Shown here piece after piece: positions 1-64,000 of a DNA stretch of 64,000 nucleotides. A program made the position numbers and the translations under genes. The DNA lies in NCBI RefSeq assembly GCF_024139115.2, contig NC_085140.1, positions 433,069,240 through 433,133,239 on the forward strand. The letters are read 5' to 3'. Origin of the DNA: Armigeres subalbatus. Taxonomy: Eukaryota > Arthropoda > Insecta > Diptera > Culicidae. The notes under the pieces are model-generated. The model did not search any database and had not been told where the DNA came from. It saw only the letters and a list, made by a program, of their open reading frames with translations. Within the stretch, counting starts at the first letter, position 1, and the number at the start of each line of letters is the position of its first letter.

Positions 1-134
1 ATGAATTCAGCACACTATCTAAGAAGTTGAGGATTTTGCCTGTATCTCGAGAAAAATACATCTTCAGTGGAAAACGTCGTCTTACTTTTTGCCGGATAGA
101 CAATAGTTCGATACGTTCGATTAGGCTCCCTAAC

Positions 135-558
135 CAAGGATGTTATCGATCATTTAGTAATCTGCCTTCGATCAGTTAGTAGTTTGTCAATAACTCATTC
201 CAGAGGCTAAATTTCAAAATGTGTTGTATGGTGGACTTATGGTGCGAAGGTTTTTCTACAACTCTACCTAACAGGTCGATGTTTGAATTTAACTTATAAC
301 GGAGCTATAGCGCTAGTAGCAGTAACTTGTACTATATGATAACAAAATTTCAATCATTTAGTATAAGTTACTGCTTCTGGATCTATAGCTTCGTTGTTAG
401 TGAAAATCATACAATGAACTGTTAGGCAGAGTTGTAGATAAACCTTCGCACTAGAAGTCCACCATACAACACATTTTGAAATTTAGCCTCTGGAATGAGT
501 TATTGACAAACTACTAAATGTTCGAGCACAGAGTACTAAATAATCGATAACATCTTTG
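135..558. mobile_element. hAT-type MITE, long hairpin
   Basis: The ends are CAAGGATG and its near inverse CATCTTTG, directly flanked by the 8-bp duplication TCCCTAAC at 127-134 and 559-566. The two halves are inverted copies over well over 100 bp, for example the stretch with GTGTTGTATGGTGGAC near 222 and its complement near 460. An 8-bp duplication plus ends of the YARNG form is the hAT signature. There is no coding capacity, so this is a non-autonomous, foldback-like element of 424 bp. Confidence 0.85.
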
Positions 559-566
559 TCCCTAAC

Positions 567-2456
567 TGCAACATTTGATTGTGATTTTGAGGGGCTCTTC
601 TAAACCACAAAAATTGATTATATTTTTTTATAGGTATTCTTGTTAGCAGTCATCATGTTTTACTAATTTGAGGAACGCTCCGAAACAATAATTACTGTAA
701 TTACTGCTTTTAGTAAACTTACTGCTGTTTAGCAGTATAATGACCACTTTATCAAAAATATGATTGTTTAAAGTCGAAGCATGGTATTATTTCTACCATA
801 ATTTGCAATATATAACGAAAAAAAAACGATTTCATTTCAAAATTATGTCTTATCATCTAAAATAAGCAATGCGCTACCCAAATGCGCAATATAAAAATGA
901 TGAACAATATATGCCAAAAAGAGTCAGAAGTGTCAATCACCTGTTAAGTAAAAGTTCTGTTTTCCATATAGTCGGATGTGAATTACAACAAAAAGAGCTA
1001 GATCAAGTGGAGGTAATTTTGACCCAAATTTCTAAAATATTTTTTCAAAACAGGTCGTAGATAGGTCATAGACATCATAGAGTCATTCTGTTTTTATTTT
1101 TGTTCCAAAATATCAAATAAATCGTGCTCTTTGATCTAAAGTTTGTTTGATATAATGAAAAATCAAAATTTATGCACACAAAGCATAAGTTCTACCGTTT
1201 TAACCATTTACCTTAAACTTTTTTTTTCTTCATATAATGAATGTGTAACTTGGTAAAATTACGAAATTTAACCGTCTCAAATTCAAAAAGGCCAAAAAAC
1301 CGGCACTTGTGTTCCAACGGAAATTGGAAAAAAGGATATTTAGTTTGTACAAACTTGCAAGTATTTATTACTAATTTTGTATTATTTATGAAAACTTTGT
1401 ATATAGTTTTTTCAATAGTGAATGTGGATTTTTTGTAGGAAAACTTCACCTATTCCAACTATTACATTTAACTGCTTATTTCTTTTTTGTTTTTCTTTAG
1501 GTTTTTGGAAAATTTTCATAAATAATGGTAAATTTATGTTTATGAATTACTTCCACCCGGATTTTTTTACTGTCAGTTTCTACATTTTAAATGAAAAATT
1601 TCAAAATTTGCATGGAAAATTTATTTTGCTGCTAAATTGAAACCTTCAACATAAAAGGTTAACAGGTGAATAATTGATGAATTTCTGACAAACAGTGCTA
1701 TTACGTATGATTCCATCTCTTTATTTGTATTAAGAAATATACACGTTATTCAACATCAATTCGGATCGTCTTCAGTATCGCGTGCTTGACCCGACTTTGT
1801 CAAATCTAACACGAGATACTGAAGAAGACTATACAGTTGAGATCAAAAAATGCGTGTCGGACAAAAAATAAAATAAATAAAGTAAAAATTTGATGAGAGT
1901 ACATACACAGGATTTCGCCTGTGCTTTTGACCGGAATCATTGCAATGCTTGTAAATTATATAGAAATTTATACAAAACTGGAATGGAAAAGCGTTTTTCA
2001 CGCTTGGAATTTCCCCGAAGCGTGGATTTTAGTAAACTCGTTATACCTATTCATGAACTGCCGATTTGCACCTTTTTTCACAAAACTCAGTAATGCTGTT
2101 TTTCTTCGAACTTACCTAGCATTGCGGCTCAGATTGCGCGTCTTGGGGTCTCTTTTGAGCACGAATGGTAACCGATTGGAGACCACAATTATACTGCTCT
2201 TGGTCTGGGCCTCTTGAGGGCTTGTAACAGTGATTTCGCAGTTGGTGGTCATTTTTTGACCTTTGCCTATCACTCGGAGGCTACGTTTACCAAATAGTTA
2301 TACGCTCCAATCACAAATAAAAATAAACAACGATCACTGTGGTCCAATTGTTTTGGTTTTTCACTCTGCACCGTCACGTTTTTGCGAGACACATAATTTC
2401 TGCACAATAGATGCGATGATGGAGAATTATATTCAAAGTTATCACTAATCACTTTT
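567..2456. other. AT-rich intergenic DNA, no gene seen
   Basis: Only short, low-complexity open frames are present. A fragment at about 1767-1830 contains GTCTTCAGTATCGCGTG facing CACGAGATACTGAAG as an inverted pair. It resembles the internal segment of the 272-bp MITE at 36129-36400, so it is probably a relic of that family. I see no other structure. Confidence 0.5.
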
Positions 2457-3160
2457 TCAGCAAAAGGACTTTAGACTACACACAAAAAAAGGAACAAAAT
2501 AATCCAGACTCCTGGGAGATAAGACCTGGGACAAATCTGTATCCTGACTGCCTACGGGAGGATGCTGCCTCTGAAGCAGTTGAGATTCAACTGACTTCTG
2601 ACTGACAGCCTCGAGAGCTGATAAAGGAATCATTTGCTCGTCCAGAGCCAGAGGTGTTATTGTTTTTCGCTTTTTTGGTTCCACTGATGGGCCGTTGTTG
2701 TTGCTGCCGATGATGAACGACCTGCTACTCCTGCTATCAGTTGTTAGGTCGGTGGAGATTCATCCCGTAACGCGAAGTCCACACACTGGCGACACTGCGG
2801 ATGAGTCTTCCACGATGCGATCATCTCTGTGTCGGTTTTGTCACGCGAGATAGACACTTCACAATCAACCCATACAAAAAGGTGTGACCTAACTGTAGAA
2901 CTACGCTCATAGGTCATGTTTTTAGCGGAAACCGATGTTTGAGAATTTCTCGTGCAAACTGGCCATCATCGTCATCGGCATCATTATAACTAGCGTCAAC
3001 TCCACGCAGCCGTTAGTGCAGTTTTGTTTATTTGGCTTATCTCGACCACTCACCGTTGATAACAACCGTCGTAATTATTCTGTTGTTCGATTCGCGCGGC
3101 GTTGAAGGGATTTCAGAGGACTCCGGTACCTTGTTGCGCTGGGATCGGGATGCTCAATCG
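2457..3160 (-). other. GC-richer island, possible 5' part of a minus-strand gene
   Basis: On the minus strand 2759-2457 is open for about 100 codons. It encodes a Ser/Gln/Leu-rich, low-homology stretch with a basic cluster EPKKRK, which could be a nuclear localisation signal. About 300 bp upstream on the same strand, the sequence reads ATCAACG followed by GTGAGTGG (around 3047-3060), a strong splice donor. This arrangement fits a 5' exon followed by a coding exon, with the rest beyond the left edge. I recognise no domain, no start codon is assured, and chance openness is possible. Confidence 0.25.
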
Positions 3161-3886
3161 TAATCTAAATTCTGGCTACAAGATGACACTAGTGGATTGA
3201 AATTAATATTTGATTTAGTGAATTATTATCAATGAGGTGATTACTCTTTCGTTATTCTAAAAATAAGATCAAGTGTGGTTCTCTCAGATGTTGTGAAATA
3301 CTTGTCATACATATTCTGTAATGGAAGCAACGATGTAGAAATCTAGGGTTCTTAATTACACTTTTGTTAATTTGCAGCGAAATGATTTTCAAAAACATGA
3401 AATGTGTCGAAGAAGTGAATTCTGCGATCCACTTTTGTTGACTTGAATCATAGAATGTTCATTTTTGTCTCACGAGGTTCACGTTTTGCGGGTTAAGGAA
3501 TAGAATGAGTGTTTTAAAATGTTAGCTATTTGCATGAGCATGAGCATGAGCATTATGACCGCACAATTCGTAGTTGCTACTCCGTGATTGACTGAACTTG
3601 CGAAATTGTACAGAGAACACAATGAATGGGGCTTGGGATTAGCAACCCATTCTCAATGTACACGTTTCGGGAGCTCAAATATTTAAAGTCAATAACGGCG
3701 CCGGCCACGTCCTTACGGTCATATAGGATTGTTAGTCCGACTCTCGTTGCTACTAGAGACCGAGTATACCTCTGCATCTCCACAATTGTCTTGGGATAGG
3801 ATATCGTTTTAGTTACAATGGATTATTTATTTGGATTCACTTTGGTAAGCGATGCGATGGGAAATAACATTAATACGAGTTAAAAG
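3161..3886. other. Intergenic, nothing recognised
   Basis: Mixed AT-rich sequence with a small ATGAGC trinucleotide-like run near 3533-3550. I see no convincing exon, element end or repeat. Confidence 0.4.
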
Positions 3887-4200
3887 TTAAAACATGCACG
3901 CCCGGGGGCATATGAAAACTGAGGAGATTCGCGTTTTGGACGACCGCACGTACCCACTTGCTCGATTGCTGCAGCAAACTATTGACGAGCGCGCTTTATT
4001 GACCGCGCGCGACATGCGCATTAGCCACCGAACACAAGATAGATATTTTATATCTTTTCCGACGACTAAAACACGCACTGAACTTACTTGTTCGATTGCT
4101 ATTCTTATTACCGGCCGCGCAATGCAGAACACAATATTTCGGCCGACCGCGCGATCGTTCTGCTGTCCGAAACAAGAGAGATCACGCACTGAACTTTGAA
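3887..4200. other. GC-rich patch with internal degenerate repeats
   Basis: Both strands are open for about 100 codons here, which more likely reflects GC-rich repeats than two genes. CACGCACTGAACTT occurs twice (about 4071-4085 and 4182-4196), GACCGCGCG-like words recur, and ACTTG-TCGATTGCT appears at about 3955 and 4086. It looks like a short degenerate tandem structure. No protein family is recognisable. Confidence 0.4.
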
Positions 4201-4366
4201 ATGATAGCTTTTTGCAGCTACAAACTGTTCATCATGATAATCGGATATATTAATAAAATTAGAAAGGTGCCCTCAGATTTTTTAAATATTTTCCCTTCAA
4301 AATACGCGGAATTATCGAATTGCTGAGCGTATACATGAACGATTTTTGTTATTGAATTCGACATTT

Positions 4367-4739
4367 GGGTAGACTTGATCCCCTTTCTATGAGATCTACG
4401 TAAGGGGCCCATACACGCTCCGACGTGTTGTACAACTTAGACTCCACCCCCAGGAAATTTGGTTCGGTCGGAGTAAAGTCGGACCGTCTGTGGGCAAGTT
4501 GTCCGACTGTTTGACAGTACAACTTGCCCACAGACGGTCCGACTTTAGTCCGACCGAACCAAATTTCCTGGGGTGGAGTCAAAGTTGTACAACATGTCGG
4601 AGCGTGTATTTTTCCTGCCAACCCTTCATCAAATCCGTCAAATCTACAAAAAATTAGAAGCCTAAGAAAGGTTTTTAATTTTTTTGAATTTTTTCGCCAA
4701 ATTTTTGTATGGGTGACTAACGGGGGATCAAGTGTCCCC
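4367..4739. mobile_element. MITE with GACTTGATCCCC inverted ends
   Basis: The left end GGGTAGACTTGATCCCC faces the right end GGGGGATCAAGTGTCCCC in inverted orientation. A target duplication is not clear. The same terminal word, GACTTGATCCCC or its complement, recurs at 11912-11945 and 61080-61105, so it marks a family. It is interrupted by the palindrome at 4414-4606, which must have inserted later. Confidence 0.6.
4414..4606. mobile_element. Near-perfect palindromic MITE, TA flanked
   Basis: Two arms of roughly 90 bp are inverted copies with few mismatches, starting CACGCTCCGACGTG and ending CATGTCGGAGCGTG. TA lies on each side (4412-4413 and 4607-4608), as expected for a Tc1/mariner-type target duplication. 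It is non-coding, is nested in the GACTTGATCCCC element, and would form a long hairpin if transcribed. Confidence 0.75.
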
Positions 4740-5520
4740 ATATTAAGGCAATAACTTCAAATCCAAATATCCTAAAACTTTGATGAAATGTTGACATTTT
4801 TATCAGTACAGATCAATAAGCATAGGGGTAACGGCTCAAACCTTGGCCCATTATGCTACGGTTGAGCACATTTATCGTTATAAATCTTTATATATTGCAT
4901 TTCCAACCAGAATTATTCCACCAGACGTCTTGCTTACATTTGTTTTTGACGCCAAATAGCAAAAAACGACGATGAATGTCTGCAATATCTCATTAAAACC
5001 AGCGAAAGTCTCGAGAGAAATGGACAAAATGTCGGCATCCTTGTCCCTATCAGGTGGATAATTTTTCAGCCCACTTGGGACGTGTGATTGTTGATTTCGA
5101 ACATACGAGAGATAAAGATGGGTTGCTGTTTATAGTACCCGTCATTTTGCTAGCGTTGAATAAAGGCAGCATGCAAACAAATAGAGAAAATCAAATCATC
5201 TTATTGAGCGTGAATTCTAACTGGTTGCATGTAAAATACTATAGTATAGTAATACTATAGTACCACACTATTGCGAGAGTGCGTTTCAGATTCCCCCAAT
5301 AGCACGCTTACCAAGGACATGCTAACGAAAATACTATTATATGAATCATTTATTTCCCAAAAATTTACCATATTTGCAAGTGAAGAAGTTTAGAAAACTG
5401 AAAACTGTATTAAAAACTGCAATTGCAAAAAGGCTACGTGTTCTAGCCCTCATATTGTGCCTTCAAACAAATTGCATACGTTAATTATTGGCTGCCGCAT
5501 AATTTTGAGATTTACTGCTA
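4740..5520. other. Intergenic, nothing recognised
   Basis: AT-rich sequence with scattered short open frames and a small TACTATAGTA palindrome near 5239-5265. No element ends or gene signals stand out. Confidence 0.4.
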
Positions 5521-5847
5521 CACGCTTAAAATCAATAACACAGAGATGTGTTTGCATCACACAAAACGGACCTAATGCGGAACATCCCCTAGATGAGCGA
5601 CAGTTACACAGGCACAAAAATGCCTCGTACGGTCGTGATAACGGTCCTTTTCAACATGTTAACGTTTGTACAGATTCCTTGTTTCATGAGGAACCAAGTA
5701 CTGTTGAAAATATTGAAATCCAAGCTTCAATAAAACCACACGAGCTATTTTTGTGGCTGTGTAACTATCGCTCATCTAGGGGATGTTCCGCATTAGGTCC
5801 GTTTTGTGTGATGCAAACACATCTCTGTGTTATTGATTTTAAGCGTG
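5521..5847. mobile_element. Hairpin MITE with ~105-bp arms, TA flanked
   Basis: The left arm starts CACGCTTAAAATCAATAAC and the right arm is its inverse, ending GATTTTAAGCGTG. The arms stay almost identical for about 105 bp, including GCGGAACATCCCCTAGATGA. TA dinucleotides at 5519-5520 and 5848-5849 fit a mariner-type duplication. A 167-codon open frame across it only reflects the inverted repeat. The high arm identity suggests recent activity. Confidence 0.75.
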
Positions 5848-7038
5848 TAGTTGAAATCATGGCAGTTGTGTTGCTCTCGCTCTCGCGATACTCTCAAAGA
5901 AACTTTTTTCCCAAACGTAAACAATGCTTCAAGTGGGGATGGTGCATAACGCACTATTGAAGAAAGTCAATTGTAAAACTTATTCTAGGCAATTCCTTGC
6001 TTTGTACTGTGCATAAACAGTTATAACTGTGCCAACTACCTGATATTATTACACAATTATTTATAAATACAATTATTGGATGCTCGTTTTTAACTCTGCC
6101 TGCATTGAAATTTCATGATTGATACGTGCGTTTTATTCCACTCCACTTTATATCGATTAGCTGTTGTGAATCCTCTCAAAACTCTCACGTGTTTCAACTT
6201 CCCGAGTTGAAAGAATACTTTTTCGGTATCATTTTACAGATCAAAATTCTTTTTGCAAGCAATAATAAATCTAAATTATGATGAAGGTATTTGTCAAGTA
6301 ATTTGACTTGAAATTATTCACATGAAATGACGTTGAAAGTTTATCTAATGAAACATACGATCCATTGTATCTTTCCATTATTAAATGAGAAATGGATTCG
6401 TGCGAAAGATGATAAAACCAAATATTCTTACACTAATTGAATCATTTATTTGCGAAATTATGAAGAAAATGGTGTATCGAACCACGAAAGGTTGATGCTT
6501 GAATCGTGTTTGGAAGCCGTAAGGTAGGCAATTATTTTGGGTATGTTCTGCGAATGAAAGCGATTGTATCGTGATTCGAGAAAAGCATCATGAGGGCCCA
6601 TTTACTACATGACGTTTTAGGTTTTGGGAAGGTTCTTGTCTGAGCGTTAAGGACTTTATAAATTTTAGAACCCTACCATACATGAAGCATTACTAGAGGC
6701 TTGGTGTGGGTTGAGTTTAGCGTTATGTTATGTAATTTGCGAATGAATCTTAACCTGTTTTTACAAAAATTCTTGGCAACCTAATCGCAAGCATCGGATA
6801 TTCTATCTGCAGCTTTCAGTTATTTTCTCCAGTACGGGTTATTGGTAAGAATGTTTTGATTTCAGAGTTTCACCTATACTAACGTAGTGCTACAAATCGA
6901 AAGCGCATGCCACCATTTGGCTACGGGTGTCCCCAGTATTGTCCAAAAAATTTTCGCTATACTAATGGAAATTGTGAAATAAAAATGATAGCTGACATAG
7001 TGTGGTTGTTATCCATTCATCTGATGTGCGAAAGCAGG
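5848..7038. other. Intergenic, nothing recognised
   Basis: AT-rich sequence without a long open frame, repeat array or clear element end. It leads straight into the long inverted repeat that begins near 7039. Confidence 0.4.
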
Positions 7039-7382
7039 TGACGAATTTCGCGCCAACCCTTCCATGGGACTGGCAGCACCATCTCAGAATTGAATGAAAC
7101 TTGGTGGGCTTAAAGATATGGTATTTCTAAGCCACTCTGCATACTTAGTTTTTCAAAAATTGTCAAGAGTAACATTTGATGAGGGCCTAATTTTTTTTAT
7201 TGATTTTTTATAAATCGATGTAACTCTAAAATGACAAAACCTACAAAAAAGTGTTGTATGGCGGACTGTCGTGAAATTCCAAGAAGTTTTTTGGAAAAAT
7301 ATCCATAAAATAAAATACCGATTTCTACACTGAAAAAAATTAGTTTTAAAAATTAAAATCGATATTACAAAAAAACCTCATC
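7039..7382 (+). repeat. Left long terminal inverted repeat
   Basis: It is the inverted partner of 11010-11361. Shared blocks include GGCAGCACCATCTCAGAAT, CACTCTGCATACTTAG, GAGTAACATTTGATGAGGGC and GATATTACAAAAAAACCTCA. Small indels and mismatches show age. Confidence 0.85.
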
Positions 7383-7419
7383 TTAGAAATCGATGAAATT
7401 TTTTCCGCAGATAGGTATT

Positions 7420-9410
7420 CTGCCGTCGGACGCATAAATGTCACATGTTACAAACGAGAAAAATGAGAAAAACGCATTTGAAGTTTCAAAATGCATTCAT
7501 CCGATTATCGCATAATTTCGCTTTTTTATTGACTTTAACGCAATAAACTATAAAAGAATATTCATATTCGTTGGGCCGGACTGAAACATTGCCAAAAATA
7601 ACTATTTTTTCCACGTTTTTCTATCAAACCCCGAATGTGACACTTATGCCGCGAAATTCACTGGTCAGGCGAAAAATGTACGCATATTTGTCACACCGTG
7701 AACTGAGAAATAGTTGTTAATTTGTTTTTACATTTCGCGAGCGACGATTGTATTTCTTTGGTGTGATTTTTTGCTGTCGGTAGAAGTGGAACCGGAAATG
7801 GATTATCCAATACAGACAATCCAGTGGCGCGGGATCGGAAGAGGACTTCCTCGGGTTCGGTATAAAAAAAGAAACAGGTGATCGTTTTCTGTTTGCGGAG
7901 CCGGCAAACGTTCCATTACCGGTCCAAGAGGTTGAACACCCGGTTTTTAGCGGCAGTCCGGGAAAAGGACATGCATTTCATCTTCATCGTCCAAAGGAAT
8001 CACGATTGTCTTACCGAGATGATTTTGACAAAGTGCTACCAGATGAAGCAGTTTTTTTATGTGGATTTGCAAAAAGTTCTCAATTATTTGTAAGTTAAGA
8101 ACTTATTTTCTAAGTCATATGGCTTCCACGGTTGGATTGCTTCAAGAGCATTATTTTCTCGTAAAGGCTGCTGGTCTTTAATGAAAACTTTGAGCCTGTT
8201 TGTCCCTACATACGAGCATTCCCATGGTCTGCGTGCATTTGGTCCGAGTCAGTCGCACAGCCAACGAAATCCTTAGCTGTTTCTTCAAAGTTAATATGAA
8301 GTACGCTGTCCTGAAGACAATTATATTTTGGTTGGATAATTGTTGTTCGCAAAATAAGAACTGGAATTCATTCCATCACATTACCCTACTCATAAACAGT
8401 AATGAAATTCAAGTCGAGCGCATATTGTTGGAGAACTTTGAATCGGGGCATACGTTAAAGGCCGCTGACTTTTTCCATGCGGCGTTTGATTCCAAAATGC
8501 GCCATGAACGTGTCGTCAGTTATGAAAACTTCAAGTCTGTGGTTGGCAATGCAAAGAACAATGTTGACGTACTTCATATGCAATACTGCTAGTTGTTTTT
8601 TAAGAAGGAATTAATGTTGGTTGTAAAGGATTCATCCTCTTTTGATTTGATACAAATGTACGTTGGCAAAATGCTCCTCAAGGAATTGAAGAAGAAAAGA
8701 AAACTTCTTTAATGAAAGTGGTTCAACCTGTTGTTACCGAAGAGGAAAAATCGTTTTTCATTGATCGTCCGACGAAGCAAGAAGGTCCTGATTAATTTTT
8801 GTTCTTGTTTCATACTTTGAATAAATTTTATCGCCATAACATGTCACAATAATTGAGTTTTACAGAAAAAAAAACGGGTTTGCTAAAGGGTTCCCCTTTA
8901 TCACATTTTTATGGTCCTTGAATATTTTAATTATGTCACAGTTTCATTCTCTTATTCACGTTATATTTGGAGAGGTTCTGGACAATATAATACCTCCCCT
9001 CTTCTTTCATGGACAACCGTCCATATACATTCTGAAAGTAGGGAAAGACCTTGCATACTTACCAGCCATCCTTCTAAATTATTTACGTGGATTGTAGATG
9101 ACCCTAAAAGCATGGTATATTTTATGGACGGACCTCAGGAAACATCACGCAGTGCTATGTGTCTTTTTATGTGATTGTTATATCTCTTTTTTTTTGTGTG
9201 ACAAATATGCGTCCATTTATCCCGGTGTGACAAGTATGCGTCCATTTGTTCGAATGTGACAAATTGACTTCAGATTTTTTTCGAGTTTTCTAGAATAAAA
9301 CCTATGTTTTGACAAAATATTTCAAAAACACGTATCAAATTATGACGTTAGACATCAAAACCTCAAAAATGTTAAAATGTAACATGTGACATTTATGCGT
9401 CCAACGGCAG
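7420..9410 (+). mobile_element. 2.0-kb DNA transposon with TATT target duplication
   Basis: Thirty-three-base ends that start CTGCCGTYGGACGCATAAAT are inverted with one mismatch, and TATT lies on both sides (7416-7419 and 9411-9414). Inside, the word GTGACAAATATGCGTCC or close variants recurs near both ends (about 7635, 7672-7692, 9199-9214, 9227-9243), which looks like a set of subterminal protein-binding sites. The remnant protein at 8200-8592 is probably its transposase. A 4-bp duplication is known for Sola and piggyBac-like groups, but the family is not assigned here. It sits inside the larger 7039-11361 element. Confidence 0.8.
7865..8592 (+). pseudogene. Probable transposase remnant of the TATT-flanked element
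   Basis: The best open segment is 8200-8592 (130 codons). It contains FWLDNCCSQNKNW followed about 30 residues later by ENFESGHTLKAADFFHAAF and then VVSYENFKSVV. The pattern of hydrophobic-x-DNC-x-x-QNKNW, then GHT with an acidic residue close behind, is one I associate with RNase-H-like proteins found in many insect mobile elements. The family name is uncertain, and so is the assignment of catalytic acids. Upstream, 7878-8093 is open in another phase and may be an earlier, frameshifted part. Stops and frame changes mean it is not intact. It fills the element whose ends are at 7420 and 9410, so it is most likely that element's own gene. Confidence 0.5.
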
Positions 9411-10429
9411 TATTTTAATTATCTAACTTTTCTGGGAATAATGTTCCTGTGACATATTTAAGGAAAAAAAGTTTTTCTAACAAAAACTTTTTTCAAGTCC
9501 ATATTGAGTGAAAATTTATCAGCGTGCTTTATGCCTACAGCGCCAATTATAGGTTCAGCAGCCTATCATCAACCAACGACACATTTTGGACGAATAAAAA
9601 TTTGTTTGGGAAGCAATTTAGCATAATCATATATATAATAGCCCTGTTTGTCTGTCCGGTGACTAGCCAACCAGACGCAGCATGCGGGGAAATATTCACA
9701 AAAAATAAAATATTTGACACTTCAATTCTTTTTTACTATCTGATGCAGAAAACAAAACCAGTGACAACCATAGACAGCCAGACACAGCATTTGATAAAAA
9801 AAATCACAGACAACAGACGTTGAAAATTTTGATTGAAAAAACAAAACTCATGCCGCGGGCGCTACTGCGTCCACAAATAAACTAGTCTAACATAATTGTG
9901 GACCAACATTTGAAAAGGGTTTATGTTTTATTTGACTTTTTTTTATCGAAGTAACTTAAAAACAATTACAAAAAAATAATTACTTTGAAAACGGGCAATG
10001 TTGCTGAAACGAAACTGAAGTGATATTTAATTGTAATAGTGGAAAAGAAGATGGTGTTTTTCAGCAAAGGCTAACCACTGAACGGTGTAATTTAGAAACC
10101 GTTATAAAGCCTGTAGAGTAGATGAGTTTGTATCGTATTTTTTTGAAAAAAAATGATAAACTTATAACTTATGACATTATTTGCAAACAACAATACACTT
10201 GTACTGTTAGATTTTCCTGAAAATTATTCATTCATCATCCAAAATACTGCTCAAGGTTGGAATAATTCCCAGGCAACAATACATCCATTCGAAGTTTTCT
10301 TCTAAAGATACGGTTAATTAGAAAACGTTAGCTTTATTAATCAGAAGTAATGACCCATGACACAAAAGTTGTTCACTTATTCATTTCAAAATTAATTACT
10401 TTACTTTTTAATTAATTACTTACAAAACT

Positions 10430-10690
10430 TACTTTTGTGTCTGGGTGAGCTGCAGCACATTTTAAAAATAAAAGGAACTTTGCAAGTCTGTGTAATTTAA
10501 ATTCAAAACAAGCCTTAGAAGCAGAATGGCACTTTTTTACAACATCGCACGGAAAAGACCCTTGCGAAGCTATTGGTGGCACTCTCAAACGAATGGCAAA
10601 ACGAGCAACTCTTGCCAAAGATTATGGAAATACTATCAAGACTCCTCGGGAGTTGTACGAATGGGCGAATGGGCACGTTTTCAATCAAAC
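10430..10690 (+). pseudogene. Fossil DDE-type transposase segment
   Basis: Reading + from about 10439, the translation gives AAAHFKNKRNFASLC, then EAEWHFFTTSHGKDPCEAIG directly followed by GTLKRMAKRATL, and then TIKTPRELYEWAN. The order SDGA-HFKNK, then WHFF-TSHGK-PCD-GGT-KR, then TP-ELY-WA is one I recall from transposon-encoded proteins in arthropods and cnidarians. Here the expected acidic residue before the AAAHFKNK block is lost, with a TGA codon at about 10445, and the upstream half is missing. It lies inside the 4.3-kb element with long inverted repeats and is probably what is left of its transposase. Confidence 0.6.
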
Positions 10691-11009
10691 AAAAATATCA
10701 CTATATTACATTTCTGTTATATCACGAATGAGCAATACCGCCATCGGGGATGGCAATGGGTCTGGGGATGATAATGGCTCATCGCTCTCACCGCGAGCAT
10801 GGAGGACGTAGAGCAAAGTCGTTCAAAAAGGTCTCTTATATTTTTGTTTTCTTGTCCTCAGATACATCCATTCTACAAGCATTCTAAGTAGTTGAAACAG
10901 TGACCCATTCTCACCCCCATTTGACCCATTGTCACCCCCGACGACGATACTCAACAAGAGTTTGATGAACTTTTCAAAAAGCAAAAACTATAGTTGGCAC
11001 ACAAAAGAG

Positions 11010-11361
11010 AGATGAGGTTTTTTTGTAATATCGATTTTAATTTTTAAAACTAATTTTTTTCAGTGTAGAAATCGGTATTTTATTTTTTGGATATTTTTCC
11101 AAAAAACTTCTGGGAATTTCACGACAGTCCGCCATTTTTCCGCCAACACTTTTTTGTAGCTCTTGTCATTTTAGAGTTACATCGATTTATAAAAAATCCA
11201 TGAAAAAAAATTAGGCCCTCATCAAATGTTACTCTTGACAATTTTTGAAAAACTAAGTATGCAGAGTGGCTTAGAAATACCATATCTTTATGCCCACCAA
11301 GTTTCATTCGATTCTGAGATGGTGCTGCCAACCGCTGGTCGAGTTGGCGCGAAATTCGTCA
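11010..11361 (-). repeat. Right long terminal inverted repeat
   Basis: Inverse copy of 7039-7382, ending GAAATTCGTCA at the outer edge. The open frames seen on both strands here are a by-product of the repeat and have no independent support. Confidence 0.85.
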
Positions 11362-12330
11362 GGTATGTTCTTTCAGAAAACTCTTTTATGGGGCAAAAAA
11401 AAAAACTCTAACACAGCCAGCCTGCATAAGTCAACGAAACATGGCTGCTTAAAAACCGAGTCAAAGTGATTTTTCACGCAGGATAATTGCTTTTAATAGT
11501 TTAAGAAGTGTATAAATCTAGAGTTATGAAGCAGATATATGTTTGATACACTTTTCTTAAGAAGCAGTGGTTAATATCTCTCTACAAATCGACGTATTAT
11601 CGCTGAAATATTGATTAATTTGCGTGATGAGCCAATGTTACATCCAGGGCCAACATTACCGCCGGTTACCCTATTTATGGCTTGTTGCTGTGAAAAAATG
11701 AAAGACTTTGGTCATTGTTATGAAAAGTTGTTCAAATTTTGCGTGGCCAATAAAAAAAAGTTTAGGAAGGTCAAAACATACAAACCGCCCTGCAGAATAA
11801 ATAAGGTTGTCAATCCAAAAAATAACTCATCACATAGAGGTCATTTGTCTAGAGGATCTATACTAAAAATACGCTAGAACAAAACTACTTTAGTTCTCGA
11901 TGAAACAGGGGGTGATCAAGTCTCCCCGGGGATCAAGTCTACCCACCTGCCCCTACGATTATGAAGTTTTGTACTCGGGTTTCCTGTTACTTGATTGCAC
12001 CGTCACAGGAAAAAATGTGAGTTGTCAAAACATTGAACGACACATTCAATTTACATGGTAAATTGATTGATGCTACATGGTAAAAAATATGCAATTTAAT
12101 GATTTTGTTTCGTGTTTGCAACATGAAGTGCAGTATTCTTTGTTTGTTTGTTTCCAAATGTCAAACACTTACTGCATTGCAATTTTGATGAAACATTGAT
12201 CACAATTCGAACGTTTTTGACACCTTGATGCAACTTTTTCGTGCTTTGATGTTTTTCCAATACCTTTAATGAAGCTGAATAGAAACAAGGTGCTTTTAGG
12301 AAGATGTTGCGTGTGCTACTTGGGCACTTA
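11362..12330. other. Intergenic, with an orphan MITE end at about 11908-11956
   Basis: GATCAAGTCTCCCC and GGGGATCAAGTCTACCC stand side by side near 11913-11943, followed by CACCTGCCCCTA. In reverse this reads TAGGGG, then two copies of GACTTGATCCCC, the same terminal design as the ends at 4367 and 61076. No matching left end was found nearby, so it is a solo or truncated end. An 88-codon open frame at 11611-11877 has no recognisable domain. Confidence 0.45.
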
Positions 12331-13260
12331 CTTACTGGAGGAATACACGGAGAAATTTCGTTGGAATTTATGGACTCTAAAGAAATGTTTGATGGGAATT
12401 CAAAGGAATTGCTTCGAGAACTTCAAATCATGCAGGAATCTTCAGAGGAATTATCTGAGGGATTTCCGGATGAACCCCCTGAGGAACTTCCGAAAGAATT
12501 GAAAAAGAATGAATTCTTGGAGGAACATTGCGAAGAATTCCTGGAGAAACTTTCCGAAGAATTCCTGGAGAAACTTTACGAAGAATTCCTGGAGGAACTT
12601 CCCAGTTAATTGTTGTGGAATCTTCGAATTTTTGGAAAAACTTCCGGATGAATTTCTGGAGCAACTCCGAAAGGACACCATGGAGGAACTTTCGGAGGAA
12701 TTTTTTGAGGGACTGCCGGAGGAATTCTTGGAGAAACTTCAGAAGAAATCCTTGGTGGAACTTCCAAAATAATTCCAGAAGTTCAGAATGAGCTGTTAGA
12801 GATGATTGTGGAGGAATTCCTGGAGAAGCTTTCGGAGGAATTTATGATGGAACTCTTGGAGGAATTCCTGGAGGAACTTCCGAAGAAATTCTTGAATAAA
12901 CTTCCTAAGGAAGTCCTTTAGGATTTTTTTTTTGAACTTTTATAGGAATTCCTCTAGAAGCTTCACGAAGAATTCCTGCAGGAATTTCCAAACTAATTTC
13001 TGGTGGAACTCCTGGAGGAACGTACAGACGATCTGGAGGAACTTTCGAGGGAATTCCTGGTGGAAGTTCCGGAGGAAATTCTGGCGGATCTTCCGGAGGA
13101 ATTCCTGTAGGAACTTTCAGAAGAATTCCTGGAGAAATTTGCTGAGGAATTCCTGAAGAAATTTCCGGAGGAATTCCTGGAGGAACTTCGGAGGAATTGC
13201 TGAAGGAACTTCCGGAGGAATTGCTGATAGAACTTCCGGAGGAATTGCTGGAGTTTTTTC
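12330..13260 (+). repeat. 24-bp minisatellite (GAAGAATTCCTGGAGAAACTTTCC type)
   Basis: A degenerate tandem array with a 24-bp unit close to GAGGAATTCCTGGAGGAACT plus TCCG. Because the unit is a multiple of three, it stays open in several frames on both strands and reads as repeated E-F-L-E-E-L-P or N-S-W-R-N. I therefore treat those frames as artefacts. Arrays with the same unit in the opposite orientation occur at 20245-21480 and 63200-64000. Confidence 0.85.
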
Positions 13261-13261
13261 T

Positions 13262-13440
13262 GGGCCCTTCTTAGTCTAGCGGTAAGACGCGCGGCAACAA
13301 AAAGGACCATGCTGAAGGTGGTTGTGTTCGTTTCCCGATTTCGGTTTGCAAATCGTCTCTACTTTCCTGGGCATAAAAGTATCATTGTGTTAGCCTCATG
13401 ATATACGATTGCATAAATTGTAACTTTCAATAATACAGGT
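13262..13440 (+). mobile_element. Degenerate tRNA-derived SINE (Feilai type)
   Basis: The start TTCTTAGTCTAGCGGTAAGA resembles a tRNA box A. It is followed by a decayed box B, TTCGTTTCCCGATTTCGG, and then the body CTGGGCATAAAAGTATCAT-GTGTTAGCCTCATGATATACG. The same body occurs inverted at 58040-58310. The tail is truncated. It lies directly after the minisatellite. Confidence 0.75.
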
Positions 13441-13894
13441 GACTGACTGAATAATATATTGTAATATGGCTTAATAATCTATTGTAGAAGCTTACATATC
13501 CAATTATTTTGCCTTTTAAGCCATACAAAAATCTCATCTCTTATTCATGATCCACAACATTGGATGATTAGTTCTTATTTTTTTTAAACTAAATTTCCAT
13601 CGATTCAAAAAGCGTTCATAAATCATCTGATTGTGTAATTATCTCAAACAACACGATCGGAAAACAACTATTATATTAGGTCGAACTGCTTAATAAACAA
13701 GCTCAGGACATATTAAATCTCAATGTTTACTAATATATTTAGGTAGTCACCGTCTAGAAAAATACAAAAAAAACAGTCGACACGTGTAATAGAAGCCATC
13801 CCGGTATCAGCTGCAATTGATCATTCAATAGTTTCATTCTTCGGAAACATCCCCGCCATTCTAGGACTCGCACGCCATTCTAATCTCGCTTTGT
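13441..13894. other. Intergenic, nothing recognised
   Basis: AT-rich sequence without repeats or open frames of note. Confidence 0.4.
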
Positions 13895-14807
13895 TTACCC
13901 AAACAATATTCCACCGCCGTAGTTGGTCCTATCCGTTTGACGATAATCACGAATCGTAAAGAATAGCGAAACATTGAGCAAATGAAAAGGAACAATTAAA
14001 TGGCTCCGGCAATCGAGGAGTTCACAAAAAAAATCCTCCGCTATCATGCGGCAAGTACTATGCTGGGCATTATCAGTGCAGTTGTCGGTCATGCATGCAA
14101 CGGCGGCTTTAATAATGGCAATGATTACCGCGAACTTATAATGTTGAAGGGTCCAAAGATCCCTACGAAGAGTGACGAAGCTATCTTTGCACTGCCAAGT
14201 GGGTTGCAATACTTTCCTTTCTTGGAATCGCTTCACCCAGGTCGGTACATCTTCAATGCGTAACTCAGATAGAACTTCACAGATGTGGGATGGTACCAAT
14301 GAACTTCGAGGATGAGTTCGATTGGCTGAAGGCCGGCCAATAATGGTGGTGGGCTACGTGAAGGTTCCACAAAACATGACAGATAAGGGTGCCCGAAAAT
14401 TTTGCTCTCATTGATAACCTTATTGGCGGGTGACGGCCAGAAAGTAAGTTGAAGGGTCGCTTTACATTGCGTTCGTATTTGTCGGTGAGTGGGGCCGGAT
14501 TGGTCCGTCCCGAACCGACCAATACCGGTTGGGTTGTGTGCTTCCGTATCGCTCGCCGACTATACACTGCGGAGGCACAATCTTCCTTGGCTTGGCGAGC
14601 AGTGCTGCAATTGGTGGGAAGCGTGTGCGCATCGAAGAACATGTAGGTTGATGTTGGTTTAACTACATATACTAGGGCACAGTTCTTCGTTTGTAAGCCG
14701 ATCAAAGTTTGTTTTGATAAGTTTGGATTTTCCCAGGGACATGATACGGACTTATTTGTTAGAGATGTTAGAATTATGGGCCAAGAAATTGCTTCATTAG
14801 TTTTCAA
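13895..14807. other. GC-rich island with open frames on both strands, unidentified
   Basis: The minus strand is open for 176 codons (14807-14277), then 134 codons in another frame (14299-13895). The plus strand has an 87-codon frame from ATG at 14000, with a good start context (TTAA before ATGGCT) and codons ending mostly in G or C, beginning MAPAIEEFTKKILRYHAAST. A possible donor, CACCCAG followed by GTCGGTAC, lies at 14235. I recognise none of these products. The island could be a host exon pair, a processed pseudogene or part of an old element. Confidence 0.3.
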
Positions 14808-15360
14808 CGGGGTCGATGGGTTTTTTCCAAATCAATTGTACAGTCTAATGTTCTCGGCTTGCAGTGGGCGAGTGATTGCATCATCAATTTGTTTCCCCAT
14901 CCCCGATAGATCGTGAGGACATAGCCAGCGCCGTTATCGACAATTCAAAATACTAGAGCTCTTGAACTGTGCACATTGAGGTTGGATAGCAAATCCCATG
15001 CTTCCATCAATTGGTTCCTTGTGCAATTGTGATTGCTCTGGACAATAACGGAGTAGCAACTACACAATGCGCGATCATCATGCTCATGTTTATCAATTGT
15101 GCAGTCTAGAAAATAGCTGAATTGTCGATAATTAAGATCATTTTAATTTTTCGAAGGAACATTCAGTCGAAAGAGAATTTAATTATGCAAGGTGAATTGT
15201 GGCACATGTGGTAGAATAAGCTTTTGATGAAAAGGATATGTATTTAATGGAATATTTAGTTTAGGACTAAGGCCGAGTGCATATATGATAGAAAAGGCAC
15301 GTTATCATATTGAATCGATGTACATATGATTGATTTTTTCTAACTGGTTTTACTTGTTAA
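14808..15360. other. Intergenic, nothing recognised
   Basis: AT-rich sequence between the GC-rich island and the Helitron-like element. No gene or repeat is evident. Confidence 0.4.
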
Positions 15361-15620
15361 TCTTCTTCTTCTTCTTATATATAAAAATGAAATGGTCTGT
15401 GTTCGTATCCGCATAACTCGAAAACGGCTGGATGGATTTTTTTCATTTCTTTAGCAGAAACATTCGTTATAGTTTCCGACGGGTTTATATGATATTTTCT
15501 CATGCGAAAATTACGGGAAAAGTTGTGCAAATCGTGAAAAACTACAATTAGGATTCGTATGGAAATTTCACATGGGCATTTTCGCCTACTACGCAGGACA
15601 ACGTCTGCCGGGTCGACTAG
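15361..15620. mobile_element. Short Helitron-like non-autonomous element
   Basis: It starts TCTTCTTC after an A and ends CTAG before a T, as Helitrons do when they insert between A and T without duplication. The interior starts with TATATATAAAAATGAAATGG and contains TCGTATCCGCATAACTCGAA. The end, GTCTGCCGGGTCGACTAG, is GC-rich like a Helitron 3' terminus. There is no coding sequence. A Helentron-related origin is also possible, given the TTC run at the start. Confidence 0.5.
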
Positions 15621-15639
15621 TATCTAATAAATTTCTACA

Positions 15640-17170
15640 TTTCAATTGTTTCTGACAAGTGACAGTTAGGTTTTTTCTTATGGTTAAATTGAATCATGCA
15701 GGTATTACAATGTTTTAAACTTAAACTAAACTTAACCTAATTTATACTAAGGGTACAAGAAGCTAATCGTTGCAATAGAAGATTGCACCGATTTTTTTTG
15801 TCTAGAATTGGAAATTATTTTGTTGGACATTTGTTGCAATGTCTCAATATTAGAAATTCTATGAAATTTATTGGTACTATACCACGGAGGCAACTTGAGA
15901 ATCATTTTCAAAATTTTATTTTGTATCCTCTGAAGTGCCTTCTTTCAGGTATTGCAGAAACTAGTCCGTATTGGCACAGCATACAACATGGCTGGTCTTA
16001 AAATTTGTTTTTAAATCAAAAGTTTGTTCTTAAGACAAAGTTTTGATTTTCTGTTTATAAAAGGATATAGACATTAAATATATTTGTTACATTTGGCTGG
16101 ACTGACTTCAATGTGATTTTTAAAAGTTAATTTTTGATAAAGCAGAAGTCCTAAACAGGTAACTTCGCTAGACCAATTAATTGAAACCCAATTCATAGTG
16201 ACAATATGTCTGCTAGAAGGTTTCTTTTAAGAAGCTCTCGGCTTATGTGGGAAAATTATAAGCTGCGTTTTGGAGGCATTCGGGGAAGTAAGTGGAGAAA
16301 ATATCCATACTTTTTTGCAATCTCAAATGACACGAAGGCTTCGCCCTTTGGCTGAGAGGCCCGTGTCATCTGCAAACAAAGATTTTTGACACCCTGGTGG
16401 TAAATCAGGTGTCAGAAGTAAAAATTGTATACAATATGGGCCCCAGTATGCTGCCTTGGGGAACACCAACTCTCATCAGATTTCGATTTCTGATAGTTTA
16501 CCTGCAGTGAGCGATTCGTTACTCTTAATAACTGATGAGTGGTTGAATGCCCATGGCGAAAACCAAATTGCACATCAGCAGAAATAGAATTGCCATTAAT
16601 ATGAATTATCATTCTATTTAAAATAATATTTTCAAACAGTTTGCTTATTGAAGAAAGCAAACTGATTGGGCGATAACTAGAAGCCTCAGCTGGATTTTTG
16701 TCCGGCTTCAAAATTGGAACAACTTTGGCGTTTTTACATTTATCTGGGAAGTATGCAAATTGAAAACATGTGTCAAATAATACAAATACAAAATACCATC
16801 ATCACCCGGGGCTTTCATATTTTTAAATTTTCTAGTAATAGATCTCACTTCATATGAATTAGTTCCCAACGAAGGGTCAAAAACATTCTTTTGATTGAGA
16901 ATGTCTTCGAAGTTTCGTGTAACCTGATCCTCAATTGGACTTGTGACGCCAAGACCAAAATTATGGGCACTCTCAAACTGCTGAGCAAGTTTTTGAGCCT
17001 TTTCACCATTTGTTAATAAAATTGTATTGCCCTCTTTAGGCGCTGGAATTGGCTGTCGCGATTTTTTTTTAAAGGAATTTTCGTTAATTTCCAAAAGGAC
17101 TTCGAACTGGGATTCAACTTTCGAGAAATTATTCTCAAAGTTGGTATTTCTCAAAATAGCGAAACGTTTT
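15640..17170 (-). mobile_element. Juan-like LINE, 3' part: reverse transcriptase
   Basis: On the minus strand the frame reads KMKAPGDDGI, then SYRPISLLSSISKLFENII and VPQGSILGPILY, which are Jockey-clade reverse transcriptase motifs. A deletion removes sequence between the first two. FADD-like sequence follows in a shifted frame (TTTGCAGATGACACGG near 16360). Frameshifts and stops make it non-functional. This is the downstream part of the same LINE copy found at 19614-20139 and 24584-25390. Sequence resembling its 3' end continues to about 15640. Confidence 0.75.
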
Positions 17171-17288
17171 ACCCTTCTTACATCCTAAGAAGGGTATAAA
17201 GATCGCTTGAAAAACCGATTTTTTATCCGAGGCTCGGAGACCCAAGTCGTATATACCAATCAACTCAGCTCGACGAACTAAGCACATG

Positions 17289-17294
17289 TATGTA

Positions 17295-17325
<31 letters not shown>

Positions 17326-17352
17326 GTGCGTGTGTGCGTATGTGTGTGCGTT
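17289..17352. repeat. (TG)n microsatellite
   Basis: Runs of TGTG with ATGT and GCGTG variants lie directly after GCACATGTATGTATG. The complementary CA run in the related core at 38391-38410 sits at the same place relative to the shared sequence, so the microsatellite is part of the element family. Confidence 0.9.
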
Positions 17353-17357
17353 ACAAA

Positions 17358-17940
17358 AATCTCACATCAAGATCTCAGCCGTCCGTGGACCGATTTGCAC
17401 GATTTTAACACTAAACGAAAGCTATGACTTTGTCATTGAACGAGTTTAATTTTTTTTGCAATCGGACATTTGGTTCCAGAAATATGTGAGAAATACGAAC
17501 ATGAAGTGTATTTTCAGAAAACTAACAAAATAATGTCACATGAATATCTCAGCCGTCTGTAAACCAATTTGCATGATTTTATCTTTAAACGAAAGCTATG
17601 ACTTTGCCATTGAACCCATTGTATTTTGTTTTTGCAATTAGACATTGGGTTCCGGAGATATCTCTGAAATACGAACATAAAGCATTAGACGTATCAACTT
17701 CACACATTGGTAAAATATGTCTCGTCAAGATCTCAGTCGTCCTTGGACCGGTTTGTGCGATTTTATCTTTAAACGAAAGCTATGTTTTTGTCATTGGACC
17801 CATTAATTTTTTTTCTGCTATCGGAAATTCGGTTTCAGAGATATCTGTGAAATACGAATATGAGACATATTTTCAGACTACTAATGAAGAATTGTCACAC
17901 CAATATCTCAGCCGTCAATGACCCGATTTGAACTCTTTTA
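17358..17940 (+). repeat. ~180-bp tandem repeat, about 3.3 copies
   Basis: Each unit carries ATCTCAGCCGTC, then a GACCGATTTGCACGATTTTA-like segment, AAACGAAAGCTATGACTTTG and GAAATACGAACAT. Copies start near 17365, 17540, 17720 and 17905. The repeat is internal to the 17171-19613 element. Confidence 0.8.
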
Positions 17941-19613
17941 TAGCCTATTCAGATTGGGCTATTTATGACTTTGTTAAGTGAGAGGGTATCCAATTATTAC
18001 GAGGTGTTCAGACTGCAGCAAGATAATATATCTTGACGTTTCCATGTTTCCTCATTTGAACGCTAATACAGGGTTGAATTCAAGGAGAGTTTTAAAATTT
18101 AATTTGCGAAATCAAGCATTTGTGTGGCAACAATCGAACATTTTTTTCTGAACAAAGCTGCTACGAAAAAAAAAAATATTAAAAAAATATGAAAAGGGAT
18201 TTTCGAAGAATATTTGAAGCTCTCATTAGGGATAATGAGCGAAGCTACATTCATTAGTTGTGTACGCCGTTCTTCGGGGAATCAGACTATTCCTCAATTT
18301 ATTTTTAAGTTTAAAAAGTATTTTGATTCTGTACTATGATCGAACGGAGATTTGATAGAAAAATTTAGATACTTTTGGCAATTCTCACAAATAAATAAAA
18401 AAAGGACGATTGGACCAATTTTCAAGAAATATTATCGAACTAAAATGTAGTTCCACCAGTATCTCCATGTATGAAGGGCAACTAAGCAATTTTATTTTTT
18501 TTCCAAAAATGGAAACTGAACCATTGCGTTCTACTCGACAATCAATGATACAGCTTCTAACAAAATCGAATCGTGTGAATGTGATATAATTTAAACTGGA
18601 TTTTGGATGAATTAATGCATTACCAATCCATGTTTTATTTAAGGTTATTCTACTTTATATATACATCCCATTCAAATCGTACAGTTGTCCCACGTGAAAA
18701 ATGTAGAAATCCAAAGTATATTAAGCCATTCAAGGAGCAGAATTGAAACAATTTATGAAATCATGTTTATTCGTCAAATATATTCGTTTTACAACCATTC
18801 CTACGTTTTAAATTGTCTTCCGCATTGGCCCTTGAACTTTGAAAATTTATTCGATTTGTTCTATTAAATCTAGGTTTAAGTTAAATACTTCATGTTAATT
18901 ATAGAGAGCATCTGTTTTTTGAACAATTCATGTTGAATAAGTGGAGAATAAATGATTATCATCATTATTTTTCATCATATAAAATGCTTTCCACAAAACC
19001 ATTACAATCCGAGTTATTCTTCAGCGCTCAGAAGATTTCCATCCAACATGCATTCGACCCTGCTGCGACAGAAAGAGCATGACTGTCAACTACGAAACGA
19101 ATAGAAAACAGAGAGAATTTTCTCTCTGGCAAAGAGAGCGTGACGCTTGTCAGTTTTGTTTTGTTGAATTTCTCCCTGCATTCCAGTTAGAACGAAAGCT
19201 CTCTCGTAATAATTGTTCGTAATAAATTCTTTATGGCTCTTTTTAGCGGGTATCTTTTGACAGCGCAAAATGTATGGAATATTACGTAAATAATAAAGCG
19301 TATTTACCCTGAAACGCCAATTATTATGTCATTAATGGCGTAATCTGAATAGGCTATTAGGCTTAAACAGAAGCTGTAATATTGCCATTTAAGGCGGCAA
19401 ATCAAATCTGCAGTCTTTTTGTATTTTTTAAAAATTATTAAATTTCCAGAAATATCCTTTTTTTTTTTTGAAATCGTTAAAAGCATGATAATATCAGTTA
19501 TTTTACATTCAATTGAAGGTCATATGCATAGAAATTGTAATATGCACTGGGCACACACAACCATTCAAAAGTGTAAGAAGGGTTGCGTTCACTGTTGGTG
19601 GATTAAGTCGGGT

Positions 19614-20139
19614 TTTTAAATTTAATTTAGCAAATCTCGCCAAATAGCTTTCAACGCGGGATCGCGAGTTCTTTTGTATTGCCTTCGCCTCACATTTTCA
19701 AGACGGATCAGTAGTTGGTGATCGTCGTCAATAATAATGGAAGTTGAATTTAATTTCACATTTAGGAATTGAATTGGCTCCGACAATTAAATTTGTCATA
19801 GATACGAGAGCATTATCAATATCATTTTTGGTATCGAGAGAAATATCAACATCAAAATTAATGTCGACATACGTTTTATATAAATACCAATCAGGTCTAT
19901 GATAGTTAAAAGTAGAGCTGATTGGATTGGAAGGTGATCAGAGTCAAAATTAGCTTGAGTTACCAATTGGCCACACAGCTGACTTGAATCCATTAAAACT
20001 AAATCAATTGTCCAAGGATTTCGACTGGATGAAAAACAAGTTGGTACATTGGGATATTGAGTAGTATGATATAATATCCCGCAGAACAATCTTCGAATTA
20101 AATTTTACCTTTGGAATTGCTTTGAGCATTATTCCATGT
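19614..20139 (-). mobile_element. Juan-like LINE, endonuclease C-terminal part
   Basis: The minus frame reads YPNVPTCFSSSRNPWTIDLV, then FDSDHLPIQSA. These are the D-SDHLP endonuclease motif and its surroundings in Jockey LINEs. Further 3' it reads RRRQYKRTRDPALKAIWRD and stops at the element inserted at 19613. Upstream it ends exactly at the ATTCCATG duplication of the 4.4-kb hAT element. Confidence 0.8.
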
Positions 20140-20244
20140 AGGCCTGTGCACCGATTAAACATTTTCCGGCGGCGGCGTGATAGATCATTTTCAGCTAGCG
20201 GCGGTGGCGACGTGGGTCGGAGTGAACTGATTTCAAACGTCAAT

Positions 20245-21480
20245 AATTATCCGGAAGTTCTTCAACGAGTTGGTTGAGAACTACACCAACAAATTCCTCT
20301 GGACATTCTTTCAGGAATTTCTCCGAAAGCTCTCCAGAAGCTCTTTCATTAGATCCTCCAGAAGTTATTCCTGGAATTTCTCCGGAAATTCCTCCAGGAT
20401 TTTCTCCGGAAGTTCCTCCAGCAGTTTCTCCGGAAGTTCCCTCAGAATTTCCTCTAGAAATTATTCCGGAAATTCCTCTAGGAATTCCTCCTGAACTCCT
20501 GAACTTTCTCCAAGAGTTTCTCCAGAAGTTCCTCCACGAGTTCATTCGAAAGTTTCTCCAGGAGTTCCCCCAGAAGTTGCTGCAGGAGTTCTTACAGGAG
20601 TTCCTCCGGGAGTTCCTCTAGAAATTCCTCCAGGATTTACTCCGGAATTTCTCCCAGGGGATCCTCCAGGAGTTCCTCCGGAAGTTCCTCCGTTTCTCCA
20701 GGACTTCTTCCGGAAGATCCTCCAGAAATTTCTCTAGGAGGACTTCCGGAAGTTCCTCCGGAAGCTCCTTTAGGAGTTACATCAGTGGTTCCTCGGGTAG
20801 TTTCTCCAGGAGTTCCTCTAGAAGTTCCCCCGGAAGTTCCTCCAAGAGTTCATCCGGAAGTTCCTCCAGGAATTCATCTGAAAGTTCCTCCAGGGTTCAT
20901 CTGGAAGCTCCTCCAGGAGTTTCCCCGGAAGCTCCTCCAGGAGTAACCCCGGAAATTCTTCCAGGAGTTCCCCCAGAAGTTGCTACAGGAGTCCTTACAG
21001 GAGCTCCTCCAGGAGATCCTCCGGAAGTTCCAGGAGATCCTCCGGAAGTTCCTCCAGGAGATCCTCCGGAAGTTCCTTCAGGAGATCCTCCGAAAGTTCT
21101 TCCAGGAGATCCTCCGGAAGTTACTCCAGGAGATCCTACGGAAGTTTCTCCGGGAGTTCCTCCAGTAGTGCCTCCAGAAAAAACCTCTGGAAGTTCCTCC
21201 AGGAGTTACTCCGGAAGTTCCTTCAGGGGTTCCTCCGAAAGTTCCTCCAAGAATTCTTCCGGAAGCTCATCTAGGAGTTCCTCCAGGAAATTCTTTAGAA
21301 GTGCCTCCTGGAATTTTTTCGGTAATTTCTTCAAAAAAATTTCGGGAATTCTTCCGAAAGTTCCTATTCATATGGATGTTTGCTCAGGAAATCCCCAAAA
21401 AGTCCTATAACTTCTTAAATAATTACTCATAGAATTTCTTTCTGGAGTTCCTCCAAAATCTTCTTCAAGTTAATTTCAAA
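20245..21480 (-). repeat. 24-bp minisatellite, most regular part
   Basis: The unit GGAGATCCTCCGGAAGTTCC plus TCCA repeats in tandem, very regularly at 20990-21160. Variants continue in increasingly degenerate form to about 22300. It is the inverse orientation of the array at 12330-13260. Open frames on both strands, such as repeated EILRKFLQ, come from the unit length of 24. Confidence 0.85.
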
Positions 21481-22484
21481 ATCTACTTCGCAAACTCTAC
21501 AACTCTACAAACTCAGATATTTCTTCTGAATTCCTTCCGAAGTTAACATGGAACTCCACGAAACTCACCTCCCGGGAATTCTTCCGGAAAATTGTCCAGG
21601 AATTCTTGAAGAACCTCGTATGGAAATAGAATGTCGAAATCTGAATCCAGAAAATCCTAAAAATCTTAATCAAAATTCCTCCAAGGATAAATTATTCTGG
21701 AAATTTGTTTAGGAATTCTTCCGAAATTTTTTTCCCATCGAACTTCTCCAGAATTTCTCCAAAAATTCGCCCTACAGGACTTTCCGGAAAATTCCCTTGA
21801 AAACTCCTCCAAAATATTATTAGGAAAATATTCCGGAAATTCTCTCGCTTTTTCTTCACAGACTTATTTAGAAATTCTCCAAGAATTCTCTCAAAAATAT
21901 CTGCAATAATATCCGAGGAAATTCCTTCAAGAACTTTTCCAGAAATTTCACTTACGTTCTTTTGGAAATTTTTCTAGAAAATTTCTCTAGGATCTGTTCC
22001 GAGAAATTCCTCTCTCATGAAGAATTCACGTCGGATTTTTTGTGGGAATATCCGAAGGAGATCGTAAAAGATTTTGAGGATGGTACTCAGAGGAAATTTT
22101 TATACTGATTCTTGAATGAATTTCGTGTGGATTTCCCGATGGACTCAGGGGAAATTTCCGAAGGAATTCCTGAAAGAGTTTCTGTAGAAATTCTCGAAGT
22201 AGACGTATTAGTTCATGAAGAAAATGTTCGTACTGCCTAAGAAGTTCTAGGAACGATTCCTTGAATTCCTGAAGAACAATTCCCTAATTTTCTGAATGAT
22301 TAAATGACAGGTACATTTTTTTGAACAAATATTGTTTTGTTTGACCGAGTATACGTTGTACAACAAAGGATCTAGTGGTTCCTCAACAAACAATTCAGGC
22401 TAAATAAGCTACTTTGTTACTATGTCTGAAACTCGTTTGGCGCAATTGCACAACATGTGAAATATTTAGTTCGAAACATGTATT

Positions 22485-22565
22485 GAAGGGTATCCACTTC
22501 CGTCGGTGGGGTTTGATCCCACGAAACCAATACGCTAGACAGGTGCTTTCCCTACTTTTTAGCTG
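22485..22565 (-). mobile_element. tRNA-like SINE head, possible
   Basis: On the minus strand the sequence reads CTGTCTAGCGTATTGG, then GTGGGATCAAACCCCACC, which resembles box A and box B of a tRNA promoter. It does not fold as a full tRNA in an obvious way, so it is more likely a SINE head or relic. Confidence 0.35.
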
Positions 22566-22646
22566 AAAAAGCCTATTTTGAATGAAATAAGCCCTTCGTC
22601 AGCTATCAATTTTGTTGGGTCTAGATTTATTTGGAAATTAGAATAT

Positions 22647-22775
22647 TATTTATTTATTTATTACCAGACTACGGCCGGAGTGGCCTGTGCAGTACACAAA
22701 AGTCTTCTCCATTCAGCTCGGTCCATGGCTGTACGTCGTCCGTAAATAGTCCTCCACCTGATCGATCCGAGAATA
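22647..22775 (-). mobile_element. RTE (JAM1-like) LINE 3' tail
   Basis: The stretch TTATTTATTTATTACCAGAC, then GGCCGGAGTGGCCTGTGC and CTCCATTCAGCTCGGTCCAT, is the reverse of the 3' end of the RTE LINE at 52140-52278. This is the typical 5'-truncated LINE insertion, here only about 125 bp long, in minus orientation. Confidence 0.85.
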
Positions 22776-22865
22776 AATGCTGCATAATTGGAAATGAGAA
22801 TAGATGCTACATAATTGCAAAGAAGATGATTGTCGTATAAACTTGTCTGAAAATGTGTATTTCGG

Positions 22866-24487
22866 GGGAGCGGGCCATTTGGCATAAAGTCATTTGGCAT
22901 AAGGTCATTAGGCAGAAAGGCCATTTGGCATAACGGTCATTTGGCATAATTGTGACCAGCATCAAAAGTGAGGGTCTTTTGGCATAACAGACATTTGGCA
23001 TAATTTTTCTTTGCGTTCGCTAAATGGTGAATAAGTGGTGCGGGAGACACCCGGAATAGTAAATACACCCGTCGATAACAATATCAAAAAGACATTATCC
23101 TCTCGTGGTAAGAATGCTTTTGCAATGCAATGCTAAAGTAGGCGCATGCCCAGATTAGAGCAATGGTGGATGTAATCCCTTTTTAAAAGTAGGCGTGTGA
23201 CCGGATAATGGCAATGGAGGATATGATACCTTCTTTAAAAGTAGGCGCTTTCCCGGATTATCACAATGGTGGATGTGATTTCTTCTTTAAAAGTAGGCGC
23301 ATTCCCGGATTAAGGCCATGGTGGATGCGATCACTTCCTTAAAAGTAGGCACTTGCATGGATTATGGCAATGGAGGATGTGATCCCTTCTTTAAAAGTAG
23401 GTGCTTGCCCGGATTATGACAATTGTGGATGTGATTTCTTCTTTGGAAAAGGCGCTTGCCCGGATTGAGGCAATGGTGGATGTGATCCCTTCTTTAAAAG
23501 TAGGCGCTTGCCCGTATTATGCCAATGGTGGATGTGATTTCTTCTTTAAAAGAAGGCGCTTGCCCGAATTGAGGCAATGGTGGATGTGATCCCTTCTTTA
23601 AAAATAGGCGCTAGGAGGATTTGATTCATACTTTAAAAGTAGGTGCTTGCCTGGATTGAAGCAATGGTGGATGTAATCCCTTCTTTAAAAGTAGGCGCTT
23701 GCCCGGATTATAACAATTGTGGATGTGATTCCTTCTTTAAAAGAAGGAGCTTGCCTGGATTGAAGCAATGGTGGATGTAATCCCTTCTTTAAAAGTAGGT
23801 GTGTGGCCCGAATTGTGGCAATGTGATACCTTCTTTAAAAGTAGGCCTTGCCCGGATTATGGCAATGGTGAATGTGACACCACCCGGCGTTTGCCGGGAA
23901 TAAATCAATGGTAGATGCATTCTCTTCTCCGAGTAGCACAATTCAGATTGATTTGGTTGCAGTAACTCATATGTGACTTGATTGGTTCAAGTAACTCGTC
24001 TACGACAAGTGTATTGCTTGAGTTTTTAAAGTTATGCGCTTGCCCGGATTAAGGCAATGGTGGATTTGATCCGGTTTTAAGGCGCATGCCCGGATTGAAG
24101 CAATGGTGGATGTAATCCCTACTTTAAAAGTAGGCATGTGGCCGGAATAAGTCAATGTTGGATGTGATCCCTCCCTCGGAAGTAATTCTGCCGTTTTGTT
24201 ATTTCGCTCTTCCGGAAAATGTCTACCATCAGTCTAAATTTATCAGAAAACAGCCTTGACCTACTTTATCAACGCTAAACAAAACATGAAATATCCCTTT
24301 CGCTTTCACAGTTTGAAATTATGCCAAATGTCCGTTATGCCAAATGACCCACTCTTTTCTTGCAGTTCAAAATTATGCCAAATGTCCGTTATGCCAAATG
24401 ACCATTATGCCAAATGGCCTTTATGCCAAATGACCTTATGCCAAATGGCGTTATGCCAAATGACTTTATGCCAAATGACCCAGACCC
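22866..24487. mobile_element. Mutator-like element with tandem-repeat ends
   Basis: The identical 9-bp duplication GTATTTCGG lies at 22857-22865 and 24488-24496. The ends start GGGAGCGGGCCATTTGG and, inverted, GGGTCTGGGTCATTTGG. They consist of about 6 to 9 tandem copies of a 15-bp unit around CATTTGGCATAA. A 9-bp duplication is typical of Mutator-like elements. There is no transposase, and the interior is a 52-bp minisatellite. It is nested in the 4.4-kb hAT-type element. Confidence 0.8.
23130..24180 (+). repeat. ~52-bp minisatellite, about 20 copies
   Basis: The unit is close to TTCTTTAAAAGTAGGCGCTT, then GCCCGGATTATGGCAATGGT and GGATGTGATCCC. AAAAGTAGGCG recurs about every 52 bp from 23184, with a disturbed stretch around 23880-24010. 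It is confined between the inverted ends of the Mutator-like element. Confidence 0.85.
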
Positions 24488-24583
24488 GTATTTCGGACAG
24501 GAGCTAGATAAATCTAGATTTAACAGTGAAAATGCCATCGGCGTGGTAATAAATATTCGGCGGCGCACAGGTCTAATACCATG

Positions 24584-25390
24584 AACGGTGTTTAGCATGG
24601 AAGTCATCATTTATTGACAATTTGGATTTGTTGCGAGTTAGGATTTGAAGATCAGCTCTCAACCAAATCCTTTGGTGCCCATTGCACTCGAAAGGCAAGC
24701 AGGCAGCAATAAAAGAGAATTGTCCAAAATTTGTTTCAACAGAAACTCCCAAGACTTCAAAAACTTTGGTTTCGAAAGAAAATTATAATTTATGTTTGAT
24801 ACGTCTATTAATGACAATGGCGACCCCATCACAGACGCTGTCAAGACGATCATTACTGTAAATAAAATAATTTGGATCTCTTTTGATTAAGAGTCCAGGT
24901 TTTAAATAAGTTTTGGCTATAATGGCAATGTGCACATTATGAACTGTTAGGAAGTTGAATAATTCATCTTCCTTACCCTTTAAAGAGCGGGCATTCCAAT
25001 TTAAAATTTTCATAAAAATATTTGGATCCATTAAAACGAAGTTCAATAACAATTTTTTGAGTAAATTTGATTCCAACCTGGAACGGATTCAGTTTTGGTA
25101 TTTGCTTTGAACATTGCATCAAATCAATCATGTGATGCAATTGTTCAGTTGAAAAATCAAAATTGGAAGCAGACAGTCCAGATTGAGCATGAAAATAGAG
25201 AATGTTTTGGAGTGCCATGAATATTTTGTTTTCGGGGAAAATAGGTACAGATATTGCGCATATGTTTATTAAACCAGAATGGGTACATATTTGCCGATGA
25301 AGAGGACATTGCAAAATTTCCGATTGACCTGGTAGATGCTTTGAGCTAAACTAGAGAACGTTTTGGAGAACCTTGAACATCTCGTATTTC
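24584..25390 (-). mobile_element. Juan-like LINE, end of ORF1 and endonuclease start
   Basis: On the minus strand the endonuclease opens with MKILNWNARSLKGKEDELFN and continues LKPGLLIKRDPNYFIYSND, then VAIVINRRIKHKL, as in Jockey-clade ORF2. Upstream, in another phase, lies the presumed end of ORF1 or the inter-ORF region (25314-25000). It continues at 19614-20139 after the 4.4-kb insertion. The copy is truncated at its 5' side near 25390 and carries frameshifts. Confidence 0.8.
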
Positions 25391-26316
25391 TGGAAATTGA
25401 TCACTGGCTATTCACTATGATTTTCTTGATAGATTGTTCAGAAGTATCATACAGTGTGATGATTCAAACATTTCAGATTCATTTGCATGCTCTCAGAATA
25501 GAGTGAAAGTGTATGTGCGATAATTTATGAATATTCTAAGGATCCATTCACATAAGAAAATATTCCTTCGAAAGCATTAATGTTCTCATAGAAAATTATG
25601 TAAGTGTGTATTGAAATTCCCGTTTTTTAGTGGCCACCCGTTAGTCAAACTTGACCTCCGATATTTTTCCTGTAAAACCAACCTCTGATGAACAATTTTA
25701 CTGAATAAAGTGGGCACTTAGCTCTCTTCTGTGATTTTAGGCAGCCAATCTAACACCCTGGGTATTGTATGACCCATCCGTTCTAAAGGGTTAAAATCGC
25801 GTGAACCGACGTAAGAAACTATGGATTAGCGAAAAACTGTCGGCGATCCACACATGGATGCTCCCTCTTACTGTGTTGTGAATAAGAAATGAGTCGAACT
25901 ATCGGTAAAATAACGAAATACTATTTCTCTCGCCTACTTGAATACAGGCGAATCTAATTTGTTCGCCAACCGTCTAGGAATGAAACTCAGCAACCGGGTT
26001 TAATCGTTCGAAACGATGGCATGAAATCAGTGCCCGAGGGCAAACCATACCAATAAAACGCAACATTACTGGTTATATCCTCTGATAATATTGCTGGTGG
26101 CGCCTCGGGTGGCTAATATCAACATATTAGGGTGTTCCAAACAAACTTAGCAATGGGGAAATATATTAATTAGATCACCTGTGTCCTGTAGTTCGATGAG
26201 TAAAAGTACTCTATTGATATCGCTTCAATATGAATTTCCAGGATATGTACCTACTTCTTTTACAATGAATTGCCTCGGTCCACCCTACTTTGAACTCTCA
26301 TCACTCCAGGCTGAAG
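25391..26316. other. Intergenic, nothing recognised
   Basis: AT-rich DNA 3' of the phosphatase gene. No gene or repeat stands out. Confidence 0.4.
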
Positions 26317-26431
26317 GCCCAAACGCAATATAACGGAACGGCGACGGAAACGGCAAATTTGACAGAAAATATATGGACTAACTGTCAAATTTTCCGTTTC
26401 CGTCGCCGTTCCGTTGTATTGCGTTTGGGGC
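26317..26431. mobile_element. Hairpin MITE with ~50-bp arms
   Basis: GGCCCAAACGCAATATAACG, then GAACGGCGACGGAAACGG, is followed about 20 bp later by the inverse copy ending CCGTTGTATTGCGTTTGGGGC. The arms differ at only a few positions. Target duplication is unclear. Words from this family also resemble 62870-62880 (GGCCGGAACACAATGGATAC). Confidence 0.7.
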
Positions 26432-26760
26432 TTGACTATCGGGGGACGAGGAATCAGCGCCGGTTAATGGCTTCTTATTTTCGGCGGGTTCAATCCGTTC
26501 AACTTTGTCCATCATCGTCGTTCGTTCTTACTATTCATGGCTGTCACTTTTGGCAACCGACGGTGACGGTGAAGTCTGCCGTTCTGGGGATGGCCCTAGA
26601 CGACGGATATTGCTGGAACTTATGGCCATATCATTGCGTGGGCGAGGAGCCACGTGTAAAGGTTGGCTCCATCAAGCAATCATGCGACCGGGAATGACTA
26701 AGGCAAAAAGTGTTTGGAAAATTTTCTTTCTTATTGATGGGGACTGTAAAGCTTGAACGA
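26432..26760. other. GC-richer stretch, unidentified
   Basis: Both plus frames stay open for about 85 to 100 codons (GDGPRRRILLELMAISLRGR in one). There is no recognisable domain, start or splice signal. It lies just beyond the probable end of the phosphatase 3' UTR. It could be the 3' part of an unseen transcript or a decayed element. Confidence 0.25.
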
Positions 26761-26784
26761 TTTCTCAATTTGTGTTATATTTTT

Positions 26785-28285
26785 TTTATTCATGCTATTC
26801 ATGTTAATCGTTTGTGTTTTGTTTTTTTTCTCATATAATTTTTATTCGATCTAATAAAATGACTAATGAGTTCTCCTCTGGGTTTTCTTTATTCAATATA
26901 TATATGCTTTTACGTTTCTGATTTCTATCTTGAAACTTTTGCTTATCATTTCTAAAACCTCACTTGTGTGTTGTTGCCATTTGTTAAATCTCTCACATGG
27001 GTAATATTGGTTTGTTTGTGTATTTGGTATTGTATATATAGAATATATTGGTGTGCTACTAAACAAATCTTATTCCTTTCGATAACTCCCTACCGCTTTT
27101 CTCACGAATCTGATTCCTAAAAAATCCGATAAAACAACAAATCGCTCAGACCCATAAAACCCGTCACAATCACATCCTTCTATGCTCATTTGATTATATG
27201 CTCCGACAGTGTTTAACAACTGATTCGTTTCCTGTTCTTTGGCTTGTCTCTGCTCAATCCTGGGGTTCTGTCTGCATGCTTCTAGGAAGATTCGTTTTCG
27301 GGAAATTTTGCTAACCTCTCCCGTATCAATTGTAAAAACGCGAGTAAATGTCACTGTATGGGGATAAAGGACTGGGGCAGGATTACAGATATCAAATACT
27401 ATATTTTTGCATGTGTGGTTTAATGTCGTTTCAGCTTGGTTCGCTGTAATCGGTAAATACCTTCCATCCCTACTTCAGAAAGCGCTTCCGGAGATTGAAA
27501 TTTGTGACCGAAAATATTTAAATCGTAAAAGTTTTACGTGATTTTTCTTTGTAATAACTCACACCATCATTCAATAAGACTAGTTAGACACAAATTAAAC
27601 TTATACAAGTTGTGAAGTTATTCAAATATACCAAACTATCGGTCCTGGAAATATTTTGTAATCCTCAATTTTGAATCTCAGGAATCGCTGTGAAAAAAAA
27701 GATGGAAAGTTTTCCGATTGTGAGTGTGTCTTGTGTGCCGTGTTTGAATATCTTTTTGTTCGTGATGATTTACTTCCAGTTTTGTCTCTCGCCAGCTAGA
27801 GACACTGGATTCCAATGGAACCAAAATAAATCACGCCAACATCAGTACATATATAAATGTGTATAAATATATCTTATGAATCTGATTCGCTTATTTCTTG
27901 TTTGGGTGATGTACGAAGCTGATGAGATCATTCCATGTTCCTTTTCCATATTTCTGACGCTGAACAACGAAAAAACTATAAGCCTCTATGTCTGTATACT
28001 AACAATCCTCTGCTAAGTCGTAGAAAACCTCATAAATCCACCCCGAATCTACTTTTCTTTATGAACTTGTTTCGTTTCCAACGCAACCCGCCTGCATACA
28101 AATGAATACATAAATTATTATCATTTTGCCATTTAATGACCTGTCAATAATGAGAAATGAGATTATGCGGTGCTTATCAAAACCATTATTGAGAAAGGTG
28201 ATGGGGACTGACTGACGGGGGGAGTAGGGGGAATTCAATTCGTGCGGGACCGCTATTTCCTCCGGAAACGCTGGCCACACTCGAG
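26785..28285 (-). other. Probable 3' UTR of the phosphatase gene
   Basis: After the TAG stop at 28286 the minus strand continues without an identified repeat for 1.5 kb. AATAAA on the minus strand (TTTATT on plus) occurs at about 26786, 26846 and 26887, giving possible polyadenylation signals. The length is an inference, and no transcript evidence is available. Confidence 0.35.
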
Positions 28286-28488
28286 TCAATAGTACAGTCG
28301 GTCCCGCTTCAGCTCGTTGTCCAGATCGGCCAGCTGCTGCAGGAAGCCCTCGTTAGGCCGGATGTCCCGGTGCATTCGCACCGTTCGGATCGCTTCGGCG
28401 GCGGACATCTTGCGGGCGATCATCAGGTAGGCCAGGACGCAGGTCGCCGAACGGGACATGCCCATCATGCAGTGGACGAGAACCTTGC
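28286..28488 (-). CDS. Phosphatase exon 5 (P-loop, stop)
   Basis: The acceptor CCCCATTGCAG is followed by GCAAGGTTCTC. The exon encodes KVLVHCMMGMSRSATCVLAY through the stop after DNELKRDRLYY. It is GC-rich against AT-rich flanks, as expected for the constrained active site. It lies 17.1 kb from the previous exon. Confidence 0.93.
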
Positions 28489-31400
28489 CTGCAATGGGGA
28501 AAATGGGTGTTTGATATAAAGATGTAATTGCGAACATTTTGAAGATGGAAACTAAGACAATTTTGATGAAAATAATATTATACTTGATTTGGTATGGCTC
28601 ATTTCTTTGCCTTTAGTTTTTGAAAATTTGGTTTTTAATATTAGGAGCAAAGGCGAAAATTTTAAACCTATGCTAATTTGGAGCAAATGCACAATTTCAT
28701 AAATTTTCAGCTCCAAGAAGTTCTCTTACTAGAATTTTCAATTTTTTAAGTCTGCTAAAATTTTAAGATAATAATAAAAATATGAATTACTGCAGTAGTT
28801 GTTTCTACAGAAATGTCAGCGGACCCTCAGTTAATGTACAGATCATCTTCATTGATTGTTGAATTCGAACAGAAACTCACTGCTAAATTAATGAAAAACC
28901 CAAAATTTCTTGTTTTTTCTTAAATGCTCCAAATTTTATCCGAGAAATGTTGATGCTAAATAAATAAAATACAATACAGTGTCTCCCAAAACTGAATCAC
29001 GGTTTTTTCTTCTGTTTAATCTAAAAAAAAGGTTTAATGCTTCATTCAAGACTTTCACAAAAGCATGTCTTGGGAACTTATTCGGAGGTAGACATTTCCT
29101 CAATTAAAACATTATTTTCATAAATTCCATATATTTTTTTAAATTTTGTTTTTCTACATAACTAAGCTGCAAGATTTTTCTGGAAAATGAAGCAAAACTT
29201 GTTTGACTCTTGTAATAATTGTCATAATAATGCTATTTGACATTTCGTATGCAACAAATTTGGAATTCCGCAAAAAGTTGCTCAGATCTTCAAGAACTAT
29301 AAAAAAAAGCTTGCCTTTGGATTTTCCCTTTCCTGAATATTTTCTTGTAGTTTTTTAGGAGACTGTACAGAAAATTTATCGGCTTCAAAAATACTTCTTG
29401 AAATTTCTGAAATCCTGTTAGAAATTAAACAACATAGAAAAAGCCTTCATAAGAAATTCCATCAAAAATCCTTTTAAAAGTTGTTACTTCCTGTTTTTCT
29501 TCAACTAGAGCTGTAAATTAATTTAGTTATTATTACGTTTAGTTACCATTTTTGTTATTGCTGTATGTCTGCAGGAACTCTTCCTTTGACACCCAACAGC
29601 ATCCAACCAGTGATTGTATGATTTCTTTATAGTTTTGTAAAAAAAACTACCAAACTCTGTTTAAAAACATGGCATTAATGCAACAAGTTACTGTACCGAT
29701 TTTTGCCATCGCTTCTAGTTTGACTAGTGATGCGGATAAATTCCAAAGGAGTTTTGATGGTTTTGTTACTTTAATAAGAGATATTCTCATCAGACTTAAT
29801 ACGCTGTTTATATTGAACATATCTTTCTTTAAAAAAATGAATTTTCAAAAGTTTGGCAAATCAGGCTGAAGCCGGAACACTCACGCTTTACAAAATTACT
29901 AGTTACTAATATAGAAAATGTAAGCTTCTAAAGGTATTGTAAAGTTTGGGGTGCGCAATGAGAAATAAAACAATTTAATTGGTAGAGGGATCAATTCATA
30001 ACTGTCTGCAAAGTCCAAAAGTGTATGGTGGAGATATTTTTAGTAAGGGTATGCGATAACACACTTTTTCCTAACGAAACGAAACGAAACGAAATTTAAA
30101 ATGTCTCTGTTGATTCGGATCGAATCGAAACGAAATAAAGATTTCTTTCGATACTTCGAAACGATACGAAATCAAGGTTCATTTAATTCGAAATTTTTCG
30201 AAACGAAACGAAATTTTAATTTTTTTTTCCGCGGAATTTTTATTAAATTGTTTTTACATTATGTACGCAATTCTGATTTCACTTTTTCAAAGTCGAATAA
30301 CTGTTTTGCGACCAAAAGAGTTACAATAACAGAAAAGGCAATCTGTGATAAATCGCCACATTCTCGCCGCATATACCATTGGCGATAAGACAATACCCCA
30401 GCATTTGTGCCGCTTTCAAAGAAATTCATCGTGGAGCGTGTGCTCCCGAATCTGATCAATTTTATATCAGTTTTATATCAGTAAGTATATAAAAATACAG
30501 AAATTGTGGGATTTTTCATATACCTACGGATTCAAATTTCGTTTAAAACCTTAGTTCACTTAAGAATTATGTTATTATGCTAAAGCATACTTCATATTGT
30601 TTTGTCAGCGTGGACTAAGTACTGACTTGGTCAAAATTAGGTAATTAATGCTTAGATTTATTTTTTATTCAGTGGGATACTCAATTACGTTTCCATATCT
30701 CCCAGGCGTATACGCAGATAGAACCAAAATGTATTCCTTCATATTCTTCGTCTATATATATAGCATACATTTGCTCACTAGAAGAATCTAAAATGTACGA
30801 AGATATGTATTTCCGATTGAATTTAACAGACCCATACCGCCGTGAATCGCATATCTGTCCCATCTTTGCTGGATTTCCTATTCATATGGGACAAATATGC
30901 GATTCACGGCAGCATAGTCTTATATACAATCAGCTCGACAAACTGGGCTATTGTCTGTGTGTCCTTGATATATGAGAATAGCTGTTATGGTCAGTATAAG
31001 CTGAAAGCAATCTTAAGTTAAGAACTTCCAGCAATTTTAATGATCTTTCAACCCGTTCTGGATTTTATTTTTGCAAATTCCATGCGAAGATCTAGAAATG
31101 TCCACAAAATTTGCAATGTTCCTTACATACAGCGCCATAGCGTGCGGTTGGCCAGGTTGGCCTCCGCCAAGGGCGCCAGTCTTTAGGGGGCGCCAAAATC
31201 AAGGATTACGCTATAAGCAAAAGACAAATTTATTTAGTTTAGGGTTGGTACAATGGTGGAGATATGTCTTATGTCAAGTGAGAGATATGTGGAATAATCT
31301 AGAACAAGCCAAAATATTGCCTTTTTTCCACATCAACATGTTATATGAATTTGGTTTAGTTTTGACTGCTAATCCGATTTCTCAAGGACTTCTGAAACCG

Positions 31401-34400
31401 GTTACAAGAGGTCAATAGAAAAAAGAAAAAAACAAAAATATAATATTTAACAAGTTATTTGACAATCATGGATTTTGATTAACAACATTGTGTGAATCGG
31501 ATTATTTAAAATTTTAGCTATTACATATTAGGGCCACCGAGGGATTTCCGGAGCCATAATGTTTGATAGCAGTGACTATTCGCGAAATGTAGAACTTATT
31601 GAAGCAGTGTAGCATACATTCAAGCGTTTTTTGTATAGAAAATTCTATTACCCTTATGAACCATATCAGAGAAGAATAAGTCGCATGCAGATCACATCAT
31701 TAACTGATCGTCGGCGCATCCTTGATGTGTCTACGCTTCATCGACTTGTACAGGGTTCTATTCACTGCAGCATTACTAGTGACCTCCAGCTTTGGTTTCC
31801 CACGCATGGTCTACGTCAGTTGGATCTATTCTACATCCCTAGATCAAGAACAACCCTGGGAAAAGCTGCATCTCTTTCTCGTTTATTCCAGACAGACAAC
31901 GAAGTGGACATTTTTATGGAGCTTTCGCAATTCAAAAGGATTATCCGAAACTAGCAGCTTTGCTAAGCTTTAAAACATTATTGTATTGTGGTCCGATTAT
32001 TGGGTAACCCTGTAGGACACTATACAATGAATAATATATGAGATAAATAAATAACTTAATTACTAAAAAAGGACAATTCACACTCAATTTCATTGGATTG
32101 AATTTATTCAGCTTTTTTAAGTGCACATCTTTAAAAAGTATCATTCATAATAAACCGATTGACAAAATCTAGAAGTGCCTTTTGTTTCTATATCCTGAAG
32201 TAGTGGTATGGATTTTTGTGTAATTTATAGCTCATGTAAATTCCCGTTTTTGGGTTTTTTTCATTTCTTCTTATTATAATCAAATGTATATTGGTCCTGA
32301 GGTGGACGGCAATTCCGACCATTGAACAACCCACTGCATAGTTGAATTTTATCAACACAAATATGTACAGGAAGTGACTTCAAACTATCGACAGACACAG
32401 TCCTGAGTTAAGTTTTGCTTGATCCAAACAGATCCGTTGGCGATTTCGGCCACCAACCAATCTACACACCATACAGTTATTTTTGATTTAATTTGTCCTA
32501 ACTGGGTTCAGTGGTCCAAAGCTACATTTTACTTATGGCAACTCCCGGCCACCAACAAACCCACTCCAAAAAATGGTTTTCCCTGATTCGACTAGATCCG
32601 GTAGAAACTCTGACCTTCAACCATCTCACCCCAGAGTGAAATTTTATTAACTCTGTTAGGTCCAGAAGTGGTTTCCAAACACCGTCAGACCCACTCCAGA
32701 ATTGGATTTTCCTTGACGCGAATAGGTCCGATAACGATTCCGATAATCGACCGTCGCATTTCAGAGCTAGATTTTATTGACCCAACTAGACCCAGCAGTG
32801 CGTAGGCTCTGAAAAAAAAACCTTAACATTTTTAATGAACTTCCAGCACGGCTCTGGAAGGTCGCTTAAATAACTTGTGAAATAATCAAAAAAAGTATCG
32901 ACATTCTGCAATTCAAATGAACTTCAGGAACAAAAGTTCTTGTTCTCTTCACAGTATTGAATGATGTTTAAAGCATCTTTAAACCACTAAACCTTCTAAT
33001 TTTACTGTTGATGCATTTCAAATTGTCAAATTGTTGTTAAATTTTCCGATTTTTATAATAAAAAGAGGGGCACCAAATCATGGTTTCGCCAAGGGCGCTA
33101 GCAGTCCACGCTACGGATCTGCTTACATATTGTGCAAATATTCAAAGAAGAGCTTATTAGCTTGATTAACTGTACACATCGTAGTTGCTAATCATGATTG
33201 GCCGAGAAACAGCAAATATGCACAGCTCATCAATTAAATAATATTCTTGGGATACAAAAAAGTTATTCTTATTGTATACTTGCTTCGGTGTTTCCAATTC
33301 ATGACCAATAATGATACTGGTCACGTGCTTATAGTCAATTTAGGATTAGGAGAGGAAAATTAGTTTAACACTCATTGTTATAAGAGACCAAGGAATGCTC
33401 TGCATCTTCGTGAGCGCTACGAGAAAGGAATCGTTGGTTAGTTGAGAAGGTAATTCGTGTGAAGCCCCTTGGTAAGCGACAAAATATGTATTACGAAGTT
33501 ATTTTGAAAACAAGAAGACGAAAACTGTGTTTCAAATCAATCCAACTCAAGATCAATGTGTTTCGTTTAATAATCTTCTACAACACGATCGATCCCGCAC
33601 TAAATAATTTTGTGCTCTTCGATACAGACATTAGTTTTATCACTTCACGTTCTCCCACACTAGTTGGCGTGATCAGAGCATCAACATGATCGGTTGCACA
33701 CTGGTTAAACAAATTTCTGCTATGCGAGGTAGATTTTTTTCACTTCGTGTTCTCCCGGACTAACTGCCGTCCCATGACCAGCATCCACATGATCGTTTCC
33801 GCAATCATATAGAAGAAAACTACATACGAATTTGTCGACTAAGAATGTGGTTATGTAGTAAGCGTTGATAGGAATATTGTATAATCTTAAGTTTTGAAAA
33901 CAACTTCACGATTATGTTCAGCGGCGCAGCCAAAATTTTTGATAATATAAAGTATGGTTTAAGTTTAAATTTGTTTCGAAATTCCGCGGAATTCCGTTAA
34001 ATTTCGTTAGAAGCTAGCTTTTTCTAGCGAAATGTTTGAAATTTCACGAAACGAAACGAAATCAAGAAATCAGATTTCGCCATGCTCAAATTCCGCGAAA
34101 TTCCGCGGAATTTCGTTTCGAACCACCTGAAACGAAATTTTTCGAAATACCGCATATGCTTAATTTTTAGTAATCCCACATCAATATGTCAAATAATTTG
34201 GTCTTAGTTTTGACGGCTATTCCGGTTATTCTGGTATTTCTGGAACCGAACCGAAGATACATGAGAAAACACTTATTTGAAAATCGTGTAGTTTGATTTC
34301 CATGTTGGCCACTATCACAATTACCAAGGTACTACACCCGAAGCCGAGACAGTTCATATTATGAGGATCTTTTTGTTCGTATGATTTATACTAGAAAGTA

Positions 34401-37400
34401 AGTTTTTTTTTTGCTTTCATTCAGAAGCACACCGAAAAAAATTCCGTTTTGGCCACATTGGACCCAGCAACATTTCCGAATCCAGCAAACCAGAAGGGTG
34501 TATGATTGGGTATCAGTTAGAGATGGTCGGGTTTCACATTTTGTAAACCCGAACCCGACCCGAACCCGATTTAGAAATTCCTTTCAAACCCGGACCCGAC
34601 CCGAACCCGGTATGAAAAATCTTATCAAACCCGAACCTGACCTGTACCCGACAATTTTGCAGTCTTAAACCCGAGCTGAACCCGAACAAAATTTTTGGCG
34701 GAAAACTCAAACTAGATATTTTTAATTTCTCATTACACTCAAAAGGATATAGGCCCAAACAACAAACAAGCTTTAAAATTACCAGAAGCGAATAAAAAAA
34801 TATTCAATACTTTATTTCTTAAACTGGTACCCGACCAAGACCCGACATTTTATCATCTCACAAACCCGTACCCGAGCCGAACCCGACATTGTTCTAATTT
34901 TCCAAACCCGAACCCGACCCAAACCCGTCGGGTTCGGGTTCGGGTCGGGTTTCGGGTTTGAAAACCCGAAACCCGACCATCTCTAGTATCAGTAATGTAC
35001 TTATTATTAATACTTAAAATCACTTTAATAATGAAGTATTTAAAAAAATATGATTGGTGATAAAAGGTGAATCTGTTGAATATTCGATAGGTAGATATAA
35101 TTTAAATTAGGCTTTTTTTACTGGGGGCTGATAATAATTAAAGAGTTTTAAACGAGGGTGCGTAATTGAAATAATGGCACTCATTCAACAGCTTTGCTAA
35201 ATAGGAGTATCTGCATCGATGGATTTTGATAACCAATTATTTATGTTATCAAAATTTTTAGTAGGACATTAAATCGGTTGGAGAAGAAAGCTCTCTGATA
35301 ATAATAGGTGTTTTTTTTTTGTTTTTTCACGATTCATTAAAATAATAATCTAATCCAAATTGGTCTTGAGTTGATATTACGAACCCTTCGGATTTTGATA
35401 GAAATTTCAACCACTCAGAATCGAATAAATGCCTCAACATTATGTTTCTTTCGCTTTTCGCTGTATGTTTATATATGAAAAGCACCTTCTTTTGAGAAAA
35501 TCTTTGAAATGATTTATCTACCTAAAAGTGAGATAAAAACTTTTACTTATTTATCGAAACCAGATATGAGCCAGGAAAGTTGTAGCCGATGGTATTTCAG
35601 GCCACTTTGCCAAAGATGCCCCATACCAAAGACTTATATAGCACGAGATATGTGACGCGTTCTGTGAAAGGTCCATAAAATCAGTTTTTTGAACATAACT
35701 TTTTTTTCTATGTTTCTGGCACTTTTCTTGGGGTGTTTTGGAATCGTGTAGCTTGCTCCGGCGCAAAATGGCGCACATAACTTATTAGTTCATTAAAACT
35801 GCTGTATCTTTACTCTTGTCTAGCGGTTGAAGCTTGTGCTTACACGATTTTACACGTGAGTTATATAAATTTTAGAAGTTTCACTTTTTGCCTTACTTGT
35901 ACACTAAGTTTATGTAAATGCTATAGGATCACAATAAAAATTAACCTGTGATAGACCCATGGTATATTGCAGTGGTGCTCAGCATTTTGGGCGTTTTTTC
36001 CCTCAATTTGCTTGTCAGTCAATGAAAATGAGCTTTCTCCTTACAAATTAGTACTTGGACGAAAGCTTTCCCACCCATTGAGATATTGTTAAGAAAATTA
36101 TTTTGAGCTTTTTAGTGGAATGTCTTCACTTGTCATAAGACGAGTTTATACAATCCCATTGAATTCCACCACTTAATTGTATCTTGACAGATACGTATTT
36201 TGACCTCAACAGTAAGGCCGTCTTCAGTGTCTCGTACTTGACTCGACTTGAAAAAATGATCGCAGCTTACACTATTTATACTATGCGAAGGTATAATAAT
36301 TTATCTAGGTACTTATCTAGGTACATTTACTACGGTGCTTACTTCTACTCGCTTGTTGCGCAACATTTTTTGGGATTGTATAAACTCGTCTTATGACAAG
36401 TCTTAGGGGCTGTTATCTACATAGTACCGAATATTGACTGTCATTTGGACTCCAAATTTTGGAGCATCAGTAATCTACTAACTCTTTATATCTTACTTAC
36501 TTTACTTACGTCTTACTTACTCTTCAAATGTAAAATTTTGCAACTCAGTAACCTTAGGGCGCTTGGAATCCACGCTACGGCTTCGATTGTAACCCTAACT
36601 TTTTTTTACTAATTACAACAACTAAGTAATGGACTTATTTTAAAGATAAAAACCCAAATTTATCCCCAAGTGGTGATTATGCCTTTCTCGATTCGATATG
36701 TTGGATTCGAATTAATGTTGTAAATGCTGTGCTAATTGCCTACACCTTGGCGGTTAAAATATTTAATGCAACTCTATCACGCTGCTTATAAATTACTCAA
36801 TAATTGAGTAATTTTTAAGCAATTATTATGAGAGTAGGGGAAAAGTGGGTAAAACCGACACCTTAAGCAACTTTACAGTTCCCCAATCTATGAAGCAATT
36901 TTCCGGTCTAGAAATTTCATACAAACATACTTTGGCTCTTCATGCATCAGTCCATGAGGTCTTAGGACAATATTTCTTGATAGAATTTGATTTATGATGA
37001 AAACGCGAACAGTCCATCTTCCAGCCCAAACAGCTGGGGTGCGGGTAAGATCGACACCACATAAGGGTAAAACCGACACATCAAGTCTTTATGGAATTGA
37101 ACATCATAACAATTCTAAATGATGTTACAACATAATAGAAAATGTTTAACAACATTCATTTTAATATTTGTGTATGAAATTAACGTTTAGGGATCACTCA
37201 TAAACGATGGTTGAACAAAATTTTATATATTTAAAATCATCACCACATATCATATTTTATTTAGTTACTTTAGTAAGTCGAGTGAAAAATATATAGAGTA
37301 TAAGAATGTTAGTAACAAATTTACTAACTACTGTAAATATTGACCTACATTTAAATTTTACTTATTTTAAAAAGTTGTTTATAACGGCGATTTAAAATAA

Positions 37401-40400
37401 ATGCGTATGGTGCAGTTATGACAAGAAATGAAAATGACCAGTTTCGTGACAAGCCACATGTTTACAGTGGTGAAAATGGATCACGAGAGAACAACACTAG
37501 AGAACGGGTTGTACATGTCTAAGAACAAAATAAGCCTAAAAATACGGTTCTTCTTTGAGCGCTATTGTTATCCGACCTATAGGCTTTTCCTTGATGACCC
37601 AATATTACCCACTAGACCTATTGTCACGCCCAATGACGATATGGTATGTAATCAGTCTATGATCAAGTTATACCCCTCGGCGCCTTATTTTCCAATAAGT
37701 ACTTGAATGATATTATGCGAATGATAAGTCTAATAAAACAGATGTATTTCGTGATTCGATGGCAGGTGTCGATTTTACCCCAACTGATAACATAATAATG
37801 ATGAGATACATGTGGATGTTAATAATTAGAAAAGTTAACTATTTTTCCACAACATACAGAAAATGATGTTCAATTATGGATCAGAAAAGAATTAAATACT
37901 GAAAATCAACAAATTGTTGTCGAAAAAGCTTATACACCGAAGCCAAAATTTTACATAACTCACCTCCTCAATGGTGATCAATGCTAATTGTCTGTTTATT
38001 ATGACTCTTACACATCTCCGCCAGTTACAAAATGACCAGAAATACAAAAAATCAAACGTTTATTCAAAGTGTGTTGAAATTCTGTCCGATAATCACTTGA
38101 AATCAGAGATTTGAAGTGGTGTCGGTTTTACCCGCAGTGTCGGTTTTACCCACAATTCCCCTAATGGATTGCGTCATGGCTAAATTGATTAATGACTTAA
38201 AGTGTGCATGTAAACAGCGTATTTGTTAAAAGAAAAATAGAAATATTATTCAAATCGAATGAGTTATTAGCAAACAAAAACAATAGTGTCCAACTAGGAA
38301 AGTTTCTCCGTCGAATGAAACAAGTTGCACTCGAATCGGTCAAGTCCTTCTATATGAAACGTGTTTAACAATAAAAAATTCCTGAGGCTACACACACACA
38401 CACACACACAGTCAGACATGTGCTCAGTTTTTCGAGCTGAGTCGATTGGTATATAACACTATGGGTCTCCGAGCCTTCTATCAAAATTTGGCTTTTGGAG
38501 TGAAATTATAGCCTTCTGGTTCAACTTTGTTGTACGAGAAAGGCAAAAATCACTAAAATAATGAATTAAAAACTGACCATAGTTCAGAAATCCGAATAAA
38601 GTACATTTTGAATTAATAATTATTTTCGAGCGTCTTAGGGGAAAATGCCGGAAAAAACCGTGTACATTCTGAAATTTTCATAGTTTTACTCTTATACACT
38701 GCTGCAGAAAAGCTTTTTACGTTACCTAATAAAAATTTTAATATCTGCATTACATCTCCTGAGATGTCACCAGACATCGTGAGATAGTTTCGATATATTC
38801 TCTAGGTCATTGAATCTGTACTTGAGTTCGGGATATGCTATCAACAGTTTTAGCAGTAGCTATTCTCGTTACACAACTACCATAGACTAGGGATCCAATA
38901 ATGAGAGATATGCGAAAGCGGCCATTGTGAGCCAATAGAGCATTGAGAACTGTCAAAATGTGAGCCAAATGAACGTTGTTATTGTTGCAGATTGAAAGGT
39001 GGTTGTTATGAAAGATTTTAAGAAAAGTTGTATCGAATAAACAATTCTCGCTTAACTTTTCAAAAGGTCCTAAGTAACATTTTTTTCATGAATTAATTTG
39101 AATAGCGCAATTAACAGAACAACATGAAAGCTATTGATTGCAGTATTCAAATTAATTCATAAAAAAAATGTTACTTAGGACCTTTTGAAAAGTTAAGCGA
39201 GAATTTGTTTTACTTTCGCAAGTAGAAGTAATCTAGTTTATGTGTCGTGTTTCACTTATTTGTATTACACTTTTATTTTAGTGACAATGCTTATTTAAAC
39301 ACTGTAAGTGGATAGACAAACATATTCCAAACATACTTTCGCCTCTAATTCTATCATGAACATGTACGTCTAAGTTTGGAAGATGATATTAGCATTTCCA
39401 TATCATTGTAAATCGTTTAACTTCACGTAGAATAAACACACACAAAATCATTAATTTAATATTCCAAATTGTTATCAAATGCAAAGTCATATACAAGCTT
39501 CAACATTTTACGCTGCGGCAAGTGCTGGAAGCGTTTGCTAATAAAAGTAACAGCGTTGCTAAATCCCCTGGAAAAGTATTTGCATATCTCTCATTATAGG
39601 ATCCCTACTATAGACCAGGTGTTCGCTAAACGTCACATTGCAGAAATGCCACGAATGCAACGTGCCCAGACATTTTCTATTCATTGACTACAAAGCCGCA
39701 CATGAAACAATCGTTCGAGATCAGCTATGGCAACTAATGCACAAATACGAATTCCCGGATAAACTGATACGGTTGATCAAGGCAATGCATTATAGTATTT
39801 CAGGCGGTCATAAATCGAAAATGTCACGTCTTCCAAATAATTTTTAAATATTTTCTTTTAACATTTGAAGTCTATGTTCCTAATTTGGCCAGTTTCTCGC
39901 ATAAATCCAAAAATAAAGGAACTTTCGCGGGATTTTATTAGTAGTAACGGGAGATATATCCCTTATGCTTCTTCGCTGTGGAAACTGATCTATAGTTTGT
40001 GGAAAATATGCATTTTTCAGGGTTGGCCAAATTAGGCACTATGGTGGTTAAAACTGGTACAATTACTCTACTTTTTAACACCATTTTTGGAAAATGGCGT
40101 ATACGTCACTTTGCCAGATTACGGCAGTTAAAATAAAATTGCTAAAAATTAGTGAGATTAAAAGCTACAGAAAAAGTTTATACAGCAAAGTTGATTGGAA
40201 TAAGCTGCGCTACGATTTTGTAGAACATGTAAATTACAATATTCCGCAAAATAAAGAAAATAATTTTTTTTATAAAATGTGATTTTTTGATAGCTCTATA
40301 ACAAGGGCCCGAGTATCAAGAACAACTGTGTACAACATTTTTTTTTTCTTAAAAGTATCGTTTTTGCCAAAAATGCATCTTTTCTCGATAAACTTGCAAT

Positions 40401-43400
40401 AGGGTGATAGATGATGATATAACGAATAAAAAGTGTTAAAGCTGCAGATTTATTTTTTTATTTTTCATGACTGTCCATTCTTAAGACTTTTGTGGCTTTT
40501 CAAGACGCTTTTTTCGTATCTTTTTCCGTTGTTGAGTTATATCATTTTTTTTTAAATATGACGTTAGTGGAATTGATTAAACATTAGATAAAATATACGT
40601 ATTATAAATACGTATTACGTATTGTAGAACATTATATGTCAGTATTCCATAAAAAATGGATCATGGATTGTTATGGAATTTGTGAACGTTTCCTAATTTA
40701 TTTTACTCGTTTATATATTATTCGAAACTAATTCAACTCCCGTTAAAATAAATCGATTTTGCGCACATAAAAATAATATGAATATCACTAGAAGGTGTTA
40801 ACTCAAATATGATATTTTGTTATGATAATTTTGATGAAAATTAGTAAAGATCTAGTTTCTAGGAATTAAAATTGAAGTAAGACCGATACAAATATTTAAG
40901 AACTATTTTGTCTCCCCCTCGATTTTTTTGCCAAAAAAAAATTTGAGGGGGCAACAAAATAAAATTCGGATTATTTTGAGGATTTTCAAAACATTCTTTA
41001 ATAAATCCGAAGAGTTTTTTTTATTTTATTTTCATTTTAATATTTATTTTTTAATATCCCTCCCCCCTTGACGTTTCGGAGATCAGTCGGACAAAATGCT
41101 TATTGAATATTTGTATTGGCCTAAATCAAGCCTCACAAAACTTTAATGAAAATATTGATTTGACAATGAGTCGATATTGAAGGGACCATCGACTAATGGA
41201 AATATTGAGATGTGGAACAGGGAATCTATTGAAAGCTGTTTGAAGGGACCATCACAGTAATACAGAAAATATTTTTAATTGCTTCCATGAGTCATAGAAC
41301 ATCAACTCTTGGATGTTTGACAGTATAGCTCTGAAGAATACTCCATGGTCAAACAAAACACAAATAAATATGGATATGAGAAACTCAAAATGGCAGTCTA
41401 AAATATTATCAGGTGAAACAGAAATAATTATACATAATTTTGTATATGTGCAAAACAATGATTGATTACAACTCAACGTTCAGTCCCATTTTTTTTAAAT
41501 TTTAACCTTCTATCTCTTTGAAGATTTGACTCTTCAACGACTTGACGACCTTATACCCTTCGATCTTTTGTCCAACAACCAATTAGACCGCTTGTCCCTT
41601 CAACCATTTGGTTTCAGCTATTTTTTTTGTAATTTTTATTTTTTGTTGCTTCGTTGTTTCGTCCTTTCGGCGTTTTGTCCTTCGACTTTTTGCGTTTCGA
41701 CCTTTTGTCCTTCGACCTTTTGACACAGATTTTTTTATTTCGACATTATATTCTTTCGTCCGTTTGACACTATACTTTTTTCTTTTGATCATTTGTTCTT
41801 TAAATTTAAGATATATTTTTTATTTCGACCTTTTGTCCCTTCGCCCTTTTGATTCTTCGACCTTTTGTCCTTTCGACCTTTTGACCTCTCACCGTTTGTC
41901 CTTCGACATTCTGACCTTCGACCTTTTATTCTTTGAGCTTGTGGGTATCATGAGTTCTTAATCGAAAGAACATTCGTTAGCTTCAAAATATAGGTTTTTG
42001 GGATGCATGATAGGCGCAGCAAAAAAGCTTGTTAACCTTTCCGTCCCTGTTCTGTCCCGTCCCGTCTGTTTTTTGGAGTTTCAAAAATAAAAAATAAAAA
42101 TCATATTTCTAGACCTATCCATTCGCAACAAGTTGCATTCGATCTGGATTTGGGTCAATTCTCAGTACGGTTCCAGAATTATTCCAGAATCCCTGGGAAA
42201 AGTGACAATTCACAAATTTAAGTCAAAATAGGCCGTGTGAGACCTCAAGCTTCATAATTTCACAAAACAATGATAAGAAATATATGTAAGGGAATTCCTG
42301 GTCCACTTGGTTTCAATCTGGTCACATTGGCCACAGTCCGGAGAACAGAATAGGCAATTTCTAAATCAAAATCAAGCCTAGTCTAATCGATTTGAAACCA
42401 AGTCGCCAAGGAACCCAAAAAGTATCATTCCCATCATTGCATTGCTTTGTAAAATCATGAAGCTTGCGGCGTCACCCGACCTGTTTTGACTCAATTTAGA
42501 ACTATTTTGTAGGTTCTTCAGATTGGAGACCGGATTGAACACAACTGCTTCATTACTGCTGAAAATATCAATCCAATCGTTGCATTGTGAAATCATGAAG
42601 ATTGAGCTGGGTCACACGACGTACTTTTGCTCGATTTAGAAAATGGCCACAGATCCTTCGGAATGTGGCCAATGTGATCGGATTGAACACAAGTTGCCCA
42701 GTAGACCTTAAAATAAATCTATGACAAAAGGTCGAAAGGAAAACAGGTCGAAAGGACAAAAGATCGAAAGGGACAAAAGGTGAATTAAGTACAAGTGGAT
42801 AATGAGTTGGGTTCATTCCCAAGTAATTTGCAAGAAAGATGACCTTTTAGTCCCTAAGCCCCTTAAATAGTAGTTTGTGCAACAAGTTGCAAAAATCGAG
42901 TTTTGCAACGAGTTGCACACGCTATTTTTTGCAATGACGAAAAATGGACTTTAATTTGATAAATTTGTTCCAAAATTGTAGTCTAATTTTCTCCACATAA
43001 TCATTCTTGCCAATAAATTATGTTACTGCGGAAAATAATCAGATTCCATGTTACCGTACCGCATTGCAAAGTTCAATGAACCCAGAAGCGATAGATGTAC
43101 TTGCCTTTGGAAATTTTGGATATCATGACCGCCAAACTATTTAATTTATTACGAAGCGCATAGAATACACTATTTGAGCACTTACCCAAGCTAATTTAGC
43201 AAAATTTAGTCACGTAACGACTGTTCTGGTGTTGGTTTTTCATTATAGCACCCAAATGAGTGTAATAATGAATATTATGCAACCCATTTGAGTTGCATAA
43301 TGTTCATTAAAGCATCCATTTCGTTGGTATGGAAAAGTAGGCCGTTTTATCACTCAAAAACGAACTGTAAACCAGATATTATGATCAGGAATTGCAAAAA

Positions 43401-46400
43401 TATAATTTTTCAGCTTTGAATTGTAAAATCATGTTGTTTCCTGGGCTAAAGCCATGAACAGAATAACAAAACATGATATGAACTTGATTGATATTTGAGA
43501 TAAAAGAACAGGCAACAAAATCAAAAATTTGCACCGAAATATCATTTGAATATTAAGATATGCTATGGATAAGAACAAACTAATGGCACATGATATCGAT
43601 CACTTATTACAAATAAAGCCTGTCCACGTTAAATTTCGGACACTTAGACAATGTCTAATTGATTTGTAGCCATTTTATCAATTTGGACGAGAATGAAAAC
43701 ATGCTGAAAGCATCACGTAAAGCGGAGAGATTCATCTGTCGTGTAAATTGATCTTCTCGGTGGTTTGTGAAAATTTTTAAAAATCGCATTGTATGATGGG
43801 TGTCCGAAATTTAACGTGGACAGGCTTTAACATATCTTGATTTCCTCATGATATTTTAGTGCAAAATATTGATATTGTCGTCTGATCTCTTATATCAATC
43901 ATGTTCACATCTCATTTTGCTTTCTTATCAACATTTAATATTATTGAGCTATTTTCGTCTACTCGGGTTGAGGTGTCACACGACAAATTTTAATTCAATT
44001 TCAGCTTTTCCATCACTGAGGTCTGTTTTTAAGGGCTTTCAAAACTGAAAACTGCTGTCTGAATCCGAAGATCTGGTGTGACTAGATTGAATCCAAGTGA
44101 CCCAGGATCCCCTTATAATATTGTTATTATCATTCTTTTGAGAAATTATTTCTAAGTTTAAGGTATTACACGACTCATTTCGACTAAATTTAGGAGACGG
44201 TTATTCCGGAGGTTCCCCGGATTATGGCCGAGGTGGTTGGATTGAGCCCAAGTGGCCCAGGAACCCTGAAAATATGATTCCCTTCATTGTTTTGTGGAAT
44301 CATGAAGTTTTAGGTGTCACACAACCTATTTTGGTTCAGTTTAGGAAATGGCCATTCCGGAAGTCCTCCGGAAAGTGGCCGGATTGGACCGGGTTTCTCA
44401 GGCAGGAACCCTAAAAATAACATTCCGATCATTGCTTTGTGGAATCATGAAGCTTGAAGTGTCACACGACCTGTTTTGACTAAAATTTGTGCATGGTCAC
44501 TTTTTCCAGGGAAAACCGACCCCAACGGATTCTGGAATAATTCTGTGTGCCATCTTTTGATGATGTATCATTTTTAACAGGGATGTCGGAATAATATAAC
44601 TTTCTCAGATTGTTGTTGATTTTCTCTCATTTTTTGGATTTATTAATAAATGCATCCATCTGTTAAATGAAAAAGTTTTATTAGGGGATACATATTAGCC
44701 AGATCTCTCTGACATCTGGTCGCATCCCTTGCGCAAAACTTCAGGCTATCAAAATACCCTGCGCCTCCACTGGGTCTTCAAATCTATATCAGATCCAGTG
44801 AGTACAAATGAATTCCACCCACCCACTGTTTTTTTTTCATAATTGATATTCTTGATATTCTGATTTCTTATGTGATAGTATTTTTGAGGTTCTAGAGAAA
44901 GCAACATAATTTTTAAGGTGAATTAAGAATTTGAGGGAATTTTGAATCCCCAATCTTGGGATTCCAAAAAGTGTATTACAGTTTTAAAAAGCTGACCAAA
45001 TTGTAAAGAACTTTTTCTATTTTTGCACAAAATATTTGTTCTCCTATATTTTTATTTATCCTATATATTTGTTGATCCTTTATCAATGTTGGTTACCCAA
45101 ATTAATTAGAGTTCGGGAAAATAACGAGTGAAAAATTTTTTTTTTCAAACAATGTAGACTAAGAAACACTTTTACTAAAGTAAATATAACGCGGATTGAA
45201 ACATGGAGGGTGGATTACTTGCTGTAATAAATATTAATTTTCAGATCTGCGCATGTTGTGTCGCTCATTCCTGTTATAAAATCAAGATTTCAACAGATCA
45301 TAGAGTTAAAGCTCTGATTTGTAAAAATCTAAATCGTGTGAAATTTACTTCAAGTATTCTAGTTTCAAGCCCTGTGCTTTCTTCCTATCTTACAGCTTTG
45401 CGCGTCAATTGTAATAAATGTGATAACTTCTAAAAAAAATGATGCACTATAGTACTTATTGTCACTTGTCTTCTAAATTATGGAAATTACTTCGAACACG
45501 TTCTCCAGCAATTACCATAATTACCAGTTTCCATACTTCTCCAACGTGCAATAATTCACAAACCAATTTACCTCCGCTATTGATTCCGTTCTCGATGAAC
45601 TTGGACGCGATGTAGAAGTACCGGCTGATGTCGGTCGATGGCTGATCGACCAGGGGGAAGCCCATGTACCTGAAAGTGCATCTAGAAATTGTCAACGGGT
45701 GGCGGCCTGAACTCATCGCACGCTGTCATCCACACCGAGGCTCTGTGAATCCATTTCTCAGCTGACGTTTTGCAAAGGCTCAAACTTTGTTTATGTTGAG
45801 AAATGGGACCATTTCTCGGCGTTGAATGACCGCTGATTGCGCCTAGTCAACCATAAAAAGGATAACGAAAGTGCAAGTGCGAAAGAGTTTTGGGGTGCAA
45901 ACGGTGCCTAATTGTTTGAAGCTTGGAAGCTTTGGAAGATATATGTAAGGGAGCGGAACCCTACGACGTACCTTACGCCCGACATGTCCCGATAGTAGCT
46001 GTGACCGGTGTCCACCTGACCGAAGCGCGTTCCTTCCGCCGTGTTCAGCACGTGTGTGATTCCAATCAATCGTAAATACTGCTTATTTCTGGCTGATTCT
46101 CTGTTGGCAATGGAAAAGAGTGGAATTGAAAACAAAAATTAATTACGCTGGCTTGGGCGTCATCAGTCAAGGGAAAACTATTATAATAGTCGGGTTGATG
46201 ATGGTACTTTGAGATTAGTCTGAATCATCGCTGGCGAACGTATAGAGATCACGCATTTACGTTGATTCTCATTTGCATTCCTCATGGTGCCAGCACACGA
46301 AAACAGCGTGTTGTTATTTACCAAACTGTAAGATTATTGATTAATAAATTATTCTATACATATAGGTTAATGCTTGGGTAAACGCGAATAGTATTCCTAT

Positions 46401-49400
46401 GAAAGCGTTATGGAATAGGGAATGTGACGAGTGCTGCTTATTACATTAGACTTTCTTCTATATTACATAACACTTTGACGTCTGTCACAGAAATTTTGTT
46501 TATGAATATGTTATATATATTTTAGATCCGTACAACTGATTGATAGAATGGTTTCTGCTCCGTGCGCTCAGAATTTATTTAAAACTTGTTTTGATTTTAT
46601 TTCTGAGATTTTTCCAGCAGGGTGCATACATGATAACAAGAAGAACCGAAATAAAAACAACTCGAATCATCTATTAAAGAACACGACTCATATGGGAGTG
46701 TGTTATCAGTAATTAATCTAGGGATAAAATATATCACTATTAGTTTTTCAATAATTGCGTTTCTCAGACACTAATTATCTTGTTATCACATGTATGCTAT
46801 TTCAGAATAGATGAGAGAGTGTCGCGTTGGATATAATAATCTGTTTGAGACAAATAGTCATTTGTTTTCTACAGGTTCATACAGCGCGCAGTGATATTTT
46901 ATGCACCGCTTAACTCAATCCAACGAAATGAGAAAATATCTGTCGGTTATCGTGTGCATTTGTATGCACGCATGAAAACGTTAAATTTATTATGCCAGGT
47001 ATAATAAAATACTGGAGCTATAATTTTCCATCGCTGCCAAAGATAAGTACCAGATACTACAATAATTAATGATAATTAAGTCACCATGTGGGGGCTTGGT
47101 CTGGTAACATATGTGTCATTTTGTCAAGCCTGCTAAAAAGAGTACAAAATTATGACTTCATTGTGAGATACAATTTATTTCACATCTCTTATATCTGTTA
47201 ATTTTGATTTTAGTTTCATTTTTATTAGATTTTAGATATTATTTTACTATTGACTTCCATTGCAATAATTTGTATCGACGGCAATAATACTTTCAGGTAA
47301 AAATTTAGAAGAATTTTCCGATTTTGAAGAAATTGAAACCCAGTTGAATTTCCCAGAAAGAACAGAACCCAGAACAAAGTAAATCATCGAGTGGACGTCG
47401 GACAGAAGCAGCACAAAGTAAAATTTCAACTCAAGGTCCGGATAATCCGGATAATGGTTGGTTGAAATGAAAATTTGACAGTGGAAAAAATCATCTCAAA
47501 GTAACCAGTTGAGGTTGAAAAACGTATATGTGAAGATTACAACGTACTGGGATTGAATGGAATAGCAGTAAACTCGTTGATGCGCCCAGGAATTGGGCCC
47601 TAGATGGAGAGATGCACAGTGGCGAAAATCGTTTTAAGGTGCGTTTTTTAAATAATACTTTTATTATACGATTTAGCCTAATGGTGTCTTCCAGATATTT
47701 CATGAATAAGTTAATGCGCTTCTAGTCGTAGACGCCGAATTGGTAATTTCATTACTTTTGGAGATATAATACTCTTTATGCCTACAAGTTTTAAACATGT
47801 TTATCATATAAGCATACATACATATGGAGACGCATGGTGCATTGTTTCATCAACTCCTTGGAACTAAACTTTTTTTTTGCAATAATTAAAGGTTTATAAT
47901 ATTCTGCATACCAGTGAGAGCATATTTGCATGAAGTTATGTTCAAAACAACCTGGCATGATGCTAAGGCCTACTTAAAATTGCACAAGAGTAATGGCAAA
48001 ATACCGGTGAATGATTTCTGCTTTGAACAGTAGGAAATGGTTTTTGATTAAACATGCCTTACATCCGCGTACCACTCGACAGTTCAGGTATTATATCATA
48101 GCCTTGTACTTGTACTTGTACATACTTGTACTTTGAAATGCATATGACATTGTCTGCCACAATTTGCCCCTTGTCAAGCTACAGTTATATCAAATATGCC
48201 TGAAAAATCCATAGAAACTGTTATAACTTTTTTTTTCCAAGTTTTCAAGTCCCTACAGTCATCAAATGGCGTAGGGTGAGTGTACCAATTGTCGCCATAC
48301 ATAAGAACAACTATTTTTAAAAAAATAAGTAAAAGGCATGTGGGTGGACTTTATATATCAAGCGAAAGGTTTTACTTCCTGCTTCTTAGAACAGCTGTGA
48401 AAACCACAATAAAATTTGTTATAATCCTCAAAATTGATTAATCCATAATAGGAACGCATGCACCAGTTGTGGCACTATTCTTAATTTTTGGTTCCTTATT
48501 TGGCAAATCCCATTGTTTTCTTATGGGATTGTCCAAATAGGGACCACTAGTGCGACAACTGGTGCAAAGGACGTCAAAAATTAAGCAAAATCAATTTTTA
48601 CAATTATGCTTTGCTTGTTTTGGAGGAGATCAAAGGTTTTATCGTATCACTTGAATATGCTTTATAGATATGAACTTGGTTTGCGGTGATTTGATTGGCT
48701 ATTTGGCATATAAAGCACTAGTGCGACAACTGGTGCTATAGCCACAACTGGTACATCTAGCCTATTTCAATATTTTCTAGAACTTCATAGAACATGTAAA
48801 AATTGTAGAAATGATATTAAAAAAGATTTAATGGAAAAACAATTTTCAAGGGGTTATCGGTATAAAACGTGACATATCTCCAAAACAGTCTTCACGAAAA
48901 CATGAACCGCGTTTAAACAAGTGCAGTTTTCCCGTGTGCATGTTCGTACTCAAACGTGTATACTAGTGTGCGTCCAAGTTTAAACACATGGGTTTGAACT
49001 TGGAAGCACAGGGCTTGACGATCCCTCCCCAGGCCATCTGAGAGTTGTGGGGCTTGCCTAGGATGTGGTGGGGTTTGACAGTGGGCCCTGTTAAACCTCT
49101 ATAAAAAGCTGCATGTATCCGCAAGTAGGCCCCGCCAAAGCGACCGTGTGCCGCTCAAAACGCACAATCCCAAGTTCTGGTGTTAGGTGGGACGCTAAAC
49201 AGCCCTGACACGATGGCCCTCCGACGAGACAGGAGGTTTGCGCAGGCCCAATAAGCCGCCTGGAAAACCAATAATTACGAGCAATATAAGAGATAATGCG
49301 ACTCGATATAATCGGCAAAGACCTAGGCGACGAATAAAGGATCACGATTGGAAGCTTGGAACATGGAACTGCAAGTCGCTAGGTTTCGCAAGTTGCTACA

Positions 49401-52400
49401 GGATAATCTACGATGAATTACATCCCCGCAACTTTGACGTCACATGACAGAAAGTGTGGAAAAGTGGGCATCGAGCGGCTACCTTCTACCAAAGCTGTGG
49501 CACTACCAACGAACTGGGAACCGGCTTCATAGTGCTGGGTAAGATGCGCCATTGTGTGATTAGGTGGCAGCCAATCAACGTAAGGATGTGCAAGCTGAGG
49601 ATTAAAGGCCGTTTCTTCAACTATAGCATCATCAACGTGCACTGCCCACACGAAGGGAGACCCGACGACGAGAAAGAAGCGTTCTACGCACAGCTGGAGC
49701 AGACATACCATGGATGCCCACTGCGGTATGTCAAAATCGTCATCGGTGACATGAACGCATAGGTAGGCAGGGAGGAAATGTATAGACCGGTTATCAGACC
49801 GGATAGTCTGCACACCGTATCGAATGACAACGGCAAACGATGCATAAACTTCACAGCCTCCAGCGGAATGGTAGTCCGAAGCACCTTCTTTTCCCGCAAA
49901 AATATCCACAAGGCCACATGGAGATCACCTAGCCAAGAAACGGAAAACCAAATCAACCACGTTCTATTCGACGGTAAATTCTTCTCCGACATCACGAACG
50001 TCCGCACTTACCGCAGTGCGAATATTGAATCCGACCACTACCTCGTTGCAGTATGCCTGCGCTCAAAACTCTCGACGGTGTACAATACGCGTCGAAGTCG
50101 AACGCCGCGGCTTAACATTGGGCGGCTAAGACGGTAGACTAGCCCAAGAATACGCGCAGCAGCTGGAAGTGGCACTCCCAACGGAACTAGGCGCAGCGTC
50201 TCTTGAAGATGGCTGCAGAGATATTCGATCTGCCATTGGTAGCACCGCAACCGCTGCACTTGGCACGATGCCCCCGGATCAGAATAACGTCTGCTATGAC
50301 GGCGAATGTGAGCACTGAGCAGTTAGTAGAAGAGAAGAATGCAGCATGGGCGAGATTGCTGCAACACCGCACGAGGGCGAACGAGGCACGATACAAACGG
50401 GCGCGGAACAGACAAAACTCGATTTTCCGGAGGAAAAAGCGCTAGCAGGAAAATCGAGACCGTGAGGAGACGGAGGAACTGTACCGCGCTAATAACACAC
50501 GAAAGTTCTATGAGAAGTTAAACCGTTCACGTAAGGGCCACGTGCCACAGCCCGATGTGTGTAAGGACATAAACGGGAACCTTCTTACGAACGAGCGTGA
50601 GGTGATCCAAAGGTGGCGGCAGCACTACGAAGAGCACCTGAATGGCGATGTGGCAGACGAAGATGGTGGTATGGTGATGGACCTGGGGGAACGCTAGCCG
50701 GGCATAATTTTACCGGCTCCGGATCTCCAAGAAATCCAGGAGTAGATTGGCCGGTTGAAAACAACAAAGCCCCTGGGGCTGACCTAATACTAGGAGAGCA
50801 ATTTAAACACGGTGGTGAGGCACTGGGTAGAGCGCTGCACTGGGTCATTACCAAGATTTGGGAGGATAAAGTTTTGCCGCAGGAGTGGATGCAAGGTGTC
50901 GTGTGTCCCATTTACAAAAAGGGCGATAAGTTGGATTGTAGCAACTACACCGCGCAATCACATTGCTGAACGCCGCCTACAAGGTACTTTCCCAAATTTT
51001 ATGCCGTCGACTAACACCAATTGCAAGAGAGTTCGTGGGGCAGTACCAGGCGGGATCTATGGGTGAACGCTCTACCACAGACCAGGTGTTCGCCATACGT
51101 CAGGTATCGGGACCAGCTATGGCAGCTAATGCACGAAAACGGATTTCCGGATAAACTGATACGGTTGATCAAGGCGACGATGGATCGGGTGATGTGCGTA
51201 GTTCGAGTTTCAGGGGCATTCTCGAGTCCCTTCGAAACGCGTAGAGGGTTACGGCAAGGTGATGGTCTTTCGTGTCTGCTATTCAACATCGCTTTGGACG
51301 GAGTAATACGAAGGGCAGGGATTGACACGAGTGGTACGATTTTCACGAAGTCCGTCCAGTTATTTGGTTTCGCCGACGACATTGATATCATGGCACGTAA
51401 CTTTGAGAGGATGGAGGAAGCCTATATCAGACTGAAAAGCGAAGCTAAACGGATTGGACTAGTCATCAACACGTCGAAGACGAAGTACATGATAGGAAGA
51501 GGCTCAAGAGAGGTCAATGTAAGCCACCCACCACGAGTTTCTATCGGTGGTGACGAAATCGAGGTGGTTGAAGAATTCGTGTACTTGGGCTCACTGGTGA
51601 CCGCAGCACACATGTTCCATATGGGTTACTGTGACTCTTATGTGACCAGATTCAGTCACAATCAAGTTGCTGCAACCATTTTTGTCTGACTTGTGATGCT
51701 CGGGCCAGCAGAGAAATTCGGAGGCGCATAGTGGCTGGAAATCGTACGTACTTTGGACTCGGCAAGACGCTACGATCGAATAGAGTTCGCCGCCGTACCA
51801 AACTGACTATTTACAAAACGCTCATTAGACCGTTAGTTCTCTACGGACACGAGACCTGGACGATGCTCGTGGAGGACCAACGCGCACTGGGAGTTTTTGA
51901 AAGGAAAGTGTTGCGTACCATCTATGGTGGGGTGTAGATGGCGGACGGTACGTGGAGGAGGCGAATGATCCACGAGTTGCATCAGCTGTTGGGAGAACCA
52001 TCCATCGTTCACACCGCGAAAATCGGAAGACTGCGGTGGGCCGGGCACGTAGCCAGAATGTCGGACAGTAATCCGGTGAAAATGGTTCTCGACAACGATC
52101 CGACGGTAACAAGAAGGCGAGGTGCACAGCGGGCAAGGTGGATCGACGATGGAGGACGATTTGCGGACCCTCCGCAGGCTGCGTGGATGGCGAAGTGCAG
52201 CCATGGACCGAACTGAATGGAGAAGTCTTTTATGTGCAGCACAGGCCACTCCGGCCTTAGTCTGATAATAAATAAATAGATGTGACAAAATTGAGCGCAC
52301 AGCGAATTTTTTTCTATCAAATTTCTTATTATAAACACGATTAATGTATTTTAATACTGTTTTTCCATGATTATATTTATAACATCCGCTACTTAAACAT

Positions 52401-55400
52401 TCAGTGTTTTGAAATTAAACCATGTTTTGGTCAAAATGGCGAACACGTGAGAGATAAGAATATTGATATTTAACTATTCAATGCTGCTGGGCAAAATAGA
52501 TGCTTTAAGATATGGATTTCACCGGCATCGTGTATTATATATGATAGATAATCGAAATCGAGCGAGACATACGATTAATTTGGGAAAACTCAGTCGGTAA
52601 ATGATGAAAGTAGATGTAAACATTCAGAGAAAACGACAAATGTTAGGAATGACATAATTCAAATTTAGTACCTATGTCTTTAACTTAAATTTGTTTTAAA
52701 GCTCGATTATTGTCTCAGGTCTATCATTAAGAGCAATATTATTAAACTCATATAAACTTAAAAGTTAATTGAAGACGGCCTCACAGTTTAGGTCGAAATT
52801 CGTATCTGTAAAGATAACAAAACGAATTGGAATTAAATAGAAAGTACTAAAGTCGACTTAGACATTCCACTGTAAGAGCTTAAATAATTTTTCTTTTAAA
52901 AGTTCCAGTTTGAAATTTGTTAAATAACCCTGCTGGCAGAGCAATAATACTTTTAACATTCTTGATAGATGTTTTATTGGAATTGTTGGGTAGCACCAGC
53001 CATTCTTATAACCAGGTATTTTTTAAATTTCCGAACTGTCACTAAGTTTTGTAAGCTAAATAAAATAAAATTCGGAAAATGAGACAGAGCGAACGAAAGT
53101 TGTTTGTGCACATAAGTCATTTGGTCGAACAAACCATTAGGCTGAAACCCAATATCGTTCGGAACTGGACATTTGACCGAAAAAGTTGTTGGCCAAATGA
53201 CCTAGGCCGAAAATGCCTTTGTTTGGCTGAAATGGTCGTTTACCGGGAAGGATCATTTGGCCGAAGATATTTTTTGAAAATGTTGTTTGGTCGAAATAGT
53301 CGTTTGTCAGAAAGGATCATTTGGCTTTTTGGTCGGGGTCTCCAGTAGCCTTGCGAGCAAAGGCGTAGGATTGCCTATCCGGAGATGGCGAGTTCGATTC
53401 TCGGTCCGGTCTAGGATGTTTTCGGGTTGGAAACATTCTCGACTCCCTGCGCATAGTGTATCTATTGTACTTGCCACACAAGATACATACTCATGCAATG
53501 GTGGGCATAGAAAATTCTACGATCACTTTGTCAATCGAAGTCAAAATTCGGATACGTCTCGTTGAATACGATCATCATTGATCGAATTGGTTCGTTCAGG
53601 TCGTAGTCATGGTGTTGTCGAGGCAAACGGAAGAAGGCACTAGAACGGAACGTATACGCAGGCACATTGATGTCCATTAGCGCCAAAATATTGGGGGCAT
53701 CCGCTTCTCCAACCAGAACTTTGGCAACAAAAGTCGCTTTCACGTTTCTCCTAAGCTGTCTCAGAGTTTCGATGCCAATCAGTTGACATATGGCTGCATA
53801 CGGTGGAAGGTGCGATGGGTCATTCCAGGGCAGAAAACGTAGGGCGAATCTTATAAATTTTCGTTGCACCGATTCAAATCTTTCGATCATAGTTGCTTGA
53901 TACGGATCCCATACCAACACAGATAAAAATATGTTGTGATTTTAAATGTATTTTCATGCACATATTTGGAGCATGTAAATGAACGTAACATTCAATCGAT
54001 CCCACTATTCTTTTAAATCGAAATAAATTTAAACGGTGCTTGCTTGTAAAATTCAATCAAATCTAATTGAATATCGAATGTTAATCCGTTTGATGGGGTG
54101 AGCTGCAATTTTACACGTCGTTGAATTTTCAAAATTATTTGCTGTGAACGAAGCTGTTTTCAGGATAGGACGGACCAACGCAACGTATAATGACTTCAAC
54201 GTATATGGGTCACGAAATTCTTTAGTGATTTTAGACACAAACCCAAGTTGACGACGAGCTCGCTTGATTACTTCTTCTTGGTGTTCTTTGAACGTCAGCT
54301 CGGCATCCAGAACAACTCCAAGATCTCGAACAGAAAAAGCACGGTTTAGCGGTTCATCACCGATTACGTAGTTGTGTATGATCGGGCACTTCTTGCGATG
54401 GAAACTTATGATGGAACACTTTGGCACGCTCAAAGCCATGTGATTGGCTCGACTCCAGAAGAGAAGCCGATCTAAGAGCTCCTGCAGCTTGATGCAATCC
54501 GACAGTTGATCGATTACAACATATATTTTCATATCGTCAGCATATAAAATGCAGTAGCCTTCACCAATGTACATGACTACATCGTTGAAGAAGAGGGAGA
54601 AAAGCAACGGCCCAAGACTGCTTCCCTGTGGTACACCAGACCAGTTTGTGAACCAATCCGAAACAAATGAGCCTATTTTTACAGCCAGTTTTCTATCACA
54701 CAGTAAGGATCTGAACCAACAAACAAGCCGAGAAGAAAAGCCCAATTTTTCGAGTTTTGCTAAAAGAATCGTGTGGCTTACACGATCAAAAGCAGCCTTC
54801 AGATCGGTGTAAACGGAATCGATCTGCTTTCCTCGACCAATATTCCGCAAGCAAAGCGAAGAGAATTCAACTAGATTGGTGGTAACGCTTCGCCCGGGAA
54901 AAAAACATGTTGTTTTGTGCTGATGTAGTGCCTCACGCGGGAGAATGTGTAGCTCGAAACGATGATTTCCATTAGCTTCGAGCACGCGCATAAGGATGTA
55001 ATTCCTCGATAATGTTTTATGTCATCTTTAGCATCTTTTTTGTGCACCGGAAACATGAATGATTTTTTCCATAGAGTTGGAAAACAAGATTGTCGCAACG
55101 ATAAATTGAGAATGTGTTGAAGAGGCGCTATCAAATTGGCCGAGCATTTCTTAAGAATACTGGCAGGCCCCCATCCGGACCTGGTCGGAATGACATTTTC
55201 AATTTAGACAGAGCAATCAACAGGTCTTCAGCAGTGATAGTGAATGTATCTGCGTCAATAATCTCACTCGGGACGAAACACAGTGCTGCCGTTGATTCAC
55301 TGGTAGCTAGTGGCCTGTAGAAAACCGAAGCGAAGAATTCAGCAAACAGCGAGCATTTTTCAGCAAATGTCCTTGCAGCACGATGATCCAGATGCATAGC

Positions 55401-58400
55401 AGAAGGTAGTCCTGTAACCTTTCGCTTGAAATTAACAAAATTTCAGAATTGCTTAGGGTTGCGCTTCAGATTGCGTTCAATTTTTCTTGCGTATCGACGG
55501 TAGAGCTTGTTATTCAGATTTTATAGGTCTTTTTGCTTAACGCTGATCGGAGGGTCCGGAGGGGATATGTACGATGAACCGCATTTCGCTTTCTCTTGAG
55601 GTTTCTGAGTTCACTGTTAGACCACGGTGGTTTCACAGATGGACGTTGCAAAGGTATATAATCACCGACCACGTGATGCAGAACTTGGGAGAAATTTTCC
55701 ACGCTATCGTCTACGTTGGTGCTTAGGCATACAGTGGACCAATCAATTTCTGCCAATCTTTGATTTAAAGCATCGTAATTTGCCCTTTTATAATCGAAAG
55801 AAGCGAAGTCTAATTCGTCGTCAGCGTTCATAATCTCAGTAGAATTAAAGCAGTCTTTAATAAGCAGACAAAAAGGCGGATGAGCCGGATCAGCTGGTAC
55901 CAATGGATCGACGATGTCTTCCAAAATGAAAAGACCATCTAATCCTTGGTTGACAAGGATAAGATCGAGCTAGGGTGGTCTAACCGGTAGTACCGAAACC
56001 GGTATTACCGGCCAATTTTGGGCACCGAAAATACCGGTATTAGAGGCGGAAAATACCGGTATTTTCGGTATTACAAATTTTGCTGTAAGTATCAAAAATC
56101 CCGAATAAATTTAACATAATTAGAGCAAGATTACCGGTTGTGAGTTTAAGCCGTTTGGCAGCGCAGTATCATTACTTGACACTTTACCGGTCGCTACTAA
56201 ACGCGCTGCTATAACAGTAGCGCGACTGACAGGTGACCAAATTTGGTAGCGCGATAAGAGCGCTGCTATTTGATGAACTGTCAACTGTCAAACGTCACCG
56301 GTACGGAATACAGCAACCAAATTGAGAGCCGAAAATAGTGACCGATACGAAAGTGAGTGACGAAACTAAAATGAAAGCGCTGCGCGGGTGATTAAAATGC
56401 TCGCGACCGATAATGATGCTCTTATATCATCTCAGCTGCCTGTAATCGCATATCAGTCATATATAAACAGGAAATCCAGCATAGATGGGCCAAATATTCG
56501 GTTACAAGCAGTAAAGACTCATCAAGCAAAAAATACAACAATTAAAGGTGCGCATTAGTAACTTTGCCCAAGTAAGTACCTTTGACGACGTTTGCGCTAC
56601 AACTAAAATTGATCAACATCGTCATTAATCATACCAGTTGCTTCATTCTCTTAGCCATCTGTCAAACTGCGAATGACTTTTTCTTCAATGAACATTGTTG
56701 ATATCGTCGAGAATTTTCCCGCATTGTGAAAAAGGTACGAGCCGTAGTAGTGCTTTTCCGGAGATCACCTGTGAAAAACGCTTTTCTGCATAAATATGTC
56801 CGTTCTGATTTAGGAAATTGAATTGGAAATTTGAATTAGTGGCTGATGCCAAGGCACGCTGAAATAATTCAAGCCCTGGAACCTGTACAAGCTGTTGTGG
56901 AACTACTGCTCTTTGAGTTCTGCACTCTATATGAAGCCGACGTGGCGTTCCAATTTACCTTGGAACTATTATCAAATCAAGCCACAGCAATTTCCGCCAC
57001 TATTTCGATGCTTTTAAGGAATGAATCCAAGAGAGTCGATCCAAACAAGCCGATCTTTTTTTTTTTTTGAATAATTTTGTCGTGAAGCAATTAATCAGAA
57101 ACGATTTTGGCATTTTCTTCGAGGCATCCAGAGCTATTTTGATTAAGCAAGCGTGTGGGATCTACCTGACGATCGGTACGAAAAAGATGCCTCTATGGAT
57201 ATTTTTCTGGTTTATCGGTTTCAGAAAAACTTGTGAAGAGACTGCAACGACCAGCAACGCTAGGTCGCAAATACATTGACGCCAGGATCCTTGCATACAA
57301 TCCGTAAGGAATTCTCCTACTATGAATCGGAAGGGATTAAGGGCAAGTATTTAATTGACACTGTTTTTCGACGGTCTTGGAGCCATGCGTCCTACTTCGG
57401 TTGAACCAGAGAGGGCATTCTCAGTAGTTCGCAACATATTGCCAACAAAATCCAATGCGGATTGGGAGATGAATCGCTCAGTATGTAATGTCTACTTAAG
57501 TTTCGCTTTGCCCAGCTCAACGAGCAATGGTTTTAACATTTGAAGTTTGTCAACAAATATTGTTTTTAATCCAAAACTCCAAATCCAAATTTTTTCTTTT
57601 ACAACTCGAAATTTTCACAAAAACCAGTATTCTACCGGTATTGACTCCACCAAATACCGGTATTTGACAAAAATGGCCAATACCGACCAACCTAGATCGA
57701 GCGTATTGCCAGCGTAGTTTCTACCATCATTGATTTGTTCAAAAGCTTTCAATTAATAGAATAAGGTAAAAAGCAGGCCAAGTTTCATTTGGAATGTAGA
57801 GCCATTGAAGAAGAAGGCCATTTGGCTGCATGTAATTTGGGCCTAACAGGTCTTAGAAGCGCGTTATGGCTGAATTCTGATATTGTGTTTGCAAAAGAAA
57901 AAAAAATAATTATTTCTTATCAATCCATTTGAGACGAATTTTAATAATTGACCTCCTGGGTGTTAAGCATGATTTCTGGAGGCAATAAGTGGCTCTTAAA
58001 ATAAATTCGCTCTCAAATTACTAAAACTTCTTCTTCTTCTTCTTCTTCTTATTGGTATTACATCCCAACACTGAGACAGAGCCGCTTAGTGTTCATTTCG
58101 CTTAGCACTTTCAGCACAGTTATTAACTGCGAGGTTTCTAAGCCAAGTTATCATTTTTGCATTCGTATATCATGAGGCTAACACGATGATACTTTTATGC
58201 CCAGGGAAGTCGAGACAATTTCCAATCCGAAAATTGCCTAGACCGGCACCGGGAATCGAACCCATGAGTGAAAGTGTATTTTCAGTGCGCGCACTCCTGT
58301 GGCTCTGGCGTGCATTTTTTTGACAGTTTGACATGACATTTAGAAAATTCAAATATCCTTCTATTAGTTGAACTTAGTGAAGGCTATACAATCGTTTAGA

Positions 58401-58848
58401 TGGAGTAAAATCAAAGATCCGATTTTGAATCTTTCATTAATTTATGGCATCATGGAACTTTGTTTGTGTTCTGGAAGTTCACAAAGGCATATATTTTTGC
58501 TTGTCATAAGACGAGTTACTACTATGCCATTTAATTCCACTACTTCATTGTAACTTTTCAGATACGTATTTCGACCTCAACAGTAATGCCGTCTTCAATG
58601 TCTCGTACTTTATTCGAATTATTTTTGCATATTTCCCAAATCCCTATACGTTTCCTTTCCCGTAAAGGTTTAGAATTTTATCAGAACGTTACTCACACGT
58701 CGCCAATGTACAGCCTAGGGTAAACTTCATCACAGTCGACATCATATAATGCACATTCGGTGCGCCGGAGCCCCAGCAAGGGCCGGCAGGGGGTCACTGA
58801 GTAGTGCAGAATTCGTTGCAGCTGCCGGCCGGTGGTCTGATCTGCCAT
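28286..58848 (-). CDS. VHR/DUSP3-like dual-specificity protein phosphatase, 4 coding exons
   Basis: Joining 58848-58697, 46100-45972, 45669-45572 and 28488-28286 gives 582 nt, 193 residues plus stop. All junctions keep frame and all use GT-AG. The product has the atypical DSP layout: an N-terminal helix region, then EVYPRLYIGD, ITHVLNTAEG, the general-acid loop LVDQPSTDIS (Asp about residue 102), and the P-loop HCMMGMSRSAT (Cys 133, Arg 139). After these come VLAYLMIARKMSAAEAI and RPNEGFLQQL. Human VHR has 185 residues, so the length fits. Such enzymes remove phosphate from Tyr and Thr/Ser, often in MAP kinases, through a cysteinyl-phosphate. No signal peptide, membrane segment or MAPK-docking domain is visible, so it is probably cytosolic or nuclear. 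An in-frame TGA upstream of ATG 58848 supports this start. The substrate is not known from sequence. Confidence 0.92.
28489..30054. other. Intron, AT-rich, nothing recognised
   Basis: Start of the 17.1-kb intron, read in plus order. It is AT-rich throughout and I see no repeat element or open frame of note. Confidence 0.5.
30840..30909. mobile_element. Small hairpin MITE
   Basis: CCGTGAATCGCATATCTGTC plus CCA faces its inverse, ending GCGATTCACGG, across a 24-nt loop, with one mismatch in 23. Open frames on both strands here only reflect the hairpin. Target duplication is not clear. Confidence 0.65.
31545..31955 (+). mobile_element. LINE fragment, reverse transcriptase C-terminal region
   Basis: The plus frame reads FKRFLYRKFYYPYEPYQRRI, then GLRQLDLFYIPRSRTTLGKA and ends SQFKRIIRN before a stop. 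The pattern of K-FxR-L-YRK, then RLxxLDLFxIPxxRTxxG near the terminus, matches the tail of Jockey/CR1-type LINE ORF2. A premature TAG at about 31610 and the absent upstream part make it a fragment. Confidence 0.65.
32275..32810 (+). repeat. ~130-bp degenerate tandem repeat, about 4 copies
   Basis: Each copy has CCACTCCA-GAATTGGATTTTCC, a G-CCGACTAGATCCGGTA segment, GATTCCGACC-TCGACC and GACCCAACTAGGTCCAG. Copies diverge strongly, but the order is constant. Confidence 0.6.
33119..34163. other. Intron with a short direct repeat
   Basis: CACTTCACGTTCTCCCACAC (33643) and CACTTCGTGTTCTCCCGGAC (33741) begin two related stretches of about 60 bp that both end CATGATCG. From 33980 the GAAACGAAA words described for 30053-34163 begin. 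No gene is seen. Confidence 0.4.
34518..34985. mobile_element. hAT MITE made of AACCCGAACCCGACCCG words
   Basis: The perfect 8-bp duplication GTATCAGT lies at 34510-34517 and 34986-34993. The ends TAGAGATGGTCGGGTTT and CCCGACCATCTCTA are inverted. Much of the 468-bp interior consists of degenerate tandem AACCCGAACCCGACCCG words, inverted near the right end. It is non-coding and hAT-type by duplication length and TAG ends. Confidence 0.88.
34994..36128. other. Intron, nothing firmly recognised
   Basis: AT-rich sequence. A minus-strand open stretch at 35778-35551 has no recognisable domain. No element ends were found. Confidence 0.4.
36129..36400. mobile_element. 272-bp MITE with perfect 30-bp inverted ends
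   Basis: CTTGTCATAAGACGAGTTTA plus TACAATCCCA at the left is repeated perfectly in inverse at the right. The interior contains CAGATACGTATTTTGACCTC and GCCGTCTTCAGTGTCTCG. Flanks TCTTCA and TCTTAG are a poor target duplication. Partial copies lie at about 1767-1830, 52765-52870 and 58505-58620. Confidence 0.8.
36401..36677. other. Intron, orphan TE-end words
   Basis: Contains GGGCGCTTGGAATCCACGCT at 36557, similar to the right end at 33107. Otherwise AT-rich and featureless. Confidence 0.4.
36837..38161. mobile_element. 1.3-kb TA-flanked element with GGGTAAAACCGACAC ends
   Basis: The left end GGGGAAAAGTGGGTAAAAC, continuing CGACACC, faces the inverse right end, which stops AATTCCCC. TA lies on both sides (36835-36836 and 38162-38163), as for Tc1/mariner-like transposons. 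GGGTAAAACCGACAC or a close form occurs three times in the left 240 bp and three times, inverted, in the right 400 bp. No transposase is recognisable, though 37428-37706 is open for 92 codons without a known domain. Confidence 0.8.
38391..38410. repeat. (CA)n microsatellite
   Basis: A short CACACA run next to CAGTCAGACATGTGCTCAG, at the position matching the TG run of the related element at 17289. Confidence 0.9.
38888..39607. mobile_element. hAT-type element, 720 bp, with nested hairpin
   Basis: The left end TAGGGATCCAATAATGAGAG and the inverse right end CTCTCATTATAGGATCCCTA are flanked by CCATAGAC and CTATAGAC, an 8-bp duplication with one mismatch. The duplicated word continues into the RTE fragment at 39608, so that LINE fragment was the target. 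The hairpin at 39043-39205 lies inside. Confidence 0.75.
39043..39205. mobile_element. Hairpin MITE with ~58-bp arms
   Basis: ATTCTCGCTTAACTTTTCAA and onward (AAGGTCCTAAGTAACATTTT) recurs in inverse at 39150-39205, with a loop of about 45 bp. Arm identity is very high. Flanking duplication is not certain. Confidence 0.7.
39608..39815 (+). mobile_element. RTE LINE fragment
   Basis: The plus translation gives DQVFAKRHIAEMPRMQRA, then, after a frameshift, LFIDYKAAHETIVRDQLWQL and FPDKLIRLIKAM. This is the RTE reverse transcriptase palm segment. The same segment is missing from the longer copy at 49000-52278, where VFAIRQ is followed almost at once by YRDQLWQLM. It is 5'- and 3'-truncated. Confidence 0.75.
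39816..41515. other. Intron, nothing recognised
   Basis: Very AT-rich, with runs of T and A. I find no gene, element ends or tandem array. Confidence 0.45.
41516..42790. mobile_element. Element with TCGACCTTTTGTCC tandem-repeat ends
   Basis: The left 420 bp is a degenerate tandem array of TTCGACCTTTTGTCC words. The inverse word GACAAAAGGTCGAAAGG repeats at 42721-42782. Between them lies satellite-like sequence in both orientations. The layout, inverted ends built of short tandem repeats around a satellite core, matches the Mutator-like element at 22866-24487. A target duplication was not identified. Confidence 0.55.
42150..42690. repeat. ~147-bp satellite, copies in both orientations
   Basis: TCATGAAGCTTG-GGTGTCAC-CGACCTGTTTTGACTC and ATTCC-ATCATTGCATTG-GAAATCATGAAG mark forward copies (42390-42690). 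The stretch at 42166-42345 is an inverse copy, which includes TGTGAGACCTCAAGCTTCAT. It belongs to the same family as 43970-44545. Confidence 0.65.
42791..43615. other. Intron with small palindromes
   Basis: GTGCAACAAGTTGCAAAA and TTTTGCAACGAGTTGCAC (42875-42916) form a hairpin, and CAACCCATTTGAGTTG lies near 43280. Both look like MITE relics. No gene is seen. Confidence 0.45.
43616..43827. mobile_element. 212-bp mariner-type MITE
   Basis: The ends AAGCCTGTCCACGTTAAATT plus TCGGACAC are inverted over 28 bp. TA lies on each side (43614-43615 and 43828-43829). It is non-coding. It sits between two blocks of the 147-bp satellite. Confidence 0.85.
43970..44545 (+). repeat. ~147-bp satellite array, about 4 copies
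   Basis: GGTGTCACACAACCT, TTTAGGAAATGGCCATTCCG, GGAAAGTGGCCGGATTGGAC and CATTGCTTTGTGGAATCATG recur every 145 to 150 bp. The period is read from the GTGTCACACGAC starts near 44163, 44312 and 44457. Confidence 0.75.
44546..45571. other. Intron, nothing recognised
   Basis: AT-rich sequence leading to coding exon 4. No element ends or arrays. Confidence 0.45.
45572..45669 (-). CDS. Phosphatase exon 4 (general-acid loop)
   Basis: The acceptor GCACTTTCAG is followed by GTACATGGGC. The exon encodes YMGFPLVDQPSTDISRYFYI, then ASKFIENGINSGG. The donor is AGCGGAG followed by GTAAATTG. The Asp in LVDQPS lies 31 residues before the catalytic Cys, as expected for the general acid. Confidence 0.9.
45972..46100 (-). 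CDS. Phosphatase exon 3
   Basis: The acceptor CCATTGCCAACAG precedes AGAATCAGCC. The exon encodes ESARNKQYLRLIGITHVLNT, then AEG and the variable segment TRFGQVDTGHSYYRDMSGV. The donor is GCGTAAG followed by GTACGTCG. It completes the codon split with exon 2. Confidence 0.9.
46101..48271. other. Intron, nothing recognised
   Basis: Two kilobases of AT-rich sequence without an obvious repeat. It is the longest such stretch near the gene, so it could hold regulatory sequence, but no motif was identified. Confidence 0.45.
48274..48762. mobile_element. 489-bp TA-flanked MITE with CGACAACTGGTGC motifs
   Basis: The left end GGGTGAGTGTACCAATTGTC and the right end in inverse GGCTAGATGTACCAGTTGTG are flanked by TA on both sides (48272-48273 and 48763-48764). 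Inside, GTGCGACAACTGGTGC occurs twice forward (about 48549 and 48721) and GCACCAGTTGTGGCAC once inverted (48461). It is non-coding. Confidence 0.75.
49000..52278 (+). mobile_element. RTE-clade LINE (JAM1-like), near full length but dead
   Basis: The 5' region (CAGGGCTTGACGATCCCTCC at 49009) leads to an endonuclease frame with LGTWNCKSLG, IINVHCPHEGRPDDEKEAFY and VIGDMNA. The reverse transcriptase follows with GLRQGDGLSCLLFNIALDGV and FGFADDIDIMARN, then KIGRLRWAGHVARM. The 3' tail is TGATAATAAATAAATA. It is dead: TGA replaces Cys after DFDVT-type sequence at 49446, TAG follows GDMNA at 49759, and frames shift near 50120 and 50450. The palm segment after VFAIRQ is deleted, and about 85 nt are inserted at 51605-51690. 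The element has no long 3' UTR. It needs no ORF1 in this clade. Confidence 0.88.
51605..51690. other. ~85-nt insertion inside the RTE LINE
   Basis: Between YLGSLVTA and REIRRRIVAGN the LINE contains extra sequence starting CACATGTTCCATATGGGTTA and including GTGACCAGATTCAGTCAC. In RTE proteins these two motifs normally lie only a few residues apart. It may be a small MITE, but no terminal repeat is clear. Confidence 0.45.
52279..53090. other. Intron with a MITE relic at 52765-52870
   Basis: GAAGACGGCCTCACAGTTTA followed by GGTCGAAATTCGTATCTG is an inverse, degraded copy of the interior of the 36129-36400 MITE. The remainder is AT-rich and featureless. Confidence 0.5.
53095..53334 (+). repeat. 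Degenerate CATTTGGCCGAA tandem array
   Basis: About ten variants of CATTTGGCCGAAA / CGTTTGTCGGAAAGG at roughly 20-bp spacing. The word recalls the CATTTGGCATAA ends of the Mutator-like element at 22866. This may be the remaining end of a related element whose other end is lost. Confidence 0.6.
53335..53526 (+). mobile_element. tRNA-derived SINE, second family, 3' truncated
   Basis: GAGTTCGATTCTCGGTCCGG is a good box B, preceded by a degraded box A region (GTAGCCTTGCGAGCAAAGG). The body GTCTAGGATGTTTTCGGGTT, then GAAACATTCTCGACTCCCTG, resembles the body of the Feilai-type SINEs at 13262 and 58040 but is distinct. It stops where the minus-strand LINE begins. Confidence 0.75.
53918..54146. mobile_element. 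229-bp MITE inside the LINE reverse transcriptase
   Basis: Inverted ends CACAGATAAAAATATGTTG and, from the right, CACAGCAAATAATTTTG interrupt the LINE between the codons for ILKTAS and VWDPYQATM. AA flanks each end (53916-53917 and 54147-54148). Removing the insert plus one AA restores the LINE frame. The family is not assigned. Confidence 0.7.
55971..57694 (+). mobile_element. 1.7-kb hAT transposon, decayed
   Basis: The perfect 8-bp duplication GATCGAGC lies at 55963-55970 and 57695-57702. The ends are TAGGGTGGTC and GACCAACCTA (inverse TAGGTTGGTC). Both subterminal regions are rich in ACCGGTATTACCGG words. A hAT transposase remnant lies inside. The target was the endonuclease region of the LINE, whose frame resumes exactly across the site. 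Confidence 0.92.
56846..57543 (+). pseudogene. hAT transposase remnant (C-terminal dimerisation region)
   Basis: Three successive broken frames read PRHAEIIQALEPVQAVVELL, then TLYEADVAFQFTLELL, and finally RPTSVEPERAFSVV followed by a weakly conserved tail. PTSVE-ERAFS is the hallmark of the hAT C-terminal dimerisation domain, and E-I-ALEP-E with TL-AD-x-FxF-LE-L is typical just upstream. Stops after IFFFF and before the last block, and the missing BED finger and catalytic parts, make it non-functional. Confidence 0.75.
57763..58027. other. Intron, nothing recognised
   Basis: Short AT-rich stretch between the LINE and the SINE tail. Confidence 0.4.
58028..58310 (-). mobile_element. Feilai-type tRNA-derived SINE with TTC tail
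   Basis: On the minus strand box B GGGTTCGATTCCCGGTGC is followed by GTCTAGGCAATTTTCGG, CTCGACTTCCCTGGGCATAA, GTTAGCCTCATGATATACG and AACACTAAGCGGCTCTGTCT. The tail is GAA/TTC repeats at 58028-58050. It is the best preserved SINE in the window. The box A side is less clear and may be truncated. Confidence 0.85.
58505..58625. mobile_element. Truncated copy of the CTTGTCATAAGACG MITE
   Basis: GCTTGTCATAAGACGAGTT, then CAGATACGTATTTCGACCTC and GCCGTCTTCAATGTCTCGT, match the left half of 36129-36400. The right inverted end is missing. It lies about 70 bp from the donor of the first coding exon. Confidence 0.75.
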
Positions 58849-58881
58849 GTTCTTATCGTTGTTCCGGTAGTGGGTCAAGTA
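58697..58881 (-). CDS. Phosphatase exon 2 (first coding exon)
   Basis: The acceptor TTTCATTTGCAG precedes 58881. The ATG is at 58848 (MADQTTGRQLQRIL), after 33 nt that are in frame but lack a start. The exon ends ..YPRLYIGDV at the donor GACGT followed by GTGAGTAA, in phase 2. The segment carries the N-terminal helix and the first strand of the phosphatase fold. Confidence 0.88.
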
Positions 58882-60437
58882 CTGCAAATGAAATGGCAAA
58901 GAAAGAAAAAACACATTGCGTGAATATATTAGCGTTTTATGGGGAAGGGGGGTCGTTTCTAATTTACGAGGAAAGTAACGACGGCGACGTGAGACGACTC
59001 CGTACCATTAATTAGGATTAGTCTATTATTTGAAAGCGCTATCGTGACAACAAAGAATTTGGGTTTCCCCTCGTAACATAGAGAGCCGGATTTTAGTTAT
59101 GCAGATGTCGCAGCCGAAACTTGAAATATTTGCGTGATTTGTGGTTTCAAGGACATTCAACTCTCCGAAGTTTGTAAGAGTGATTAAATTCGTGCGTGAT
59201 GGAAAACAGCGTTGCTTTTGCGTATAACTTGCGACTTCCGTTGTATTGTACACCCGATTCTGTTTTCGCACGGTTTTTTTTAAAGAGCTGTGTAAAAAAT
59301 CCCATACAATTTTTTGCAAAGTCGCTCTATTTTGCATAATTTGTCGAGTAGACATAAAACTTTTTTTACACAGATTTTCGAATTTTGAACTGAAAACTGT
59401 TTTTAACACGGAAAGCATTTCCCGAGTAAAACAAATCGAGTGTACTGAAATGTCCATAGACAAACTTTGTTTGTTTCTTTTTCTTCTGAGATTTGTCCAC
59501 GGTGATGAAGATATGAAACTGGGTAGGGGAACTCGCCAGAATTCTCGGATGTTCAGCAATAGGCGAGTATCTTAGCTGTTCAATATTCGGCAAATTACCC
59601 TATAATAACATTCCATTTGCTTAGTTTCTAGAAGATTTGGTAGATTTGAAATGAAATAAAATAAAATATGATAAATTTTGTTTTTACAGGAAAAATCTGT
59701 TAAATCCTATCAAAATCTGTTATTTGTATAAGACCCTATCAATGGGTGTTACGAAGTTCAAAAACGACAATCTCTTTGATTGGAACGGGAATCAAACCGG
59801 CAACCAACGACTTTGTCAGATCGCCGTCAACTGAGGTCTCAATATAAGGTATTTTTCATATTGTTCGATTTAATTTGGCTATTCGATACAGATATGAGTA
59901 TCCCAATCTAAATTGTTTGCAGCATTTTCATTGATATGGTAATAAGATATACAACCTTCAAAAATGATTTCGCCATGTCGCCTTATGCTGAAGTCTTAGA
60001 TCGATGTCAACAGATTATAATCTGAACTGTATTGTTTATTCAAGTTTCCCAGCAGCCGCTTCCACGATCGTTGTGAAATATCCTAACCGATAGAAAAACT
60101 TTTGACGAGCAAAGTTTTTTTTTTTTAATTACTACACACTGCGGCGTCACTAACGTTTGCTCGTTGGATAATTCTGATTTGATTACTTCGTTCAACCAGC
60201 ACAAAACACTAAACTGTTGTGAAATTTTATTTTTCACTGGTAGTATTTTTATCGCAACGTATCCTGGAGACACAATTTTCACTTTCCAACTCAATGGCGG
60301 CTCAACACAAATTGATCCGCCTGAATATTATATCCCCAATCGTTCACTTCGTTACGTGCTAATCCGTTTGCAGCCGGAAACAATTGAGCAGGAAGTATCC
60401 ACCGAACACGCGCGCGAAATTGTCAACGACTCCTCAC
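58882..60437. other. Probable first intron; tRNA-like relic at 59775-59840
   Basis: Mostly AT-rich. On the minus strand near 59775-59840, GATCTGACAAAGTCGTTGG then GGTTTGATTCCCGTTCC resembles box A and B of a SINE head or decayed tRNA. Overlapping frames at 59026-59575 on both strands have no domain. The boundaries depend on the proposed 5' exon. Confidence 0.4.
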
Positions 60438-60530
60438 CGGATCGTGTCTGAAATGCAAATGGTCCGCGTGTTCCCGTCAGGTGAAAACACAGTCCAACGA
60501 TTCACCGCGCACCGAAAACTAACCATCATC
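60438..60530 (-). other. Candidate 5' non-coding exon of the phosphatase gene
   Basis: On the minus strand GACACGATCCG is followed by GTGAGGAG, a strong donor, at 60438. Splicing it to the acceptor at 58881 puts a TGA in frame upstream of ATG 58848, consistent with untranslated leader. The region is GC-rich (CGCGCGCG, GGTGCGCGG) compared with its surroundings. The start is approximate. Confidence 0.35.
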
Positions 60531-60600
60531 AGCACCGCGCCCCAGCTAATAGGTGGGGTTTGCGAGCTATATCGACATATAAATGTGGTTTGGATCGTAA
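60515..60600 (-). promoter_or_regulatory. Candidate core promoter of the phosphatase gene
   Basis: On the minus strand a TATA-like CATTTATATGTCGATATA lies at about 60572-60592, with GGTTAGTTTTCGGTGCG downstream at about 60510-60526 as a possible initiator. The spacing from TATA to that initiator, about 55 bp, is longer than usual, so the exact start is uncertain. It lies upstream of the candidate 5' exon. Confidence 0.25.
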
Positions 60601-61944
60601 AAAGCCCCAACAACTATGGCAGAGTTGGGTTTGCATTCAGCTGATTTCGACAAATGAAGGCAAGAAGGAGGGGAGACCTGGGGGCGACAGGATACAGAAC
60701 CTGGGCCGAGTACCTTTGTCGCGTTCATATTGTATTGACGGAGGGTAGCACGGACGGGTGATGGACTTCATCGCACCGCAGGGAAGGTTATACTTTTGCT
60801 GCTTTTTATTCACCGGAGGAGGATGTCCCTTTCGAGCGGGAGAATCAGCCCGGAGCGAACCACTGTCACGATAAGGGACGATTTGTTCTGCCATGACGGT
60901 GTGCTTTTTTGTAGAATTTGAATGATATTTCCCATGGTGAAAAGATTTAGTCTAGATATAGGTATAGGAGATGAGCCAAATGAGAGGCAGTGGCAGAGGT
61001 GACCTCACAGTTGGGATTGAAATGGCTGTCGATCTAGAAGTTAAGTACTTAGTGGAATCAATAGTAATAGTAGGGGAGACTGAGGAGACTTGATCCCCTC
61101 TTCCGAAATCCGATGTATCACCGGTTGTATCACAGCCAAACATAAATAAATTCACGCGGTTTTTACACAGACACTCTGAAAAACATATAATATAACTTTA
61201 CTGATGTGCAATGGTCTGTAAATAGGTGTTATTGACATATAAGGTCTCAAAACATTCGTTGGGATTTGATATCCCTTCTAAACCATGGTTTATTTTTTTT
61301 TTAGTTTTACGTAAACGATTACTATTGAGGAATTATAAAACAAAAAAAAACATTTTTTTCGGCCGTAACAATGTCATATCTAATTCACTCGACTACGATC
61401 TGAGCAATTTGATTTCCATGATATGTTTTTATTTCGACAGATTTTTATTCGAATCGCCATTTTTTCGCACCAGAAATTATTTGGCATTTCAACAATTTTT
61501 TTTTCCTTCCACTAAAGGTTCTTTAGGACTTTTAAGAATAATTATTCTAGAGTTCCAAGAGAAACTCTTCGAAATATTGAAACAAAATTCGTAGGAGCCT
61601 CTATGGGATTTTTTTTTGAATTTCCACGACAAGTATTTCGGGAATTCCATGATGGAATTCCGAATAGTTTTTGGTTGAAATTTTGAAGAACGGTGGATCG
61701 ATTGTCCGAAATACATATTTACGATGAAAAGAAGAATTTCTAGTATAAATTTGAAAGAATGTGTAGTTGATTTTTTTTTAATATTCTAAAGAAATTCTTC
61801 TGCGTTTTCAAAGAAGAAAAAATACTAAAAATTAATTTCCCATGGAAATTACGAAAGAATATCCCGTTATACTTTTGAAGCATTTCCAGCAGGACCTTAA
61901 TTAACCTTTCTCGTCCAAAATTTTTATTTGCTCAATCGATTCTT
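60600..61944. other. Intergenic; orphan MITE end at about 61074-61105
   Basis: TAGGGGAGACTGAGGAGACTTGATCCCC begins at 61072 (quoted in two parts: TAGGGGAGACTGAGG and AGACTTGATCCCC). It matches the end design at 4367 and 11956, but no partner end was found. A GC-rich part at 60637-60900 has a minus-strand frame of 85 codons without a known domain. The rest is AT-rich. Confidence 0.4.
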
Positions 61945-62172
61945 TATTTTATTTAAGGTTAACTTTCCCAAAGAACCCATATGTTTTGACGCCTCTAAGC
62001 ATTTAAAAAATTCAAAACAAAAAATCGAAAAAGCGCTCTTTCTTAAAATTGACCTAATTGTGAATTCTTCAGACCGGTTCACACTTTTTCGGTTTTTATT
62101 TTCGATTTTTAAAATAGTTAGAGGCTTCAAAAAATATGAGTCCTTCGGGAAAGTTGACCTTAAATAATCCAA
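61945..62172. mobile_element. Old hairpin MITE with ~85-bp imperfect arms
   Basis: TTTAAGGTTAACTTTCCCAA followed by GAACCCATAT and GACGCCTCTAAGCAT is mirrored by ATGAGTCCTTCGGGAAAGTT then GACCTTAAATA in inverse. Arms differ at many positions, so it is older than the other hairpins here. Open frames on both strands are by-products. Confidence 0.6.
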
Positions 62173-63199
62173 ATAATCGGCTAAGACAATAAAATTGGAA
62201 ATTGGCAAAAAAAATCTATGAAGATTTCTAACAACTCAAAAAATTAAAATGACTTTTCAAGGATGAATTATTCAAGTAAATAGAAGAATTCGGAAGAATT
62301 TGTAGTGAAATTGAAACAAAAAATGTGAAATACTAAAGATTTATTATTTGAATTTCCTGAGGATAATCCAAAGGTTCTTCTGTAGAAATTCTGAATTGAA
62401 AAAAATCCTTGGAAAATGTGAAGTTAGAATTCCCAAAAAACGGGAAATGGAAATTCCGAATAATTTCAATTGAAAAATTCTAATGCATTTCTGGTTGAAA
62501 TATAAAAGAATCAGGAAAATTCCAAAGTGTTTTTTGTGGCATTACTATTGACTATCTTTTGGAAATTCAGAAAAAAAAATCTTAAAATTTTGTTTCGTTT
62601 TGTTTAAACAAACATTTTTTAACAGATTAAATAATAGATTTTTCCTAATTTCCCAGAGAATTGTTTGTAAATCATTCGGATTTCCATCGCTTCGTCAGGA
62701 TTGTATTTCAAAGTTCCGAAATTTTTACTGAATTTCATTAAGAAATTATTTTGAAGTTTTTTCCTGATTTTTTGTAAAAACGTGATATTTTACGAAATTG
62801 TAGCAGCAGTGCGCTGATGACGAAGTGTCGGTGGTTGCGTGGCCCGGCGGCAGTTAAGGCCGGAACACAATGGATACGTTGCGCTAGCGTCTGAGTTTGC
62901 GTTTTGTAATCCGTTTGATACGTTTTGTACTAAAATACAAAACGTACGCAAAACGGATAAGCAACCCACAATGCATACGGTTTTTGACAATTGAGCAGGT
63001 AACATTTTCTTTTCGCTTTTGTGTTTCAAATAAGTTATTACGGAATGGATATATGTATCTCTGGCGCTCGAGATTTTGAGCTTATATTTAATTAGACAAG
63101 TTATTAAAGTATTCCGAAAATTTGAAGGAGAATTAAAATTGAATTTTTGGACATTGGAGGATGGAAATTAATTAAAAATCGTGATTGATTCAGGTGTGT
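62173..63199. other. Intergenic, small hairpin at 62880-62965
   Basis: ATACGTTTTGTACTAAAATACAAAACGTA-type inverted words (GATACGTTTTGTA and TACAAAACGTACG) lie near 62918-62948 within a GC-richer patch that starts GGCCGGAACACAATGG. This may be a MITE related to 26317. The remainder is AT-rich, with degenerate GAAGAATTC words. Confidence 0.4.
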
Positions 63200-64000
63200 C
63201 CTAGGCAAGTTTCCCACAAGTCATTCCAGGAGAAATTCCTCCGAAAGTTCCTCCGCAAGCTCTTCCAGGAATTCCTTCATAAAATCCTCCTAGAATTCCT
63301 CCGGAAGTACCTCAAGATATTATTCTGAATCTTTCTCCAGAAATTCCTTCGGAAGTTTCTCCAGGAGATTTTCCACAAAATCCTCCAGAAATTCCTCCGA
63401 GAGTTTATCCAGCAGTATTTCCGTAAATTCTTTTAGAATTTCCTCTAGGAATTACTCTGGAAGTGCCTCCAGGAATTCCTCAAAATTTCGTCCGAAAGTT
63501 TCTACAGGATATCCTTCAGAAATTCCCACATAAATTATAAATAGTTTATTTAAAAATTTCTACGGAAATTCCTTCAAGAATACCTCGGGAAGTTTCTCCA
63601 AGAATTCCTCTGGAAGTTCCTTCAGGAATTTTCCCAAAAATTACTCAAAAAATTTCCTTTTGAAGTTTCTATAAGGAGTTCTCTAGAAATTTCTACAGGA
63701 ATTCCTTTCGGAAGTTATTATCATTCGGAAAATCCTCCGAAAAATCCACATAAAATTCCTCAGGAAGTTCTTTCAGAAACTCCAGAATTACTCCCAGGAA
63801 ATTCTCCGGAAGATCCTCTAAAAATTCCTCCGGGAGTCCCTCCAGGAATTCCCCTGTAACTGCCTCCAAGAATTCCCTCAGAAATTCCTCAAACATTTCC
63901 TTCGGAAGTTTCTGATAATTCCTCTTGAAATTTCTCCTCCAAGAATAATTCTGAAAATTCCACAAAAATGTTCTTCTGAAGTTTCTATAGGGACTCCTCC
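63200..64000 (-). repeat. Degenerate 24-bp minisatellite, runs off the window
   Basis: CCTCCGGAAGTTCCTCCAGG-type words at 24-bp spacing, more degenerate than the arrays at 12330 and 20245, in the orientation of the latter. The 90-codon frame reading EEFLREFLEAVTGEFLEGLP on the minus strand is repeat-derived. Confidence 0.8.

What the first reader, a model, noticed from the sequence alone, without database searches (positions are those of the whole stretch)
7039..11361. A transposon inside a transposon, each with its own type of transposase
The outer element has about 345-bp inverted ends and a fossil WHFFTTSHGK/GGTLKR protein. The inner one has 33-bp ends, a TATT duplication and a DNC-QNKNW / GHT protein. 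Neither signature fits the usual named insect superfamilies in my recollection. This is the best candidate in the window for poorly described DNA transposon groups.
Basis: partly seen in the sequence, partly recalled or inferred. Interest (0 to 1): 0.75.

Follow-up and report, generated by a model that had tools for sequence, protein, structure and literature searches.

The report
Three nested fossil DNA transposons
Three dead cut-and-paste transposons sit one inside another here; the two large ones carry remains of two different transposases whose relatives have the same three-aspartate kind of active site, so the finding is real but is mostly a decayed example of a known kind of mobile DNA.

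Summary
All three duplications are 4 bp. The inner protein is a fossil of a large family carrying Pfam DUF7869. The outer one has 15 relatives at E<=0.01, none with a credible Pfam family. Intact relatives of both model as RNase-H-like cores with three conserved aspartates at the expected places; the outer window copy has lost the second. Both genes are broken and truncated. DDD transposase, 4-bp TSD and TIRs of very different length are the published description of the Sola superfamily; I file both as probably Sola-like, but no Sola reference sequence was held, so membership by homology is untested. The two families are not demonstrably homologous. The host genome could not be searched. Verdict: new members of a known kind, low to moderate interest.

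The parts
7036..7039 (.). Outer element target site duplication, left copy AGGT
7040..7383 (+). Outer element, left long terminal inverted repeat (344 bp)
7040..11360 (+). Outer element, whole: 4321 bp with its inserts; 2114 bp by my arithmetic once the inner element, the MITE and one TSD copy of each are subtracted
   Evidence: boundaries
7416..7419 (.). Inner element target site duplication, left copy TATT
7420..9410 (+). Inner element, whole (1991 bp)
7420..7452 (+). Inner element, left 33-bp TIR
   Evidence: 32/33 with the right end
7678..7695 (+). Inner subterminal copy of the TIR motif GGACGCATAWWTGTCACA (1 mismatch)
7964..8257 (+). Inner transposase fossil, N-terminal segment found; the first aspartate (VDLQK) at 8061-8075 is read in another frame than the tblastn row
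   Evidence: tblastn with P0021, P0080, P0019, P0129; frames
8076..8113 (+). About 38 extra bases directly after DLQK, where a relative has an insert and two others diverge: probable decayed intron (inference)
8194..8589 (+). Inner transposase fossil, DUF7869 segment with second (DNC..QNKNW) and third (GHT...AAD) aspartates
   Evidence: Pfam PF25273 E 4e-7; tblastn
8667..8780 (+). Inner transposase fossil, C-terminal segment
   Evidence: tblastn with P0080 416-453, E 2.4e-7
9197..9214 (-). Inner subterminal motif copy (0 mismatches)
9226..9243 (-). Inner subterminal motif copy (1 mismatch)
9378..9410 (-). Inner element, right 33-bp TIR
9411..9414 (.). Inner element target site duplication, right copy TATT
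10038..10738 (+). Outer transposase fossil, equivalent to P0003 residues 260-507, in several frames
   Evidence: tblastn E 8.4e-56 for 260-503, plus 484-507 in another frame
10735..10738 (.). Third element (MITE) target site duplication, left copy ATAC
10739..10946 (.). Third element: 208-bp MITE inserted in the 3' part of the outer transposase fossil; 24-bp ends, 20/24
10947..10950 (.). Third element target site duplication, right copy ATAC
10969..11007 (+). Outer transposase fossil, collinear C-terminal bit TFQKAKTIVGTQK
   Evidence: tblastn with P0005 297-309, 61% identity but E 4.9; collinear once the MITE is skipped
11010..11360 (-). Outer element, right long terminal inverted repeat (351 bp)
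11361..11364 (.). Outer element target site duplication, right copy AGGT

Best explanation
Three nested, dead cut-and-paste DNA transposons. The outer element came from a family whose transposase has an RNase-H-like core with three conserved aspartates; it inserted at AGGT. A second element, from a different transposase family (the DUF7869 family, also an RNase-H-like DDD core), inserted into it at TATT, and a 208-bp MITE inserted into the 3' part of the outer transposase gene at ATAC. Inferred mechanism: transposase made by intact copies elsewhere bound the inverted ends (for the inner element also the repeated subterminal copies of the TIR motif), cut the element out with two-metal DDD chemistry, and joined the 3' ends to target DNA with a 4-bp stagger that became the 4-bp duplications. 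Shown here: ends, duplications, nesting, homology of the proteins, predicted fold and conserved aspartates in relatives. Inferred: catalysis, end binding, cut-and-paste. Both large elements most likely belong to Sola-type transposons (my estimate 0.6 for each, lower than for the rest of the statement). Both are now non-autonomous: genes shifted in frame and truncated.
Confidence: 0.82

Rival explanations
1. One or both protein families form their own superfamily beside Sola, not yet named, with a DDD core and 4-bp TSDs reached independently.
For: No Pfam hit above cut-off in three outer relatives scanned and no precomputed domain in 15; no significant profile similarity between the two families; no paper found that holds DUF7869 or QNKN with transposase and DNA transposon, and the 14 papers holding one of four motif strings are by title and abstract not about transposons. 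The library holds only open-licence papers.
Against: The Sola features that could be tested are met, and Sola itself is described as a superfamily of several distinct subgroups (PMC4455052, passage).
Confidence: 0.25
2. The outer element is a long-TIR element of MULE or foldback type whose ends are unrelated to the protein fossil, which was captured.
For: Very long TIRs; MULE TIRs can exceed 300 bp (PMC10741241, passage). Coding homology stops 2 bp before the right arm, with about 34 C-terminal residues of P0003 missing.
Against: MULE TSDs are 7-12 bp by the same source, here 4 bp. An internal deletion plus duplication of one end explains the truncation without capture (inference).
Confidence: 0.1
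3. Ordinary members of a well-known insect superfamily (Tc1/mariner, piggyBac, hAT, P) that look odd only because they are decayed.
For: The folds resemble Mos1 among others.
Against: TSDs are AGGT, TATT and ATAC, not TA (mariner) or TTAA (piggyBac), and 4 bp, not 8 (hAT and P, recalled). Pfam gives DUF7869 for the inner protein and no hit above cut-off to a named transposase domain for the pieces and relatives scanned.
Confidence: 0.03

Closest known systems
Sola superfamily (Sola1, Sola2, Sola3)
   Same: DDD transposase, 4-bp TSDs, TIRs of very different lengths (PMC10741241), several distinct subgroups in one superfamily (PMC4455052). The original paper, Bao et al. 2009, is not held and is recalled only.
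   Different: No sequence comparison with a Sola reference was possible. AGGT of the outer element is not AT-rich, unlike the Sola2 cases in PMC3627910.
DUF7869 proteins (Pfam PF25273)
   Same: The inner fossil matches the Pfam model above its cut-off (30.2 bits, cut-off 26); relatives occur in mosquitoes, Culicoides, beetles and a leafhopper.
   Different: The family is a domain of unknown function; none of the names shown in the 120 listed rows says transposase. The window copy is broken and lacks the N-terminal part.
Mariner transposase Mos1 and retroviral integrases (fold only)
   Same: RNase-H-like core with the acidic residues at the same places of the fold.
   Different: No relevant sequence match in the PDB; mariner TSD is TA.

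Membership tests
Sola (inner element) | 4-bp target site duplication | tested here: met
   TATT both sides
Sola (inner element) | DDD catalytic triad | tested here: met
   D313/D389/D433 conserved in relatives, positions in the model; catalysis itself not tested
Sola (inner element) | TIR 11-1124 bp | tested here: met
   33 bp; range from PMC10741241
Sola (inner element) | Sequence similarity to Sola1/2/3 transposases | not testable with these tools
   No Sola reference held; Bao et al. 2009 not held
Sola (outer element) | 4-bp target site duplication | tested here: met
   AGGT both sides
Sola (outer element) | DDD catalytic triad | tested here: met
   In relatives: D330 14/14, D412 15/15, D453 15/16; model position at lower confidence. 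The window copy lacks the second and has E for the third
Sola (outer element) | TIR 11-1124 bp | tested here: met
   344/351 bp
Sola (outer element) | Sequence similarity to Sola1/2/3 transposases | not testable with these tools
   No Sola reference held
DUF7869 (inner protein) | Score above Pfam cut-off | tested here: met
   30.2 bits against 26
DUF7869 (outer protein) | Score above Pfam cut-off or profile similarity | tested here: not met
   No PF25273 hit for the window piece or for P0003, P0007, P0014; hhalign not significant
MULE (outer element) | TSD 7-12 bp | tested here: not met
   4 bp; range from PMC10741241
Tc1/mariner | TA target site duplication | tested here: not met
   AGGT, TATT, ATAC; TA rule from PMC10741241
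Kolobok / piggyBac | TTAA target site duplication | tested here: not met
   AGGT, TATT, ATAC; TTAA rule from PMC9587614

The most novel reading that the evidence does not exclude
The outer protein family (CDFSENY / SDGAA..YKN / EWHFFATSHGKGPCDAIGGT) is an unnamed transposase lineage without a Pfam model, and together with the DUF7869 family it defines a wider group of short-spaced DDD transposases that share D-x6-K-N at the second aspartate and H-x5-D at the third (both spacings identical in the two families), of which Sola would be a part.
Probability: 0.25. Interest if true: 0.5.

Novelty: new member of a known kind. Interest (0 to 1): 0.33.

Why it matters
It gives DUF7869 a concrete anatomy: in this copy the domain lies in a transposon with 33-bp ends, a 4-bp TSD and repeated subterminal sites, and its fold and conserved aspartates mark it as a probable DDD transposase. 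Proteins annotated only as DUF7869 in insect genomes could then be recognised as transposon genes. The outer family had no credible Pfam hit in the members scanned and would probably be missed by domain-based annotation. Nothing here changes the general picture of cut-and-paste transposition.

Tried and rejected
Other copies in the host: the genome search on the own genome was asked twelve times with the same query and never answered, so copy number, intact copies and full-length ends are unknown. Other copies in the window: none of the outer or inner element at E<=0.01. IMG/VR: 42 and 55 pattern hits with the two families, none confirmed by tblastn; the outer 17-base tip gave 3 contigs, where the match to the left arm stops after 18-20 bases, so I take it as chance; the inner tip gave none. 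Prokaryote contigs: 37 pattern hits with the outer family, none confirmed. PDB by sequence: nothing for the outer; one irrelevant hit, E 0.61, for the inner. PHROGs: only weak hits, best E 0.007, none taken as meaningful. Weak Pfam hits discarded, all below cut-off: DuoxA E 0.1 for one window frame; three for P0007 (E 0.0036-0.055), two for P0021 and one for P0022 (E 0.12-0.16).

Homology of the two families to each other: the alignments put the second and third aspartates together, but the score (23.0; 15 and 119 sequences kept of 16 and 121) was reached by 1 of 60 column shuffles and is close to reversed profiles, and global alignment failed, so it is not claimed. Foldseek alone gave no E<=0.001 for either model. 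Papers: DUF7869, 0 papers; QNKN with transposase and DNA transposon, 0 papers; four motif strings, 14 papers, by title and abstract none about transposons; broader searches on Sola and superfamilies gave 77, 12, 5 and 7 papers, of which I saw listings, and passages of ten; none of the passages shows a Sola protein sequence. Retroviral and mariner rows are fold resemblances only.

Full report
The observation. Between 7040 and 11360 lies an element with long inverted ends: 344 bp on the left and 351 bp on the right, 329 identities, 14 mismatches, 9 gap positions (93.5% over 353 columns). With these boundaries both flanks read AGGT; moving the boundary by one to four bases gives at most two matching bases. 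Inside, at 7420-9410, lies a second element with 33-bp ends (32/33) flanked by TATT on both sides. A third element, not reported, lies at 10739-10946: 208 bp, 24-bp ends with 20 of 24 identical, flanked by ATAC. All three duplications are 4 bp long.

The third element. Each of its ends carries two copies of GGGGRTGANAATGGGTCA (10746, 10764 on one strand; 10901, 10922 on the other). The whole window holds 7 matches with up to 3 mismatches against 0.24 expected; the other 3 lie at 37466-37631, where a much decayed relative of the MITE may lie. No duplication could be defined there, and the direct alignment to the first copy (140 identities, 57 mismatches) was slightly worse than the one to the reverse strand (147, 50), so this second copy is tentative. 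The MITE sits inside the outer transposase fossil: homology runs to the tyrosine codon at 10736-10738 and resumes downstream; with the MITE skipped, one frame reads from HFCYITNEQY to TFQKAKTIVGTQK, with two stops between.

The inner protein. The piece 8194-8589 matches Pfam DUF7869 (30.2 bits, cut-off 26, E 4e-7). A read-through query found two proteins at E<=0.01: P0001 (71% identity over 39% of the query) and P0002, a 590-residue Culicoides sonorensis protein CSON014464 (35% over 57%). P0002 in turn found 294 proteins at E<=1e-5, itself included (120 listed), among them mosquito, beetle and leafhopper proteins whose names, where shown, are only uncharacterized, unnamed, hypothetical or DUF7869. 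In the rows seen, tblastn places three collinear pieces in the inner element: 7964-8257 and 8254-8580 (P0021, E 1.2e-40) and 8667-8780 (P0080, E 2.4e-7). The first 339 residues of P0021 and roughly 70-80 residues before the C-terminal piece have no counterpart, and the frame changes several times. The stop codons just after DLQK lie in about 38 extra bases where P0080 has a 20-residue insert and P0018 and P0126 diverge, so they are probably a decayed intron rather than damage; this is inference.

The outer protein. The frame around WHFFTTSHGK found 15 proteins at E<=0.01 among 66 candidates, the best-scoring 68% identical. tblastn with P0003 covers residues 260-503 at 10038-10715 (E 8.4e-56) and 484-507 to 10738 in another frame. 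A P0007 segment at 10198-10338 carries the first aspartate motif (DFPENYSF) in a further frame. The C-terminal bit at 10969-11007 is weak alone (E 4.9) but collinear. P0003 residues 1-259 have no counterpart in 9415-10037 in the rows seen. About 34 C-terminal residues are also missing, and coding homology ends two bases before the right arm at 11010. A simple reading is that the right arm is a secondary copy of the left end that replaced the 3' end of the gene, which would also explain the TIR length; this is inference from one copy. Of three outer relatives scanned against Pfam, two gave no family and P0007 gave three hits, all below cut-off and discarded.

Sites at the ends. The inner TIR contains GGACGCATAAATGTCACA. 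Five matches with up to 2 mismatches occur in the whole window, against 0.02 expected, and all five lie in the inner element: 7428 and 7678 on the + strand at the left, 9385, 9226 and 9197 on the - strand at the right, so all read inward. Such an array is what one expects of transposase binding sites; binding was not tested.

Relation of the two families. Both have D-x6-K-N at the second aspartate and H-x5-D at the third. Profile comparison aligns these aspartates with each other, but the score (23.0) was reached by 1 of 60 column shuffles (23.6), reversed profiles gave 20.4 and 21.5, and global mode gave nothing (with fewer sequences gave P 0.068). Common ancestry beyond the RNase-H fold is therefore possible, not shown.

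Classification. A review describes Sola elements as encoding a DDD transposase, with 4-bp TSDs, TIRs from 11 to 1124 bp and mostly 2-9 kb (PMC10741241, passages seen). Repbase treats Sola1, Sola2 and Sola3 as distinct subgroups of one superfamily (PMC4455052, passage), and Sola2 cases have AT-rich 4-bp TSDs (PMC3627910, passage). Both elements meet the features that could be tested; the inner copy (1991 bp) and the outer without inserts (2114 bp, my arithmetic) are internally shortened, so length says little. The decisive feature, sequence similarity to Sola transposases, could not be tested: no reference sequence is held and the original paper is not in the library. I put Sola membership at about 0.6 for each. 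Tc1/mariner (TA), piggyBac and Kolobok (TTAA) and MULE (7-12 bp) fail on the duplication (passages).

How it worked. Inference from family knowledge: a transposase assembly binds the ends, the three aspartates hold two metal ions, the element is cut out and its 3' ends are joined to target DNA four bases apart, and repair leaves the 4-bp duplications. Order of events: outer first, then inner and MITE, whose mutual order is unknown. None of the three can make its own transposase now.

Limits. The closest named relative of the inner protein is from a biting midge and several of the next are from mosquitoes, but a transposon can move between hosts. The host genome was never searchable (12 calls), so copy number, activity and full-length structure are open.

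Noticed in passing
10739-10946: Third nested element, a 208-bp MITE with 24-bp ends, ATAC duplication and two motif copies per end.
   Followed up: yes
37466-37631: Three weaker matches to the MITE end motif, perhaps an old degenerate second copy; no duplication defined.
   Followed up: partly
8076-8113: About 38 bases after the DLQK codons, at a position where a relative carries an insert and two others diverge: probable intron fossil in the transposase gene.
   Followed up: partly
11008-11010: Coding homology of the outer transposase stops two bases before the right long inverted repeat, as if that arm had replaced the gene's 3' end.
   Followed up: partly
9630-9880: Stretch inside the outer element beginning with a short TA run and AATAGCCCTGTTTGTCTGTCCGG, without a transposase match in the rows seen; could be a remnant of a further insertion.
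   Followed up: no
12425-13263, 20294-21365, 63225-64000: Related minisatellite arrays, 24-bp unit where Tandem Repeats Finder reports one, in both orientations, at three places of the window.
   Followed up: no
23135-24175: Tandem array with a 52-bp unit.
   Followed up: no
51015-51689 and 54053-55021: Two reverse transcriptase fragments (Pfam RVT_1) on opposite strands, probably non-LTR retrotransposons (the type is my guess).
   Followed up: no
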